From Gammaproteobacteria bacterium (GTDB lineage: Bacteria; Pseudomonadota; Gammaproteobacteria; SZUA-229), in the NCBI GenBank assembly GCA_029882355.1, contig JAOUKV010000001.1, positions 1 through 64,000 on the forward strand: a stretch of DNA of 64,000 bases, read 5' to 3'. The stretch's first letter is position 1. Each line of letters opens with the position of its first letter. The translations under genes and the position numbers were made by a program. Under the pieces are notes generated by a model that worked only from the letters and a program-made list of their open reading frames with translations, made no database searches and was not told the origin of the DNA. This document shows, piece by piece, positions 1 through 64,000 of this stretch.

Positions 1-149
1 AATCTCGCAGCACGCACACTGGCGGCAGCGGTTTAGGACTCAGCATCGCACAACAGCTTGCTTCAGCCAATGGCTGCAAGGTGGAGTTGATACCGCGAGA
101 CAGTGGCGGAATCTGCGCCCGCATCACCATTGGACAAAAACAGGATTAA
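1..149 (+). CDS. Sensor histidine kinase, C-terminal fragment
   Basis: This is the last 48 codons of a gene that starts left of the window. Reading from base 3, the peptide contains a GGSGLGLSIA stretch, the G2 glycine-rich ATP-lid motif of HATPase_c domains in two-component sensor kinases, and ends 31 residues later at a TAA (147-149). The family is membrane or soluble histidine kinases that autophosphorylate and pass phosphate to a response regulator. Subfamily and signal cannot be judged from the fragment. It converges on the next gene with 29 bases between the stops. Confidence 0.75.
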   Translation, partial: SRSTHTGGSGLGLSIAQQLASANGCKVELIPRDSGGICARITIGQKQD

Positions 150-178
150 ATTGCAAACAAGGATCGTTTTCCCAGACT

Positions 179-697
179 TTATTTAGTGATCACCTTTTCT
201 TGTTTAGCATGCGCCGTTTTGAGATCAATATAATCTTCAAGTAACTTGCCTGTAATGGCTCCTTGCTGCCTTGCTACGAGCTCACCTTGCGGATTAATAA
301 TGAACGTAGTTGGTAGCAATGCAACCGAACCAAAAGGAGTAGTTTGTTCAAAAGGCACTTTAAACAATGGAAAGGTAATTTTCATTTTTTCGCCGAAAAG
401 CGCCAGTTTATCTTCTGGAAATTCCTCCTGATTAATGCCTAATACAACTGCATCTTGATTTTTATGCTTGTCATGAAAAACACTTAGCTCTGGCATTTCT
501 CTCAGGCAAGGAGCGCAGAAAACTCCCCAATAGTTCACCACAACCCACTTGCCACGATATTGTTTTGCCGTATGAGTACTGCCCTGCAAATCTTTTAATG
601 AAAAATCAATGATCTCGGTAGCGGAGACTGTTTGCACAAAGGCAACTGATAATATCAGTGGAATAAACATAGAAACAATGAAATTTTTAATCGACAT
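179..697 (-). CDS. TlpA-like periplasmic thiol-disulfide protein
   Basis: This 172-residue protein has an N-terminal signal peptide (about 1-26, hydrophobic core ending near VSA) followed by a thioredoxin fold of the AhpC-TSA/Redoxin class. The redox motif is C61-A-P-C64, preceded by the usual tryptophan, and the cis-proline lies in the LLPTTFI segment (P129). TlpA/ResA-like proteins act in the periplasm as thiol-disulfide reductases, often for cytochrome c or copper-site maturation. The target here is unknown because no cytochrome maturation genes adjoin it. It lies 66 bases downstream of the unknown membrane protein gene on the same strand and may share its transcript. Confidence 0.85.
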   Translation of the reverse strand: MSIKNFIVSMFIPLILSVAFVQTVSATEIIDFSLKDLQGSTHTAKQYRGKWVVVNYWGVFCAPCLREMPELSVFHDKHKNQDAVVLGINQEEFPEDKLALFGEKMKITFPLFKVPFEQTTPFGSVALLPTTFIINPQGELVARQQGAITGKLLEDYIDLKTAHAKQEKVITK

Positions 698-763
698 GGC
701 ACGCTCGTATCAACCTTAAGGGTTAATCATATTACTATCCCTCTCCTCAACCGAGAAACGGAA

Positions 764-1234
764 CTAGGGCATTGGGAACATTCTCATTGGCGAAGACATC
801 CTATTAACGTCATGCCCCATCGAACCGACGTTATTATTGAGATAGTGCATCTGCTGCGTCATAACATTAACATCGCGACTCATGGTGCCGACAGATTTCG
901 CCATTGCGGGCACAGAAGTCATTGAAGTATTCATCGACTGCATAGTAATAGAAATCTCGTCCATTCGATCAACCATTCTCACCATATCTTTACTCAATGA
1001 AGCAGTGAGGTACATAATCGCAAAACTAAGCAATGAAACAGTAATAGCGCCTACACGAATTATTTGCGAGGTTCTTCTTCCAATTCTTACTGTTAAGGCA
1101 TCACGCAGCTGCATTGATTCCAGAAAGTCGGCCATGGTTTTTTCAACTGAAGCCGCGAGTTCGTTTACATCAGCATATTCGACATTTTTAGTGACTTCAC
1201 TTTTTTTACTATCTTCATTTTTATTCACTGTCAT
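764..1234 (-). CDS. Unknown single-pass membrane protein with a methionine-rich coiled coil
   Basis: I do not recognise this 156-residue protein. Residues 1-58 are charged and probably cytoplasmic. Residues 59-78 form one membrane segment. Residues 79-156 are strikingly methionine-rich, with 15 Met in 78 residues, many spaced by seven: M84, M91, M98, M105, then M111, M118, M125, and M139, M146. This suggests a coiled coil with Met in core positions, ending in a Met/Pro tail (PMRMFPMP). It resembles the membrane-anchor and coiled-coil part of a chemoreceptor but has no signalling tip, so I do not call it one. No function is assigned. It probably precedes the TlpA-like gene in one unit. Confidence 0.7.
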   Translation of the reverse strand: MTVNKNEDSKKSEVTKNVEYADVNELAASVEKTMADFLESMQLRDALTVRIGRRTSQIIRVGAITVSLLSFAIMYLTASLSKDMVRMVDRMDEISITMQSMNTSMTSVPAMAKSVGTMSRDVNVMTQQMHYLNNNVGSMGHDVNRMSSPMRMFPMP

Positions 1235-1438
1235 TCTTCCTAAATAATAAAATTTTATATCAAGCTGTATTATGTTTCCCAGAGTTTAGAATATTGATCT
1301 TCAGGTACTCCATAGTTATTACCCCCCAAACAAAATCAGGGTAATTGTAGATGATATTCTAAATAAATTCTGTGACAGAATGCTTAATTATTCAGACAAT
1401 CTGCCTGAATTGATATTGCAGACACTATAAGTCGGTGC

Positions 1439-2056
1439 TTATGATTTTCTAATAAAACGAAAATAGGCAAACTTCTGTTCTTTGTTTGCAGGGGTAATAT
1501 GCAATTCGCTCCTTTCTTCAAGCAACTCAAAATCATCACCTAACTCAGCCTGCAATTTTTCAGCATTATATTGAACAATATCAAGACCACTGCACTGCGT
1601 TGGCCCGCCAATGGCGAAGGCCGCAATGATGACATGCCCGTTTGGCTCCAGCGCACGTTTTAATACATCCACATAGGCTCGCCTGTCAGATTCTTCTTTC
1701 AGAAAATGAAATACCGCACGGTCGTGCCAGACAGAAAACTGATGCGGTGAATTAAAGCAGGTGACATCATTATCGTACCATTCAATCTTATCCGCCCTGT
1801 CGCCCAGCCTATCTTTTGCGCAGGCCAATGCATTTGCCGAAATATCCAGCACGCCAAGATTGTCATAACCTTTATCACACAAATGGTCGACTAATAAAGA
1901 AGCACCGCCACCAACATCGATAATCGGTGCATTTAAAGAAACTTGAGTATTAGCGATAAGCTGTAACGATAAAACTGGTTCATTCACATACCAGCTGACT
2001 TCAAGTGGCGACTTGTCTTTATAAACGTTTTCCCAGTGCTCTTTTCTATCGGACAT
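1439..2056 (-). CDS. Class I SAM-dependent methyltransferase
   Basis: This 205-residue cytosolic protein has the Rossmann-like methyltransferase fold. Motif I is the IIDVGGGAS segment at about 45-53, the acidic end of strand 2 is LDIS at 70-73, and a HDRAVFHFL segment at 111-119 corresponds to motif IV. The length is normal for small-molecule methyltransferases of this class. The substrate cannot be predicted. The gene begins two bases after the stop of the upstream mscS-type gene, so the two are very likely co-transcribed, though no functional link is obvious. Confidence 0.85.
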   Translation of the reverse strand: MSDRKEHWENVYKDKSPLEVSWYVNEPVLSLQLIANTQVSLNAPIIDVGGGASLLVDHLCDKGYDNLGVLDISANALACAKDRLGDRADKIEWYDNDVTCFNSPHQFSVWHDRAVFHFLKEESDRRAYVDVLKRALEPNGHVIIAAFAIGGPTQCSGLDIVQYNAEKLQAELGDDFELLEERSELHITPANKEQKFAYFRFIRKS

Positions 2057-2058
2057 TT

Positions 2059-3165
2059 TTATTTTTCCTGCTGATTTGGTAGAGATTTTATATAGACATC
2101 CTGCTTGGCATACGGGATTTCAATATCAAGTTCCTGAAATTTTTTATAAATCGTAGTATTGAGCAAATCGATAACACGACCTCGTAGAACTGGATCAATA
2201 ATCCAGCACAACAACTCAAAATCAAGACTAGAAGCGCCGAACTGGCGGAAACGTATCCGGGGCTCTGGATCCTTACACACACTTTCCTCATTATTGGCGA
2301 CGGCCATCAGAATAGTTTTCACCTCATCAATATCAGTTCCGTATGCCACGCCAACTTTTATGCGTATTCTGTATTTTTTATGTGGACCACCAGACTCATT
2401 ACTGATTTTACTATTACCCATAATCGAATTTGGGATGGTCACTTCAACATCATCGCGTGTCAAAATACGGGTACTGCGAATACCTATATGGGTAACCTCA
2501 CCACGTTCACCACTATCCAGAACAATAAAGTCACCAATCTTGTAGGGCGCATCCGCCAGAATAAAAACACCAGAAAATAAATTTGCCAGGGTATCCTTTG
2601 AAGCAAAACCAATAGCGATACCAAGAATACCTGCAGATGCCAACCACGCCGTCATGTCTATATTCCAGACAAAAAAGACAAAATACAACGAAAGCGCAAC
2701 GATGATCATCATTGCCAAATTCTCAAATAATGGCAAAGTCTGGGCATGAATCAACGTGAATTTATTAACCTGTTGGCTACTTGCGCGTATCAGCAAGCGT
2801 GATATTCGTAGCGTCAACACAGTCCAGATGATAACAGCGACTGTCTCAAACAAAGGAATAACAACAAGCTCAATACTTTCAGTAAAAACCAGCTTTACCG
2901 CTATAGCAAATGAGATAATGAGAATACTATAAAAAACCGGTGGCCGAAGTAATCGAATAATTTGATCATCCAGCTGACTTTGTGATTTGTTAGCAAGTCT
3001 GTGCAGGATGATACCCAGAAAGAGATTGATCAGCTTACCGATAACATATGCACTGACAAGAATACCCGCTGCCTGCAGATAAACATTCTCGCCAAATAAA
3101 GTCAGATAGGGCTTGATTTGATCGAAATTAGATTGAGTTGACACTATGGACTCCGCTGGATGCAA
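2059..3165 (-). CDS. MscS-family mechanosensitive ion channel
   Basis: This 368-residue inner-membrane protein has about five hydrophobic segments and then the characteristic MscS core. The Gly/Ala-rich pore helix lies at about 171-200 (ASAGILGIAIGFASKD) and is followed by the beta domain with the conserved IPNS segment near 224. The C-terminal alpha/beta domain runs to about 355. Such channels open under membrane tension and release solutes on hypo-osmotic shock. It is somewhat longer at the N terminus than E. coli MscS, closer to YnaI/YbdG-type homologues. It is followed two bases later by the methyltransferase gene. Confidence 0.92.
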   Translation of the reverse strand: MHPAESIVSTQSNFDQIKPYLTLFGENVYLQAAGILVSAYVIGKLINLFLGIILHRLANKSQSQLDDQIIRLLRPPVFYSILIISFAIAVKLVFTESIELVVIPLFETVAVIIWTVLTLRISRLLIRASSQQVNKFTLIHAQTLPLFENLAMMIIVALSLYFVFFVWNIDMTAWLASAGILGIAIGFASKDTLANLFSGVFILADAPYKIGDFIVLDSGERGEVTHIGIRSTRILTRDDVEVTIPNSIMGNSKISNESGGPHKKYRIRIKVGVAYGTDIDEVKTILMAVANNEESVCKDPEPRIRFRQFGASSLDFELLCWIIDPVLRGRVIDLLNTTIYKKFQELDIEIPYAKQDVYIKSLPNQQEK

Positions 3166-3225
3166 TACAACAATATTAACTCATTAATCGTGTGACGTGG
3201 ACACGTGTGAACCTCGTCCGGAATC

Positions 3226-3876
3226 TTATTCAAGCAAAGGCATAAAAAATCCAGCAGCAAATTCTACCGCTTGGTCCAATGTAAAAATCTGCCGATGTTC
3301 CGTGTCTTGATTAAACCAGTTATTGGCAAGCAATTCACCTTTGAGAAAAATCATTTCAGTACACAGACTATCTGCACAACAACTATTAGCAGAGGCCGCA
3401 TTCCAGTTGATGGCAAAATAAACATCCTGTACATCGGATGCATTTAGAATGTTTAAACCTTTTTGCCGGATTAAAACAGGTTCACCCGTCACATGACAGG
3501 CAGAATTGATTTCAAGTTCAACACCATACATGGGACTGATGGCCAGCGAGTCGAGTGCGCACATACTATGGACAAGATGACCGTTGACGCTGATCCTATG
3601 TCCACGTTTTTCCATGGTGAAAGGATAAGCACCGACTGGTTCGCCCTCACCATCAAAAACAACCATGTCATTTTGCTGCAGTATTTTTATTGCCTCGTCG
3701 ATATTATCCACGCGTTGGGCTATTTCGTTTTTATTCAGACTTCGACCAATATCAATATAGGAATAAAGAATATCGCGATGTAATGCCTGCATCTCTGTAG
3801 ACATACTTTTCTGATTAGCCTTGAGGGGTAATATTTTATTTAGACGATCAATGGCCGCTTGTGTTTTTTCACTCAT
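3226..3876 (-). CDS. MerB-family (alkylmercury lyase-like) protein
   Basis: The 216-residue product matches the two-part organomercurial lyase layout. An N-terminal helical region (about 1-75) resembles the MerB winged-helix part. The C-terminal domain has the motif MCALDSL with C106 and D109, and the second motif NSCCADSLC with C166/C167 followed by a hydrophobic strand. These correspond to the Cys-Asp-Cys catalytic set of MerB (C96, D99, C159 in the plasmid enzyme), which cleaves carbon-mercury bonds. Extra cysteines C127 and C172 are present. No merR, merT, merP or merA is nearby. The gene starts six bases after orn on the same strand. Family membership is fairly safe, but activity on organomercurials is inferred only; some homologues may have other roles. 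Confidence 0.8.
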   Translation of the reverse strand: MSEKTQAAIDRLNKILPLKANQKSMSTEMQALHRDILYSYIDIGRSLNKNEIAQRVDNIDEAIKILQQNDMVVFDGEGEPVGAYPFTMEKRGHRISVNGHLVHSMCALDSLAISPMYGVELEINSACHVTGEPVLIRQKGLNILNASDVQDVYFAINWNAASANSCCADSLCTEMIFLKGELLANNWFNQDTEHRQIFTLDQAVEFAAGFFMPLLE

Positions 3877-3882
3877 AAACTA

Positions 3883-4431
3883 TCAAATCGACAACATAGT
3901 CTTCCGATAATGTTTCAACTCTGCTATCGAATCAATGATGTCATCCATTGCCAGATGACTGCCTTTTTTACTGAACCCTTCAAGGGTATGCGGCGCCCAG
4001 CGAACGGCAAGTTCTTTTAGTGAGCTAACATCGAGGTTGCGATAGTGAAAATATTCTTCCAGCTCTGGCATCCATCTAGCGAGGAAGCGACGATCCTGAC
4101 AGATGCTGTTGCCGCACATGGGAGATTTTCCGGCGGGAATATATTTTTTCAAAAAAGAGATGGTGATAGCTTCGGCGGTTTCTTCGGAAATGGAGCTGTT
4201 AAGCACACGATCAGTCAGACCTGTTTTACCGTGCTGATGGGTACACCATTCGTCCATGCCACCCATCATTTCATCACTCTGATGGATAACTACAGAGGGG
4301 CCTTTGTCGATGATATTCAAATTCTTATCGGTAACGATGGTGGCAATTTCTATAATTCTGTCTGATAGTGGGTCAAGACCTGTCATTTCCAGGTCGATCC
4401 AGATCAGGTTTTCATCGTTAAGTTGTGCCAT
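3883..4431 (-). CDS. orn: Oligoribonuclease
   Basis: Orn is a 3'-to-5' exoribonuclease that finishes RNA decay by degrading two- to five-nucleotide fragments, including pGpG from cyclic-di-GMP turnover. The 182-residue product has the normal length and the DEDDh catalytic set: D13 and E15 in [12 protein letters not shown]113 in the CQDRRFL segment, and the H159 to D163/D164 pair near the C terminus. It is divergent from the M48 protease gene and is followed after six bases by the MerB-like gene. The adjacency with rsgA (three genes away) is common in Gammaproteobacteria. Confidence 0.97.
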
Positions 4432-4536
4432 ATCGGGTTTTCCTTGTTGTTTATTTAGCTTAATTGTTATCTAGCCAATTGGCCTTATAGAATGGATAAT
4501 ACAGCATCATTTGTTATTCTCAAATAAAGGAAATTC

Positions 4537-5778
4537 ATGTTTACGTTTACCCAGTTATTTTTACTGATGTTTGTTTTATCGATTGGCCTGAGATTATGGC
4601 TATCATCCCGCCAGATAAGGCATATTCACCAGCACCGTGACGCTGTACCTGAATCTTTTGCAGATAAGATCACACTGGAAGAACACCAGAAAGCAGCGGA
4701 TTACACCACGACAAAAACTCGTTTTGGTCGTTTACCGCTATTTTATGATGCAGCACTACTATTGATCTGGACACTGGGTGGCGGCCTTGAATGGCTGGAT
4801 CAGTCCATCATTGCGATGGAATTCAGCCCAATTATGACCGGCATTACGGTAATGCTGGCCTTCATGTTGATTTCGTCAGCACTTGATTTACCCTTCTCTA
4901 TCTACACGACCTTTGTTATCGAAGAAAAATTTGGCTTCAATAAAACTACGGTTAAAACTTTTGTCATTGATATGTTCAAAGGCTCGGCACTCGGCCTCGC
5001 TATCGGCGTACCTTTGTTATTTGCCATTCTCTGGTTGATGCAGCAGATGGGCGATCTCTGGTGGCTTTATACCTGGGTACTGCTATCCGGTTTCAGTATA
5101 TTGATGATGTGGATTTATCCCACCTGGATTGCACCTATCTTCAACAAATTTGAACCGCTGGAAGAAGGTGACACACTGAATCGTATCAAGGGTCTGCTGG
5201 AGCGCTGCGGATTTAGCAGTGACGGCGTATTTGTCATTGATGGCTCGAAACGCTCATCTCACGGCAACGCTTATTTCTCAGGTTTTGGCCGAAACAAACG
5301 CATCGTGTTTTATGACACACTGTTAAAAATGCTCAGCGACGATGAGCTGGAAGCAGTGCTCGCGCACGAGCTAGGACACTTCAGAAAAAAGCATATCATC
5401 AAAAGCATCCTTATTTCGTTTGCTACCACTTTGGCAGGGCTGGCCATTCTCGCCTGGCTAATGAAAAATGAATGGTTTTATAGCGGACTCGGGGTCAGCA
5501 CACAATCAACCTATATGGCACTGTTGCTATTCACCATGGTTTCTCCGGTCTTTACTTTTGCGCTCAGCCCCATAATGAGCCTGTTCTCACGCAAAAACGA
5601 ATTTGAAGCCGATGCTTTTGCCGCTGAACAAACCGATGCACAGCACCTGATTAAAGCCTTGGTGGGTTTATACCGTGAAAATGCCAGCACATTAACGCCT
5701 GATCCTATGTATTCAGCTTTCTATGACTCACACCCACCTGCACCTGTTAGAATTGCGCACTTAAATGCACAGGCTTGA
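4537..5778 (+). CDS. M48 family (Ste24/CAAX-type) membrane metallopeptidase
   Basis: This 413-residue integral membrane protease has an N-terminal hydrophobic half with several membrane segments, the zinc motif H277-E-L-G-H281, and the downstream glutamate ligand in NEFEADAFAA near residue 354. The layout is that of Ste24/CAAX prenyl protease 1-like proteins, which in bacteria are thought to serve membrane-protein quality control rather than prenyl-protein processing. A purine-rich stretch (AAAGGAAA) lies just before the ATG. It is divergent from orn and followed by a small cytochrome and rsgA on the same strand. Confidence 0.92.
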   Translation: MFTFTQLFLLMFVLSIGLRLWLSSRQIRHIHQHRDAVPESFADKITLEEHQKAADYTTTKTRFGRLPLFYDAALLLIWTLGGGLEWLDQSIIAMEFSPIMTGITVMLAFMLISSALDLPFSIYTTFVIEEKFGFNKTTVKTFVIDMFKGSALGLAIGVPLLFAILWLMQQMGDLWWLYTWVLLSGFSILMMWIYPTWIAPIFNKFEPLEEGDTLNRIKGLLERCGFSSDGVFVIDGSKRSSHGNAYFSGFGRNKRIVFYDTLLKMLSDDELEAVLAHELGHFRKKHIIKSILISFATTLAGLAILAWLMKNEWFYSGLGVSTQSTYMALLLFTMVSPVFTFALSPIMSLFSRKNEFEADAFAAEQTDAQHLIKALVGLYRENASTLTPDPMYSAFYDSHPPAPVRIAHLNAQA

Positions 5779-5800
5779 ACGCACACGCTCGAGGAACATA

Positions 5801-6097
5801 ATGATGAAAAAACTATTTTTAACAATTATTACATCAATATCACTGATGATATTTTCTTCTTTTGCACAGGCTGAAAAAAATGCCGAGCTTTACGAGCACG
5901 GTGAAGAAGCACACGAAGCACATTGCAACAAGTGTCACACCAACAGCGTCTATACCAGAGAAAATCGTTTTGTTAAATCCATGGAAGCGCTTAGCAAACA
6001 GGTCAAACGTTGCAGCGAAGGTAATAAGATCGCCTGGTTTGATGAAGATGCCGAGGCAGTGGCACATTTTCTCAACGAAAAATACTATAAGTTTTAA
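5801..6097 (+). CDS. Small periplasmic c-type cytochrome, single heme
   Basis: The start at 5801 is chosen because GAGGA lies at 5791-5795 and the N terminus then reads as a clean signal peptide (MMKKLFLTIITS... to about AQA). The mature part of about 75 residues contains one heme-binding CNKCH motif (CxxCH). A possible distal ligand cannot be assigned with certainty. The protein lacks other recognisable domains. Monoheme cytochromes like this carry electrons in the periplasm; the partner is unknown. It sits between the M48 protease and rsgA with 22 and 11 base gaps, so it is probably in one operon with them. Confidence 0.85.
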   Translation: MMKKLFLTIITSISLMIFSSFAQAEKNAELYEHGEEAHEAHCNKCHTNSVYTRENRFVKSMEALSKQVKRCSEGNKIAWFDEDAEAVAHFLNEKYYKF

Positions 6098-6108
6098 GCT
6101 AAAAAACT

Positions 6109-7104
6109 ATGGCAAAACGTCGTCTCACTGATCAACAAAAACGCCGCATTGCCTCGAATAAAAACAGCCTAAGTAAACTTCAAGACTCTACCGATACCTC
6201 TACCGACAATCGTATTTTCAATGGCCTGGTAGTTAGTCACCATGGTCGTAAATTGGTTGTCGAAACTGAAGACAGTCAACAATACGACTGCAAGCTAAGG
6301 CAAAATCTTGGTGATATTGCCTGTGGTGATAGCGTCGTAATTCAGGTTGATAAGAAAGACCATGGCGTTGTCCTTGCGGTTAACGAAAGAAGCAACCTGC
6401 TAGAGAAAACAGGCTTTGCCGGCCAGGCTAAAGCGGTAGCCGCTAATATTGGCCAGGTGGTCGTGGTCTGTTCCGTTGAACCTGAACCGAATGATTATTT
6501 GATCGATCGTTATCTCACCGCCGCTGAAAATCTTCCCGCTGAAGCCTTAATCGTTATCAATAAAATTGATTTACTCAATGACGATAACAAAGCAGTGATC
6601 GAAACCATCAAACAAACCTACAGAAAGATTGGTTATCGCTTAATTGAAACCAGCATTAAAAAAGATACGGGACTCAGCGAACTCAAAGCAGCACTAAAAA
6701 ACACCACCAGCATTTTGGTCGGCTTGTCTGGCGTGGGTAAGTCATCGCTAGTAAAAATGTTATTACCGGATATTGAAATCCGCATCGGTGAAATATCAAC
6801 GGTTTCCAAAGAAGGCAAGCACACCACCACAGTGTCATCGCTTTACCACCTACCTGATGGCGGTTCTTTAATTGACTCACCTGGTGTGCGCGATTTCACG
6901 CCCTGTCATCGGGATAAAGAAGATGTGGTTAACGGCTTTATCGAACTCAGACCTTACCGGGGGTATTGCAAGTTTAGTAACTGCACGCATACCAGCGAAC
7001 CCGGTTGCGCCATCACCGAAGCATTACAAAAGGGTGAACTTTCCCTGCAACGGGTTAATAGTTTTAAGAAAATGTTAGATGATTTAGAAAATCCGGTACG
7101 ATAA
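6109..7104 (+). CDS. rsgA: Ribosome small subunit-dependent GTPase A
   Basis: RsgA is a late 30S ribosome-assembly GTPase that checks the decoding site and releases RbfA. The 331-residue product shows the circularly permuted GTPase order: an OB-fold at about 35-95, G4 NKID at 151-154, the P-loop GLSGVGKSSL at 205-214, and G3 DSPG at 256-259. A C-terminal zinc knuckle has C287, C292, H294 and C300. Its stop codon directly abuts the stop codon of tadA on the other strand with no bases between. Confidence 0.97.
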   Translation: MAKRRLTDQQKRRIASNKNSLSKLQDSTDTSTDNRIFNGLVVSHHGRKLVVETEDSQQYDCKLRQNLGDIACGDSVVIQVDKKDHGVVLAVNERSNLLEKTGFAGQAKAVAANIGQVVVVCSVEPEPNDYLIDRYLTAAENLPAEALIVINKIDLLNDDNKAVIETIKQTYRKIGYRLIETSIKKDTGLSELKAALKNTTSILVGLSGVGKSSLVKMLLPDIEIRIGEISTVSKEGKHTTTVSSLYHLPDGGSLIDSPGVRDFTPCHRDKEDVVNGFIELRPYRGYCKFSNCTHTSEPGCAITEALQKGELSLQRVNSFKKMLDDLENPVR

Positions 7105-7554
7105 TCAAGCTCGTCGCTTCTTAAAAAAAGTCTGGATCATCTCACGACTTTCATCCGCTAATAACCCCGATTCATATTCAAAAACATGGTTATGCTCGTT
7201 AGCTTCGAGCAAATTGAAAGCACCACCCAGAGCACCCGTTCGCGGTTCGCTGGCGGCAAACACCACCCGTTTTACGCGCGCATGAATTAAAGCACCGACA
7301 CACATTGAGCATGGCTCAAGCGTGACAAATAGATCCGCGTCTGTAATCCGGTAATTTTTTAGAATTTCACCCGCAGAGCGTAAAACCATAATCTCGGCAT
7401 GCGCAGTGGCATCATTGGAAAGGATTGGCTGGTTCCAGCCTTCGGCAATAATGGCATTATCTTTAACGATGACAGCACCAACGGGCACTTCACCCAGTGA
7501 CTCTGCTTTTTCAGCCAATTTCAATGCATGTCGCATCCAGTATTCGTCGTTCAT
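7105..7554 (-). CDS. tadA: tRNA-specific adenosine deaminase
   Basis: TadA converts A34 to inosine in tRNA-Arg(ACG), allowing one tRNA to read three codons. The 149-residue product carries the cytidine/deoxycytidylate deaminase zinc site with H52-A-E54 (the proton shuttle is E54) and P81-C82-S-M-C85. The length fits bacterial TadA. It converges on rsgA with abutting stop codons, so the two mRNAs must terminate inside each other's coding sequence. Confidence 0.96.
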   Translation of the reverse strand: MNDEYWMRHALKLAEKAESLGEVPVGAVIVKDNAIIAEGWNQPILSNDATAHAEIMVLRSAGEILKNYRITDADLFVTLEPCSMCVGALIHARVKRVVFAASEPRTGALGGAFNLLEANEHNHVFEYESGLLADESREMIQTFFKKRRA

Positions 7555-7672
7555 CGCACTTCATTTACCACAAAATAAGTATTCATATAAAACCACATAA
7601 TAAGAGTAAAGTTCAAAATAATTGATTTCTTCACTCCTCCTATTTAACCTTTGTATTTAAATGGAATTAATT

Positions 7673-8050
7673 ATGACTAAAAAAACCATTCTATTTGTTG
7701 ATGATGATTCAATATCACGACATTTAATTAAAGGCTTTCTTAGAGATGAAGAAAACTATATCGTCAAAACTGTCGCAAGTGCTCAGGAATGTCTTAACTT
7801 CATCGAAAATAATAATGTTGATCTAATCATCAGCGATGTTGAGATGGACGATCTTGACGGCATTGAAATGAGCAAAATTCTTTTATCAAAAGATAAAACT
7901 TGTAACATCCCTGTCATTTTATCTTCAATAAGGGACCAATTAGACGTGGTAAGAAAAAGCCGCGACTATGACAATGTTAGAAAAGTTACTCAAAAACCTT
8001 ATGACAGAAATATTCTTTTATCCGACATTAAAGCATTTTGTAATCCATAA
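7673..8050 (+). CDS. Stand-alone response-regulator receiver domain protein
   Basis: The product is a single receiver domain with no output domain (125 residues from the chosen start). The acidic pocket is D10/D11, the phosphoacceptor is D55 (IISDVEM), the switch serine is in the LSS segment near 84, and the conserved lysine is K108 in TQKPY. The start at 7673 is preferred to an in-frame ATG at 7661 because a GGA lies seven bases upstream and the receiver fold begins at once. CheY-like single-domain regulators act by protein contact or in phosphorelays. No kinase gene is adjacent, so the partner is unknown. Confidence 0.88.
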   Translation: MTKKTILFVDDDSISRHLIKGFLRDEENYIVKTVASAQECLNFIENNNVDLIISDVEMDDLDGIEMSKILLSKDKTCNIPVILSSIRDQLDVVRKSRDYDNVRKVTQKPYDRNILLSDIKAFCNP

Positions 8051-8073
8051 GCACACATCATCAGAGGTGTGCT
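8050..8073. other. Hairpin between convergent genes
   Basis: A 7-bp perfect stem (AGCACAC at 8050-8056 with GTGTGCT at 8067-8073) and a 10-base loop lies between the receiver gene and the end of guaA. There is no clear T-run on either side. It may help end transcription of the convergent genes, but that is a guess. Confidence 0.4.
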
Positions 8074-8080
8074 GGCTAAA

Positions 8081-9649
8081 TCATTCCCACTCAATCGTTG
8101 CTGGCGGCTTGCCTGAAATATCGTAAGTAACGCGAGATATACCATCAACCTCGTTGATGATACGCGTAGAAACATGACCAAGAAAATCATAAGGCAGGTG
8201 TGCCCAACGCGCTGTCATAAAGTCGATAGTTTCAACTGCACGGATTGCCACCACATAATCATAGCGACGACCATCACCCATCACGCCCACTGACTTAACC
8301 GGAAGAAACACAGTGAATGCCTGACTCACTTTATCGTACAAATCATTCTTATAAAGCTCTTCGATAAAAATGTGATCAGCCAGGCGCAATAAATCCGCAT
8401 ATTCTTTTTTCACCTCACCAAGAATACGAACACCCAGGCCCGGACCGGGGAACGGATGACGGTAAACCATTTCAGAAGGCAGACCTAATTCAACACCAAT
8501 TTTACGCACTTCATCTTTAAACAGTTCGCGTAAGGGCTCGACCAGTTTCAAACGCATACCTTCGGGCAGACCACCGACATTGTGATGCGATTTAATCAGA
8601 TGTGAATTTTTACTACCGGCCGATTCAATCACGTCAGGATAAATCGTACCCTGCGCCAGCCAGTTTGCATTGGTTAATTTGTTCGATTCTTCTTCAAAAA
8701 TTTCAACGAAAACTCGACCGATAATTTTTCGTTTCTGTTCAGGATCATTAACGCCCTTCAACTCATCAAGAAAACGCTGTTCCGCATCAACACGAATCAC
8801 TTTAACGCCCATGTTTTGAGCGAACAAAGCCATTACCTGGTCGCCTTCATGGTGTCGCAACAAACCGTTATCGACAAACACACAGGTTAACTGCTTGCCA
8901 ATCGCCTTATGCAACATAGCAGCGACCACGGATGAATCAACACCACCCGATAAACCTAAAACGACTTCATCGCTACCGACCTGTTCACGGATACGATGAA
9001 TGTTATCTTCAACAATGTTGTCCGATGTCCACAAACCAGCACAACCACAAATATCGTGCACAAAGCGCTCGATGATGCGTTGCCCCTGTTTGGTATGTGT
9101 CACCTCAGGGTGAAACTGCACACCATAAAAACCGCGCTCCTCATTAGCCATACCGGCTAAGGGTGCATTGTCGCTACTGGCGATACAGACAAAACCTTCC
9201 GGCAACTCGTCTACTTTGTCGCCGTGAGACATCCACACATCCAGAAAGGCGTGACCTTCTTCATTGACGTGATCTTCTATGTCTTTAAATAATTTACTGT
9301 GACCACGCGCGCGCACCTGGGCAAAACCAAATTCACGATGCGTGGATGCAACCACTTTGCCGCCCAATTGCGCCGCCATGGTTTGCATGCCGTAACAAAT
9401 ACCCAGCACCGGCACATCCATATTGAAAACAAGATCTGGTGCAACTAGTGTATCTTCCGCCGTCACCGACTCCGGACCACCAGAAATAATAATACCGCTG
9501 GGTTTGAAATCGCGTATTTCCTGATCATCAATTGTAGTGTGGTGAATTTCACAATAAACACCGGCTTCACGAACGCGTCGCGCAATCAGCTGGGTGTACT
9601 GTGAACCAAAATCGAGTATGAGTATCCGGTCGGAATGAATGTCTTGCAT
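8081..9649 (-). CDS. guaA: GMP synthase (glutamine-hydrolysing)
   Basis: GuaA aminates XMP to GMP using glutamine and ATP, the last step of guanine nucleotide synthesis. The 522-residue product has a class I glutamine amidotransferase domain at about 1-200 (nucleophile cysteine in GICYGMQ, His-Glu pair in FHPEVTH), an ATP pyrophosphatase domain with the PP-loop LSGGVDSSV near 230, and the C-terminal dimerisation domain ending in IEWE. The length is normal. It follows guaB on the same strand but is separated from it by a strong terminator-like hairpin, so it may have its own promoter or depend on read-through. Confidence 0.98.
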
Positions 9650-9680
9650 AATTTTCTTAATAATAAAAAACTAAAAAATA

Positions 9681-9727
9681 AAAAAGGCGCAGAGAAAACA
9701 ACTCAACGTGTATTTCTTTGCGCCTTT
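9681..9727 (-). terminator. Rho-independent terminator after guaB
   Basis: A long stem pairs the stretch around 9681-9697 with 9713-9727 (core GGCGCA/TGCGCC plus flanking A/T pairs). On the minus strand it runs into a T-rich tract (9676-9685 complement). It stands between guaB and guaA, so it should limit read-through from guaB into guaA. Confidence 0.7.
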
Positions 9728-9748
9728 GCGTATTTATGTTTCGCTCTT

Positions 9749-11209
9749 TTACGAAGAACGGTAATTAGGCGCTTCCTTGGTAATGGTCACATCATGTACA
9801 TGCGACTCTGACATACCGGCACCCGAGATGCGCACAAATTTTGGCTTGCTGCGCATTTCATCAATCGAAGTGCAACCGACATAACCCATACTTGAGCGCA
9901 GACCACCTATCATTTGATGAACGATGGCACTCAGCGGGCCTTTATAAGCAACACGACCTTCAATACCTTCTGGCACCAATTTATCACTGCCTGCTGAACT
10001 ATCCTGGAAGTAGCGATCACTAGAACCTTTCTTCATTGCACCCAATGAACCCATGCCGCGATAAGCTTTGTAGGAACGCCCCTGGTACAAAATAACTTCG
10101 CCCGGTGCCTCTTCAGTCCCGGCGAGCATACCACCAACCATAATGCAGTAACCACCGGCAGCAATTGCTTTTGCCATATCACCAGAGTAACGAATACCAC
10201 CATCAGCAATCAAAGGAATACCTGTACCTTCGAGTGCCGCAGCCACATTTGAAATTGCGGTAATTTGCGGCACACCGACACCAGCAACAATACGTGTAGT
10301 ACAAATCGAACCAGGACCAATGCCCACTTTGACGCCATCAGCACCGGCATCCATCAGCGCTTTAGCGGCATCACCTGTAGCGATATTGCCGCCAATCACC
10401 TGCACAGCAGGAAAATTCTTCTTGGTCCATGCCACTCGGTCAAGCACGGCCTGTGAATGACCGTGTGCAGTATCAACCACAATGACATCAACACCAGCAT
10501 TAGCCAGTAATTCAATACGTTCTTCTGTATCGGCACCAGTACCAACGGCTGCGCCCACTCTCAAACGACCTTGGCTGTCTTTACTTGCATTAGGGTAATC
10601 GGTAGATTTTTGAATATCTTTAACCGTGATCATGCCACGAAGTTTAAAGTCATCGTTCACCACCAGTACACGTTCGATACGGTGTTTGTGTAACAGAGCC
10701 AATACTTCTTCTTTTGGTGCGCCTTCTTTCACCGTCACTAGTTTTTCTTTCGGTGTCATCACAGCTGAAACGGGCTGGTCCAGATTAATTTCAAAACGCA
10801 CATCACGACTGGTCACCAGACCAACCAGATTATCACCTTGCATCACTGGCACACCCGAAATTTTATAGTGCTCACGCAACTCGATAACTTCACGAACAGA
10901 GGTATCCGGTGAAACTTTCACGGGATCAGTAATCACACCACTTTCATATTTTTTAACACGATTAACTTCAGCAGCCTGTTCCTCTGGCGACATGTTTTTA
11001 TGGATAATGCCAAGGCCGCCTTCCTGTGCTAATGCAATCGATAAACGCGCTTCAGTCACGGTGTCCATGGCTGCAGATAGCAGAGGGATATTCAATTCGA
11101 TGTCGCGAGTCACCTTGGTGGTCAGATTGACATCTTTGGGCATAACTATGGAATGGTCGGGAACCAGTAAAACGTCGTCAAAAGTGAGGGCTTCCTCAAT
11201 TATTCTCAT
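9749..11209 (-). CDS. guaB: IMP dehydrogenase
   Basis: GuaB oxidises IMP to XMP with NAD+, the committed step to guanine nucleotides. From the chosen start the product has 486 residues and begins [15 protein letters not shown], as in known GuaB. It has the TIM barrel, two inserted CBS domains at about 90-205, the catalytic cysteine in the [11 protein letters not shown] loop and the KGSSDRY flap region. The start at 11209 is supported by AGGAA just upstream and by a consensus-like promoter at 11250-11278, which lies inside the longer reading frame that could begin at 11281. It is divergent from xseA. Confidence 0.98.
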
Positions 11210-11249
11210 AGCGGTTCCTATATACTGTGGTGATCTTATAAAGCCCGCC

Positions 11250-11278
11250 ATTATAGGCTTCTGACGATTATTCGTAAA
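11250..11278 (-). promoter_or_regulatory. guaB promoter with GC-rich discriminator
   Basis: On the minus strand, TTTACG (-35, 11273-11278) and a perfect TATAAT (-10, 11250-11255) are separated by 17 bases. The next bases are GGCGGGC, a GC-rich discriminator of the kind found at promoters repressed by ppGpp and DksA. E. coli guaB is known to be under stringent control. Control here is inferred. Confidence 0.6.
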
Positions 11279-11294
11279 CAATAATAAGAAAACA

Positions 11295-11324
11295 TTGCAA
11301 CAAAATAGTCAATAAGTGTATAAC
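11295..11324 (+). promoter_or_regulatory. Candidate xseA promoter
   Basis: TTGCAA (11295-11300) and TATAAC (11319-11324) are spaced 18 bases apart, 50 bases before the xseA start. They lie back to back with the guaB promoter. Assignment is by motif only. Confidence 0.45.
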
Positions 11325-11375
11325 GAGCACTTGTTTAAACCGCTGAGAAACTCAGAAGTCGATTTTAATTGAACG

Positions 11376-12734
11376 ATGTTACCTGATAAAAAATCCAACT
11401 CTGCTAACCGCAGCCTCTACTCTGTTTCCGAACTCAACCGTTCGGCGGCCACTGTACTCGAACAAAATTTTTCGTGGATATGGGTAGAAGGCGAGATTTC
11501 CAATCTGGCACAACCTGCTTCGGGCCACAGCTATTTTAGCCTGAAGGACAGTCAGGCACAGATTCGTTGCGCCATGTTCAAAAGCCGTAACAACGGTGTG
11601 AACTTCCGACCCGAAAATGGCCAGCAAGTTCAGATTCGAGGCAAAGTAAGCCTGTATCAACCGCGCGGCGACTATCAGCTGATTGTTGATCGTATGGAGG
11701 AAGCCGGTGATGGCGCACTGCAACGCAAATTTGAAGCCCTCAAAGCCAAGCTCGCCGCCGAAGGCCTGTTCGACGAAGACATAAAACAGGACATTCCCGA
11801 ACTACCCGAATGTATCGGCGTCATCACCTCCAACACCGGTGCAGCTATTCACGATGTGCTTAGCGTCATCAAACGACGCTTTCCCTCAATTCCAGTTAAA
11901 TTATATTCTGTACCGGTTCAGGGTGAGGCCGCAGCACCCGCAATCTGTCGAGCACTTGAACTGGTAGAAGAGCAGGCCGAGTGCGACGTGGTGCTGCTGG
12001 TGCGTGGTGGTGGCTCACTCGAAGACCTGTGGGCTTTCAATGAAGAAAGCGTCGCCTGGGCGATTTACGAGTGCCCAATCCCTGTGGTCAGCGGTATCGG
12101 CCACGAAGTCGATGTCACGATTGCAGATTTTGTCGCCGATATTCGTGCTGCTACACCAACTGCAGCAGCTGAAACGGTCACACCCGATCAAAACGCGTGG
12201 TTACAATCCATCGAATGGTACGGTCTGCGATTACAACAACTAATGGAAGAGAGAATACAGCGTCGTAATGAAACACTGAGCTGGTTATGTAAACGTCTGT
12301 CACAGCAACATCCGGTGGCGGTGGTTCAGCGATTAAGCCAAAGGCTGGATGATGTCGAGCAACGCCTCAACTACGCCTGGCGTTACCGCTTGCAGCAACA
12401 ACAAAACCGACACCAACAACTGCAGTCCCGTTTATTGACGGCTTCACCGAAACAGCACGTCAGTCGTTACCAGCATCGGCTACAAATTCTGGGACAAAAT
12501 CTGCAACATCATATAGAGCAAACCCTACAGCGACAAAAATCCAGACTGCAAAATAATGCCCGCACACTGAACGCCATCAGCCCATTAAAGACATTGGAGC
12601 GAGGCTATTCAATTAGCCAAAATGCCGCAGGCAAGGCCATCATTCACAGCAATGAAATTTCGGTAGGCGAAGAGCTTCAAACTCTTCTTTATAAAGGGAA
12701 AATCATTAGTCAGGTCAAAAAAATCATCCCTTAA
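11376..12734 (+). CDS. xseA: Exodeoxyribonuclease VII large subunit
   Basis: XseA with the small subunit XseB degrades single-stranded DNA from both ends in mismatch repair and damage processing. The 452-residue product has the N-terminal OB-fold nucleic-acid-binding domain (about 15-115) and the catalytic Exonuc_VII_L domain with conserved GVITSNTGAA, RGGGSLEDLW and GIGHEVDVTIADFVAD segments. A long glutamine-rich coiled-coil region (about 260-400) follows, which binds XseB copies. Length and domain order are normal. xseB is not in the window. It is divergent from guaB. Confidence 0.97.
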   Translation: MLPDKKSNSANRSLYSVSELNRSAATVLEQNFSWIWVEGEISNLAQPASGHSYFSLKDSQAQIRCAMFKSRNNGVNFRPENGQQVQIRGKVSLYQPRGDYQLIVDRMEEAGDGALQRKFEALKAKLAAEGLFDEDIKQDIPELPECIGVITSNTGAAIHDVLSVIKRRFPSIPVKLYSVPVQGEAAAPAICRALELVEEQAECDVVLLVRGGGSLEDLWAFNEESVAWAIYECPIPVVSGIGHEVDVTIADFVADIRAATPTAAAETVTPDQNAWLQSIEWYGLRLQQLMEERIQRRNETLSWLCKRLSQQHPVAVVQRLSQRLDDVEQRLNYAWRYRLQQQQNRHQQLQSRLLTASPKQHVSRYQHRLQILGQNLQHHIEQTLQRQKSRLQNNARTLNAISPLKTLERGYSISQNAAGKAIIHSNEISVGEELQTLLYKGKIISQVKKIIP

Positions 12735-12759
12735 ACTTTCTAAATTTCGACGATTTTTG

Positions 12760-12787
12760 TTGCACTATCTAGTGCTTTTATGATAAA
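12760..12787 (+). promoter_or_regulatory. Candidate dksA promoter containing a palindrome
   Basis: TTGCAC (12760-12765) and GATAAA (12782-12787) are 16 bases apart. A perfect 14-base palindrome, GCACTATCTAGTGC (12762-12775), overlaps the -35 and spacer. It could be an operator, or with the following TTTT a weak terminator for xseA. The promoter match is modest. Confidence 0.35.
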
Positions 12788-12830
12788 TAGTCGCGCTCAG
12801 TTTTTATTCAAATGATACTTGGAGTCATCA

Positions 12831-13262
12831 ATGGCCAAAGAAGCGCCTTTAAAAGAACATGTTTTCACACCTTATAAGCCTAAAAAAGGTGAAGAATATA
12901 TGAGTGAAGGGCAGGCAGCTCACTTCACAGAAATTCTGGAAGCATGGAAAAAAGACCTCATGCAGGAAGTTGACCGTACGGTTGACCACATGAAAGATGA
13001 AGCGGCGAATTTCCCTGACCCTGCTGACCGTGCTACTCAGGAAGAAGAGTTCAGTCTGGAACTACGTACTCGTGACCGTGAACGCAAACTAATCAAAAAA
13101 ATCGACGATACGCTCGACCTGATCAGCAGCGGTGAATACGGCTACTGCGAAACCTGTGGTGTTGATATCGGCCTGAAACGCCTTGAAGCTCGCCCTACTG
13201 CAACACAGTGCATAGACTGCAAGAGTCTGGACGAGATCAAAGAGAAACAAATCAAAGGCTAA
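12831..13262 (+). CDS. dksA: RNA polymerase-binding transcription factor DksA
   Basis: DksA inserts its coiled coil into the RNA polymerase secondary channel and, with ppGpp, represses stable-RNA promoters and activates amino-acid genes. The 143-residue product has the long coiled coil with the functional DPADRA tip (D-x-x-D-x-A motif) near 64-69 and a C-terminal four-cysteine zinc finger (CETC...CIDC). The ATG at 12831 is chosen because GGAG lies six bases upstream; a TTG four codons earlier would place the start on that site. It is followed by a terminator and then gluQ, the usual gammaproteobacterial pair. Confidence 0.97.
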
Positions 13263-13285
13263 AGCTTTCTGATTTTGTATCGCAT

Positions 13286-13317
13286 AAAAAAGCCGAAGCC
13301 TTTGCTTCGGCTTTTTT
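13286..13317 (+). terminator. Rho-independent terminator after dksA
   Basis: The stem GCCGAAGC/GCTTCGGC (13292-13299 and 13304-13311) with a 4-base loop is flanked by A6 and T6. It is strong and works in both directions. It separates dksA from gluQ by termination. Confidence 0.88.
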
Positions 13318-13334
13318 ATGCATAATATCCAGCC

Positions 13335-14219
13335 ATGAATAAACAAATCTACCGCGGCCGCTTTGCCCCCTCACCCACCGGCGATTTACACCTCGGCACC
13401 CTGCTCGCCGCCGTCGGTAGTTATCTGCAGGCCAGAAGCCAACATGGCGAATGGCTAATGCGTATTGAGGATGTTGATACCACCCGCCGCGTTAAAGGCG
13501 CGGCTGATGCCCTACTACGTGCGCTGGAAGGTTTTGGTTTTGAATGGGATGGTGAAGTGGTTTACCAATCACAACGCACCGATCTGTATGAATCTGCACT
13601 GGAAATACTTTCACAAAAAGACCAAATCTACCCCTGCACCTGTTCGCGCAAACAACTGGCTGATGAAGGCCCGGTCTACGTAGGCCACTGTCGCCAGCTT
13701 CGCTTACCGCTAGCCGAAGAACATGCTTTGCGCCTGCGCGTCGAAGACCAGCTTATTGGTTTTGATGATCAGGTCATCGGCTATTACCAGCAAACACTCG
13801 CCAGCGAATGTGGTGACTTTGTCATCAAACGCAAAGACGGCCTGTTCGCCTATCAATTAGCGGTGGTCGTTGATGATGCCAAACAGGGCATTAACGAAGT
13901 GGTACGTGGTATTGATCTGCTTGATTCCACGCCACGACAAATCTATCTGCAACAACAACTTGGCTACGCACAGCCCGATTACCTGCACCTACCCCTGCTA
14001 GTTGATGAGCACGGCCACAAACTCGGAAAATCTACCGGCGCGGCTGCACTCGATCTTTCACAACCCGTTTTTCACTTACATTCGGCACTTGAGCTGCTAG
14101 GGCAAAAACCGCCCGCAGAGCTCGCCAGAGACGACCTCAACCAACTCTGGTTATGGGCGGCTGAACACTGGAACATTGATCTTATACCTACACAAAGTCT
14201 AACCATCAATCAGAACTGA
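13335..14219 (+). CDS. gluQ: Glutamyl-Q tRNA(Asp) synthetase
   Basis: GluQ-RS attaches glutamate to queuosine 34 of tRNA-Asp. The 294-residue product is a truncated class I glutamyl-tRNA synthetase lacking the anticodon-binding domain. It has the HIGH-like region in RFAPSPTGDLHLGTL, a zinc site starting CTCSRKQ (about 98-122), and the KMSKS-like HKLGKSTG near 232. Length and position behind dksA are typical. The start is 17 bases after the dksA terminator, so it needs its own promoter or read-through. Confidence 0.95.
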   Translation: MNKQIYRGRFAPSPTGDLHLGTLLAAVGSYLQARSQHGEWLMRIEDVDTTRRVKGAADALLRALEGFGFEWDGEVVYQSQRTDLYESALEILSQKDQIYPCTCSRKQLADEGPVYVGHCRQLRLPLAEEHALRLRVEDQLIGFDDQVIGYYQQTLASECGDFVIKRKDGLFAYQLAVVVDDAKQGINEVVRGIDLLDSTPRQIYLQQQLGYAQPDYLHLPLLVDEHGHKLGKSTGAAALDLSQPVFHLHSALELLGQKPPAELARDDLNQLWLWAAEHWNIDLIPTQSLTINQN

Positions 14220-14226
14220 AACAGGC

Positions 14227-14256
14227 TTGCAGACATAGCTAGTGCCTGTGTATTAT
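14227..14256 (+). promoter_or_regulatory. Candidate acs promoter
   Basis: TTGCAG (14227-14232) and TATTAT (14251-14256) have an 18-base spacer and lie 38 bases upstream of the acs start, which has GAGGG as its ribosome-binding site (14284-14288). Motif-based assignment only. Confidence 0.45.
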
Positions 14257-14294
14257 CAATGGTCACTTAAGAATAAAAATGTAGAGGGAAAACC

Positions 14295-16259
14295 ATGTCC
14301 AGCAACGATATTAATTCCACACTCGTCGAAAATCGTCTCTTTCCACCCAGCGAAGAATTCGTCGCCAATGCAAGAATTAAACCGGCCGATTTTACCGCTC
14401 TACACAAACAGGCAGAAGACGATTATGAAGGCTTCTGGGCCAATCAGGCGAAACAGAATATCGACTGGCACAAACCTTTTACTACGGTTCTAGATGACAG
14501 CAATGCTCCACATTATCAATGGTTTACCGATGGCGAGCTGAATCTTTCCTATAACTGCATCGACAAGCATCTGGCCACGCAAGCCGACAAAACCGCGATT
14601 ATTTTTGAAGGTGAAAAAGGCGATACCCGCCACATTTCCTATCAACAATTACACGATGACGTCTGCCAGTTTGCCAATGGCATGAAAGCGCGCGGCATCA
14701 AAAAAGGTGACCGCGTAATTATCTATATGCCAATGACGGCAGAGGCAGTCATCGCCATGCAGGCCTGTGCACGTATCGGCGCGATTCACTCCGTGGTGTT
14801 TGGTGGTTTCTCAGCCGACTCCCTGCGCGACCGCATAGATGATGCGGGCGCGGTGATGTTGATCACCGCTGATGGCGGCCATCGTGGTGGAAAAATCGTC
14901 GAGCTGAAAGAGGCGGCTGACAAATCACTGGCAAAAGCTGGTAGCACCATCGAGAATGTCATCGTACTGAAACGCACTGGCCACGACATCAATATGCAAC
15001 AGGGCCGTGACCACTGGTGGCACGATATCATCGAAGACCAGAGCACAGAATGCGAACCAGAGTGGGTGAACGCCACACATCCTCTATTTCTGCTTTACAC
15101 CTCCGGCTCCACCGGCAAACCCAAAGGCATCCAGCACTCCACCGCTGGTTATCTACTCAATGCCATCGTTACCAATTTATGGGTGTTCGATTTACAGGAT
15201 AAAGACATCTTCTGGTGCACCGCCGATGTCGGCTGGATCACCGGCCACACCTATGTTGCCTTCGGCCCGCTGGCCGCCGGTTCAACCGTGGTCATTTATG
15301 AAGGCGCACCGGTGGTGCCCGATGCCGGTCGTTTCTGGAAAATATGTGAAGAACTCAAAGTCACCATTTTCTACACCGCACCCACCGCGATACGCGCACT
15401 AATGAAATTCGGTGATGAGTTCCCGAACAAATATGACCTGTCATCGATCCGCCTGCTAGGCACTGTCGGTGAACCGATCAACCCCGAAGCATGGATGTGG
15501 TACCACAAGGTCATCGGCAAAGAACGCTGCCCCATCGTCGATACCTGGTGGCAGACCGAAACTGGTGCCAACATGATCGCGCCCATCCCCGGCGCAGTCA
15601 GCACCAAACCCGGCTCCTGCACCCTGCCCCTGCCCGGCATCATCGCCGATGTCGTCAACGAACAGGGCGAGTCCATCACCGAAGCCAACAAAGGCGGTTA
15701 TCTGGTCATCAGAAAACCTTTCCCCTCGATGTTACAAACGGTCTGGGGCGATGACCAACGCTACGTCGATACCTACTTCCCCAAATTCGACGGCAAATAC
15801 TACCTGGCCGGAGACAGCGCCCGAAGAGATGCCGACGGCTACTTCTGGATCATGGGAAGAATCGATGATGTGGTAAACATTTCCGGCCATCGCCTCGGCA
15901 CCATGGAGGTTGAATCCGCATTAGTTGCTCACGAACGCGTAGTAGAAGCTGCAGTAGTCAGTCGCCCGCACGAAGTAAAAGGCGAAGCCATTGTTGCCTT
16001 CGTTATTTGTCAGGGTGAAAGACCCGTCGGTGAAGAAGCCGAAAAAATGGTTCAGGAATTACGCGCATGGGTGGGTGAGCAAATTGGAGCGATAGCGAAA
16101 CCAGATGATATTCGTTTTGCGGATGGTTTACCGAAGACACGTTCTGGGAAGATTATGCGTAGATTGCTGAGGAATATTGCACGGGGTGAGGAGATTACGC
16201 AGGATATTTCTACTTTGGAGAATGAGGGGGTTGTTAAGCAGCTTCAAGGCAAAGAGTAA
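14295..16259 (+). CDS. acs: Acetyl-CoA synthetase
   Basis: Acs activates acetate to acetyl-CoA through acetyl-AMP. The 654-residue product has the Acs N-terminal domain, the AMP-binding signature [11 protein letters not shown] near 265, the [10 protein letters not shown] substrate-pocket segment and the C-terminal lid with the [11 protein letters not shown] motif, whose lysine is the known reversible acetylation site in this family. Length is normal. The gene ends 19 bases before a perfect palindromic repeat. It allows acetate use and scavenging. The tryptophan in TWWQTETG is typical of acetate rather than longer acyl substrates. Confidence 0.97.
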
Positions 16260-16278
16260 TTTTTTCGACCACTGATTG

Positions 16279-16308
16279 CCGTCATTCCCGCGTAGGCGGG
16301 AATGACGG
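16279..16308. repeat. dRS3-like palindrome, copy 1
   Basis: This is a perfect 13-bp inverted repeat, CCGTCATTCCCGC / GCGGGAATGACGG, with a GTAG centre. The core is ATTCCC-N8-GGGAAT, the pattern of the neisserial dRS3 element, also seen in other Proteobacteria. It could end acs transcription as a hairpin, but there is no T-run. The next 116 bases up to copy 2 hold no gene I can see. Confidence 0.8.
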
Positions 16309-16426
16309 TGTGGTATTCTTATCGACAGGATATGGTTTTGTATATCGTAGCGTGGTCAAGGAAACGCAATAAACATAAACCAAGATAAAACACAAAGTAC
16401 ATAAATAACTTAAAAACATAAATCCC

Positions 16427-16455
16427 CGTCATTCCCACGCAGGCGGGAATCCACA
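16427..16455. repeat. dRS3-like palindrome, copy 2
   Basis: The core ATTCCC-N8-GGGAAT lies at 16431-16450, with CGTC on its left and CCACAT on its right. It stands 19 bases upstream of the broken GIY-YIG gene. Relative to copy 3 it is inverted, so the GTC/GAC flanks face outwards. Confidence 0.75.
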
Positions 16456-16469
16456 TATCAGGCACTGCC

Positions 16470-16729
16470 ATGCACAAGGAACCTGCAGTCTATCTTCTCG
16501 CAAATAAGAAAAATGGTACGTTGTATATCGGTGTAACCAGCGATCTGCGTAAAAGAGTTTATCAACCAAATACGAAACACATATGCTCGTTTACTATGAA
16601 TTACATGAATCTATGGAAGCAGCAATTACCAGAGAAAAACAAATTAAGAAATGGAATCGAGAATGGAAGATCAACTTGATCGCCTCTCTGAACCCTGAGT
16701 GGGATGATTTGTATTCTTCGATTCTATAA
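16470..16729 (+). pseudogene. GIY-YIG endonuclease-like gene, frameshifted by internal deletion
   Basis: The first frame (from 16470) encodes the start of a small GIY-YIG domain protein (AVYLLANKKNGTLYIGVTSDLRKRV) and then loses similarity. From about 16568 the family's C-terminal half continues in another frame (MLVYYELHESMEAAI, then REKQIKKWNREWK and NPEWDDLYSS) to a TAA at 16727-16729. The central segment that normally joins the halves (roughly HKN..V.GFT) is missing, so a short out-of-frame deletion near 16566 is inferred. Intact relatives are about 90-100 residues long and often lie beside this palindrome type. It is flanked by palindrome copies 2 and 3. Confidence 0.8.
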
Positions 16730-16731
16730 AC

Positions 16732-16760
16732 ATGGATTCCCGCCTGCGCGGGAATGACGG
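16732..16760. repeat. dRS3-like palindrome, copy 3
   Basis: The core ATTCCC-N8-GGGAAT lies at 16736-16755 with ATGG on the left and GACGG on the right. It begins three bases after the pseudogene stop and is in opposite orientation to copy 2, so the pair bounds a cassette of about 335 bases. Confidence 0.75.
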
Positions 16761-16784
16761 TGATGTGTATTTCCTATTAGTACC

Positions 16785-16864
16785 GTAGAATGCGGTGAAG
16801 AATGAACCGCATCGTTCGCGTTCTTTTCTCGACAGATGCGGTTCGCAAGCTCACCACATCCTAC
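16785..16864. repeat. Large imperfect inverted repeat (about 30-bp arms)
   Basis: The left arm (16785-16813, starting GTAGAATGCGGTGAAG and ending GAACCGCATC) is an imperfect reverse complement of the right arm (16835-16864, GATGCGGTTCGC ... CACATCCTAC). A 21-base centre separates them. The outer GTAG...CTAC and inner CCGCATC/GATGCGG parts match best. It looks like a miniature palindromic intergenic element of the GTAGGGTGCG type. No coding content is visible. Confidence 0.7.
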
Positions 16865-16970
16865 AACAACATATTAACTGCTTTTCTTTTCGTAAAAGAA
16901 AGATACAAGCGCCAGCAAGCGCGGAAAATCCCTTATGGTTGGCACGACAATGCAGTAAACACTAATTAAA
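16865..16970. other. Intergenic stretch with a small A/T hairpin
   Basis: Only a short stem is visible, TTCTTTT/AAAAGAA around 16883-16900. I see no gene. The stretch ends at the stop of the small membrane peptide gene on the minus strand. Confidence 0.4.
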
Positions 16971-17090
16971 CTACCCCCCAGACAAGCTCACCCACGCAAT
17001 AACTCCAATTGTAACCACAGTAACTGCCAAAACCACAGCCACCAAACATGCTACACAAAAATCACCAAACAGCTTTGTAGAAAGATCCAT
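16971..17090 (-). CDS. Predicted 39-residue membrane peptide
   Basis: A short reading frame starts at ATG (17088-17090) with a strong GGAGG ribosome-binding site seven bases upstream, and ends at TAG. The peptide begins MDLSTKLFGDFC, has one hydrophobic segment (about 12-33, rich in Val, Ala and Thr) and ends SLSGG. It follows dctM by 118 bases on the same strand. No homologue is recognised. The strong ribosome site and the clean membrane segment support that it is real, but short frames can arise by chance. Confidence 0.55.
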   Translation of the reverse strand: MDLSTKLFGDFCVACLVAVVLAVTVVTIGVIAWVSLSGG

Positions 17091-17208
17091 CACACGCCTC
17101 CATTGAGTATTATTTATTAGTAATTACAGCGACCAAACTATCATACTAATTTAATAATCCATACATCGTTAGGTCATGTCAACAAGGTGACAGGTATATA
17201 GACTCACT

Positions 17209-18495
17209 CTAATTTTTATTATTCACCAGATACATGGTCAATTCAGGCCAATAAGTAATCACCAAAACCGCCACTATCAAAATGAACATAAACGGTATGG
17301 TTGCATGATACAACTCGGTGACCGGTTTATGAAAACGATAACTGGCAATAAATAAATTCATTCCTACTGGAGGTGTGAAATAACCGATTTGCATATTTGC
17401 TAAGAAGATTATACCCAGATGAATTGGATGAATATCGTAGCCGATCGCTATCGGTAACAACAAGGGAACAATAATCACCAACGCCGAGAACACATCCAGA
17501 ATCATACCCAGCATCAATAGAAAAATATTGAGTAACATCAAGAAGGTAAGTTTGCTATCGATGTGTGAACGTATAAATTCAAACAAACGATTGGGTACTT
17601 CAGTGTCGATCAAGTAGTTAGTCGAGGCCAGAGAAACGCCAAGAATCACCAGTACTCCGCCAACCAGTACCATGGAGTCACGCATGATATCGGGCAACTT
17701 ATTGAATGGCACTTCCCGTAATATAACCACTTCCACAATCAACACGTACATTACCGCCACAGCCGCTGCTTCTGAAATAGCAAAGAAACCCGAATAAATT
17801 CCACCGATCAAAATGAACGGCATGGGGATTTCCCACATAGAGCTGCGTAACGCTTTAAATAATTTAGGCCAGCTAAATACTGCGCGCCTAATTTCGGGCC
17901 GTTGGTGGCTTTTGTAGATGCTATAGGCCGTAAGCATAAGCAACATTAGTAAACCTGGTAATAAACCGGCGAGAAAAAGATCATCAATCGCGACCGGTTC
18001 ACCAATGCCCATTTGTTGAACTATGACACCGTAGAGTATCAGCGCAATGGATGGCGGAAATAATAACCCCAGGCTACCTGATGAGGTAATCAGGCCAAGA
18101 TTAAAACGCTCTTCATATCCGGCCTGCTTCATTGCCGGATACAAAATAGCACCCAGTGCAATGATGGTGGCACCTGAGGCTCCGGTTAATGCCGTGAAAA
18201 AAGCACAGGCAAATAATGAAACGATGGCCAGACCGCCTGGCATCCAGCCCAGCATGGCATCGGTGAGCAATACCAGTCGTTCTGAGGCCTTGCTCTCACC
18301 AAGGACGTAGCCTGCCAGCGTGAACAGGGGTATAGCCAACAAAATTGGTGTATCGACAATACGGTAGATTTCTATCGCGATGACAGAGAGGTCGACATCA
18401 ATGGAAGAAAAACCAACCAGTGCACTGGTTGCAATAATGACAAACAGCGGCACACCCATAACAATTAATGCCAGCAGTAATATTCCACTCAACAT
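17209..18495 (-). CDS. TRAP transporter large permease (DctM family)
   Basis: This 428-residue polytopic membrane protein of the DctM/SiaM family forms the ion-coupled translocation subunit of a TRAP transporter for organic acids or related solutes. It shows many hydrophobic segments and the family's conserved stretches GASGATIIALGAILYPAM and GLLFPPSIALILYG in the first half. Its start codon overlaps the stop of the small permease gene by one base (TGATG), so translation is coupled. The substrate is not predictable from this subunit. Confidence 0.95.
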   Translation of the reverse strand: MLSGILLLALIVMGVPLFVIIATSALVGFSSIDVDLSVIAIEIYRIVDTPILLAIPLFTLAGYVLGESKASERLVLLTDAMLGWMPGGLAIVSLFACAFFTALTGASGATIIALGAILYPAMKQAGYEERFNLGLITSSGSLGLLFPPSIALILYGVIVQQMGIGEPVAIDDLFLAGLLPGLLMLLMLTAYSIYKSHQRPEIRRAVFSWPKLFKALRSSMWEIPMPFILIGGIYSGFFAISEAAAVAVMYVLIVEVVILREVPFNKLPDIMRDSMVLVGGVLVILGVSLASTNYLIDTEVPNRLFEFIRSHIDSKLTFLMLLNIFLLMLGMILDVFSALVIIVPLLLPIAIGYDIHPIHLGIIFLANMQIGYFTPPVGMNLFIASYRFHKPVTELYHATIPFMFILIVAVLVITYWPELTMYLVNNKN

Positions 18496-18980
18496 CAGCG
18501 GGGGCCCTGCTCAGGTGGTGAGATAAATAGCAACAGATAACGAATTGCAATCATAAAAAAACCGATGGGAATAACCAGCTCGGTCACCCATGCAGGCACA
18601 TTGGCAAAAGCTATAGTATTGAACTCATAATCCATTTGCACAAATCTGGCGCCGTGAAAACTAATCAAAGCACAAATAAAAATACAGAATGCATAAACAG
18701 CTCTCTGTAGATATTTAATGTAACCTTTTGGGATATAGCGAGTAAAAAAATCAATTCGAATATGATTATCTGTGCGTGTAGCGACCACAGCACCTGCTAT
18801 AGCCACCCACAAAACTAGTACTCTAAGTAACGGATCAATCCAGACTACTCCTTCACCAAACACATTTCGGAAAAATATTTGTGCAACGGCAAGTATCACC
18901 ATTACAGCTAAAGTGATAATCAGAAACCAGTCTTCTACTTTGTTAACAATATTAAGCAAGCCTGCTACGCGTTTATTCAT
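18495..18980 (-). CDS. TRAP transporter small permease (DctQ family)
   Basis: This 161-residue protein with four membrane segments is the DctQ-type small subunit that holds the large permease and contacts the binding protein. The typical FFRNVFGEGVVWIDPLLR segment is at about 37-54, and the RTDNHIRIDFF motif is at about 70. It follows the binding protein gene by 12 bases and overlaps dctM by one base. Confidence 0.93.
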   Translation of the reverse strand: MNKRVAGLLNIVNKVEDWFLIITLAVMVILAVAQIFFRNVFGEGVVWIDPLLRVLVLWVAIAGAVVATRTDNHIRIDFFTRYIPKGYIKYLQRAVYAFCIFICALISFHGARFVQMDYEFNTIAFANVPAWVTELVIPIGFFMIAIRYLLLFISPPEQGPR

Positions 18981-18992
18981 AACAGGTATTTA

Positions 18993-19997
18993 TTATTTAT
19001 TTTTTTTGGCGGCATTAACGTAGCCCATTAGCTTATTATAAATAGCAGGCGCATAACTATTATCCTGCTTTAATTTATTAATCGCCTTTTCACCAATGAC
19101 ATGCCATGCATCTAGAGATGCCTTAGGTAAAGAAATATATTCTATACCCTGCTGCTTGAGCGCTTGCTGCGCAGCTTGATTATCACGTCGATTAGCTGCA
19201 TCGATACGCTTAAACGCGGATGTCATTACCTCACGAACAATGCTCTGATCTTCTTTTTTTATTTTACTAAATGCTTTTTTATCGATAACCAACATGGCCG
19301 CCACATACGTCAACGGCACGTCAATCACGTACTTCACACGAGTATGCCATTGCAGTGCGATAGCGCCAATAGGTGAAGTAATGACAGTATCAACCAAGCC
19401 TGTCTGCAAACCCGTCAACACATCGGAAAGCGGTAAAGTAACGGGGGAAATATCTGCACTACTAAACACCGCCTCACCTACTTTGTTACCACCAGGTATC
19501 CAGACTTTTTGTTTACGTACATCCTCAACAGTATATAAAGAGCTATCGGACATCATATAGGTAAAACCGCCTTCGCCGAAACCGAAGGATACAAAACCAT
19601 TTTTCTCTAATTCATCCAGTAAAAATTGATCCATTTTTTCACGTACATAACTCACCTGTTCCAGCGAGGAAAAAAGGTAGGGCAAACTATAAATATCAAT
19701 ATCAGGATAAGCACCCGTCAAACTACCTGTGGTAACCGCACCTCCCTGCAACTGTCCAATATGAATTTTTCTCAATACATTTTCATCACTACCCATGACA
19801 CCGCCAGGATAGAACTTAAGTATTACTCTTCCCTGTGTTTTTTCCTTAATCTCTTTTGCGCCAGCGCGCATTTCATTCATCCATAAAGTTCCATCAGGTG
19901 AAATAGTGGCGATCTTGATGGTCTTTGCATAAATCGGAGACATCACCATGATTAATGGCAATAGCAAACATAACTGTATCAGTTTCTTAACTATCAA
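18993..19997 (-). CDS. TRAP transporter substrate-binding protein (DctP family)
   Basis: This 334-residue periplasmic protein has a signal peptide (about 1-24, ending near IYA) and a DctP-type bilobed fold. The recognisable segments are the KIATISPDGTLWMNEM start, FYPGGVMGSDENVLRKI, and the region around VWIPGGNKVGEAVFSSADISPVTLPLSDVLTGLQTGLVDT. The arginine that usually clamps a carboxylate ligand is not obvious: the equivalent region reads KVWIPGGN where many relatives have an arginine (K-x-R). Together with the TatT neighbour this suggests an unusual ligand. It is 38 bases behind the TatT gene. Confidence 0.92.
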   Translation of the reverse strand: MIVKKLIQLCLLLPLIMVMSPIYAKTIKIATISPDGTLWMNEMRAGAKEIKEKTQGRVILKFYPGGVMGSDENVLRKIHIGQLQGGAVTTGSLTGAYPDIDIYSLPYLFSSLEQVSYVREKMDQFLLDELEKNGFVSFGFGEGGFTYMMSDSSLYTVEDVRKQKVWIPGGNKVGEAVFSSADISPVTLPLSDVLTGLQTGLVDTVITSPIGAIALQWHTRVKYVIDVPLTYVAAMLVIDKKAFSKIKKEDQSIVREVMTSAFKRIDAANRRDNQAAQQALKQQGIEYISLPKASLDAWHVIGEKAINKLKQDNSYAPAIYNKLMGYVNAAKKNK

Positions 19998-20035
19998 TTT
20001 AAATAACTCCGAATGTACAAAAGGTTGTTAGATTA

Positions 20036-20899
20036 TTAAAAATAATCGTCGGCATCAGCCAATAACTCTTTGGCTTTAGTTCTAGCGATGATATCTATCA
20101 ATAAGGTTTTTGATTTACGTACGTCAACTGCCAGTAACTCTGTTAACAGGCTATCGTGAAGTTCTCTGTTAAATAACAGGCGAGCATATTTTTCGGCATA
20201 CATTAACAAGGCCATTAAATTCTTACGCTTAGATATTTTCAGCGCACGTTCAAAATGTTTTTTGGCATTTTCAGGCTTACCGCCCATAGCTGGTGGTAAC
20301 AGTGATTCCATAACACCCATATACAAGTGTGCATCACCATTACTAATGCTTTCATCAAGAGCCAGTACTTTTGTGATAATGGCTTTTGCCTTGGGCAATT
20401 CAGCCACTGCATTCCAGTCTGCACTATTTGCCTGAATAAGGCCTAACCAGGCAGAGCCATAGGCAAACAGCGTAGCAGCGTCTTCTTTTTTGAAATTTTT
20501 AATAGCTTGTTCAAAAGCATGATAGGACATTGTTTTTGCAGTACAGGCCTTTGGCATTTTTAGACATACAGCCTGTTCAGCATAATCGAATGATCTTTGG
20601 GCTAAAATCATTTTCCGACCGGTATCTTCGACAAATACTGACGCATATGAACCATATAAGCGTGAACCTGAGATTAATAAATCTACATTTTCCTGGTCAC
20701 CCCTAATCAAACTACTAACCAGTATTAGGTAGGTAGGTATAGCCTGCTTGACCGTTTCAGGCTCATCATGGGCAAGGATGGTGGCGGACAGATCTTCTGC
20801 AAACTCCTTTTTCGCAGACGAGATTAACGATCCGCAGGCCGTCAACGACAGCAGCAGCGTAGCAATAAACGTATATTGAATCAGTCTATAAGAGATCAT
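20036..20899 (-). CDS. TRAP transporter TatT component lipoprotein
   Basis: The product (287 residues from the chosen start) is a lipoprotein. A signal peptide ends in the lipobox LTAC with the lipidated cysteine at 22. The body is helical and repeat-like with the TatT hallmarks HLYMGVMESLLPPAMGGKPENAKKHFERAL and LMYAEKYARLLFNRELHDSLLTELL. TatT forms ring-like trimers with the binding protein in TRAP-associated systems, first characterised in Treponema. The start at 20899 is chosen over an in-frame ATG at 20932 because of an AGG about six bases upstream and a proper lipoprotein signal. It heads the TRAP operon. Confidence 0.88.
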   Translation of the reverse strand: MISYRLIQYTFIATLLLSLTACGSLISSAKKEFAEDLSATILAHDEPETVKQAIPTYLILVSSLIRGDQENVDLLISGSRLYGSYASVFVEDTGRKMILAQRSFDYAEQAVCLKMPKACTAKTMSYHAFEQAIKNFKKEDAATLFAYGSAWLGLIQANSADWNAVAELPKAKAIITKVLALDESISNGDAHLYMGVMESLLPPAMGGKPENAKKHFERALKISKRKNLMALLMYAEKYARLLFNRELHDSLLTELLAVDVRKSKTLLIDIIARTKAKELLADADDYF

Positions 20900-21064
20900 A
20901 TCTACCTGATGTTTTACCATCAAAATTTTCATGCATTACGAGGAGGGTAGATATTAAGGTTTTTAGGTAATATTGACCAGCAGATATCAACAAACTATAT
21001 GATTTCACTCATTAATAACTAGAATATTCTGTCATTATGGATATTTTGAGCATATTTCAGGCAC

Positions 21065-21100
21065 AAAAAAGCCAGTCTTATAACTGAAGACTGGCTTTTT
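21065..21100 (-). terminator. Terminator after the SPOR lipoprotein gene
   Basis: A 9-bp stem GCCAGTCTT/AAGACTGGC (21071-21079 and 21087-21095) is flanked by A6 and T5. It lies 16 bases after the stop of the SPOR gene and is symmetrical enough to act in both directions. Confidence 0.85.
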
Positions 21101-21115
21101 CTGACCAGATAGAAC

Positions 21116-21754
21116 TTATTGGGCTACGATATTTTGTAATTCAGAAACCTGACGAATCCAGGGTGTTGAACCTGTGCTTTGTTCGAGATCTATCAATGCC
21201 TGTTTTGCTGATGCACGATTAGCATACAAACCCACCAAAACATAAATAACATCGCCATTACGTTTTGTTTTAACTATTTGCATGTTATCCAGACCATGAG
21301 AACTGATATAGCGCTTCACATTAGCGAGATTTCTTCCTGCATAAACCTGTACCACATAAGCTGATGGTGAAGCACTCATGATATCTGATCCAACAGCACT
21401 GGGTGCCTCTTCAATTACTGGCGTCGCTTCATTGAGCTCAAGCTGTTCAAAAGCAGATAGTCCTTCAACAGGAGCAGGTTCAGGATCAAAATCAGAAATT
21501 GATTCCAATTCTGGCGACTCCATCATTTCCGGTTCGCTCATCATCTCATCCGTAGTGGGCATTCCGTCAATACTAGTAGCCTCTAAAGAGTCTTCCAAAC
21601 CCACTTCGACAAACTCTTCATTAGACCGTTCTGAACTACGCTTGGATTTCCATGGAGAATCATCTCCACTATAGGTCGATGAACTAGAACAACCAGCAAG
21701 ACCAACCAGCAATATAGAACTAATTATAATGCCTTGAATTTTTCTTATTTCCAC
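21116..21754 (-). CDS. SPOR domain lipoprotein
   Basis: The 212-residue product has a lipoprotein signal with lipobox LAGC (Cys22) and a low-complexity acidic, Ser/Glu/Pro/Met-rich linker (about 25-130). A C-terminal SPOR domain lies at about 130-205 (YVVQVYAGRNLANVKRYI ... VIYVLVGLYANRASAKQAL). SPOR domains bind denuded septal peptidoglycan, so a role at the division site or in cell-wall remodelling is likely. It is monocistronic with a terminator behind it. The partner and exact task are unknown. Confidence 0.88.
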   Translation of the reverse strand: MEIRKIQGIIISSILLVGLAGCSSSSTYSGDDSPWKSKRSSERSNEEFVEVGLEDSLEATSIDGMPTTDEMMSEPEMMESPELESISDFDPEPAPVEGLSAFEQLELNEATPVIEEAPSAVGSDIMSASPSAYVVQVYAGRNLANVKRYISSHGLDNMQIVKTKRNGDVIYVLVGLYANRASAKQALIDLEQSTGSTPWIRQVSELQNIVAQ

Positions 21755-21854
21755 GATATGTCTCCAGTACTTTGTTTCATTTTCATGAATTGTAGCCTAA
21801 ATCCATGAAAATTCTATTTTTATTGTATGTATCCAATATATTTTTTATTTTTTC

Positions 21855-21889
21855 AAAAAAAAAAGGAGCCCATTGGCCCCCTTTTTTTT
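21855..21889 (-). terminator. Terminator after pnp
   Basis: An imperfect G/C stem (GGAGCCC region with GGGCCCCC region, about 21865-21881) sits between long A and T tracts, giving a T-run of more than eight on the minus strand after the pnp stop. One mismatch in the stem is visible. Confidence 0.7.
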
Positions 21890-21905
21890 GACAAAAGCAA
21901 TCTAA

Positions 21906-24002
21906 TTAAGATGCTACTTCATCAACAGCCTTCATACTCAAGCGAATTCGACCCTGACGGTCAATTTCTAGTACTTTAACTTTAACGATGTCACCCTCAG
22001 AAAGTTTATCGCTGACTTTATCAACACGCTCTTCGCAAATCTGTGAAATATGAACCAGACCATCTTTGCCAGGAAGAATCTCAACGAAGGCACCGAAGTC
22101 CATAATTTTCTTAACGGTACCATTATAGATACCATCAACTTCTGCATCTGAAGTAATTTCTTCGATACGTGAACGGGCTTTTTCAGCTGCTGCTAGATCG
22201 CTAGAAGCAATTTTAACGTTGCCTTCATCATCGATATCAATCATTGCGCCAGTTTCTTCGGTCAACAAACGAATCATTGCGCCGCCTTTACCGATGACAT
22301 CACGAATCTTATCTGGATTAATTTTGATGGTCAGGTAGCGAGGAGCAAACTGTGACATTTCTGTATTTGTTGATGAAATAACTTTAGCCATTTCACCCAG
22401 AATGAAGTTACGACCTTCTTTAGCCTGAGTCAGTGCCTGTTCCATAATCTCGTGAGTAATACCGGTGATTTTGATATCCATCTGCAGTGCACAGATACCA
22501 TTAGTCGTACCAGCTACTTTAAAGTCCATGTCACCAAGGTGATCTTCGTCACCAAGAATGTCAGACAGAACAGCAAATTTATCACCTTCTTTAATCAGGC
22601 CCATGGCAATACCAGCAACAGGTGCTTTAATCGGTACGCCTGCATCCATCAAGGACAGACTTGCGCCACAAACCGAAGCCATTGAGCTTGAGCCGTTTGA
22701 TTCTGTAATCTCAGAAACAACGCGGATGGTGTATGGGAATTCTTCTTCTGAAGGCATGACGCCCAGAACACCACGTTTTGCTAAACGACCGTGTCCAATC
22801 TCACGACGTTTTGGTGTACCGACCATACCGGTCTCGCCAACACTGTAGGGAGGAAAGTTATAATGGAACATGAATGGGTCGCGGTAAGAACCACCCAGCG
22901 CATCAATAATTTGTGCATCACGTGCAGTACCCAATGTGGTTACTGCCAACGCCTGGGTTTCACCGCGGGTAAATAAAGCTGAACCATGAGTACGCGGTAG
23001 CACGCCTGTACGAACTGTGATCTGACGTACATCACTGGTATTTCGACCATCGATACGTTTCTCGCCAGAGATAATACGGCCACGAACTATCTTCTTTTCA
23101 AGTTTGCCGAAAGTATCAGAAACATCAGATGAACTCCAACCTTCCGCGCCCTCAGCCAGCGCTTCAACAGCAGCTTTACGTGCGGCTTTAATAGCATCCT
23201 GTCGCTGTAATTTATCAGCGATCTGGTAACCATCGGTGATTGCAGCTGTAGAAGTCTCAGCAACCTTAGCGGCTAAAGTCTCATCAATGCTTGCAGCAGT
23301 CCATTCCCAGTTAGTAACACCAACTTCTGCCTTCAATTCGTTGATTGCTTTAACCACGACCTGCATCTGCTCATGACCAAACATAACAGCACCAAGCATG
23401 ACTTCTTCTGACAACATTTTAGCTTCAGATTCAACCATCAACACAGCTTCGGAGGTACCGGCAACAACCAGATCAAGATCGGACTCTTCAAGCGCTGCTT
23501 TTGACGGGTTCAATAAATACTCACCATCTTTATAACCAACACGTGCCGCGCCCAAAGGACCATCAAACGGCGCACCTGACAATGACATGGCAGCTGAAGC
23601 ACCAATAATTGCAGCTATTTCAGGATCAGCATCATCACACACAGATACAACAGTAGCGACTAGTTGTGTGTCGTTGGTGAAGCCTTTTGGAAATAATGGA
23701 CGAATAGGACGATCGATCAAGCGGCAGGTTAGTGTCTCTGCTTCTGAAGGGCGACCTTCACGTCGGAAGAAACCACCTGGAATTTTACCAGCAGCGTAAG
23801 TACGCTCCTGATAATTAACGGTCATTGGAAAGAAATCCTTTGAAGGATCTGCATCTTTCATAATTACAGCAGTAACAAATACCACTGTGTCAGCAATACG
23901 CACCATGACTGCAGCTGATGCTTGACGAGCTATTTCACCTGTTTCCAGTGTGACTGTATGCTCTCCGTATTTAAATTCTTTTTTAATAGGTGTTGGTATC
24001 AC
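21906..24002 (-). CDS. pnp: Polyribonucleotide nucleotidyltransferase (PNPase)
   Basis: PNPase is the phosphorolytic 3'-to-5' exoribonuclease of the degradosome. The 698-residue product has two RNase PH domains (about 10-210 and 310-545), the intervening helical domain, a KH domain near 555-615 (IGKGGAMIR) and a C-terminal S1 domain (620-690). The start is a GTG (24000-24002) with a weak GGGA upstream. It is the last gene of the rimP-nusA-infB-rbfA-truB-rpsO-pnp operon, 75 bases after rpsO. In E. coli this gap hosts RNase III autocontrol; I cannot confirm the same hairpin here. Confidence 0.98.
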
Positions 24003-24077
24003 TTTATTATTTTCCCGATGCTTAGGTTATGGAAAAGCCGTTAAGCTTTGCCGTTACTACCGCAGAACTTACGTCAA

Positions 24078-24347
24078 TTAACGACGTAAACCCAGGCTAG
24101 CAATCAAATCTAAATAGCGTTGTTGATTTTTACCTTTGAGGTAATCCAGCAATTTACGACGCTGATTAACCATTTTTAACAGACCACGACGTGAATGGTG
24201 ATCATGTTTGTGCTCTTTAAAGTGCTCAGTAAGCTGAACAATTCGAGTTGTTAATAGTGCAACCTGAACCTCAGGTGAACCCGTATCGCCTTGTTTTTGT
24301 TGGAATTTTCCAACTACTTCGGCTTTTTCCACTGTTGATAATGACAT
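24078..24347 (-). CDS. rpsO: 30S ribosomal protein S15
   Basis: S15 is a primary 16S rRNA-binding protein of the 30S platform. The 89-residue product has normal length and the conserved [17 protein letters not shown] and [23 protein letters not shown] segments. The 103-base gap to truB contains a perfect small hairpin (CTGTGC-AAAA-GCACAG, 24412-24427) and a TAAAAT-like box, compatible with an own promoter. Confidence 0.98.
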
Positions 24348-24450
24348 ATCTTCTCCAAAAAACTGTATCTTGTAGTCGCTAAAAGGTGGGGGATTTTATC
24401 ACTTATTAAGCCTGTGCAAAAGCACAGTCTCACAATAGATTCCCCGGCTG

Positions 24451-25365
24451 TCAGGCTGGTGCCTGAATCATTCTTCGTGGTGCTACCAGGCCATCATCCT
24501 GAATTTCGCCGACACCAAGAAATTTCTGCTGGTCATAGATCCTTACCCAGCCTTCAGTTGGCGCATTAGGCACTAAAATTGGCTGCCCCTGCGCCACATA
24601 AAAAGCCGCATCTGCACCTAAATGCACATCCGGCCAATTTGCCACACCACTTTCGATGGGCAACAAAATCTGATCCAGCGCTTCTCTGCTCGGATCGAAT
24701 AATTCGTGCAACTGCTCAGCGGTGTACATTTCACCGTCGTACGGGCCGACACTCAAACGTCGTAACTTGACGACGTGTGCACCACAACCCAGTGCCTCAC
24801 CAATATCTTCTGCCAGAGTGCGCACATATGTACCTTTAGAACACTGCACTTCAAGATCAAGAAGGTCACCGTCAAAAGAATGTAAGACAATGTCGTAAAT
24901 AGTAATGGTACGTGGCTTACGTTCGACTTCAACGCCTTCTCTGGCCAACTTATATAAACGCTGCCCATTGTGCTTTAAAGCAGAGTACATCGGCGGTATC
25001 TGATCGATTTCACCGATAAAATTGGGTAGCACAGACTCAACATCAGCCAGCTTGATATTTGAACAGTCGCAAGTTTTTAGCACTTCGCCTTCAGCATCGC
25101 CGGTGCTTGTCGTTGAACCTAACTGACAGGTAAAACGATATCGCTTGTCAGCATCGAGTAGAAAAGCAGAAATCTTGGTTGCTTCACCAAAACAGATCGG
25201 CAGCATCCCGCTCGCTAACGGATCAAGACTACCAGTGTGGCCAGCTTTGGCCGCACCGTATAAATTCTTTACTTGCTGTAGTGCGCTGTTGGAACTAATA
25301 CCTAATGGCTTGTCCAGCAGCAGGACGCCGTCTACAGGACGTCCCTTGCGTTTACGTCTGGACAT
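24451..25365 (-). CDS. truB: tRNA pseudouridine(55) synthase
   Basis: TruB makes pseudouridine 55 in the T-loop of nearly all tRNAs and acts as a tRNA chaperone. The 304-residue product has the catalytic aspartate in the motif HTGSLDPLASGMLP (about D47), the YxxxLAREG-type segment LYKLAREG, and a C-terminal PUA-like domain. It starts six bases after rbfA. Confidence 0.97.
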   Translation of the reverse strand: MSRRKRKGRPVDGVLLLDKPLGISSNSALQQVKNLYGAAKAGHTGSLDPLASGMLPICFGEATKISAFLLDADKRYRFTCQLGSTTSTGDAEGEVLKTCDCSNIKLADVESVLPNFIGEIDQIPPMYSALKHNGQRLYKLAREGVEVERKPRTITIYDIVLHSFDGDLLDLEVQCSKGTYVRTLAEDIGEALGCGAHVVKLRRLSVGPYDGEMYTAEQLHELFDPSREALDQILLPIESGVANWPDVHLGADAAFYVAQGQPILVPNAPTEGWVRIYDQQKFLGVGEIQDDGLVAPRRMIQAPA

Positions 25366-25371
25366 TTTTAT

Positions 25372-25791
25372 CTAGCTCTTCTGGTTTTCATTGTTACTAT
25401 CAGGATCAGCGTCTTTACTTTCTTCATCAACAGATTTTGATTCATCCTGGTTAATCGCTTTACGAATCAAAGTTTCCATGGCAGCACCACGGGTCATACT
25501 TTCATCGTTGATGAATTTCAGCACAGGCACAGTGCGTGAACGCATTCTTGACGCCAACTTACTGCGCAAAAAACCCGTGGCGCGATTCAGCGTTGCCAGC
25601 GTTTCTTCCTGCTTATCTTCTTCCATCACCGAGCAGTAGATAATGGCATTACCAAGGTCGCGACTTAGCTTAACGGCAGAAAAAGAAAGAAAGCCCATAC
25701 GCGGATCTTTTAATTCATCGCGAACGATCTCTGCGAGATCACGACGAATCTGTTCCGCCATACGCTGGCTACGGGAAAATTCTCTTGGCAT
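25372..25791 (-). CDS. rbfA: Ribosome-binding factor A
   Basis: RbfA binds the 30S subunit at the 5' end of 16S rRNA helix 1 and is needed for late maturation and cold adaptation; RsgA, also in this window, releases it. The 139-residue product has the KH-like fold with RMAEQIRRDLAEIVRDELKDPRMG and VPVLKFINDESMTRG segments. A C-terminal acidic tail (about 115-139, rich in Asp, Glu, Ser) extends it slightly. It is nine bases behind infB. Confidence 0.96.
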   Translation of the reverse strand: MPREFSRSQRMAEQIRRDLAEIVRDELKDPRMGFLSFSAVKLSRDLGNAIIYCSVMEEDKQEETLATLNRATGFLRSKLASRMRSRTVPVLKFINDESMTRGAAMETLIRKAINQDESKSVDEESKDADPDSNNENQKS

Positions 25792-25800
25792 TCAGGTTCG

Positions 25801-28353
25801 TTAGAGCGTACGCTCAACCTCAACACGTTCAAATACTTCAATTTGATCGCCAGCTTTCACATCGTTGTAGTTTTTCACAGCAATACCGCATTCGGTACCA
25901 CTCTTCACTTCCTGAACATCATCTTTAAAGCGACGCAGGGATTCCAGTTCGCCTTCAAAGATAACAATGTTATCACGCAGTACGCGAATAGGTTGTGAAC
26001 GCTTGATTGTACCTTCAGTTACCAGTGAACCAGCCACCTGGCCCAACTGCTGCGAATGGAAAACTTCCTGAACTTTGGCAAGACCGGTAATCTGTTCACG
26101 GTATTCTGGTTTCAACATACCGACCAAAGCTTTTTTCACTTCGTCGATCAGCTCGTAGATCACGCTATAGTAATTAACATCTACACCACGCTCTGCGGCA
26201 GCTGTTCGTGCAGTTGCATCAGCACGAACATTGAAACCTAAAACAATCGCGTTTGAAGCGGCAGCCAGACTGATGTCCGTTTCATTAATACCACCAACAC
26301 CTGAACCAACAATAGCAACATCTACTTCGTCATTTTCTGCGGTTAGTTTAAACAAGGCCTCTTTTATCGCTTCCAAAGTGCCCTGAACATCTGCCTTCAG
26401 CAGAATATTCAACTTGCTAACTTCGCCAGACTTCATTCTATCAAACAAAGAATCCAGTTTAGCCTGTTGTTGACCGGCAAGACGTAAATCACGCGCTTTT
26501 TGACGACGTTTGTCAGTGACTTCTCTGGCAGCACGTTCGTCTTCAACCACTAACACATCATCACCAGCACTTGGCGCTTTGGACAGGCCAATTACTGCAA
26601 CTGGAATAGAAGGGCCGGCACTTTGTACTTCCTTACCATATTCATCAAACATGGCACGGACACGGCCAAACTCTTCACCCGCAAGAATAATATCGCCTTT
26701 TTTCAGCGTACCCTGCTGCACTAACACGGTGGTTGTTACACCGCGTCCTTTATCAAGACTGGCTTCCAGCACAACACCGTTGGCCATGCCTTCAGAATGC
26801 GCTTTTAATTCTAATAGTTCAGATTGCAACAATATTGCATCTAATAAGTCATCAACGCCCTCACCGGTTTTGGCTGAAACATTAACAAATACATGTTCGC
26901 CACCCCAGGATTCAGGAATAACTTCATAGCTACCCAATTCATTTTTAACACGTTCGGGATCAACACCTTCTTTATCAATTTTATTAACCGCGACAATGAT
27001 AGTGACACCCGCCGCTTTGGCGTGTTGTACCGCTTCTATTGTCTGTGGCATAACACCATCGTCTGCCGCTACAACCAAAATTACGATATCGGTTGCATTG
27101 GCACCACGTTCACGCATGCTGGTGAAAGCAGCATGCCCTGGTGTATCGAGAAAAGTAATCATGCCCTTGCCGGTTTCTACGTGATAAGCGCCGATATGCT
27201 GAGTAATACCGCCGGCTTCGCCAGTAGCAACCTTTGATTCACGGATATAATCCAGTAGCGATGTTTTACCATGATCAACGTGACCCATAATAGTTACTAC
27301 CGGCGCTCTAGGATGATCTTCATACTCATGACCATCCCTGGCCAACAGTTGATTTTCACGATCATCTTCATTGACAGTAATAACTTTATGACCGAGTTCT
27401 TCGACTACCAGCGCAGCTGTATCCTGATCGATAACCTGGTTGATGGTCGCCATGACGCCCATCTTCATCAACTCTTTAATCAAGTCGCCTGCCTTCATTG
27501 ACATGCGTTTTGCTAATTCATCAACAGTAATGGTCTCAGGAATATTGACTTCATGAATCACTTTTTCAACGGGCATTTCGAAACCATGACGCGTTTCCGC
27601 AACAACCCTCTGGGACTGATACTTGCCTTTGGTCTTCTTGCGCTTGCCACTTTGACTGGTAGAAACGTGCAATTCTGAACGACCATATTTAGCAGGTTTT
27701 TTACCACCTTTGTCGCGTCGCGAACTTTCTGCTTGGGCAGTTGCTGGAGTAGGTGCCACTTTCGGCTCAACCTTCTTAACTTCTTCAGGTTGTTTTACCG
27801 CTTCTACTTTAATCTCAGGCGCTGCTTCCGCTTCATTTTTTTGTTTTGCTGCGGCGACCCTGGCCTGCTGGTCATCACTTTCCTGCTGACGCTTCTCGGC
27901 ACGAGCACGAATTTTTTCCTGCTCCTGATCACGCTCTAATTCACGCTTGGCCTGATCAGCACGCAGCTGCTCTAGAGCCTCAAGCTCTTTAGGCTTGGCC
28001 GTTTCTACTGGTGCCTCTTCTACCGGCGCTGTTACAACATCACCAGGTTTTGTAATCGTGCGTTTTTTTCTGACTTCAATAGCAACAGTTCTACCACGAC
28101 TGGCACCACCGCTGGCTTTGATTTCCGTGACCGATTTACGTTTAAGTGTAATCTTGCGGGGTTTTTCTTCACCACTGGCTGCACCCTTACCGTGTTGCCC
28201 ACGTAAGTAATCCAGAAGCTGGCGCTTGTCTTGATCCGAAACCAAGGCATCCGCGCTGTCTGCTTTCAGACCAGCTTCTTTAATTTGATCAAGAAGTCGC
28301 TCTACCGGAGTCCCGACAACGTCTGCAAGTTGTTTAACTGTTACTTCTGCCAT
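25801..28353 (-). CDS. infB: Translation initiation factor IF-2
   Basis: IF-2 is the GTPase that positions initiator tRNA and joins ribosomal subunits. The 850-residue product has the N-terminal IF2_N helical module, a long charged linker (about 60-260, rich in Glu, Lys, Gln and Ala) and a second IF2_N-like module. The GTPase domain follows (G1 GHVDHGKTS near 360, G3 DTPGHAAF, G4 NKID), then domains II to IV that bind fMet-tRNA. Internal in-frame starts might give the shorter IF2-beta forms known in E. coli. It lies 14 bases after nusA. Confidence 0.98.
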
Positions 28354-28367
28354 AATTGCCTCAGTAT

Positions 28368-29864
28368 CTATTTTTCCTCGGTTTCAAACCAGGGAGCACG
28401 TGCAGTCATAATTAATGCCGATGCACGTTCTTCATCCATCTCATCAACCACCATTAATTCATCAACGGATTGTTCTGCTAAATCTTCCATTGTACATACA
28501 CCAATTGCAGCAAAGCGATTGGCGGTTATCTGATCCATGCCATCCATGTTAAGCAAGTCTTCAGCAGGCTTATGCTCTTCAAGCACTTCTTCAGTCATGA
28601 TCGCCTGAGTCAGCAAATAGTCACTGGCGCGATTACGCAATTCAGCAACAATTTCTTCATCAAATTCTTCAATAGCTAACAACTCATGCTCAGGCACATA
28701 AGCCACTTCTTCAATGGTGGTAAAGCCTTCGGCAACCAGAATTTCTGCCAATTCAGAATCAACATCCAGTTGCTCAACAAAAACCTGAAGATACTTAGAA
28801 CTTTCTTCATCACTTTTATCTTCGGCTTCTTTCTCAGTCATGACATTGAGTTCCCACCCGGTCAACTCACTGGCTAGACGAATATTCTGTCCACCACGAC
28901 CAATAGCCATGGCTAATTTATCCTCTTCGACGGCGACATTCATGCTGTGAGATTCTTCATCAACAACAATAGATGTCACTTCTGCCGGAGACATAGCATT
29001 AATCACGAACTGCGCAGGATTTTCATCCCACAAAATAATATCAACACGCTCGCCAGCTAATTCATTGGAAACTGACTGCACACGTGAACCACGCATACCA
29101 ACACAGGCACCGATGGGGTCGAGTCTTGCGTCGAGTGAATTCACTGCCACTTTTGCGCGTGAACCTGGGTCACGAGCACCACCAACAATCTCAATTAAAT
29201 TTTGATCAACTTCCGGCACTTCGAGCTTGAACAGCTCAACCAGAAATTCAGGATCGGTACGACTAACAAATAACTGTGGACCACGGATTTCGGCACGTAC
29301 TTCGCGTAAGTATCCACGTAGGCGATCACCCGGGCGTACAGCCTCACGAGGAATCATATCTTCACGAGAGATAAATGCTTCAACATTATCGCCCAGATCC
29401 AGATGTACATTACCGCGCTCAACACGTTTTACTGTACCCATTACCAGTTCACCTTCACGATCTTTGTAGGCTTCAACCACGCGTGAACGCTCTGCTTCAC
29501 GAACTTTCTGAACGATAACCTGTTTTGCAGTTTGAGCAGCAATACGACCAAACTCAACAGAGTCAATCTGATCTTCTATGTATTCACCAATCTGAATCTC
29601 GGGTTCATCAACTTGCGCAGCTTCGATGGTAATTTCTGAAAGAGGGTTTTCCATCGGCTCATCAGAAGAAATTACCAACCAGCGTCTAAACGTATCGTAG
29701 TCACCGGTCTCACGGTCGATATCAACACGAACTTCAATTTCTTTACCACTTTTCTTACGCGTAGCCGAAGCCAAAGCTGCTTCAATGGCCTCGAAGATGA
29801 TCTCTTTGTCGATACCTTTTTCATTCGACACCGCATCAGCGACGTAGAGAATATCCTTGTTCAT
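28368..29864 (-). CDS. nusA: Transcription termination/antitermination factor NusA
   Basis: NusA binds RNA polymerase, enhances pausing and intrinsic termination and takes part in antitermination. The 498-residue product has the N-terminal polymerase-binding domain (about 1-125), S1 domain (135-200), two KH domains (about 200-345) and two C-terminal acidic repeat domains (about 360-490), the last typical of Gammaproteobacteria. It stands 15 bases after rimP. Confidence 0.98.
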
Positions 29865-29879
29865 GTTATATAACCCTCA

Positions 29880-30344
29880 TTATTTCTTATCAAAATCAGG
29901 TACCAGTCTGGCCTTGTCGATTGCTGTAACAGGCAAACGTACCTCTTTATTTTCACATTCAATGATGACTAAATCGTCTTCAATGCCGTTTATACGGCCT
30001 TTAAAATTTCGCTGCCCTTCAAAAATCATACTGGTTTTAATCTTGGCTACTTCACCGGTAAAACGCTCGAAATCTTCAACACGCCGTAAAGGCCTGTCCA
30101 TGCCCGGTGATGAAACTTCCAGATTAAACTTTCCCGGTACAGGATCTTCAACATCCAGTATCGCACTGATCTGACGACTAACCGCAGAACAGTCTTCAAC
30201 CAGAATACCGTCTTCTTTATCAATATATAAACGCAAAACACCATAATTCGGATTAGGATGATATTCAATTTCTATCAACTCATAACCCATGTCTTCTATA
30301 ACAGGCTCAAACAACTCCCACAAATGAGACACACTACGTTGCAT
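29880..30344 (-). CDS. rimP: Ribosome maturation factor RimP
   Basis: RimP assists 30S subunit assembly, chiefly around S12. The 154-residue product has the N-terminal alpha/beta domain with the conserved GVLRLYIDKEDGILVEDCSAVSRQI region and the SSPGMDRPL motif near 78-86. A C-terminal SH3-like domain follows. It is the first protein gene of the nusA-infB operon, behind tRNA-fMet and a terminator-like hairpin. Confidence 0.96.
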   Translation of the reverse strand: MQRSVSHLWELFEPVIEDMGYELIEIEYHPNPNYGVLRLYIDKEDGILVEDCSAVSRQISAILDVEDPVPGKFNLEVSSPGMDRPLRRVEDFERFTGEVAKIKTSMIFEGQRNFKGRINGIEDDLVIIECENKEVRLPVTAIDKARLVPDFDKK

Positions 30345-30403
30345 ATTTTACTTTCCAATCACTACTGCGAATAAAATGTGATAAAAACTTTTTTACCACC
30401 AAC

Positions 30404-30429
30404 AAAAAAGCCCCGTAAACGGAGCTTTT
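30404..30429 (-). terminator. Terminator between tRNA-fMet and rimP
   Basis: A stem of AAAAGC and CCG paired with CGG and GCTTTT, with one bulged or mismatched pair and a TAAA loop, is followed on the minus strand by T6. It lies 85 bases after the tRNA and 60 bases before rimP, so most tRNA transcripts should stop here, with read-through or another promoter serving rimP. Confidence 0.7.
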
Positions 30430-30513
30430 CCAAAACTTCTGGCAACCATGTATACATGAGACCAACAATCCCAGGTATCTCCGTACAGATAAACATGCAC
30501 CATTTAAAAAAAC

Positions 30514-30590
<77 letters not shown>

Positions 30591-30602
30591 ACGACGGCGC
30601 AA

Positions 30603-30631
30603 ATAATACGGTTTTAACCCTGCGAATGCAA
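30603..30631 (-). promoter_or_regulatory. Promoter of tRNA-fMet and the nusA operon
   Basis: On the minus strand TTGCAT (-35, 30626-30631) and TATTAT (-10, 30603-30608) are 17 bases apart. The next bases (TTGCGCCG) are GC-rich, as at stringently controlled stable-RNA promoters. The predicted start is only about six bases before the mature tRNA 5' end. Confidence 0.6.
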
Positions 30632-30666
30632 GTACAGTTTGATAAAACTAAGCAGTTAATCGCTAA

Positions 30667-32103
30667 TTAAGCAAATACTGAGATACACAGCGACATCAGG
30701 CCGGCAGGATATAGACCCAGAGCTAACACCAGCAACGCATTTGTACTTAATGTGATTTGTATATCACGACCACAGCTCAATGGCTGATCATCCACCACAT
30801 CATCAAAATACATAACCTTGATTACGCGTAGATAGTAGAAGACACCAATAATCGAGAAGAACACAGCAACCAGTGCCAGCCAGACCATGTCAATCTGCAC
30901 TACCATATTGAGCACTGCCAGTTTTGCCCAGAAGCCGACGGTAGGCGGAACACCGGCCATGGATAACATCAGCACCATCATCAGGAAGGCGAACCAGGGA
31001 CTGCGCTGATTCAGACCTTTAAAATCATCAATATTTTCAGCTTCAAAGCCCTTTCGTGCTAGCAGCATGATAATACCAAATGCACCTAAGGACATTAACG
31101 CATAGGTAATGGTGTAGAACATTGCTGAGGCATAAGCTTCATTGGTTCCAACCAGTATACCCAGCAGGATAAAGCCAACGTGTGAAATAGTCGAATAGGC
31201 CAACATGCGCTTAATATTGGTCTGAGCAATGGCTATGATGTTACCAGTCGCCATCGACAATATTGAAAGAATAATTAGCATTTGCTGCCAGTCGGTATGC
31301 AATTCACCCATGGCCTCAACCAGCAGGCGCATGATCATAGCAAAACCGGCCAGCTTGGGCGCAGTACCAATAAACACGGTCACCGCAGTAGGTGAGCCCT
31401 GATACACATCAGGCACCCACATATGAAATGGCACGGCGCCCAGCTTGAACGCCAAAGCCACCAGAATGAAGACCAGCGCGAAAACCATACCAATACGTGA
31501 ATCATCGGCTTGAGTAATGGCAACGGCAATATCGGAAAGCATAAGGCTACCGGATAAGCCGTATAGAATTGACATACCGTAGAGCAGCATGCCGGAAGCA
31601 ATGGCGCCGAGTACAAAGTACTTCATCGCCGCTTCTGAAGCATTACCATTATCACGATTGAAAGCCACCATGGCATAGAGACACAATGACAGTAATTCCA
31701 GACCCAGATATATCATCAATAAATTATTCGCTGATACCATCAGCATCATGCCAAGCACAGCAAACAGACCCAGTACGTAATACTCACCTTTAAAAATATT
31801 ACGATCTTTTAAGTATTCTCTGGAGTAAACAAAAGTGACGAAAGATAATGCCAAAATAAACAGTTTCAGCACAATCGACAAACTATCCTGAACAAACATG
31901 CCATTGAAAGCGATTTCGCGGCCATCGACCGGCACCGTCATTACCAGCACAAAGGTGCCGATCAATGTCAGTTGAGATAAAAAATAACTGAAATCGCGTT
32001 TAGCGTCGCTGATAAAGACATCAACCACCAACACCAGGCAAGCCATAGCCAACAGAAAGATTTCTGGCCATGCTGTTACGTAATTGAGTGCTTCGAGTGT
32101 CAT
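30667..32103 (-). CDS. nuoN: NADH-quinone oxidoreductase subunit N
   Basis: NuoN is one of three antiporter-like proton-pumping subunits of complex I. The 478-residue product has about 14 membrane helices. The conserved lysine and glutamate sites lie in helices around YLGLELLSLCLYAMVAF (Glu) and FKLGAVPFHMWVPDVYQGSPT (Lys). It is the last gene of the nuo operon, 34 bases after nuoM, with no clear terminator before tRNA-fMet. Confidence 0.97.
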   Translation of the reverse strand: MTLEALNYVTAWPEIFLLAMACLVLVVDVFISDAKRDFSYFLSQLTLIGTFVLVMTVPVDGREIAFNGMFVQDSLSIVLKLFILALSFVTFVYSREYLKDRNIFKGEYYVLGLFAVLGMMLMVSANNLLMIYLGLELLSLCLYAMVAFNRDNGNASEAAMKYFVLGAIASGMLLYGMSILYGLSGSLMLSDIAVAITQADDSRIGMVFALVFILVALAFKLGAVPFHMWVPDVYQGSPTAVTVFIGTAPKLAGFAMIMRLLVEAMGELHTDWQQMLIILSILSMATGNIIAIAQTNIKRMLAYSTISHVGFILLGILVGTNEAYASAMFYTITYALMSLGAFGIIMLLARKGFEAENIDDFKGLNQRSPWFAFLMMVLMLSMAGVPPTVGFWAKLAVLNMVVQIDMVWLALVAVFFSIIGVFYYLRVIKVMYFDDVVDDQPLSCGRDIQITLSTNALLVLALGLYPAGLMSLCISVFA

Positions 32104-32137
32104 TGAATAACCTTGTCCAAATAATTAACTTGTCTAT

Positions 32138-33661
32138 TTATATTTTTGATACAGCAATGTGCTGTAATAAATTTTCAATCGTGGCATGCATGACCTCAAC
32201 CACTGGTGCAGGCCACAGGCCCATCACCAATACAGCTATAGCCAAAATAGACATGATCACGAATTCACGTTGATTTAGATCTTTTAAAGCACGCACATTA
32301 TCATTGGCGACTTCACCGTAAAAAACACGTTTCACCATCCACAGAGTATAAGCCGCACCCAATATCAGCGTTGTTGCTGCAAGGAAGGCATACCAGAAGT
32401 TAGCGTGGAAGCTGGCGATGATCACCATAAACTCACCGACGAAACCGGAAGTGCCAGGCAAGCCTGCATTAGCCATCGAGAAGAAAACAGCAAAGGCAGC
32501 AAAGATCGGCATGGTATGCACCACACCACCATAATCCTGAATATTACGAGTGTGCATACGATCGTAAAGCACGCCAATCATGAGGAACATGGCTCCAGAA
32601 ATAAAACCATGCGAAATCATTTGTACCATGGCACCCTCAACGGCCAGAATTGCACCACTGCCGTCTGTATTGGCAGGATTTTCCCAAATCTGGAAAACCA
32701 CGAACAGACCCAGAGTCACAAAACCCATGTGTGCAATCGATGAATAAGCCACCAGTTTTTTCATATCCTTCTGCACCAGCGCAACAAAACCGATATAAAC
32801 CACTGCCACTAATGACATGGTGATGATCAACCAGTCAAGCGCATGACTGGCATCGGGCGTGATTGGCAGACTAAAGCGCAGAAAACCATAACCACCAATC
32901 TTCAGCATGATCGCCGCCAGTATCACCGAACCACCTGTAGGTGCTTCAACATGAGCATCTGGCAGCCAGGTATGCACTGGCCACATTGGTACTTTCACGG
33001 CAAATGCCATAAGGAAGGCGATAAAGATTAATAACTGCTCATCCATACTCAACTTCATCGCATGCATATCGAGAATAGCGAAACTGCCACCCTGATAATA
33101 CATATAGATCAACGCAACCAGCATGAACACGGAACCGATGAAAGTATAAATAAAGAATTTAATGGTCGCGTAAACCCGGCGTTCACCACCCCAGACACCG
33201 ATAAGAATAAACATCGGCACCAGCATGCCTTCCCAGAAGACGTAGAATAAAATTGAATCCAGTGCGGCAAACACACCTATCATCAAGCCTTCCATGATCA
33301 AAAAAGCAGCCATGTACTGAGCCGGTTTTTTCTTGATGACCTCCCAGCCAGCGATGATAGTCAATATCATGGTGAACGTGGTCAGGATAATCAACGGCAT
33401 GGAAATACCATCAACACCAAAGTGATAATAAATATTAAATGCTGATATCCACTCGTGGCGCTCGACAAACTGCATTTCAGCCGTGCTGGAATTAAATCCG
33501 GTATACAGACCCAGGCTCAGGATAAAAGTAACAACCGCAATCACCAGGGCCAGGCGACGAACGCCCGCAGCATCGCCCTTGTCTCCAGACAACAATACGG
33601 CGATACCTCCTAATATAGGTACCCAAACTGTGAGGCTAAGCAATGGCCAATCGGCAAACAT
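32138..33661 (-). CDS. nuoM: NADH-quinone oxidoreductase subunit M
   Basis: NuoM is an antiporter-like membrane subunit of complex I. The 507-residue product has the conserved FYVFWEGMLVPMFILIGVWGG helix with the key glutamate, and the AFAVKVPMWPVHTWLPDAHVEAPT stretch with the channel lysine, as in all NuoM/ND4 proteins. Length is normal. It is separated by 39 bases from nuoL and 34 from nuoN. Confidence 0.97.
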   Translation of the reverse strand: MFADWPLLSLTVWVPILGGIAVLLSGDKGDAAGVRRLALVIAVVTFILSLGLYTGFNSSTAEMQFVERHEWISAFNIYYHFGVDGISMPLIILTTFTMILTIIAGWEVIKKKPAQYMAAFLIMEGLMIGVFAALDSILFYVFWEGMLVPMFILIGVWGGERRVYATIKFFIYTFIGSVFMLVALIYMYYQGGSFAILDMHAMKLSMDEQLLIFIAFLMAFAVKVPMWPVHTWLPDAHVEAPTGGSVILAAIMLKIGGYGFLRFSLPITPDASHALDWLIITMSLVAVVYIGFVALVQKDMKKLVAYSSIAHMGFVTLGLFVVFQIWENPANTDGSGAILAVEGAMVQMISHGFISGAMFLMIGVLYDRMHTRNIQDYGGVVHTMPIFAAFAVFFSMANAGLPGTSGFVGEFMVIIASFHANFWYAFLAATTLILGAAYTLWMVKRVFYGEVANDNVRALKDLNQREFVIMSILAIAVLVMGLWPAPVVEVMHATIENLLQHIAVSKI

Positions 33662-33700
33662 ATAAAACCCTTTTCAGTAACCAGTCTAAATTCTAAAAAA

Positions 33701-35689
33701 TTAAAGTATGACAAACATCGTCAGCAACGCCAGCACGCCAATAATCATGGCAAATGCATAGTGATACAGCAGACCTGTTTGTACTTTTCTTGCAATACCC
33801 GAGAACCAGTAAACAACTTTGGCTGAACCATTGACGAAGAAACCGTCGATAACCATCATGTCACCTACCTTCCACAAACGATCACCCAGACCACGACTAC
33901 CACCGCCAAATGCCCAGGCATTAAAATCATCTATGTAATATTTATTATCCAGCAGTTTGTGCAACCAGGAGAATTTCTTCACAAAGAAATCAGCGCTGCC
34001 TGGTTGTTTGATATACATCCACCAGGCAGTAATCACACCCGCCGCGGCAAAATACAAAGCAGGACCTGTAAAACCATGCTCAACAAAAGCCCAAACACCG
34101 TGGAAGCCCTGACTAAATTCAGCCAGAGCAGTGTGTGAAGCACTGACAAATATCGCATCACCGAAATAATCGCCAAAAACCATATTTCTAACCGTAAGAC
34201 CACCAATGATGACGGATGGGATAGCCAATGCAATCAAAGGTCCAGTAACAACCCATGGAGTTTCGTGCAAATGATCTTTAGTGTGTTGGTCCATGCGCTC
34301 TTCACCGTGGAACACCATAAAGAACATACGGAAGGAATAAAACGCAGTAATAAACACACCACCCAGTACAGCGTAATAAGCAATTTCGTGACCCGCAAGA
34401 TTAGAGTGATGCACGACTTCAATAATCGAATCCTTGGAAAAGAAACCCGAAGTACCGGGGAATCCGATTAAGGCCAGTGAGCCGACCAATGATGTCCAAT
34501 AAGTGATCGGTAGATATTTTTTCAGCCCGCCCATCTTGCGCATATCCTGCTCATGGTGCATGGCGATAATTACCGAACCCGCGGCCAAAAATAACAAAGC
34601 TTTAAAGAAGGCATGCGTCATCAAATGAAAGATCGCAACCGAATAAGCCGAGGCACCCAGTGCCACCGTCATATAACCTAATTGCGAAAGCGTTGAATAA
34701 GCCACTACGCGTTTGATGTCATTTTGCACTACACCTATCAGCCCCATGGAGAATGCGGTAATCGCACCAATCACCATGACGAAACTCAATGCCGCATCCG
34801 AGTATTCAAACATCGGCGACATACGTGTCACCATGAAGATGCCGGCAGTGACCATGGTGGCTGCATGAATCAACGCAGAAATAGGGGTTGGGCCTTCCAT
34901 CGAATCCGGTAGCCAGACGTGCAAAGGTACCTGTGCTGATTTACCCATAGCGCCGATGAATAACATAATGCAGATCACTGAAATCACATTCCAGTCGACA
35001 CCGGGGAAAATACTCATGGTCTGTGATGACAGACCATCAACCTTGCTAAACACTTCGGCGTAATCCAGTGAACCGGTATACATAACTACGGCGGCAATGC
35101 CCAGAATAAAACCAAAGTCACCAACACGGTTAACCAAAAAGGCTTTCATATTGGCATAAACGGCGGTCGGGCGAACCGACCAGAAACCAATCAACAGATA
35201 AGAAACCAGACCTACCGCTTCCCAGCCGAAGAACAATTGCAGGAAGTTGTTCGACATCACCAGCATCAGCATGGAGAAAGTAAACAGGGAAATATAACTG
35301 AAGAAACGCTGATAAGAATTTGTACCCGCCAACGAGTCTTTCGGCCAGTTATGCTCATCATCAGCCATGTAACCAATGGTATAAACGTGCACCGCCAGTG
35401 ACACACCGGTCACCACCGCCATCATCATCACGGTCAGGTTGTCGATCAGGAAGCCAATTTCAAATCGCATACCTTCGGAAATCATCCAGGTATAAACCGT
35501 CGCGTTATAAGCTTCTGCGCCATTGAATACATGGTGGTTCAACGCTAGCAGCGCCAGCACAAATGACGTACCAACACCGAGGATCGTTGCTGTGTGCGCG
35601 CCCTTGCGTCCAATGTAACCGCCAAAAAATCCAGCGATGATTGCGCCCATAAGAGAGGCCAGTGGTATAGCTAGATATAACGATTCCAT
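33701..35689 (-). CDS. nuoL: NADH-quinone oxidoreductase subunit L
   Basis: NuoL is the distal antiporter-like subunit of complex I and carries the long lateral helix. The 662-residue product has the conserved LFFGWEAVGLVSYLLIGFW (Glu) and IGAMGKSAQVPLHVWLPDSMEGPTPISALIHAATMV (Lys) segments and a C-terminal extension (about 500-662) for the lateral helix and anchor. It begins one base after nuoK. Confidence 0.98.
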   Translation of the reverse strand: MESLYLAIPLASLMGAIIAGFFGGYIGRKGAHTATILGVGTSFVLALLALNHHVFNGAEAYNATVYTWMISEGMRFEIGFLIDNLTVMMMAVVTGVSLAVHVYTIGYMADDEHNWPKDSLAGTNSYQRFFSYISLFTFSMLMLVMSNNFLQLFFGWEAVGLVSYLLIGFWSVRPTAVYANMKAFLVNRVGDFGFILGIAAVVMYTGSLDYAEVFSKVDGLSSQTMSIFPGVDWNVISVICIMLFIGAMGKSAQVPLHVWLPDSMEGPTPISALIHAATMVTAGIFMVTRMSPMFEYSDAALSFVMVIGAITAFSMGLIGVVQNDIKRVVAYSTLSQLGYMTVALGASAYSVAIFHLMTHAFFKALLFLAAGSVIIAMHHEQDMRKMGGLKKYLPITYWTSLVGSLALIGFPGTSGFFSKDSIIEVVHHSNLAGHEIAYYAVLGGVFITAFYSFRMFFMVFHGEERMDQHTKDHLHETPWVVTGPLIALAIPSVIIGGLTVRNMVFGDYFGDAIFVSASHTALAEFSQGFHGVWAFVEHGFTGPALYFAAAGVITAWWMYIKQPGSADFFVKKFSWLHKLLDNKYYIDDFNAWAFGGGSRGLGDRLWKVGDMMVIDGFFVNGSAKVVYWFSGIARKVQTGLLYHYAFAMIIGVLALLTMFVIL

Positions 35690-35690
35690 A

Positions 35691-36002
35691 CTAACCCTTC
35701 ATCTCATTGAGTTGATCAACATCGATGCTTCGACGATTGCGGAACAGCACCACTAATATAGCCAGACCAATAGCAGCTTCAGCAGCGGCAACGGTTAATA
35801 TAAAGAAAACGAATATTTGGCCAGCGGTGTCATTCAAATAATGCGAGAACGCGATGAAGTTAATATTAGCGGCCAACAACATCAACTCGACACACATCAA
35901 TAAAACGATGACATTTTTTCTATTCAGAAAAATACCGGCAATACTGATGGCAAACAAAATTGCCGCCAGCGTTAGATAACTTGACAGGGATACAGTCAGC
36001 AT
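35691..36002 (-). CDS. nuoK: NADH-quinone oxidoreductase subunit K
   Basis: NuoK is a three-helix membrane subunit (ND4L) carrying two glutamates essential for proton transfer, here in [16 protein letters not shown] and [15 protein letters not shown]. The 103-residue length is typical. It is five bases after nuoJ and one base before nuoL. Confidence 0.97.
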
Positions 36003-36007
36003 AATAA

Positions 36008-36622
36008 TTACTCCTTCGCCTCAGCATCCATTTTGACAATACGCAAACGGTCATTACGTTTCACTTTTATCTGTTTGCCCGGTGTCTGGTATTTGGTCTT
36101 TGGTCGGCGACGCAGGGTCAGCGAAATGGCCGCGACAATCGCTACCAGCAAAATCACTGAAGCAATTTCAAATGGCAGCACATATTGGGTATATAAAATA
36201 CGCCCCAGTTCTTTGGTATTACTGTAATCGGCATCATGACGCACGGCCTGTTGCAATGAATCATCCGCCAGCACATCCGGGCCAACAGGACCTACTACCC
36301 AGATCATCTGCGCCGCCAGAATCAGTGCGATCAAGGCACCTATGGGCAGATAACGAACAAAGCCTTTGCGCATTTGCTCAATATTAATGTCCAGCATCAT
36401 CACTACAAACAGGAACAACACCATTACCGCACCAACATAAACCAGCACCAGTACGATGGCGAGGAACTCTGCTTCCAGCAGGATCCAGAGCGCAGAGCAG
36501 GCAAAAAATGCCAGCACCAGCGACAAAGCCGAGTGCACAGGATTACGTGCTGTAATCACACCCAATGCTGCAACAATCAGCAGGGTAGCGAATAAATAAA
36601 AATTGAAATCAATAAAAGTCAT
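36008..36622 (-). CDS. nuoJ: NADH-quinone oxidoreductase subunit J
   Basis: NuoJ (ND6) is a five-helix membrane subunit next to the quinone-site E channel. The 204-residue product has the conserved [28 protein letters not shown] helix region (about 50-80) with the pi-bulge that moves during turnover. A C-terminal basic tail (about 172-200) is soluble. It is two bases after nuoI. Confidence 0.96.
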
Positions 36623-36624
36623 AA

Positions 36625-37116
36625 TTATCTATACTTCGCATCAGCGGCTTTATTGGCGGCAATTTCGGTTTCGTACTTATCACCGATTTCCAGCAACTTG
36701 TCCTTGGTCATAATTTGCTCACCCTTTTCTTCAAAGTGGTATTCAAAAATATGTGTTTCAACAATCGCATCTACTGGACACGCTTCTTCACAGAAGCCAC
36801 AATAAATGCATTTAAATAAATCGATATCGTAACGAGTAGTTCGACGCGAACCATCTTCACGTTCTGCCACATCAATGGTAATCGCCAGCGCCGGACACAC
36901 TGCTTCACATAACTTACAGGCGATACAACGCTCTTCACCGTTGGCATAACGACGCTGCGCATGCAGACCACGAAAACGTGGTGACATGGGTGTTTTTTCT
37001 TCCGGGTACTGAACAGTAATCTTGCGTGAAAAGAAATATTTCCCGGTCAGACTCAAGCCCTTGAGCAATTCCCAGAGCGTAAAACTCTTAATAAAATGTG
37101 CGATTGCTTTCATCAT
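36625..37116 (-). CDS. nuoI: NADH-quinone oxidoreductase subunit I
   Basis: NuoI carries the two [4Fe-4S] clusters N6a and N6b. The 163-residue product has two ferredoxin motifs, [12 protein letters not shown] and [13 protein letters not shown] longer frame extends upstream into nuoH, but the ATG at 37116 overlaps the nuoH stop (TAATG), gives the usual length and starts MMKAIAHF; the next ATG at 37113 is equally possible. Confidence 0.96.
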
Positions 37117-38192
37117 TAAACCGCCCATGGCCCCCATTGCATAACCGACATAACTGCTTCCACAAATATCCAGACGATGGTTACAGGAATAAACACTTTC
37201 CAACCTAAACGCATTATCTGATCATAACGATAACGAGGGAAGGTCGCACGGAACCAGAGGAAACAGAAAATAAAGAAGGCGGTTTTACCAAAGAACCACA
37301 GCATACTGGTTTCAGCCAGAAACGAGCCCTGTGCAAACGCCATGCTTTCGAAGGGTGATAACCAGCCACCCAAAAACATCAAAGAGGTCAGTGCTGAAAT
37401 CAGAATAATGTTGGCATATTCTGCGAGGAAGAAAATCGCGAATGCCATACCAGAATATTCAACGTGGAAACCGGCGACGATTTCAGACTCACCTTCGGCG
37501 ACATCAAAAGGCGCACGGTTTGTTTCAGCGACGCCAGAAATAAAGTAAACAAAAAACAATGGCAGCAATGGCCAAACAAACCAGTTGCCCATACCACCAG
37601 CCTGAGCTTCGACAATATCACTCAAATTTAAACTACCACTGGCCATCAACACACCGACCAGCGCAAAACCCATGGCAATTTCATAAGCGACAATTTGCGC
37701 ACCAGCACGCAGCGCACTCAAAATTGCATACTTGGAATTAGATGCCCAGCCCGCAATGATGACGCCGTAAACACCAATCGAAGTTAAAGCCAGCACATAC
37801 AACAAACCGGCATTAATTTCGGTTAAGGCCATGCCGCGATCAAAAGGTATTACTGCCCAGGCTGCTAGCGCTGGAGCAATAGATAGTACTGGCGCTGTCA
37901 GGAATAAAAATTTATTGGCTTTAGTCGGAAGAATAACTTCTTTCATCATCAGCTTGAGCGCATCTGCGATAGGCTGACCAAGACCCCAAAGTCTGAAACC
38001 AAAGAAACCGACACGGTTCGGACCAATACGCACTTGCATGGCACCGATCACTTTACGCTCTGCATAAGTCACGTAAGCCACTGACAGCATTAGGGGAACA
38101 AGAATCAAAACAATTTTGGCAACAATCTGGATATAAACTGGCAACCAGTTCCAGAAAGTAATCAATGATTCGGGTATAAATTCAATCATCAT
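37116..38192 (-). CDS. nuoH: NADH-quinone oxidoreductase subunit H
   Basis: NuoH (ND1) forms most of the quinone chamber and the membrane anchor for the peripheral arm. The 358-residue product has eight predicted helices and the conserved [25 protein letters not shown] and [24 protein letters not shown] loops near the quinone site. It starts directly after the nuoG stop and overlaps nuoI by one base. Confidence 0.97.
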
Positions 38193-40580
38193 TTACACCT
38201 TTTCCACTTTGATGGCAGCGAACGCATCGCCCAGCTGATCAGCACCATTGACAGCCATCGGAATCCAGGCTGAACCATTGGGGATACTGTCATCAATCAC
38301 TAAATTCATTTTCGCATTGCTATCGCCCTGAGTTACGGATACGTTTTCACACTCCGTTACAGCGAGATGCTCAGCTTCTGCTGAATTGATTCGCAGGCAA
38401 AGCGATTGTGCATCACTGGCTTTTTGTAATGAAGTTGCACGGCGTAATAAAGCATCACCGGCATACATGGGCACATCACCTGAGCGCATTAACTCATCGG
38501 CGGCATTAATCTCAACAACTTCAACTTCAGCCGATGTCGCGTTATTCAATTCAATGGACTCGCATAAGGTGCGAAGTTCGTTACGCACCTCTTCCGAAGA
38601 CATATAGTCAAATTCTTTTTGATCGAGCAGGTTCGCCAAAACACGCAGAATTTTCCACGCAGGTCGTGACTCACCCTGCGACGGGCAAGCGCCATTAAAG
38701 CTTTGCCACAAACCTTCGACATTAACAAACGTGCCCGAAGTTTCCGCAAACGTAGCTGCAGGCAATAAAACGTTAGCCGTTTCACGCAATTCGGGTGAAT
38801 CAAACGCTGTGATGGCAACCACCATTTCAGCCTGCGCTAACGTGTCTTTCATGGCGTGCACGCTATCGAGCTCAGGCTCCACATTAAGCAGAATCACCGC
38901 CGCTGGAGATTGATTTTTAATATCGCCCGCGTGGTATCCCTGAACAACATTTTCGCTTTCACCCGCAGCAGCACGATGCGGTACTGCGCCAGCCAGCCAG
39001 GCACCAGCAGTATTCGCACCTTCACTTAGGTAACCCAGCGCACTGCCTGTTTCTATTGCAATCGCTTCGGCCAAAGCACGTAGTACAGAATAATTAGGAT
39101 GCATGCTGGCAAGGTTACCCAGCAACACCGTTGCTTTGTTAGCAGACTTCAACTGACTAACAATGGCTTTGTGTTCAACCGTTGGTTTCAAACCCGTCAG
39201 CATTTTTTTCAGGTGCGATGCCATAGCATGTTTTGATGCCTTATAAGACGCGGCAGCAATCATAGCCAGCTCATTGACCAGGTGTTGTTGCGCAACCGAA
39301 ATATTGCTGGCGACAGGAAAGTTAAATTCGTAAGCACGTGGATTTACAAAACTAATTTGCGCTGCATTGTTAATCGCCGCCTTTCTTAAGCGGTGCGAAA
39401 TCATCGGTTGTTCTTTACGAACATTGGAACCGATTAATAATGCCGCGTTCAGATTTTCCAAATCTTCAATATTCTGACCCAGCCACGGCATTACCGGTGC
39501 TGAACCCTGACCACTAAAATCAGACTGGCGCAGACGGTGATCGATATTGCCGCTGCCCATAGAGCGCATCAATTTCTGCGTCAGATATAATTCTTCAAGC
39601 GTTGAATTAGGTGAGACTAAAGCGGCAATTTTATCTGCACCCTGCTCTTCGTCTTCAAGTATTGCTTTAATCTTGTCACTGGCGAGACCCATAGCGGTGT
39701 CCCAGTCGGTCTGCTTCCATTCGCCATTATGCTTAACCATTGGTGTGGTCAAACGGTCTTCACTATTAATACCTTCATAACTGAAACGATCACGATCTGA
39801 AATCCAGACTTCATTCAGCGCTTCATTATCGCGAGGTACAACACGAACCACATCATTACGCGAGGTGTGTACGAATACATTTGAACCGACACAATCGTGT
39901 GGCGCAACTGAAGCATGCTGAATCATTTCCCAGGCACGTGCTGAATATCGTGAAGGCTTAGCTGTTAGTGCACCTACAGGACACAAATCAATCACGTTAC
40001 CAGATAGCTCTGACGTCACCGCACTATTCATGAAGGTCGCAATACAGGCGCGATCACCACGACTGGTCATACCCATTTCACGGACACCGGCAATTTCTTC
40101 ACCGAAACGAACACAACGCGTGCAATGGATACAACGTGTCAATTCAGTTGCAATCAGCGGACCGATACTCTTATCAAAAACGACGCGTTTGCCTTCAGAA
40201 TATTGTGAAACATCCTGACCATAAGCCATGGCCACATCCTGTAATTCACACTCGCCACCCTGATCACAGATAGGGCAATCTAAGGGATGATTAATCAGCA
40301 GGAATTCCATCACCGATTTCTGCGCCGCTTTGGCCGCAGCCGATTTAGTATGCACGACCATGCCTTCCATAACTGGCGTCGCACAGGCAGGCATTGGTTT
40401 TGGTGCTTTCTCAACTTCAACCAGACACATGCGGCAGTTCGCGGCCACGGTCAATTTTTCGTGGTAACAAAAACGCGGTACACGAATATTTTCTTTGTCA
40501 GTAACATTGATCAGCATGGCACCTTTAGGCGCTTTCAGCTCCTGACCATCGACTGTGATTGTAACCAGTTCTTCTGTCAT
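38193..40580 (-). CDS. nuoG: NADH-quinone oxidoreductase subunit G
   Basis: NuoG is the largest peripheral-arm subunit. The 795-residue product has the N-terminal [2Fe-2S] ferredoxin domain (C in FCYHEKL and CRMC), the His/Cys cluster region, the CPICDQGGECELQD segment and CIHCTRCVRF [4Fe-4S] site, then a molybdopterin-oxidoreductase-like domain without cofactor role (about 220-790). It starts with TAATG overlap after nuoF. The length is shorter than the 900-residue E. coli form, as usual in lineages with separate nuoC and nuoD. Confidence 0.96.
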   Translation of the reverse strand: MTEELVTITVDGQELKAPKGAMLINVTDKENIRVPRFCYHEKLTVAANCRMCLVEVEKAPKPMPACATPVMEGMVVHTKSAAAKAAQKSVMEFLLINHPLDCPICDQGGECELQDVAMAYGQDVSQYSEGKRVVFDKSIGPLIATELTRCIHCTRCVRFGEEIAGVREMGMTSRGDRACIATFMNSAVTSELSGNVIDLCPVGALTAKPSRYSARAWEMIQHASVAPHDCVGSNVFVHTSRNDVVRVVPRDNEALNEVWISDRDRFSYEGINSEDRLTTPMVKHNGEWKQTDWDTAMGLASDKIKAILEDEEQGADKIAALVSPNSTLEELYLTQKLMRSMGSGNIDHRLRQSDFSGQGSAPVMPWLGQNIEDLENLNAALLIGSNVRKEQPMISHRLRKAAINNAAQISFVNPRAYEFNFPVASNISVAQQHLVNELAMIAAASYKASKHAMASHLKKMLTGLKPTVEHKAIVSQLKSANKATVLLGNLASMHPNYSVLRALAEAIAIETGSALGYLSEGANTAGAWLAGAVPHRAAAGESENVVQGYHAGDIKNQSPAAVILLNVEPELDSVHAMKDTLAQAEMVVAITAFDSPELRETANVLLPAATFAETSGTFVNVEGLWQSFNGACPSQGESRPAWKILRVLANLLDQKEFDYMSSEEVRNELRTLCESIELNNATSAEVEVVEINAADELMRSGDVPMYAGDALLRRATSLQKASDAQSLCLRINSAEAEHLAVTECENVSVTQGDSNAKMNLVIDDSIPNGSAWIPMAVNGADQLGDAFAAIKVEKV

Positions 40581-41875
40581 TACGCCGCCTTCACCATGCT
40601 TTTCTTATGTTCAACATAGTATTCAAATTCTTCTCGGAAGTGTTTCAGGAAACTACGCACCGGCATCGCCGCGGCATCACCTAAAGCACAAATTGTTCGT
40701 CCTTCAATTTTGCTAGCCACATCATCAAGTTTGGCAATATCTTCATATGTACCCTTACCTTCAACAATACGTGTCAGCATACGATACAACCAGCCTGTGC
40801 CTTCGCGACATGGCGTACATTGACCACAGGATTCTGAAAAGTAAAAACGTGAAATACGTTGCAGCGCCTTAACCATGTCGGTAGTTTCATCCATAACGAT
40901 AACCGCACCAGAACCCAACATAGAGCCAGCCTCAACAACGGAGTCGTAATCCATGTTGGCACCCATCATAATATCTCCGGGAACCACCGGCACGGATGAA
41001 CCACCTGGAATCACGGCCTTCAAGCGTTTGCCTTCACGCACACCACCTGCCAGCGCCAGCAAATCCTTGAATGAGGAGCCCATTGGAATTTCAAAATTAC
41101 CCGGATTATTGACGTGACCGGAAACTGAAAATAATTTAACGCCACCATTATTGGGAATACCCAGATCAGCAAACCACTTGCCACCGTTACGAATAATCGA
41201 CGGCACCGATGACAAAGTTTCGGTGTTGTTAATCGTAGTCGGTTTTCCATACAAACCAAAGTTGGCAGGAAATGGTGGTTTAAATCGTGGCAGACCACGT
41301 TCACCTTCCAGCGAATTCAGCAGGGCTGTTTCTTCACCGCAAATATAAGCACCCGCACCTAATGAGGCATGAAGATCGATACTGACATCACTGCCTAAAA
41401 TTTTCTCACCCAGCAATCCATTTTTATAAGCTTCATCCAGTGCTGCCTGAAAATGCTGCGCAGGCTCGTCCATAAATTCGCCACGCATGTAGTTGTAACC
41501 AACATCAGCACCCATGGCATAACAGGCAATCGCCATACCTTCAACTAATGCATGAGGATTAAAACGCAAAATATCTCTATCTTTACAGGTGCCCGGCTCA
41601 CTTTCGTCTGAGTTACAAACCAGATACTTTTGCACCGGTGCAGTCCGTGGCATAAAACTCCATTTCAAACCAGTAGGGAAACCCGCACCACCACGACCAC
41701 GAAGACCGGAAGCTTTAACTTCTTCGATTACATCTTCGGGTGAAATCTTTTCTGTCAGAATTTTACGCCAGGCTTCGTAACCGCCTACTTTCAAATAATT
41801 TTCATACGACCAGGGCCGATCTTCAAATTTGAGCGTGGCGTAACAAACTTGCACTTTTGTAAGGTCGCTCATCAT
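40580..41875 (-). CDS. nuoF: NADH-quinone oxidoreductase subunit F
   Basis: NuoF binds NADH and FMN and carries cluster N3. The 431-residue product has the [13 protein letters not shown] flavin/NADH loop, the [17 protein letters not shown] segment and the [11 protein letters not shown] cluster motif. Two tandem ATG codons (41875 and 41872) overlap the nuoE stop, so translation is coupled. Confidence 0.98.
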
Positions 41876-42366
41876 TTCAGCCCGTCCAGAATCTCATCCA
41901 CCTTTTTAGTGGTGAGTTTTTCATGATAAACATGATCAACCTGCATCATCGGACCGCCAGCACAGGCAGCCAGACACTCTTCTTCAACCTTGAGATAAAT
42001 ACGACCATCTTCCGTACTCTCTCCCAGTTTAATGCCCAGTTTTTTCTCAACATGATCGACAATGTTCTGAGACCCCATCAACATGCAACATATATTGGTA
42101 CATATCGCAACGTTGTGTCGCGCTACCGGTTTCAATTCATACATCGAATAAAAACTGGCGACTTCATAAACTTCAATTTTTGCCAGATCAAGATAAGCAG
42201 CCACTGCATCCATCAGTTCATTAGTCAGGAAACCTTTGTTTTCATGCTGCACAACATTGAGCGCACCCAGCAAAGCCGATTTCTGTTTACCTTGAGGGAA
42301 CTTGGCAATCAGCGCATCAATTTCTTTGCGACTGTGTTTCGATAATTGTGTATTTTCTGTAGTCAT
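41872..42366 (-). CDS. nuoE: NADH-quinone oxidoreductase subunit E
   Basis: NuoE carries the [2Fe-2S] cluster N1a, with cysteines in [11 protein letters not shown] and [12 protein letters not shown]. From the ATG at 42366 the product has 164 residues, the normal length, and begins [17 protein letters not shown]. An upstream frame extension overlaps nuoD and is not believed. It begins four bases after the nuoD stop. Confidence 0.96.
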
Positions 42367-42370
42367 AAGC

Positions 42371-43624
42371 TCAACGATCCACGTCGCCAAATACAATATC
42401 CTGCGTACCAATAATGGCAACCACGTCGGCCAACATATGCCCCTTGGTCATTTCATCCATGGCAGAAATATGTACAAAACTGGGTGGACGAATTTTCATG
42501 CGGTATGGTTTGTTGGCGCCATCGGAAACCAAATAGATACCAAACTCACCTTTGGGATGTTCTGTGGCTACATAAGCCTCGCCCTTGGGCAAACAAAAAC
42601 CTTCAGTAAATAATTTGAAGTGATGAATCAGCGATTCCATATCTGCTTTCATGCCTTCGCGACTTGGTGGTGTTACTTTGTGATCTTGCAGCATCACTGG
42701 ACCATCATTTTCACGCAACCATTTAATACACTGCTTGATGATGCGATTAGACTGACGGAATTCTTCCATACGAATAATATAACGATCATAACAATCGCCA
42801 TTGGTACCTACGGGTATATCAAAGTTCATACGATCATAAACTTCGTACGGTTGTTTTTTGCGTAAATCCCACTCAACACCTGAACCACGCAACATCGGAC
42901 CGGTAAAACCAAGTGCCATTGCACGCTCTGGTGTGACGATACCAATATCAACGGTACGCTGCTTCCAGATACGGTTGTCGGTTAGCAGTGTTTCGTATTC
43001 ATCAACGTATTTAGGAAAGCGCTCGGTAAAATCCTCGAGGAAATCGAGCAAAGAACCCTGACGATTTTCATTGAGTTTGCTCACTTCACGTTTGTTATGC
43101 CACTTTGATTTTTCGTACTGCGGCATAGTGTCAGGCAGATCGCGCGCAACACCACCGGGGCGGAAGTAGGTCGCATGCAAACGCGCGCCGGAAACTGCTT
43201 CGTAAGCATCCATCAAATCTTCACGCTCACGGAAAGCGTAAAGGAACATGGTCATCGCACCCACGTCCAGGGCATGCGCGCCAATCCATAATAAATGGTT
43301 CAGGATACGGGTAATCTCTGCAAACATGACACGAATATATTGCGCACGTTCAGGACATTCCACACCCAGCATTTTTTCCATGGCCAGAACATAACTGTGT
43401 TCGTTACACATCATCGATACGTAGTCGAGTCGATCCATGTAACCGATACTTTGATTATAAGGTTTAGATTCGGCCAGTTTTTCTGTGGCACGATGCAACA
43501 GGCCCACATGCGGGTCGGCACGTTGAATAACTTCACCATCCATTTCCAGCACCAGACGTAGTACGCCATGCGCTGCAGGATGAGCGGGGCCGAAATTCAA
43601 TGTGTAATTACGAATTTCAGGCAT
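42371..43624 (-). CDS. nuoD: NADH-quinone oxidoreductase subunit D
   Basis: NuoD is the 49-kDa-type subunit at the quinone site, related to hydrogenase large subunits. From ATG 43624 the product has 417 residues and starts [20 protein letters not shown] with the quinone-site histidine region. AGGAG lies eight bases upstream and decides the start. The start overlaps the last eight bases of nuoC. In E. coli these two genes are fused; here they are separate. Confidence 0.97.
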
Positions 43625-44348
43625 CAGAATTCTCCTCACTCGCTACTGGAGTTTCTGTTTCAAAACGGTCATCTTCCCGAATAACTTTAGGCACAAGCAC
43701 ACGTGGTTCGATGGTGACTGGTTGATAAATCACGCGCTTCTGCTCTTCGTCATAACGCATTTCAACATGGCCGATCAACGGGAAATCTTTACGGAAAGGA
43801 TGACCAACAAAACCATAGTCGGTCAGGATGCGACGTAAATCAGGATGACCTTCAAACATAATACCGAACAAATCAAAAGCCTCACGCTCAAACCAGTTAG
43901 CAACTGGCCAGAGATCAACCACAGAGGGCACCATCGGCGCAAACTCATCTTCGCAATAAACACGAACACGCATACGCTGGTTATTCGTTATCGACAGAAA
44001 ATGATAAACCGCAGCAAAGCGTGGACGATCAGTGCAAACCTGTGCGGGTGCTTCACCAAAACGTAAACGTGCATTCACGGCTGAATCAACACCACGACTA
44101 AAACCCGTGGACGATGATTCTTTAGTTGCCCATTCACAACTACCGTATTCAGAGTAATCTACGCCACAAACATCGATCAATTGCTCGAAAGCAAATTGTT
44201 TGTCATCACGTAAGGTTTTACAAACACTCAGTAAATCCATAGCCGCCACTTCAACAGTGACTTCCTTGAATTCAACGATATTTGATTGCAATGTAGAACC
44301 AAATGTCTTCTGCAAGCGATCAGATAATTGCTGGATACGTGTCGTCAT
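43617..44348 (-). CDS. nuoC: NADH-quinone oxidoreductase subunit C
   Basis: NuoC is the 30-kDa-type subunit linking the hydrophilic domain near the quinone site. The 243-residue product has the ERE-like signature ([41 protein letters not shown]) near 160-200. The first half contains a Ser/Gly insert near 75-95 that varies among relatives. It starts next to the nuoB stop (one-base overlap) and overlaps nuoD by eight bases. Confidence 0.97.
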
Positions 44349-44839
44349 CAGGCTTCCTGAGGCTGACGGGCAATCGTGTTAGTACGGCGAATCTTGTTCT
44401 GCAATTGCATGATGCCATAGAGCAGCGCTTCTGCTGTTGGCGGACAACCGGGAACATAAATATCGACAGGAACAATTCGGTCGCAACCTCGTACCACCGA
44501 ATAAGAATAATGATAATAACCACCGCCGTTGGCACAAGACCCCATAGAGATCACCCAGCGAGGCTCAGCCATCTGGTCATAAACTTTACGCAAAGCAGGA
44601 GCCATTTTGTTACACAGCGTACCGGCAACAATCAGCACATCGGACTGACGTGGGCTAGGACGGAAAATAATGCCGAAGCGGTCAAGGTCATAACGCGAAG
44701 CACCTGCCTGCATCATTTCTACCGCACAGCAGGCCAGGCCAAAAGTCACTGGCCATAAAGAACCGGTGCGCGCCCAGTTGATAAGGCCGTCAAGCTGAGT
44801 GGTAGCGAAGCCCTGATTAAACTTACCTTCTATTCCCAT
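44348..44839 (-). CDS. nuoB: NADH-quinone oxidoreductase subunit B
   Basis: NuoB holds cluster N2, the final electron donor to quinone. The product (163 residues from ATG 44839) has the N2 ligands in [28 protein letters not shown] and [11 protein letters not shown]. The start at 44839 begins [11 protein letters not shown] as in relatives and overlaps the nuoA end by ten bases; the frame continues upstream to 44860 but that part is nuoA overlap. Confidence 0.97.
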
Positions 44840-45189
44840 TCCAGCGCCCCTTTTTTCCACTCGTAAATAAAGCCAATAACAAGAATACCTAAAAATATTC
44901 CCATAGCGACGAGACCGAACATGCCGATATCATCGAGCACGATAGCCCAGGGGAAAAGGAACGCGATTTCTAAATCAAAAATAATAAACAGAATGGCAAC
45001 CAGGTAATAACGCACGTCGAATTTCATGCGCGAGTCCTCGAAGGCCTCGAAACCACATTCGAAGGGGGAGTTTTTAGCCGCATCGGGCTTGTGAGGCGCC
45101 AATAAATAACCGCCCAGGAAAATGGGGCCAATACCAACCATTAAACCTATGGCGAGAAAAATCAGTACCGGCAAATAATTCTCTAACAT
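44830..45189 (-). CDS. nuoA: NADH-quinone oxidoreductase subunit A
   Basis: NuoA (ND3) is a three-helix membrane subunit whose loop with the conserved cysteine ([40 protein letters not shown]) contacts the quinone cavity. The 119-residue product has normal length, with GGGG ahead of the ATG. It is the first gene of the nuo operon, 112 bases after tRNA-Leu; I find no convincing promoter in that gap (only an isolated TATAAA), so read-through from secG-tRNA-Leu is possible. Confidence 0.97.
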
Positions 45190-45301
45190 TTTAACCCCAC
45201 GAATTCACTGCTTTTCAGCAAGTCTCGTTATTTTTTATAGTTATTCGCAATCCGCAATCCTTGCGAGGTACTCTAGCAGAACACCTGTCCATCACCAAAT
45301 T

Positions 45302-45386
45302 TGGTGCCGATGGCCGGAGTCGAACCGGCACAGCTTTCGCCACACGCCCCTCAAGCGTGCGTGTCTACCAATTTCACCACATCGGC
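45302..45386 (-). tRNA. tRNA-Leu (GAG)
   Basis: This 85-base type II tRNA has a seven-pair acceptor stem GCCGATG/CATCGGC, discriminator A and encoded CCA, anticodon arm CACGC-TTGAGGG-GCGTG with anticodon GAG, and a long variable arm. It lies 23 bases after secG on the same strand, the same neighbour as E. coli leuU, and reads CUC and CUU codons. Confidence 0.96.
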
Positions 45387-45409
45387 TGTATTTATATCTT
45401 TTAGTCCGA

Positions 45410-45832
45410 TTATTCTGCGGCGGGAGGTACGTCGCTTTCAACAGGAGCATCTACCGCTGCTGGCACATCACTTTCAACGGGAACATCTGCAGGCATTGGC
45501 ACACCACCAAAAGATTCAGCAGCCTGGTCGGTAACTACAGCAGCCTCTGAACTTACTTCGATAGTATCTATAACGCTGGCTGGAGCCTCACGATGCCCTG
45601 CCAGATAAGCCAAAGCGATGCTATTGAGAAAGAAGCAGGTAGCAAGTATAGCCGTACTCTTACTCAAAAAATTGGATGAACCACTAGCACCGAATACTGA
45701 GCCAGCACCACCGCCACCACCGCCAAAAGTTGCACCTTCGCTCGCACCTTTGCCCTTCTGCAACAGGATCAGGCCAATAATGGCTACTGCCATAAACACC
45801 TGCAAAATCAACAGTATTACATCTAAATTCAC
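45410..45832 (-). CDS. secG: Protein translocase subunit SecG
   Basis: SecG is the accessory membrane subunit of the SecYEG translocon. The product (140 residues) has two membrane helices (about 5-24 and 60-79) joined by the conserved LLQKGKGASEGATFGGGG...NFLS loop. A 60-residue acidic Pro/Val/Glu tail carries a repeated VESDVPAA/VESDVPPA unit and is longer than in E. coli. The start is a GTG at 45832 preceded by AAGGA within the end of tpiA; an in-frame ATG at 45859 would lie inside tpiA with no ribosome site. Confidence 0.9.
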   Translation of the reverse strand: MNLDVILLILQVFMAVAIIGLILLQKGKGASEGATFGGGGGGAGSVFGASGSSNFLSKSTAILATCFFLNSIALAYLAGHREAPASVIDTIEVSSEAAVVTDQAAESFGGVPMPADVPVESDVPAAVDAPVESDVPPAAE

Positions 45833-45837
45833 AATAA

Positions 45838-46590
45838 TTATCCTTGTCCTGCTGAACAAATAACTAAAAAGTCTTCGGCTTTTAGCGAAGCGCCACCGAT
45901 CAAACCACCATCAATATCGGGCTGCGATCTCAATTCTGCAGCATTAGCTGAATTCATGCTGCCACCGTATAAAATTCTCAAACCTTCAGCAATGACTTTA
46001 TCCTGCTCAGCAATTTTGTTACGAATAAAGGCATGCACTTCCTGGGCTTGCTCAGGTGACGCTGTCTTGCCCGTACCAATCGCCCAAACCGGCTCGTAAG
46101 CGAGCACAGCATTAGCCAAAGATGCCACACCATCTGAATTCAAAATCGCGTCAATCTGACGACCAACAACTTGCTCAGTGATGCCCTGCTCGCGCTCTTC
46201 CAGCGTTTCACCGATGCAGAAAATAGGCTTGAGGCCATTTTTCAGAACCGCGCCGTATTTAATCGCGGTCACTTCATCAGTTTCACCGTACATAGCACGA
46301 CGTTCAGAATGACCGATGATGACATATTCACAACCCACGTCTTTCAACATCGGACCTGAAACTTCACCAGTAAATGCACCCGCATCCTGATCACACATAT
46401 TCTGCGCACCCAGTTTGATGCCAGAATCACCAATTGCATCGGCGACTGAAGGGATATATACAAAGGGAGGGCAAACTACAACTTCAGCATTAACTCCACC
46501 CATGCCAGCCTTAATACCGTTCATCAATTCTTTTACGCTATCGCTGGAACCGTTCATCTTCCAGTTACCCGCTACCATAGGCTGACGCAT
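45838..46590 (-). CDS. tpiA: Triosephosphate isomerase
   Basis: TpiA interconverts dihydroxyacetone phosphate and glyceraldehyde 3-phosphate. The 250-residue product has the catalytic lysine in AGNWKMNG, histidine in IIGHSERR and glutamate in [13 protein letters not shown], with the phosphate loop GGSMNSANA near the end. The start at 46590 follows GGAGA seven bases upstream; a frame extension to 46641 is not supported. It sits between glmM and secG, as in pseudomonads. Confidence 0.98.
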
Positions 46591-46717
46591 TGTATTCTCC
46601 ACTATATTCAAAGGTGGCAAAGGATACCTGTCAGCACCCAAGAAATCAATAATGATAAGAGGTTAATCGATGAATATAGAAGGCTTTGGATGAACTAATT
46701 GAACAAAACCGTACAAA

Positions 46718-48049
46718 TCAGGCTGCTGCGACCGAATCAGCAATACTCTGCGTTAAGGCATGCACCATGGTTTCATCTTCACCTTCCACCATTACCCTGA
46801 TCAATGGCTCAGTACCGGATGGGCGCAACAACACCCTGCCCCGACCATCGAGCTGCTGCTCGGCCTGCTGTAACACTGATTTTACCTGCTCAGATTCGAG
46901 CGGGTTAGCCTGACCATTCAAAGGCACATTAATCATATGCATGGGCATTTTCTTCATGCCTGACCTGGCCTCACTCAGTGTTTTTCCGGTTTCAGCCAAA
47001 TAAGCCAGTACCTGTAGGGCCGAGACAATACCATCACCGGTGGTGGTTCGATCAAGACAGATAATATGCCCCGACGACTCCCCCCCCAGCATCCAGCCTT
47101 TCTGATTAAGGCTTTCGAGCACGTAGCGGTCACCGACATTGGCACGAACGAACTCTAGCTCCATTTCCTTGATCGCCAGCTCCAGCCCCATATTGCTCAT
47201 TAAAGTACCGACCACACCTTTAATATCGTCACCTGAATGCAACCTTGCTTTTGCAATGATATAGAGCAGCTCATCACCATCGATGATCTCACCATCCGCA
47301 TCCACCATGATAAGTCGATCACCATCACCATCAAGTGCAATACCTAGATCAGCACTCTGCTCTTTGACTACTTTCTGCAAATGCCCGGGATGGGTTGAGC
47401 CTCTGTATGCATTGATGTTGATACCATCAGGCTCAGCCCCCTCGACAACCACACTGGCTCCCAGCTCAGTCAGTACCTGCGGCGCAATATTGTAAGTTGC
47501 TCCATTGGCGCAATCGATCACGATATTCATGCCGGTAAATTTTGTCGTCAACGGAATGGTAGCCTTACACGCCTCGATATATCGCCCCTGAGCATCGTTA
47601 ACACGTTGAGCCTTACCTAATTCGAACGAATCCACCGTCGTCATCGGCGAATCAAACATGGCTTCGATTTGAAACTCCAAATCATCTGCCAGCTTACTAC
47701 CTTCAGCAGAGAAAAATTTTAGACCATTATCGTAGAAAGGGTTGTGCGACGCACTGATGACAATGCCCGCAGAGGCATGTAATGTTCTTGTTAGATAAGC
47801 AATACCCGGTGTCGGCATTGGTCCCAATAAGCGCACATCCACGCCGGCTGCCGACAACCCCGCTTCCAGCGCCGATTCAAACATGTAACCCGAAATACGC
47901 GTATCTTTACCGATTACCACCAGTTTCTCGCCCTGACTTGCCAGCACTTTACCTACCGCCCAACCCAACTTAAGAACCTGATCGGCGGTCATCAAACCTT
48001 CACCGACTTTGCCGCGAATACCGTCAGTACCAAAATATTTTTTCGTCAT
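46718..48049 (-). CDS. glmM: Phosphoglucosamine mutase
   Basis: GlmM converts glucosamine 6-phosphate to the 1-phosphate for UDP-GlcNAc, peptidoglycan and lipopolysaccharide synthesis. The 443-residue product has the active-site phosphoserine in [12 protein letters not shown] (about S101), the metal loop DGDGDRL and the C-terminal [15 protein letters not shown] phosphate-binding loop. The length is normal. It follows folP in the usual order. Confidence 0.98.
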
Positions 48050-48094
48050 AACTACTTTTTTCCTAATAAAACGCTTCCATAACTCAGGCTAAAC

Positions 48095-48928
48095 TTAATG
48101 CAAAGCCCCACAAATTTTTAAGGCATCACTGGTTTCTGCCACATCGTGAACACGAAACCATCGTGCACCTTTTCCATAAGCAATAACGGCCGCAGCGATA
48201 CCACCAATCACTCTCTGATCAACAGGACGATCGAGAATCGTACCCAACATACTTTTACGAGAGAACCCAACCAATACGGGAAAGTCTAGCTCACAGAGTT
48301 CATTCAGTCGCGATAAAAGTTGTAGATTGTGCTCCAGTGTTTTACCAAAACCAAAACCGGGATCGAGCAATATTTGATCTGCGGCAATACCTGCATCCAT
48401 GCAGATACTAGCTCTCGTTAGCAAAAAATCACGGACATCCATCATCACATCAGAATATTCAGGACTTTTCTGCATAGTACGAGGCTCACCCTGCATATGC
48501 ATCAAACACACTGGCACACCCAGCTCCGCACAGCACTCCACCGAACCTGCAGCACGTAAAGCATTCACATCATTGACCATGTTCGCTCCTGCTTGTACCG
48601 CTGCTTTCATCACCACTGGCTTACTGGTATCGATTGAAATTGGAATATCCGACTGTCGACGAATCGCTTCAATCACCGACACAACTCGCTCAATTTCCTG
48701 AGAAGCTTCAACCGGCTGCGCCCCGGGACGCGTAGATTCACCACCGATATCAATCATCGAAGCACCCTGCGCCTGCATTTCCAGCGCACGAGCTACCGCT
48801 GCATCGATATGATCAAACTCACCACCATCAGAAAATGAATCTGGTGTGACATTTAATATGCCCATGATGACGGGCATGGTTCCAGCAATGAGCTGTTCAG
48901 TGATTAATGATGATGGTGGTGTTGTCAC
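48095..48928 (-). CDS. folP: Dihydropteroate synthase
   Basis: FolP joins p-aminobenzoate to dihydropterin pyrophosphate in folate synthesis and is the sulfonamide target. The TIM-barrel product has the MGILNVTPDSFSDGG and DIGGESTRPGA signatures, DPGFGFGKTLEHN and the late GFSRKSML segment. The start is uncertain: a GTG at 48928 (277 residues) with GGA about ten bases upstream is chosen; a TTG at 48940 would lie directly against the terminator hairpin. Confidence 0.94.
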   Translation of the reverse strand: MTTPPSSLITEQLIAGTMPVIMGILNVTPDSFSDGGEFDHIDAAVARALEMQAQGASMIDIGGESTRPGAQPVEASQEIERVVSVIEAIRRQSDIPISIDTSKPVVMKAAVQAGANMVNDVNALRAAGSVECCAELGVPVCLMHMQGEPRTMQKSPEYSDVMMDVRDFLLTRASICMDAGIAADQILLDPGFGFGKTLEHNLQLLSRLNELCELDFPVLVGFSRKSMLGTILDRPVDQRVIGGIAAAVIAYGKGARWFRVHDVAETSDALKICGALH

Positions 48929-48946
48929 GTTGTAATCCAAAAAAAC

Positions 48947-48968
48947 AAAGGGGGCAAATGCCCCCTTG
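48947..48968 (-). terminator. Terminator between ftsH and folP
   Basis: An 8-bp G/C-rich stem (AAGGGGGC with GCCCCCTT, AAAT loop at 48956-48959) follows the ftsH stop. On the minus strand it runs into TTTGTTTTTTT. It lies only about 20 bases before folP, so folP expression likely depends on read-through or a local promoter. Confidence 0.8.
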
Positions 48969-48990
48969 ATTATATCAAAACCACGAACTA

Positions 48991-50925
48991 TCAGTGCTGA
49001 CCTGCTGGCCCACCGATTGATCCATCTGATTTTTTATCAACATCTTTACCTTTTGCAGCACCACCAGAGTCTTTAGGCTCATCGTCACTAATATCAGTCC
49101 AGTCCTGAGGTGGTGGTGGCACATTACCCTGCATTAAGGCATCAATTTGGGATGCATCAATGGTTTCATACTTTATCAAAGCATCCGCCATCATGTGCAA
49201 AACATTCAGATTTTCTTTCAGAATTGTTTCTGCACGTTGATAGTTACGATCGATAAAAGCACGAATTTCTTCATCAATAATACGCGCAGTGTCATCACCC
49301 ATGTTCTTATGCTGAGTCACAGATCGACCGAGGAAAACTTCGCCTTCATCTTCAGAATACGCCAAAGGGCCGAGACGATCAGACAGACCCCATTTAGTTA
49401 CCATATTACGTGCAATAGTAGTAGCGCGTTCGATGTCGTTAGAGGCACCGGTGGTGACATTATCAGCGCCATTGATTAACTCTTCAGCAATACGACCACC
49501 AAACAACGTTGAGATCATACTCTCCAGCTGTTTTTTGCTCTGACTATAAGAATCCTCTTCCGGCAGAAACATAGTGACGCCCAGGGCACGGCCTCGAGGA
49601 ATAATACTCACTTTGTAGACGGGGTCATGTTCAGGTACCAGTCGACCGACAATGGCATGGCCGGCTTCATGATAAGCCGTGTTTTTCTTCTCTTCTTCAG
49701 ACATCACCATAGAGCGACGTTCCGCACCCATCATGATTTTATCTTTAGCGCGTTCAAAGTGAGACATATCCACTTCTTTGCAATTCTCGCGTGCCGCAAA
49801 CAAGGCGGCTTCATTCACCAGATTCGCCAAATCGGCACCAGAGAAGCCAGGCGTGCCACGCGCAATAATCGATGGATTAACATCTTTGGCTTCAGGCACT
49901 TTACGAATGTGTACTTTTAAAATTTGCTCGCGACCACGAATATCGGGCAATGGCACCACCACCTGCCGATCAAAACGACCGGGGCGCAATAGAGCGGGAT
50001 CGAGCACATCAGGGCGGTTAGTCGCAGCAATCACGATGACACCCTCATTGCCTTCAAAACCATCCATTTCAACCAGCAACTGGTTCAGTGTTTGCTCACG
50101 CTCATCATGACCACCACCAACACCAGCACCACGATGACGACCAACGGCATCGATCTCATCGATAAAAATAATACAGGGTGCATGTTTTTTAGCGGTCTCA
50201 AACATATCACGCACACGTGAGGCACCTACACCAACAAACATTTCAACAAAGTCAGAACCTGAAATAGTGAAAAATGGCACTTTCGCTTCACCGGCGATCG
50301 CCCGAGCCAATAAAGTTTTACCAGTACCCGGAGAACCCACCATCAACACGCCACTGGGAATTTTGCCGCCTAGCTTCTGGAATTTACTCGGGTCTTTTAA
50401 GAACTCAACCAGCTCGGCAACTTCTTCTTTGGCTTCTTCAGCACCGGCAACATCATCAAAAGTGACTTTAATCTGATCTTCACCCAGCATGCGAGCCTTG
50501 CTCTTACCGAACGACATGGCACCACGACCACCACCGCCGCCCTGCATCTGACGCATAAAGAATACCCAGACGCCAATCAACAACAGGAACGGGAACCATG
50601 AGATTAACATCTGCACCCAGATGGACTGACCTTCTGGCGGAGCGCCTGTTATTTCAACGTTATGTGACAATAAATCACCGATCATTGCGGTGTTACTGGT
50701 CTCAGGACTGTAGGTACTAAATGCACCGCCACTGCCCAACTTACCTTTTATATCACGACCATTAATCGCAGCCTGACTGACCTGACCCTGCTTCACCATA
50801 TCAATGAAGGTTGAGTAAGGAATTACCTGAGATGGCGTTGTTGGCTTACTGAAATTGCTGAATACAGATAGTAAAACTACTGCAATAACAGCCCATAAAA
50901 CCAGGTTTTTGGCTAGATCATTCAA
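48991..50925 (-). CDS. ftsH: ATP-dependent zinc metalloprotease FtsH
   Basis: FtsH is the membrane-anchored AAA protease that degrades LpxC, heat-shock sigma factor and misassembled membrane proteins. The 644-residue product has two N-terminal membrane helices (about 7-25 and 105-125), the AAA domain with Walker A GSPGTGKT near 200 and Walker B IIFIDEID, the second region of homology, and the zinc site HEAGH near 420. It is behind rlmE and ends with a terminator. Confidence 0.98.
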
Positions 50926-50973
50926 ACTACAACTCCAAAGTTGACTTAACTATATTAGATTTTCTTAACATTA

Positions 50974-51594
50974 CTACAGTTTATAACCGGTTGCTAGCGC
51001 GTATATTTCCCGACTTCGCGCCCGCGAAGCCTTAGGTTTGCGCACTACCACCCTTGTAAAACTTTCTTGCAGCGCCTTATGGTATTCATCAAAACCTTCA
51101 CCCTGAAACAGCTTAACCAGCATTCCCCCACCAGGCTTAAGCACGCGCTGCGACAAATCTAGCGTTAATTCAGCCAAATAATACGCTCGCGGAATATCGA
51201 CGACATCCATGCCGCTAATATTGGGGGCCATATCTGAAAAAACAAGGTCCGCTTTATCTTTTCCTATGGATTCCATCAAATCATTGAGCGCTTCATCTTC
51301 CCTGAAGTCACCTTGTATGATGTGAACATCATCGATTGGTTCCATTGGCAAAATATCGAGAGCGATCATTCTGCCCTTTTTTCCCAATAGTTTGACCGCA
51401 TATTCGGACCACCCCCCGGGCGCAGCACCGAGGTCAATTACCGTCATCCCTGGCTTTAATATGTGATCTTTCTCCTGAATCTCGATCAATTTATAAATAG
51501 CACGTGAGCGATAGCCGTCCTTCTGAGAACGCTGAACATATTCATCTTCAAAATGTTCTTTTAGCCATTTTTTACTGCTTTTACTGCGACTCAT
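50974..51594 (-). CDS. rlmE: 23S rRNA (uridine2552-2'-O)-methyltransferase
   Basis: RlmE (FtsJ/RrmJ) methylates U2552 of 23S rRNA in the large-subunit A site. The 206-residue product has the K-D-K-E catalytic set (K about 35, D in SDMAPN, K in [10 protein letters not shown] in REIYALA) and the SAM motif [14 protein letters not shown]. It is divergent from yhbY with a 56-base gap and precedes ftsH, the usual order. Confidence 0.97.
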
Positions 51595-51650
51595 TGGTTA
51601 TGACTCATGGTATAGTTCGCCACTTACAAATGCTCTCGGCTTATCAAAAT

Positions 51651-51947
51651 ATGTCTTTAACAAAAAATCAAATTAAAACTCTGCGTGGCCTCTGTCATTC
51701 ACTCAAACCCGTCATCATGATTGGTCAAAAGGGACTAACCAGTGAAGTGCTTGATGAACTCGAAATTGCCATCAGCCACCACGAATTAGTAAAGATTAAG
51801 ATCGCCATGGATGACCGCGATGCTCGAAAGGAAATGATAAAAAATATTTGCGAGCAAAGCCAATCAGAAAACGTGCAAGTTATCGGTAAGACAGTCTCTG
51901 TCTATCGTAAAAATACCGATAAGCCTGTTATTGAATTACCGAAATAA
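51651..51947 (+). CDS. yhbY: YhbY family RNA-binding (CRM domain) protein
   Basis: YhbY is a small CRM/CRS1-YhbY domain protein associated with pre-50S ribosomes. The 98-residue product has the single KH-like CRM fold with the MIGQKGLTSEVLDELEIAISHHELVKIKI segment. The ATG at 51651 is chosen because it gives the family's MSLTKNQIKTLRGL start; the frame is open further upstream into rlmE. The only plus-strand gene between 21 and 57 kb. Confidence 0.95.
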   Translation: MSLTKNQIKTLRGLCHSLKPVIMIGQKGLTSEVLDELEIAISHHELVKIKIAMDDRDARKEMIKNICEQSQSENVQVIGKTVSVYRKNTDKPVIELPK

Positions 51948-51964
51948 GAGATAGCCAGCAAAAC

Positions 51965-52444
51965 CTATATATATTTTATCTCGACGATTTCAAGACTTCT
52001 CAAGCCACCAGGCGTTTGAATTTCAACCACATCATCCTGTTGTTTACCAATCAATGCACGCGCAATTGGCGAACTGATTGAAATCTTATTATTCTTGATA
52101 TCCGCTTCATCTTCACCGACGATCTGATAGGTCAATTCATCACCAGTCTCTTCATCAGCCACTTCAACGGTTGAACCGAATACAACCTTGCCATTAGCAT
52201 CAATGGTAGTCACGTCAATAATGATCGCATTACTAAGCTTGGCTTCGATATCTTTGATACGGCCTTCAATAAAACCCTGCTGCTCACGAGCAGCATGATA
52301 TTCAGCGTTTTCTTTCAAATCACCATGCGCACGTGCGTCAGCAATCGCCTCAATAACTCTGGGGCGATCAACGGTTTTTAGCTGCATTAATTCCTTGTGT
52401 AATATATCTGCACCGTGAACGGTGATGGGCATTTGTTGACTCAT
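51965..52444 (-). CDS. greA: Transcription elongation factor GreA
   Basis: GreA rescues backtracked RNA polymerase by stimulating transcript cleavage in the secondary channel. The 159-residue product has the N-terminal antiparallel coiled coil with the acidic tip ([16 protein letters not shown], about 42-58) and the C-terminal FKBP-like domain ending in [10 protein letters not shown]. Its start overlaps the carB stop by four bases (ATGA), so expression is coupled to carAB. Confidence 0.97.
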
Positions 52445-55400
52445 GCCTTACCCCCTTTGTGTTTTGTTAGTATCTCAGCGTGCATGTCCTGCAAACTGGT
52501 TACTGTATTCTGTTGTAGATAATTCAGGGCTCGGCATGTAGCCTGCGCCCCGGCGATGGTGGTTGTGTAGCTAACTTTACCCTGCAGCGCCGAAGCACGT
52601 ATGGTGTAAGAATCGGCAATCGCCTTTTTGCCTTCTGTTGTATTAATGATGAGATTAATCTCACCATTCTTGATCATATCAACAATGTGCGGACGACCTT
52701 CGTGTACCTTGTTGACGAGTTTGCACTCAATACCGGCTTCTTGCAATGCACGTCCGGTGCCCCTGGTAACGACCAGTTCAAACCCTTTCTCGACCAACTC
52801 ACGACCCAGCGCTACCGCCGCATCACGATCACGACCACGCACGCTGATAAAGACATTACCGCCTGTAGGCAAGTCCACACCTGCACCCAGCTGAGCTTTG
52901 GCGAAAGCCATACCAAAACTTTTACCCAGACCCATGACTTCACCAGTGGATTTCATTTCCGGACCCAACAAAGGATCAACACCGGGGAATTTCACAAACG
53001 GGAATACCGATTCTTTCACCGCGAAACCATCAGGCACCACTTCTTCGGTCACACCCTGCTCGACCAAACTCTGGCCGACCATGCAACGCGCCGCAATCTT
53101 GGCCAGCGGTACACCTGTGGCTTTTGAAACAAACGGCACGGTACGTGAAGCACGTGGATTCACTTCTAACAAATAAATATCTTCCCCTTGAATCGCAAAC
53201 TGGATATTCATCAAACCCACCACGCCCAGCTTGAGTGCCAACTGGCAGGTTTGCTCGCGTAGACGATCCTGAATTTCTTTTGATAAGGTATAGGGCGGCA
53301 ACGAACAGGCCGAATCACCGGAATGAACGCCGGCCTGTTCGATATGCTCCATGATGCTGCCGATCAGGACATCTTTGCCATCACAGATGGCATCAACATC
53401 AACTTCTACCGCATCATCGAGGAAACGATCCAGCAACACGGGTGCATCGTTAGATGCCTTAACCGCCGTATGCATGTAGTGATTAAGGTCAACTTCGTTA
53501 TAAACGATTTCCATAGCGCGACCACCCAGTACGTAGGAAGGCCGAACTACCAGTGGATAGCCAATTTCAGCCGCCAGGCCAGCCGCTTCATCGGTAGAAC
53601 GCGCCAGACGATTGGGCGGTTGTTTCAGACCCAGCTCCTCAACTAACTGCTGGAAGCGCTCGCGGTCTTCGGCGAGGTCGATGCAATCGGGTGTGGTACC
53701 AATAATCGGCACACCGGCAGCTTCCAGATCACGCGCCAGTTTCAGCGGTGTCTGACCACCGTACTGCACGATCACGCCTTTGGGTTTTTCTTTGTCCATT
53801 ACCTCTAACACATCTTCCAGTGTCAGCGATTCAAAATACAAACGATCAGAGGTGTCGTAATCGGTAGAAACGGTTTCAGGATTACAGTTGATCATGATGG
53901 TTTCATAACCATCTTCACGCATCGACATCACAGCATGAACACAGCAGTAATCAAACTCGATACCCTGACCGATTCGGTTAGGACCGCCGCCCAGAACAAC
54001 AATTTTTTCTTTATCAGTAGGCTGCGCTTCGCATTCTTCCTCGTAGGTCGAATACATGTAAGCGGTCGAGGTAGAAAATTCTGCGGCACAGGTATCAACG
54101 CGTTTAAACACGGGTCGAATATTCAAACCATGACGATGCGCACGCACTTCATCTTCTTTCACGGCTAACGCATCGGCTAGTCGGCTATCGGAAAAACCTT
54201 TGCGTTTTAACTGGCGCAGCTCATCGTAATCCAGTGAACTAAGCTCGCGACCTTTTAAGGCCATTTCTATTTTTATCAGCTCTTCAATCTGCACCAAAAA
54301 CCATTGATCGATCTTGGTCAGATCAAACATTTTCTCTACGCTATAACCACGACGGAAGCCATCACCAACGTAGAGCAGACGATCGGCACCAGCCAGACTT
54401 AATTCCTGATTGAGGAATGATTCAATTTCTTCTTCGGGTAATGATGCATCCAGAACCGGGCTCAGGCCATCAATATCCACTTCCAGTCCGCGCAAAGCTT
54501 TTTGCAGCGATTCCTGGAAAGTGCGACCGATCGACATGACCTCGCCGACCGATTTCATCTGCGTATTCAGGCGGTTTTCTGCCTGCGGGAATTTCTCGAA
54601 AGTGAAACGGGGAATTTTGGTCACGACATAATCAATCGAAGGCTCGAATGAAGCGGGTGTTGCACCGCCGGTAATATCATTCTGCAATTCATCCAGGGTG
54701 TAACCAATCGCCAGCTTGGCAGCAATTTTCGCAATCGGGAAACCCGTCGCTTTCGAAGCCAGCGCTGAGGAACGCGAAACGCGTGGATTCATTTCGATGA
54801 TAGTCATGCGACCATCAACCGGGTTGATCGACCACTGCACGTTTGAGCCACCGGTTTCAACGCCGATTTTGCGCAGCACAGCCAGGGAGGCATCGCGCAT
54901 TTTCTGGTATTCCTTATCGGTCAGCGTTTGCGCCGGCGCGACGGTGATCGAATCACCGGTATGAATACCCATCGGATCGAGATTTTCAATCGAACAAATA
55001 ATGATGCAGTTGTCCTTAGTGTCGCGCACCACTTCCATTTCATATTCTTTCCAGCCAAGAATTGACTCTTCGACCAGCAACTCACTGACGGGCGACAAGT
55101 CCAGGCCGCGTTTACAAATTTCGTCAAACTCTTCCTTGTTATAAGCGATACCGCCGCCACTACCGCCCATGGTAAATGAGGGACGGATAATAGTCGGATA
55201 ACCGACCATCGCCTGCACCTGGTACGCCTCTTCCATGCTGTGCGCAATTGCGGCACGTGGCATATCAAGGCCGATTTCTTCCATGGCGACTTTGAATTTC
55301 TGGCGATCTTCGGCCATGTCGATAGCCTCTTTCTTGGCACCGATCATCTCAACATTGAATTTTTCCAGAACACCTTCACGATCAAGATCCAGCGCACAGT

Positions 55401-55689
55401 TCAATGCGGTCTGACCACCCATGGTCGGCAGCAGGGCATCAGGCTTTTCAACTTCAATAATACGAGCCACAGTTTGCCAGGTGATCGGCTCGATATATGT
55501 CGCATCCGCCATTTCTGGATCGGTCATAATGGTAGCAGGATTCGAGTTCACCAGAATCACGCGCAAACCTTCTTCCTTCAGCGCCTTACATGCCTGCGCA
55601 CCGGAATAATCGAACTCACAGGCCTGACCAATAACAATAGGCCCAGCACCGATAATCAGAACACTTTTGATATCAGAACGCTTAGGCAC
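52441..55689 (-). CDS. carB: Carbamoyl-phosphate synthase large chain
   Basis: CarB makes carbamoyl phosphate from ammonia, bicarbonate and two ATP for pyrimidines and arginine. The 1082-residue product has two homologous ATP-grasp halves (about 1-400 and 550-935), the oligomerisation domain between them and the C-terminal MGS-like allosteric domain (about 935-1075), where UMP and ornithine act in E. coli. It overlaps the carA end by eight bases and greA by four. Confidence 0.98.
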
Positions 55690-56821
55690 GGTGAGACTCC
55701 TCGATTAATTCTATGAAATGGTCAAAAACGGGCGCAATATCACGTGGCCCGGGGCTGGCTTCAGGATGCCCCTGAAAACTAAATGCGGGTTTATCGGTTC
55801 GATGAATGCCCTGCAAGGAGCCATCGAACAATGAGCGATGCGTTGCTTGCAGATTGGCTGGCAGGCTTTCCTCGTCAACCGCAAAGCCGTGATTTTGACT
55901 GGTGATCATAACCTTTCCTGACTCCAGATCCTGTACCGGATGGTTGGCACCATGATGACCAAACTTCATCTTCAATGTTTTTGCGCCACAGGCCAGCGCC
56001 AATAATTGATGCCCCAGACAAATACCAAATACCGGCAAACTGGTTTCCAGTATTTCCTTGATAGCCGCAATCGCATAATCACAGGGCTCAGGGTCACCGG
56101 GGCCATTGGACAGGAAGACACCATCAGGATTCATCGCCAGCACATCTTTAGCAGGCGTTTTAGCCGGGACAACCGTGACCTTACAGCCACGCGAAACCAG
56201 CATTCTGAGAATATTGTGTTTAACACCGTAGTCATAAGCGACCACATGATATTTCAACTCTTCAGGTGTTGTGGCGGTGTTTGATTCGAGATCCCATTCA
56301 CCAGCATCCCAGGCATAATTCTGCTCAACGGTGACGACCTGTGCCAGATCCATGCCCTTTAGACCAGCGAAATCTTTGGCTTTTTGTAAGGCCACATCCT
56401 TATCGACATTACCCGCCATGATGCAACCAGCCATAGCACCTTTATCACGAAGGATGCGGGTTAGGCGGCGGGTATCAATATCTGAAATCGCAACTACATT
56501 GTGCTTAACCAGATAGTCTTCAAGACTCAGCTGACCGCGCCAGTTGCTCATCACTGGCGCAAGGTCGCGAATCACCAACCCGCTGGCGTGTACACCACTG
56601 GATTCTGCATCGCCGTCACAGGTGCCGACGTTGCCGATATGCGGATACGTCAGGGTGACAATTTGATGAGAGTACGAGGGGTCAGTGAGAATTTCCTGAT
56701 AACCGGTCATGGCAGTATTAAAAACCACCTCACCGATAGTATCGCCAGAAACACCTATCGAACGGCCTTCAAATACACTGCCATCTTCAAGGACTAATAG
56801 AGCTTTAACTAAACTGGTCAT
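55682..56821 (-). CDS. carA: Carbamoyl-phosphate synthase small chain
   Basis: CarA is the glutaminase subunit supplying ammonia to CarB. The 379-residue product has the N-terminal CPSase domain and a class I amidotransferase domain with the nucleophile cysteine in [13 protein letters not shown] and the His-Glu pair near [14 protein letters not shown] lies five bases before the ATG. The leader carries a terminator-like hairpin inside a short reading frame whose TGA overlaps this ATG. Confidence 0.98.
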
Positions 56822-56919
56822 TCAGACTCCAAAAGGCAAAAAAAACGGGAGACCGGATGTGGATAAAAATCCAACTGGCGCTCCCGTAAGGGGTTCTGCA
56901 TATCTGTTGATACTGACAT
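56818..56919 (-). CDS. Candidate carA leader peptide
   Basis: A 33-codon frame from ATG (56917-56919) runs through the whole terminator hairpin and its T8 tract, reading ...[12 protein letters not shown], and stops at TGA (56818-56820), which overlaps the carA start as ATGA. No strong ribosome site precedes the ATG; a second in-frame ATG lies at 56901. In E. coli pyrBI a leader peptide likewise crosses the attenuator and ends next to the structural gene. The frame is short enough to occur by chance, so its reality rests on position. Confidence 0.45.
56838..56887 (-). terminator. Terminator or attenuator in the carA leader
   Basis: ACGGGAG (56881-56887 complement) pairs with CTCCCGT (56845-56851 complement). 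An inner GTTGGAT/ATCCACA-type stem and a U-rich loop lie between them, and eight Ts follow on the minus strand. It ends 16 bases before carA. It may stop tRNA-Glu read-through or act as a regulated attenuator. Confidence 0.75.
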
Positions 56920-56924
56920 TTACC

Positions 56925-56954
56925 GTAATATCTCTCTCACGACTCCAGATACAA
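56925..56954 (-). promoter_or_regulatory. Candidate carA promoter
   Basis: On the minus strand TTGTAT (56949-56954) and TATTAC (56925-56930) are 18 bases apart, between the tRNA hairpin and the carA attenuator. The predicted start falls close to or inside the first ATG of the leader frame, which would favour the second ATG. The match is moderate. Confidence 0.4.
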
Positions 56955-56957
56955 GAA

Positions 56958-56983
56958 GGGCTGGAAGTTTTAAGTTCCAGCCC
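56958..56983 (-). terminator. Hairpin after tRNA-Glu
   Basis: A perfect 9-bp stem GGGCTGGAA/TTCCAGCCC with an 8-base A/T loop lies 11 bases after the tRNA 3' end. The downstream tract on the minus strand is TTCTTG, only moderately T-rich. Likely terminates or defines the tRNA transcript. Confidence 0.6.
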
Positions 56984-56993
56984 GTTGTAATAA

Positions 56994-57069
56994 TGGCGTC
57001 CCCAAGGGGAGTCGAACCCCTGTTGCCGAGATGAAAACCCGGTGTCCTAGGCCTCTAGACGATGGGGAC
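56994..57069 (-). tRNA. tRNA-Glu (TTC)
   Basis: This 76-base cloverleaf has acceptor stem GTCCCCA/TGGGGAC with discriminator G and encoded CCA, an anticodon loop TTTTCAT (anticodon TTC) on a CCGGG/CTCGG stem with one G-T pair, and a standard T arm GGTTCGACT. It stands alone between the polysaccharide cluster and carA. Confidence 0.96.
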
Positions 57070-57117
57070 GCAGCGATGAATTTTGAGCTAGACAGCTCTC
57101 CGTCACATCGGGCGGGA

Positions 57118-57146
57118 AGTGTACGTGGGTAGCCTTTTAAGGTCAA
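57118..57146 (-). promoter_or_regulatory. Promoter of tRNA-Glu
   Basis: On the minus strand TTGACC (57141-57146) and TACACT (57118-57123) are 17 bases apart, followed by TCCCGCCCG, a GC-rich discriminator as expected for a stable-RNA promoter. The start would be about 40 bases before the mature tRNA. Confidence 0.6.
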
Positions 57147-57213
57147 TACCAAATCGTAAAAGTAATGTGAAATATTTGCACAATTTTTACAGCAATACGT
57201 AATTCAAGCTTTC

Positions 57214-58488
57214 TTAGTGTGAGGGATCAACTACCTTTGACGCTTTTGATACTGTGGAGGATAGAGTGATTAGATAAATCAGGAAGACAGACAATTCCGG
57301 CGCCCGCAAATTCCACGTTGCGGTTAAACCAAACACCAGATAGGCCATAATCACTATAAGCCCTCCTAAATTAGCTGACGTCAACTTTTCACAGGAAGTA
57401 TGGTAAAAAACTCGGAACGGTTGAATTATGAGCGCAAAGAGCAGTATCAAAAATCCAACTAAACCCGTCGTCGCCAGAGCCTGAAAAAAAATATTATGTG
57501 CGCTTGCATGAACCTCAACTTGTTCATAAATACCTTGCGACTGCCTTAACTCAATCTCCTGATCGAAATCGCCCAACCCCGTACCGATCACTGGGTGCTC
57601 CTGCCATACATCCAGCGCAATCTGCCACATTGCCAATCTAGTACCTACAGATGAGCCAAATTTTTCACCGTTAACAAAAGACTCGACTTCCTGAGTGGCC
57701 TGATTAATCCGATCTTCTATTATATTTCTAACCGGCGAAACACCTATAACCACTACAACCAGAAGCAGTACTGATATAGCAAGCTTGAGCTTTAATTTAT
57801 TGTGCTTGGCCATCACATAAAGCAATAAGGCGCCACAGAAAGGTAAGGCAATCCAGGCTCCCCTTGCTTGTGACAAAAGGGATGCATACAAGGCACAAAC
57901 AATGGAAAAAGCCACAATTACCTTGATTATTGGTCGTGTTTTCCACGTGACCAGAACTGCTAACAAGAACACAACACTGAGCATAGCCGCATCGCCAAAG
58001 GCAATATGATGATAACTTCCAGATGCTGGAAATCCAGGTCTCTCAGAAATACTAATGAGTGCAAAGGTTAAATATAGTGGCCCAGAGGTGATTGCACCTG
58101 CAACAAGGTATTTGAATAATTGCATATTGCCTCTGGTTAAAAGCAAATAGACCGGCACAATCAGTAGAAATCGAATGTACCTGCCCATGTGTTTAACGTA
58201 TTCATTTTCATCGCTGACATTGTAATAAGTGATTAATCCTGAAAGCGCATACAAAGCCAGTCCAAAAAGAAGTAACTGTTCGTTTCGCGTAAGGCCTCGC
58301 CACAATTCAGGCCATTTATGAATATAAAATAAGCAGGCAATAAATAAAATCGCCAACGAGGTACTGGCTACGGAGGACACAGCACAACCTGAGGCCGCTG
58401 CTGCAAATATACAAAGACCAATAAGAACCTCTAACGGTCTTGATAACATTTCAGCAAACCAATGCCTGACAGCTAAATGTTGCAGCAA
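57214..58488 (-). CDS. O-antigen ligase family protein (WaaL-like)
   Basis: This 424-residue polytopic membrane protein of the Wzy_C/O-antigen ligase superfamily has about ten hydrophobic segments. It has the QARGAW motif with R209, a large periplasmic loop (about 255-325), the RLAMWQIALDVWQEHPVIGTGLGDF segment and H321 in ASAHNIFFQALATTG, the residues usually important in WaaL. The family either ligates undecaprenyl-linked O-polysaccharide to lipid A-core or polymerises repeat units. Which one applies cannot be told from sequence. It is the last gene of the surface-polysaccharide cluster. Confidence 0.88.
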   Translation of the reverse strand: MLQHLAVRHWFAEMLSRPLEVLIGLCIFAAAASGCAVSSVASTSLAILFIACLFYIHKWPELWRGLTRNEQLLLFGLALYALSGLITYYNVSDENEYVKHMGRYIRFLLIVPVYLLLTRGNMQLFKYLVAGAITSGPLYLTFALISISERPGFPASGSYHHIAFGDAAMLSVVFLLAVLVTWKTRPIIKVIVAFSIVCALYASLLSQARGAWIALPFCGALLLYVMAKHNKLKLKLAISVLLLVVVVIGVSPVRNIIEDRINQATQEVESFVNGEKFGSSVGTRLAMWQIALDVWQEHPVIGTGLGDFDQEIELRQSQGIYEQVEVHASAHNIFFQALATTGLVGFLILLFALIIQPFRVFYHTSCEKLTSANLGGLIVIMAYLVFGLTATWNLRAPELSVFLIYLITLSSTVSKASKVVDPSH

Positions 58489-58602
58489 AATTGATACCCA
58501 ATAATATAAACGACCTATTCTACTAAAAAATCTGTAGCAGGATTTATATTTGAGTCAAAAAAGTAGATTTAATACGAACGAAGTAAACCAGATAACACTA
58601 CA

Positions 58603-60024
58603 TTAATAGGCGTTTTTATGAATGAGCCCACGAAAAACAGTCATGATGATGATTTTCATATCCAGCCACAATGACCAGTTTTCAATATAAAAAAGATCGT
58701 GCTCAATGCGTGTATGTAGACAGGTATTGCCCCGCCAGCCATGCACCTGTGCCCAGCCGGTCACACCCGCCTTAACCAGGTGTTTTTTCATATAGTGAGG
58801 AATCTCATCTTTATATTTTTCAACGAACATAGGGCGCTCTGGCCGAGGACCGATCAATGACATTTCACCTTTTAGCACGTTAAATAATTGCGGCAACTCA
58901 TCCAGGCTGGTTTTACGTAAAAAAGAGCCAAATTTTGTCGCACGCTTATCTGTTTCATTTGACCAGACAGGGCCCGTTTTATTTTCTGCATCTATCGGCA
59001 TAGAGCGAAACTTGAACATAGTAAACACCTGCTCATTCCAACCCATGCGGCTCTGACGGTACAAAACAGGGCCAGGTGAACTTAGCCTAACACCCACCGC
59101 AATAAATAACATAACAGGGCTCGCCAAGATCAATAACAAAAGAGCTAACACATAATCTTCGATCGTTTTAACAACTTGATTCATTCCATCTATAGCAGAA
59201 TAAGAAATATTCACTACGGGTACACCAGCAATTTCAGACAAGGAGTGATGCATTAATTGATATTCAAAAATATCCGGTACATATCGAATCTCCGTGGATG
59301 AACCATCTAAAGCAGTTATAACTTCACGAATCGTTTTTTCTTCACTATGTGGTAAAGATATCCAGACCTGATCAACATCCGCTTCATCAACATGCTCACG
59401 CAACTCTGTAACGTCTGAAATGAATTTTTTGCTTTTTAACCAGGAGGGAAGTTTATCGGAGCGCGGTCCAAATAACGCCGAAATTTCCAGTCCAAACCAG
59501 GTTGAACGACGAAGCCGATCAGCCACAACCGCCGCCTGCTCACCTGTACCAACAATGACAATATGGCGATGATTAAACCCATTAGAACGTAGCCAGCTCA
59601 GTACAATACGTAATATTACTCGCGAACTGACCAAGGAGGCCCATGTAGCCACGAACCATAAGCCCATCCACGAGCGTGAATAGTCAGCACCAGACTTGGT
59701 AACGAATGCCGCTCCAGCCAATAACAGACCAACCAAAAGCCACGCCATGGTCAGATGTTTTATTTCTGATAGCGTAGAAGAACCTCGCCAAACGCGATAA
59801 GTGGTAAACAGAGGAAAAATCAGACCTGCAAGAATGACCGCGACCAGAATAACATCAAGATAATGCCCAGGAAGACCCTGAACACCTAAAACCGTATAGG
59901 TACCATAAGCAGCTGAAAAATAATAAGACAGCACACCACAGATAAGCACAATTGATAAATCAATCACTCGCAGAATAAAATTAAGAACATTTGCATGCCC
60001 TTTGAGAAACCCTCTTTTGATCAT
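58603..60024 (-). CDS. Undecaprenyl-phosphate sugar-1-phosphate transferase (WcaJ/WbaP family)
   Basis: This 473-residue polyprenyl glycosylphosphotransferase starts glycan assembly on undecaprenyl phosphate, often with glucose- or galactose-1-phosphate. It has an N-terminal membrane region of four helices (about 10-125), a CoA-binding-like Rossmann domain (about 145-260), one more membrane helix near 280, and the C-terminal transferase domain with FKFRSMPIDAE, TSLDELPQLFNVLKGEMSLIGPRPERP and the HDLFYIENWSLWLDMKI end. This is the typical full-length WcaJ architecture. It is upstream of the ligase gene on the same strand. Confidence 0.92.
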   Translation of the reverse strand: MIKRGFLKGHANVLNFILRVIDLSIVLICGVLSYYFSAAYGTYTVLGVQGLPGHYLDVILVAVILAGLIFPLFTTYRVWRGSSTLSEIKHLTMAWLLVGLLLAGAAFVTKSGADYSRSWMGLWFVATWASLVSSRVILRIVLSWLRSNGFNHRHIVIVGTGEQAAVVADRLRRSTWFGLEISALFGPRSDKLPSWLKSKKFISDVTELREHVDEADVDQVWISLPHSEEKTIREVITALDGSSTEIRYVPDIFEYQLMHHSLSEIAGVPVVNISYSAIDGMNQVVKTIEDYVLALLLLILASPVMLFIAVGVRLSSPGPVLYRQSRMGWNEQVFTMFKFRSMPIDAENKTGPVWSNETDKRATKFGSFLRKTSLDELPQLFNVLKGEMSLIGPRPERPMFVEKYKDEIPHYMKKHLVKAGVTGWAQVHGWRGNTCLHTRIEHDLFYIENWSLWLDMKIIIMTVFRGLIHKNAY

Positions 60025-60112
60025 ATATCTGATTACTCACCAAGAACCCACATTCGTATCTATTATATTTCAAAATTCGACTATATTACGAACAATTAAC
60101 ATTATTATCTTG

Positions 60113-60120
60113 CCCCCCCC
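60113..60120. repeat. Poly-C/G tract of eight bases upstream of the wcaJ-like gene
   Basis: Eight Cs on the plus strand (G8 on the coding strand) stand 89 bases ahead of the sugar transferase start in an otherwise AT-rich 159-base gap. No other feature is visible in that gap. A slippage-prone tract here could alter spacing in a promoter. Confidence 0.6.
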
Positions 60121-60183
60121 TAAAATAGTGCCACACCTTGCTAATATCTTTATCTCAAAACAACTTAATAAAACAGCAATTCT

Positions 60184-60792
60184 TTAAAGCACATCAAAAT
60201 CAAAAATACCTGTAACCTCATCCAAGGTAACTCTAGACGGTCTAACTAAAAGACGCTTTTTTGCCTTCAATAATAAAGGTAGATCATCATGATGATCTGT
60301 AATTACACATTCTAAAATGACATCTTTCCCATAGTAGGCACTTACCGACCGCCACTTTTCTTCACCAATATTCTCTTTCCATAGAGAATTAAAAACTGAG
60401 CCGGATGAAAATACGTGTGAAAAATCAAACTTTTTAGCCAAAACATCTACATAACATGCTGGTGCCGCCGTACACAGCACTACAGACACCTGTGTATTTT
60501 CATATTTACGCATCTCCTTAAGCACATCACTATTAGTGAAACAATAAAGGAATTGACAAAACCATTTGATAAAAAAACACGGTATATTTTCTGTAACACT
60601 TAAAATTTCACGCTTCATTTGAACACGGTTTGATTTATGAAAAAATCGGAGAAGGACTACTTTTATAAATTTTATTAGCGCAAACCAACGAAAAGAAATA
60701 AATAGAAACAGAAACGAAAACACCAACCAATAGCGAAAGGAATTTAATGAGCATAAACACCCATCCAAATCAACAACGACAATTTTGTTCAT
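60184..60792 (-). CDS. HAD-superfamily phosphatase
   Basis: The 202-residue product has the HAD motifs in order: I, D8-L-D10-G-C; II, T108 in VVLCTAAP; III, a lysine near 139-146; IV, DHHDD at 166-170. An N-terminal insert (about 20-50) is very hydrophobic and basic, suggesting membrane contact. Its start overlaps the stop of the phosphoribosyltransferase gene by four bases (ATGA), so the two are translationally coupled. In the polysaccharide setting, removal of the 5-phosphate from a transferred phosphoribosyl group is a good hypothesis (inference). SerB-like activity is the alternative. The gene is AT-rich compared with the core. Confidence 0.82.
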   Translation of the reverse strand: MNKIVVVDLDGCLCSLNSFRYWLVFSFLFLFISFRWFALIKFIKVVLLRFFHKSNRVQMKREILSVTENIPCFFIKWFCQFLYCFTNSDVLKEMRKYENTQVSVVLCTAAPACYVDVLAKKFDFSHVFSSGSVFNSLWKENIGEEKWRSVSAYYGKDVILECVITDHHDDLPLLLKAKKRLLVRPSRVTLDEVTGIFDFDVL

Positions 60793-61382
60793 GATTTATA
60801 ATCACTAGACCATGGAAAACGCAATAAAACATTCTTATACAAACAAAAATCAGGGTATACCAAAGGCACATTCTTTGTAACAACCAGTACAGCGATTTTG
60901 TATTCAAGCAGCGGGTTAATTGCACAAAGCTCATCTAATAATATTTTTACTGTAGCACCTGAATCTATCGCATCGTCAATTATAATTATTCGACCAGATT
61001 CAAGATTAGCAAGATAATCAACCAACCTACTATCAAGACGAACATCTCTCTCAACATCATCAGATAGTTTCATTCTTAAAGTAACAATATAATGTTCAAC
61101 AATCCTAAGCCAATCCAAAATAAACCTTGGTAAAAATTTAAATAGAATTTTAATACTGCGAGTTTTTTTAGCTGCAGTTGCATATCTTGACGCACCTGCC
61201 TCAAAATATTCTAAATTACCACCCTGTTTTTCTAAGTAACCAAAGACTAGTTTTGCAACAGTCGCACCACCAGATCTAACCCCAATCAAAGCAGTAATAT
61301 CACCTGATTCAGCTAGTTTTACAGCAAGAGAATCACAGGCTTGTTCAAATTCAGATTTATTTAAGGTAATAACACTCATCAT
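60789..61382 (-). CDS. Phosphoribosyltransferase family protein
   Basis: From ATG 61382 the product has 197 residues. It is a type I PRTase: the pyrophosphate loop GVRSGGATVAK lies at 34-44 and the PRPP-binding motif IIIIDDAIDSGAT at 122-134, with the acidic pair D126-D127. A basic and hydrophobic insert (about 72-105) is unusual for purine salvage enzymes and would suit a membrane-bound acceptor. The C terminus ends FPWSSDYKS, like the tryptophan-containing end of purine PRTases. A TTG-started extension to 61412 is not believed. Between a glycosyltransferase and a coupled HAD phosphatase, it could transfer phosphoribose from PRPP to a glycan (inference). Confidence 0.82.
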   Translation of the reverse strand: MMSVITLNKSEFEQACDSLAVKLAESGDITALIGVRSGGATVAKLVFGYLEKQGGNLEYFEAGASRYATAAKKTRSIKILFKFLPRFILDWLRIVEHYIVTLRMKLSDDVERDVRLDSRLVDYLANLESGRIIIIDDAIDSGATVKILLDELCAINPLLEYKIAVLVVTKNVPLVYPDFCLYKNVLLRFPWSSDYKS

Positions 61383-61427
61383 CAACCAACGTAAAAAACA
61401 GGGAATAAGCAAAGATTAGCAGTCACT

Positions 61428-62282
61428 TTACGCCCTGGTGATTTTAAGTTTAAAATTTTCAAAAAACCGTACGTAGCAATATTTAAGAATAGAGTATGGC
61501 AAAAATCTCCAGTAATATTTTAAATGCATCTTCAACTCATTTAATGCTGACAGTCTTCTAGCCCAGCAGGGAGAGTTAGCCCTGTTTTTGGCCCAACCTC
61601 TACAGTGAAAAACTGGTGCAGATGGAATCATCATGATTTTTTTATTAAGCCGCGTCACCCTAAGAGATAATTCAATATCTTCCTTATACATAAAGTACGA
61701 CTCATTAAAAACATAGCCGTCTTTATCCAACAATTCTTGAATGATATCCCTGTGAATCAACATCAGAGCACCACAGGCCGCAGGTACATCATATGGCGGT
61801 AATTCTTTATTCAACACGGCGACACTATCACCTTGCGACACATCGAACCATCGCCCAAACCAGGTGTGGCTTATTCCCAAGCTATCGATCAAACCTGTTG
61901 GTTTATCTTTTTCAAAATCATAACCTAACAACGGCACGGTAAAAATACCAACATTACTATCTTGCGAGTCACCAATCACTTCAAGAACATTCTTTAACCA
62001 TGAATCAGGCAAAAAAACATCAGGGTTAATAAGAAGAAAATAGTCAGACTCAAACTCAAGACTACATTCAATACCAATATTATTGGCCGCGGAAAAACCA
62101 ATATTTTCACCTATATTTATAACTTCAGAATTATGAAAATCCTCAGCGTTAACAGTATTAGAGCTTGAATTAATTAAAAAAACTTTTTCACCAAGCTCAT
62201 CTATATGTCGATTGCTGAATTTTTTTATGTATTCATCGCTATTATGCGAGACATAAATTGAAACAACTGACAATGGACTCAC
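61428..62282 (-). CDS. Family 2 glycosyltransferase
   Basis: The product is a GT-A fold glycosyltransferase like rhamnosyltransferases (WbbL type), with a nucleotide-sugar domain (VVSIYVSHNSDEYI..., IGENIGFSAANNIGI near 70), the metal-site region LLINPDVFLP, and the late YFMYKEDIELSLRV acceptor/catalytic segment. The GTG at 62282 (284 residues) is chosen because GGGAGAGGA stands just before it; the ATG at 62303 has a weaker site. The donor sugar is not predictable. It is upstream of the PRTase gene with 45 bases between. Confidence 0.88.
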   Translation of the reverse strand: MSPLSVVSIYVSHNSDEYIKKFSNRHIDELGEKVFLINSSSNTVNAEDFHNSEVINIGENIGFSAANNIGIECSLEFESDYFLLINPDVFLPDSWLKNVLEVIGDSQDSNVGIFTVPLLGYDFEKDKPTGLIDSLGISHTWFGRWFDVSQGDSVAVLNKELPPYDVPAACGALMLIHRDIIQELLDKDGYVFNESYFMYKEDIELSLRVTRLNKKIMMIPSAPVFHCRGWAKNRANSPCWARRLSALNELKMHLKYYWRFLPYSILKYCYVRFFENFKLKITRA

Positions 62283-62541
62283 ACTATTTCCTCTCCCATA
62301 CATTCTTATAAAACTATTCGTCTACTTACGTCTATCATATCGGATCATTCAAAGCCAAAGCACAATACCAATATTCCATATAAAGCCGTTTTTTATGTAG
62401 ATCAGCAAGTATAGAACTAGACTCCACCAGGCATTCGAAAAGCCTCATTTTATTTATATGCAAATTAAGGGAGTAGCATCTACACCTTGTCAGAACACTT
62501 ACTTATCAGCAATAATTTATCGTACATGTGAAAGCTACACT

Positions 62542-62967
62542 TTAATATCTATTTTTATCATTCACAGTGTTGAATACAAACGAACGTGCCAGTATATACA
62601 TAAGCAATGTATAACTCACTGCAGCGGCAATCTGAGAAATTACTGGATGAAAGTGAAAATAAGTTAATGACAGATAAAGCACCAATAAATTAAATAAAAA
62701 TGAAATAACAAATGCAATAACATAGCGGACGCTTTCCGCAACAAAATGACCACTACTGCGAAAAACAAATTTCTTTGAAAGTACAAATCCCGATGTAAAC
62801 CCAACGGCATATCCTGTAACGTTTGAAACCACTGGTGAAAAACCCAGAGCCATCGCGGAGAAGATAACGACGAAGCCAAGAACAGTGTTTACTACACCAC
62901 TTCCCAAATATCGTGCGATATACGTAGCCTCACTCCAAAAATGAAATGCCCAGTTATTTTTTTTCAT
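62542..62967 (-). CDS. GtrA family membrane protein
   Basis: The 141-residue product has four membrane helices (about 18-38, 43-62, 78-100, 105-128) and the GtrA signatures RYLGSGVVNTVLGF and GYAVGFTSGFVLSKKFVFRSSG. GtrA-type proteins are thought to flip polyprenyl-linked sugars or aid their transfer in polysaccharide modification. It is separated by about 260 bases without a visible gene from the glycosyltransferase gene and follows the epimerase gene by 52 bases. Confidence 0.88.
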   Translation of the reverse strand: MKKNNWAFHFWSEATYIARYLGSGVVNTVLGFVVIFSAMALGFSPVVSNVTGYAVGFTSGFVLSKKFVFRSSGHFVAESVRYVIAFVISFLFNLLVLYLSLTYFHFHPVISQIAAAVSYTLLMYILARSFVFNTVNDKNRY

Positions 62968-63019
62968 TGTGTAGATACTTTATATTCCTGATACTTTAAA
63001 ATATATTGAAGTTCGATTT

Positions 63020-63967
63020 TTATCTACTAGCGCGAACAAACACTGCCCTTTCTGCCGCCATCATCTGTGCGACACCCACAAGTAGACTTGTCCTTGATAT
63101 CTGCTTATTAATCGGCACAGTTATCGAATGAAACTGTATGCGTCGAGTATAAATGCTAGTCAGTTTGCTTGCACTAGAAACTATCCTTGGGCTGCGCCTG
63201 GTAATTCTTTTATAAATTGAAACAATTTCAGCAATGGTAGTAGGCCTTTCGGAAGCAATTATTTTTGTAAAAACCCCCTGCTTCCCATCTAATACACGCA
63301 ACGCAGCGACTATTGCAGAAGCTGCATCATCAGAGATGATGTAATCACGAATAGTGTCAAGTGGAACGTAAATCTGTACTGGTTTATTTCTCAATATACA
63401 ACGTGCCATTAGCGCAATAAGTCCCTGCTGTTTTCCAGTCGCCTGGCCAGGGCCGTATAATGTCGACATTCGTGCAAGAAGCGCAGTTACCCCACAATTA
63501 TTGACAGCAAAGGTATTTACCAAATTTTCCTGCTTAAGTTTTTCATGCGCATAAGCCGTTGTTGGTGCTACAGGTGTATTTTCAGTAATAATATCACCTG
63601 CCGCACCCGCATAGATAGCACCTGCTGAACTAGAAAAAGCAAGACAGCCTTTAGCAGCAACCAGATCCGGCTCGGATTCAACAAGCTTGAGCAGCGTCGA
63701 TAACGTTCGCGTTTCAACTGCAAGTTCCGCCTCGGTACTGCTCATGGTGCCCACACCAGCAGCCCAATAGATCTGCCACTTATTACCGACACCAACAAAG
63801 TCTGCATACGACTTAACTGCTATCTCTAACTGAACGCTAAGCTTAGTCTCGCTATCCCAGTGAAAACGCTCAGCTGGTTGAAACATACTGCTTCCACTAT
63901 GTTGCAATGCACGCTGCAACGCTGCCCCCAACAGACCGCTGCTTCCTATAATCCAGACAGCTGTCAT
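63020..63967 (-). CDS. NAD-dependent epimerase/dehydratase family protein
   Basis: This 315-residue extended short-chain dehydrogenase has the GxxGxxG nucleotide loop (G8-S-S-G-L-L-G14), a serine cluster S112-S114 and the YxxxK pair Y139 and K143. Such enzymes modify nucleotide sugars by epimerisation, dehydration or reduction. It is shorter and more divergent in the C-terminal substrate part than GalE or RfbB, and the substrate is unknown. It probably starts the visible part of the polysaccharide cluster, which continues to the right of the window. Confidence 0.85.
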   Translation of the reverse strand: MTAVWIIGSSGLLGAALQRALQHSGSSMFQPAERFHWDSETKLSVQLEIAVKSYADFVGVGNKWQIYWAAGVGTMSSTEAELAVETRTLSTLLKLVESEPDLVAAKGCLAFSSSAGAIYAGAAGDIITENTPVAPTTAYAHEKLKQENLVNTFAVNNCGVTALLARMSTLYGPGQATGKQQGLIALMARCILRNKPVQIYVPLDTIRDYIISDDAASAIVAALRVLDGKQGVFTKIIASERPTTIAEIVSIYKRITRRSPRIVSSASKLTSIYTRRIQFHSITVPINKQISRTSLLVGVAQMMAAERAVFVRASR

Positions 63968-64000
63968 TGATGAATATCCGGCCGTGTAGGTTTCGTTCCG

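Follow-up and report, generated by a model that had tools for sequence, protein, structure and literature searches.

Two overlapping genes on the minus strand, at 60184-61382 of the window (the whole stretch of 64,000 nucleotides analysed here), encode a type I phosphoribosyltransferase (PRTase) and a HAD phosphatase, and together they are probably responsible for the PRPP-dependent O-ribosylation of a glycan acceptor followed by dephosphorylation. As far as can be judged from the sequences, the pair would act as a ribosyltransferase divided over two proteins, adding ribose in two steps to a glycan of the cell surface. A first-pass annotation of this DNA had suggested that the two genes fit a two-step ribofuranose route. 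Transfer of phosphoribose and then dephosphorylation is indeed the best reading of the pair, because the module is conserved, lies mostly among polysaccharide genes, has intact PRPP and HAD motifs and carries changed residues in the acceptor pocket; the suggestion is supported in part only, as the architecture is unlike that of the characterised fused PRT/phosphatase family and ribofuranose in the glycan is a prediction. Points against O-ribosylation are that fold and sequence of the transferase are nearest to 6-oxopurine PRTases, and that one of the pairs found, that of the alphaproteobacterial genome G470, lies outside any visible polysaccharide cluster.

The route by which ribofuranose enters bacterial glycans has been solved only recently. 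Two-step ribosylation from PRPP is established in Klebsiella pneumoniae O4/O7, Haemophilus influenzae type b (Hib) and Campylobacter jejuni (PMC11231755, PMC10299916, PMC12096443), lipid-linked ribofuranose is produced via a UbiA-type enzyme in Citrobacter youngae (PMC11127046), and ribofuranose clusters of the K13 type are described in Escherichia coli (PMC13171606). In surveys of ribofuranose addition, the marker was the PRP domain of fused enzymes (PMC11127046). A small, unfused pair with an HPRT-like transferase would be labelled as a salvage enzyme or as hypothetical proteins, and PRP-domain surveys could miss it. If the proposed role is true, ribose is predicted in uncharacterised glycans, and the transferase would represent a glycosyltransferase family of purine-enzyme ancestry and would provide a compact, soluble tool for the synthesis of ribosylated glycans.

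The overlapping gene pair and its conservation

The PRTase gene (60789-61382, minus strand) encodes a putative PRPP-dependent O-phosphoribosyl transferase of 197 aa, a length counted from the ATG at 61382; the start could also be the tandem ATG at 61379 or an upstream TTG at 61412. The HAD gene (60184-60792, minus strand) encodes a candidate phosphoribosyl-glycan phosphatase of 202 aa. Both proteins exceed the Pfam gathering cut-offs (Pribosyltran, PF00156, 2.9e-9; HAD, PF12710, 6.7e-10). The PRTase is translated first and the HAD protein second, and the ORF coordinates place the PRTase stop and the HAD start in a single ATGA at 60789-60792 (minus strand), confirming the four-base overlap reported in the first-pass annotation. 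The GC content of the pair is 0.34 versus 0.449 in the window, as would be expected of a mobile, variable segment.

PRTase and HAD form a real conserved unit. With UR115 and G831 taken as one, 11 loci in two classes, Gammaproteobacteria and Alphaproteobacteria, carry this overlapping pair, and therefore it is not a chance arrangement. Gene order is the same in 11/11 loci and the HAD gene always overlaps the end of the PRTase gene; the overlap of the ORFs amounts to 4-44 nt at the nine loci that were aligned, and at the other two the reading frames overlap as well. Within the host family the pair occurs, with an identical 4-base overlap, in G001, which belongs to the same genus as the host, and in G051 (locus L006), which belongs to another genus, and it was found in none of the remaining sampled genomes of that family. 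A tblastn search of plasmids returned one record, the alphaproteobacterial plasmid UR115 (L019), where the HAD gene is directly downstream, and profile searches detected the pair in more Alphaproteobacteria (G470, G754, G950, G1016 and G834). A later search added G1121 and G1124 (loci L077 and L078), neither of them used to build the profiles and both with an overlapping PRTase-HAD pair.

The divergence of the two proteins is correlated across loci (Mantel r 0.91, p 0.00025), also within the alphaproteobacterial set alone (r 0.74, p 0.0097). Strong HAD matches (2.6e-87 or better) were obtained in six of 284 alphaproteobacterial genomes, and these are the six that carry the PRTase; since they helped to build the HAD profile, the strength of their matches is expected. 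The remaining matches in the 284 genomes were at 3.6e-17 or worse, and no close HAD homologue without the PRTase was found among them. Remote single-sequence HAD matches in the Gammaproteobacteria G330, G223 and G290, which come without a PRTase, were judged to be general HAD-IB proteins, and a weak A1 match in G664 (9.1e-7) was likewise judged general. This linkage bears on the idea that the pathway is the same but phosphoribose stays on the glycan, with the HAD enzyme acting on another sugar phosphate. HAD-IB substrate ranges are broad and a substrate is not readable from sequence; however, no sampled genome was seen to have one of the two proteins without the other, their divergence is correlated, and we regard such a division of labour as very improbable.

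Polysaccharide genes adjoin the pair in 10 of the 11 loci. The flanking genes, partly called by reading sequences that resemble those scanned by domain, include O-antigen ligase/polymerase-like, pyruvyl transferase, acyltransferase, GT4, GT2 and flippase genes. In the exception, G470, the pair (L041 8463-10184) adjoins a DUF1003 gene and signalling genes, and no polysaccharide cluster is present within about 10 kb.

An arrangement such as that of G470 would suit an alternative in which the pair ribosylates a non-glycan small molecule, nucleoside-like or a secondary metabolite, made beside polysaccharide genes. A precedent is BtrL/BtrP, a separate PRTase and phosphatase that carry out the two-step O-ribosylation of neamine and are the ribose source of butirosin-type aminoglycosides. 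As described, BtrL/BtrP resemble the window pair in being separate PRTase and phosphatase genes, but the butirosin acceptor is an aminoglycoside and not a glycan. No secondary-metabolite genes were noticed in the inspected neighbourhoods, which against the 10/11 loci with polysaccharide genes leaves a small-molecule acceptor unlikely.

Motifs and relatives of the two proteins

In the HAD protein the motifs D8-x-D10, T108 (Ser in one member), K146 and D166/D170 are intact in all nine aligned members, and 9/9 match TIGR01490, identifying it as a HAD-IB protein. A single-sequence search of the PDB with the HAD protein gave no matches, and its AlphaFold model is poor (mean pLDDT 46.5).

The PRTase has a PRPP loop D136-D137-x-x-D140-S-G-x-T144, a PPi loop R-S-G-G at residues 36-39 and a C-terminal RFPWSxD. 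D136, D137, D140, G142 and T144 are invariant in the nine aligned PRTases, and the PPi loop is intact. PRPP should be available, because Prs is encoded in the genome. Changes are concerned with the acceptor side. In purine PRTases a Lys contacts the purine oxygen and an aromatic residue stacks. The family of the window enzyme shares the fold, the PRPP loop and a C-terminal FPW motif with archaeal and bacterial 6-oxopurine PRTases (1vdm, 4z1o) but differs from them in several features: Thr169 stands in 9/9 at the position of the purine-contact Lys, as aligned with the host's own HGPRT and XPRT-like protein; Leu186 stands in 9/9 at the position of the stacking aromatic, the host's two purine-type PRTases keeping both the Lys and the aromatic; Arg188 is invariant; an insert of about 45 residues, predicted with low confidence as helices, occupies residues 64-111; and a HAD gene is the partner.

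The nearest solved structures are nonetheless 6-oxopurine PRTases, both in a profile search of PDB sequences (1vdm, 1.7e-9) and in a comparison of the predicted fold with 1vdm (Z 13.2, rmsd 2.8 over 135 residues, for a low-confidence model with mean pLDDT 56); the Foldseek and VIA-align lists obtained with the same low-confidence model contain nucleotide PRTases and PyrR. CriT is missing from these lists, which, given the quality of the model, does not argue against a relationship with it. This proximity would favour a purine salvage PRTase and an unrelated HAD phosphatase caught together in a variable locus. Against NCBIfam equivalog models, however, the PRTase scores 20.9 bits or less, where the cut-offs are 115 or more, the purine-contact residues are replaced by invariant ones, the pairing with HAD is strict across classes, and the host genome already encodes an HGPRT along with another purine-type PRTase. 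In fact, HGPRT, XPRT-like, PyrR, PyrE, ComF-like and Prs proteins are encoded elsewhere in the host genome according to family matches, with a PurF-like protein recognised by sequence inspection, so salvage does not need the PRTase of the pair. A salvage role is accordingly the least probable of the alternatives that we considered.

Candidate family assignments were rejected as follows. Membership in the 6-oxopurine PRTases fails on the sub-cut-off scores and on the replacement of Lys and the aromatic residue; membership in ComF fails on TIGR00201 (12 bits, cut-off 233.55), and a distinct ComF-like protein (L075) is encoded elsewhere. The protein belongs to the soluble Pribosyltran family and is not a UbiA-type polyprenyl-phosphate phosphoribosyltransferase. 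The alternatives that the first-pass annotation had named, purine salvage, ComF and SerB, are thus not borne out as family memberships, though the nearest folds are those of 6-oxopurine PRTases. Elsewhere in the host, the product of L070 324-944 is a purine-type PRTase of 207 aa; its C-terminal motif is YPW, and it is under the NCBIfam cut-off for xanthine PRTase.

The surrounding O-polysaccharide cluster

All the genes next to the pair are on the minus strand. The three neighbours listed in the first-pass annotation were recovered: a GT2 glycosyltransferase (61428-62303; PF00535, 3.6e-5; a weak, rhamnosyltransferase-like match to TIGR01556, 34.5 bits, is below the cut-off), an initiating sugar transferase, namely a WcaJ-type undecaprenyl-phosphate glucose phosphotransferase (58603-60024; NCBIfam TIGR03023, 511 bits, cut-off 410.75), and an O-antigen ligase/polymerase of the Wzy_C family (57214-58488; PF04932, 1.6e-26). 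Moreover, a GtrA-like flippase (62542-62967; PF04138, 6e-19) and an NAD-dependent sugar epimerase/dehydratase family protein (63020-63967; PF01370, 5.8e-22) are encoded. Beyond the window the cluster goes on with genes for a GtrB-like GT2, a methyltransferase, YfhO, a WbsX/RgpF protein, wzt (with Wzt_C), wzm and the rml genes, the latter named by reading their sequences. Overall this is an O-polysaccharide locus of the ABC-transporter type that includes a supply of dTDP-rhamnose, and the identity of the acceptor does not follow from this context alone.

The GtrA-like gene, together with contig C17 63964-64944 and 65809-68202, accounts for a GtrA-like flippase, a GtrB-like GT2 and YfhO. These genes are probably a three-component extracytoplasmic glycosylation set within a Gram-negative ABC-transporter O-polysaccharide cluster; Gram-positives are where the YfhO-type GT-C is best known. 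In the WbsX/RgpF protein, which has 1532 aa (L012 7223-11821; contig C17 68223-72821), a sulfotransferase-like start is joined to an RgpF-like region and to a glycosyltransferase domain of the WbsX family.

The GtrA-, GtrB- and YfhO-like genes also suggest a lipid-linked donor, in which the PRTase would load phosphoribose on undecaprenyl phosphate, the HAD enzyme would trim it, and a flippase (for example the GtrA-like protein at 62542-62967) and a GT-C (YfhO) would complete the extracytoplasmic addition of the pentofuranose in the manner of C. youngae. The three-component pentofuranose system of C. youngae ORF15 (PMC11127046) resembles the window pair in its PRPP donor, presumed here, and in its HAD phosphatase, and the surroundings of the window pair also happen to contain GtrA and YfhO, genes of extracytoplasmic glycosylation. 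The HAD-UbiA fusion family NF006088 is matched by 5/9 HAD members, and a profile comparison of the HAD family with the HAD domain of NF006088 gave 96.8%; these matches are, however, weaker than those to the general HAD-IB model TIGR01490, and the host's own genome gave no match for a HAD-UbiA fusion at 1e-20. Known polyprenyl-phosphate ribosyl transferases, including that of C. youngae, are UbiA-fold, integral membrane, lipid-directed proteins (PMC11127046), whereas the window enzyme is a soluble type I PRTase, and the GtrB-like GT2 would supply a lipid-linked sugar of its own. Moreover, the G001 cluster holds the pair without YfhO, and no GtrA-like gene was seen there, so that the latter is not conserved with the pair in G001 and a lipid-linked-donor role becomes less likely. 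Taken with its other difficulties, we consider this role improbable and prefer direct transfer of phosphoribose to a glycan.

Comparison with known ribosyltransferases and proposed mechanism

Ribofuranosyltransferases of the gPRT-PRP type include those of K. pneumoniae O4/O7 and Thermobacillus composti (Kelly 2022, as described in PMC11127046, PMC11231755 and PMC10299916). As in that family, a presumably PRPP-using PRTase-type transferase and a HAD phosphatase with intact motifs are encoded in a polysaccharide locus. CriT/CrpP of Hib Bcs3 (PMC10299916) and Cj1432 of C. jejuni (PMC12096443) would also share with the window pair the two-step chemistry proposed here, besides a PRTase-like core and a HAD domain. 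Differences are evident in several respects. The known enzymes are single polypeptides of two domains, with a larger transferase domain and a split DD motif, and in Bcs3 and Cj1432 the phosphatase comes before the transferase, whereas here the genes are separate and overlapping with the transferase first in 11/11 loci; the Hib transferase and phosphatase remain able to form a polymerase when they are on separate chains (PMC10299916). CriT has about 445 aa and three helical bundles (PMC10299916), whereas the window PRTase has 197 aa, roughly half as many as CriT or Cj1432C, and a single insert, predicted to be helical. In CriT, D680 and E818 stand in place of the DD motif and are on different loops (PMC10299916), whereas the window family keeps the adjacent D136-D137 of a canonical DDxxDSGxT. 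No gPRT-PRP sequence (Bcs3, T. composti) was among the profile matches in the PDB sequence file, which may not contain every such chain.

Being unfused, in reverse order, with a compact HPRT-like transferase and a canonical adjacent DD motif, the pair, on its predicted proteins, cannot be filed within the characterised gPRT-PRP family. It is quite possible, if still tentative, that O-glycan ribosyl transfer was taken up by an enzyme resembling purine PRTases, in a recruitment separate from that of the gPRT/CriT lineage, giving a compact two-gene ribofuranose route and a new glycosyltransferase family in at least two proteobacterial classes.

In the proposed mechanism the PRTase would bind PRPP-Mg and, at the cytoplasmic side, attach 5-phospho-D-ribofuranose to a lipid-linked sugar through one of its hydroxyls, with release of PPi; a beta linkage would be expected if the enzyme behaves like the inverting type I PRTases. 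The HAD enzyme would then strip the 5-phosphate, leaving a ribofuranose residue that could be extended or left as a branch. We infer the donor, the glycan nature of the acceptor, the order of the steps and the anomeric configuration, and we also infer the presence of ribofuranose in the glycan of the host.

More speculatively, the acceptor used in the host lineage might be situated near the reducing end that WcaJ primes. In pair-less relatives (G021, G014 and G019 were those read) a GT2-like gene is directly upstream of wcaJ, which would agree with a role of the pair in place of an early glycosyltransferase, gene order being weak evidence. No wcaJ was noticed near the alphaproteobacterial pairs. 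Between the host and G001 (L014 and L015 of G001), two species of one genus, the glycosyltransferases of the cluster have been replaced, and the rml genes, the pair, wcaJ and a Wzy_C-like gene are kept, with the pair still immediately upstream of wcaJ. In G051 the HAD gene and wcaJ are separated by an inserted ATPase-like gene on the opposite strand (L006 1203-2471). G014 (L054) has a full wcaJ (9231-10670) and, about 3 kb downstream, a second, partial copy (13826-14326), which is surrounded by ATPase-like, transposase-like and toxin-antitoxin-like genes.
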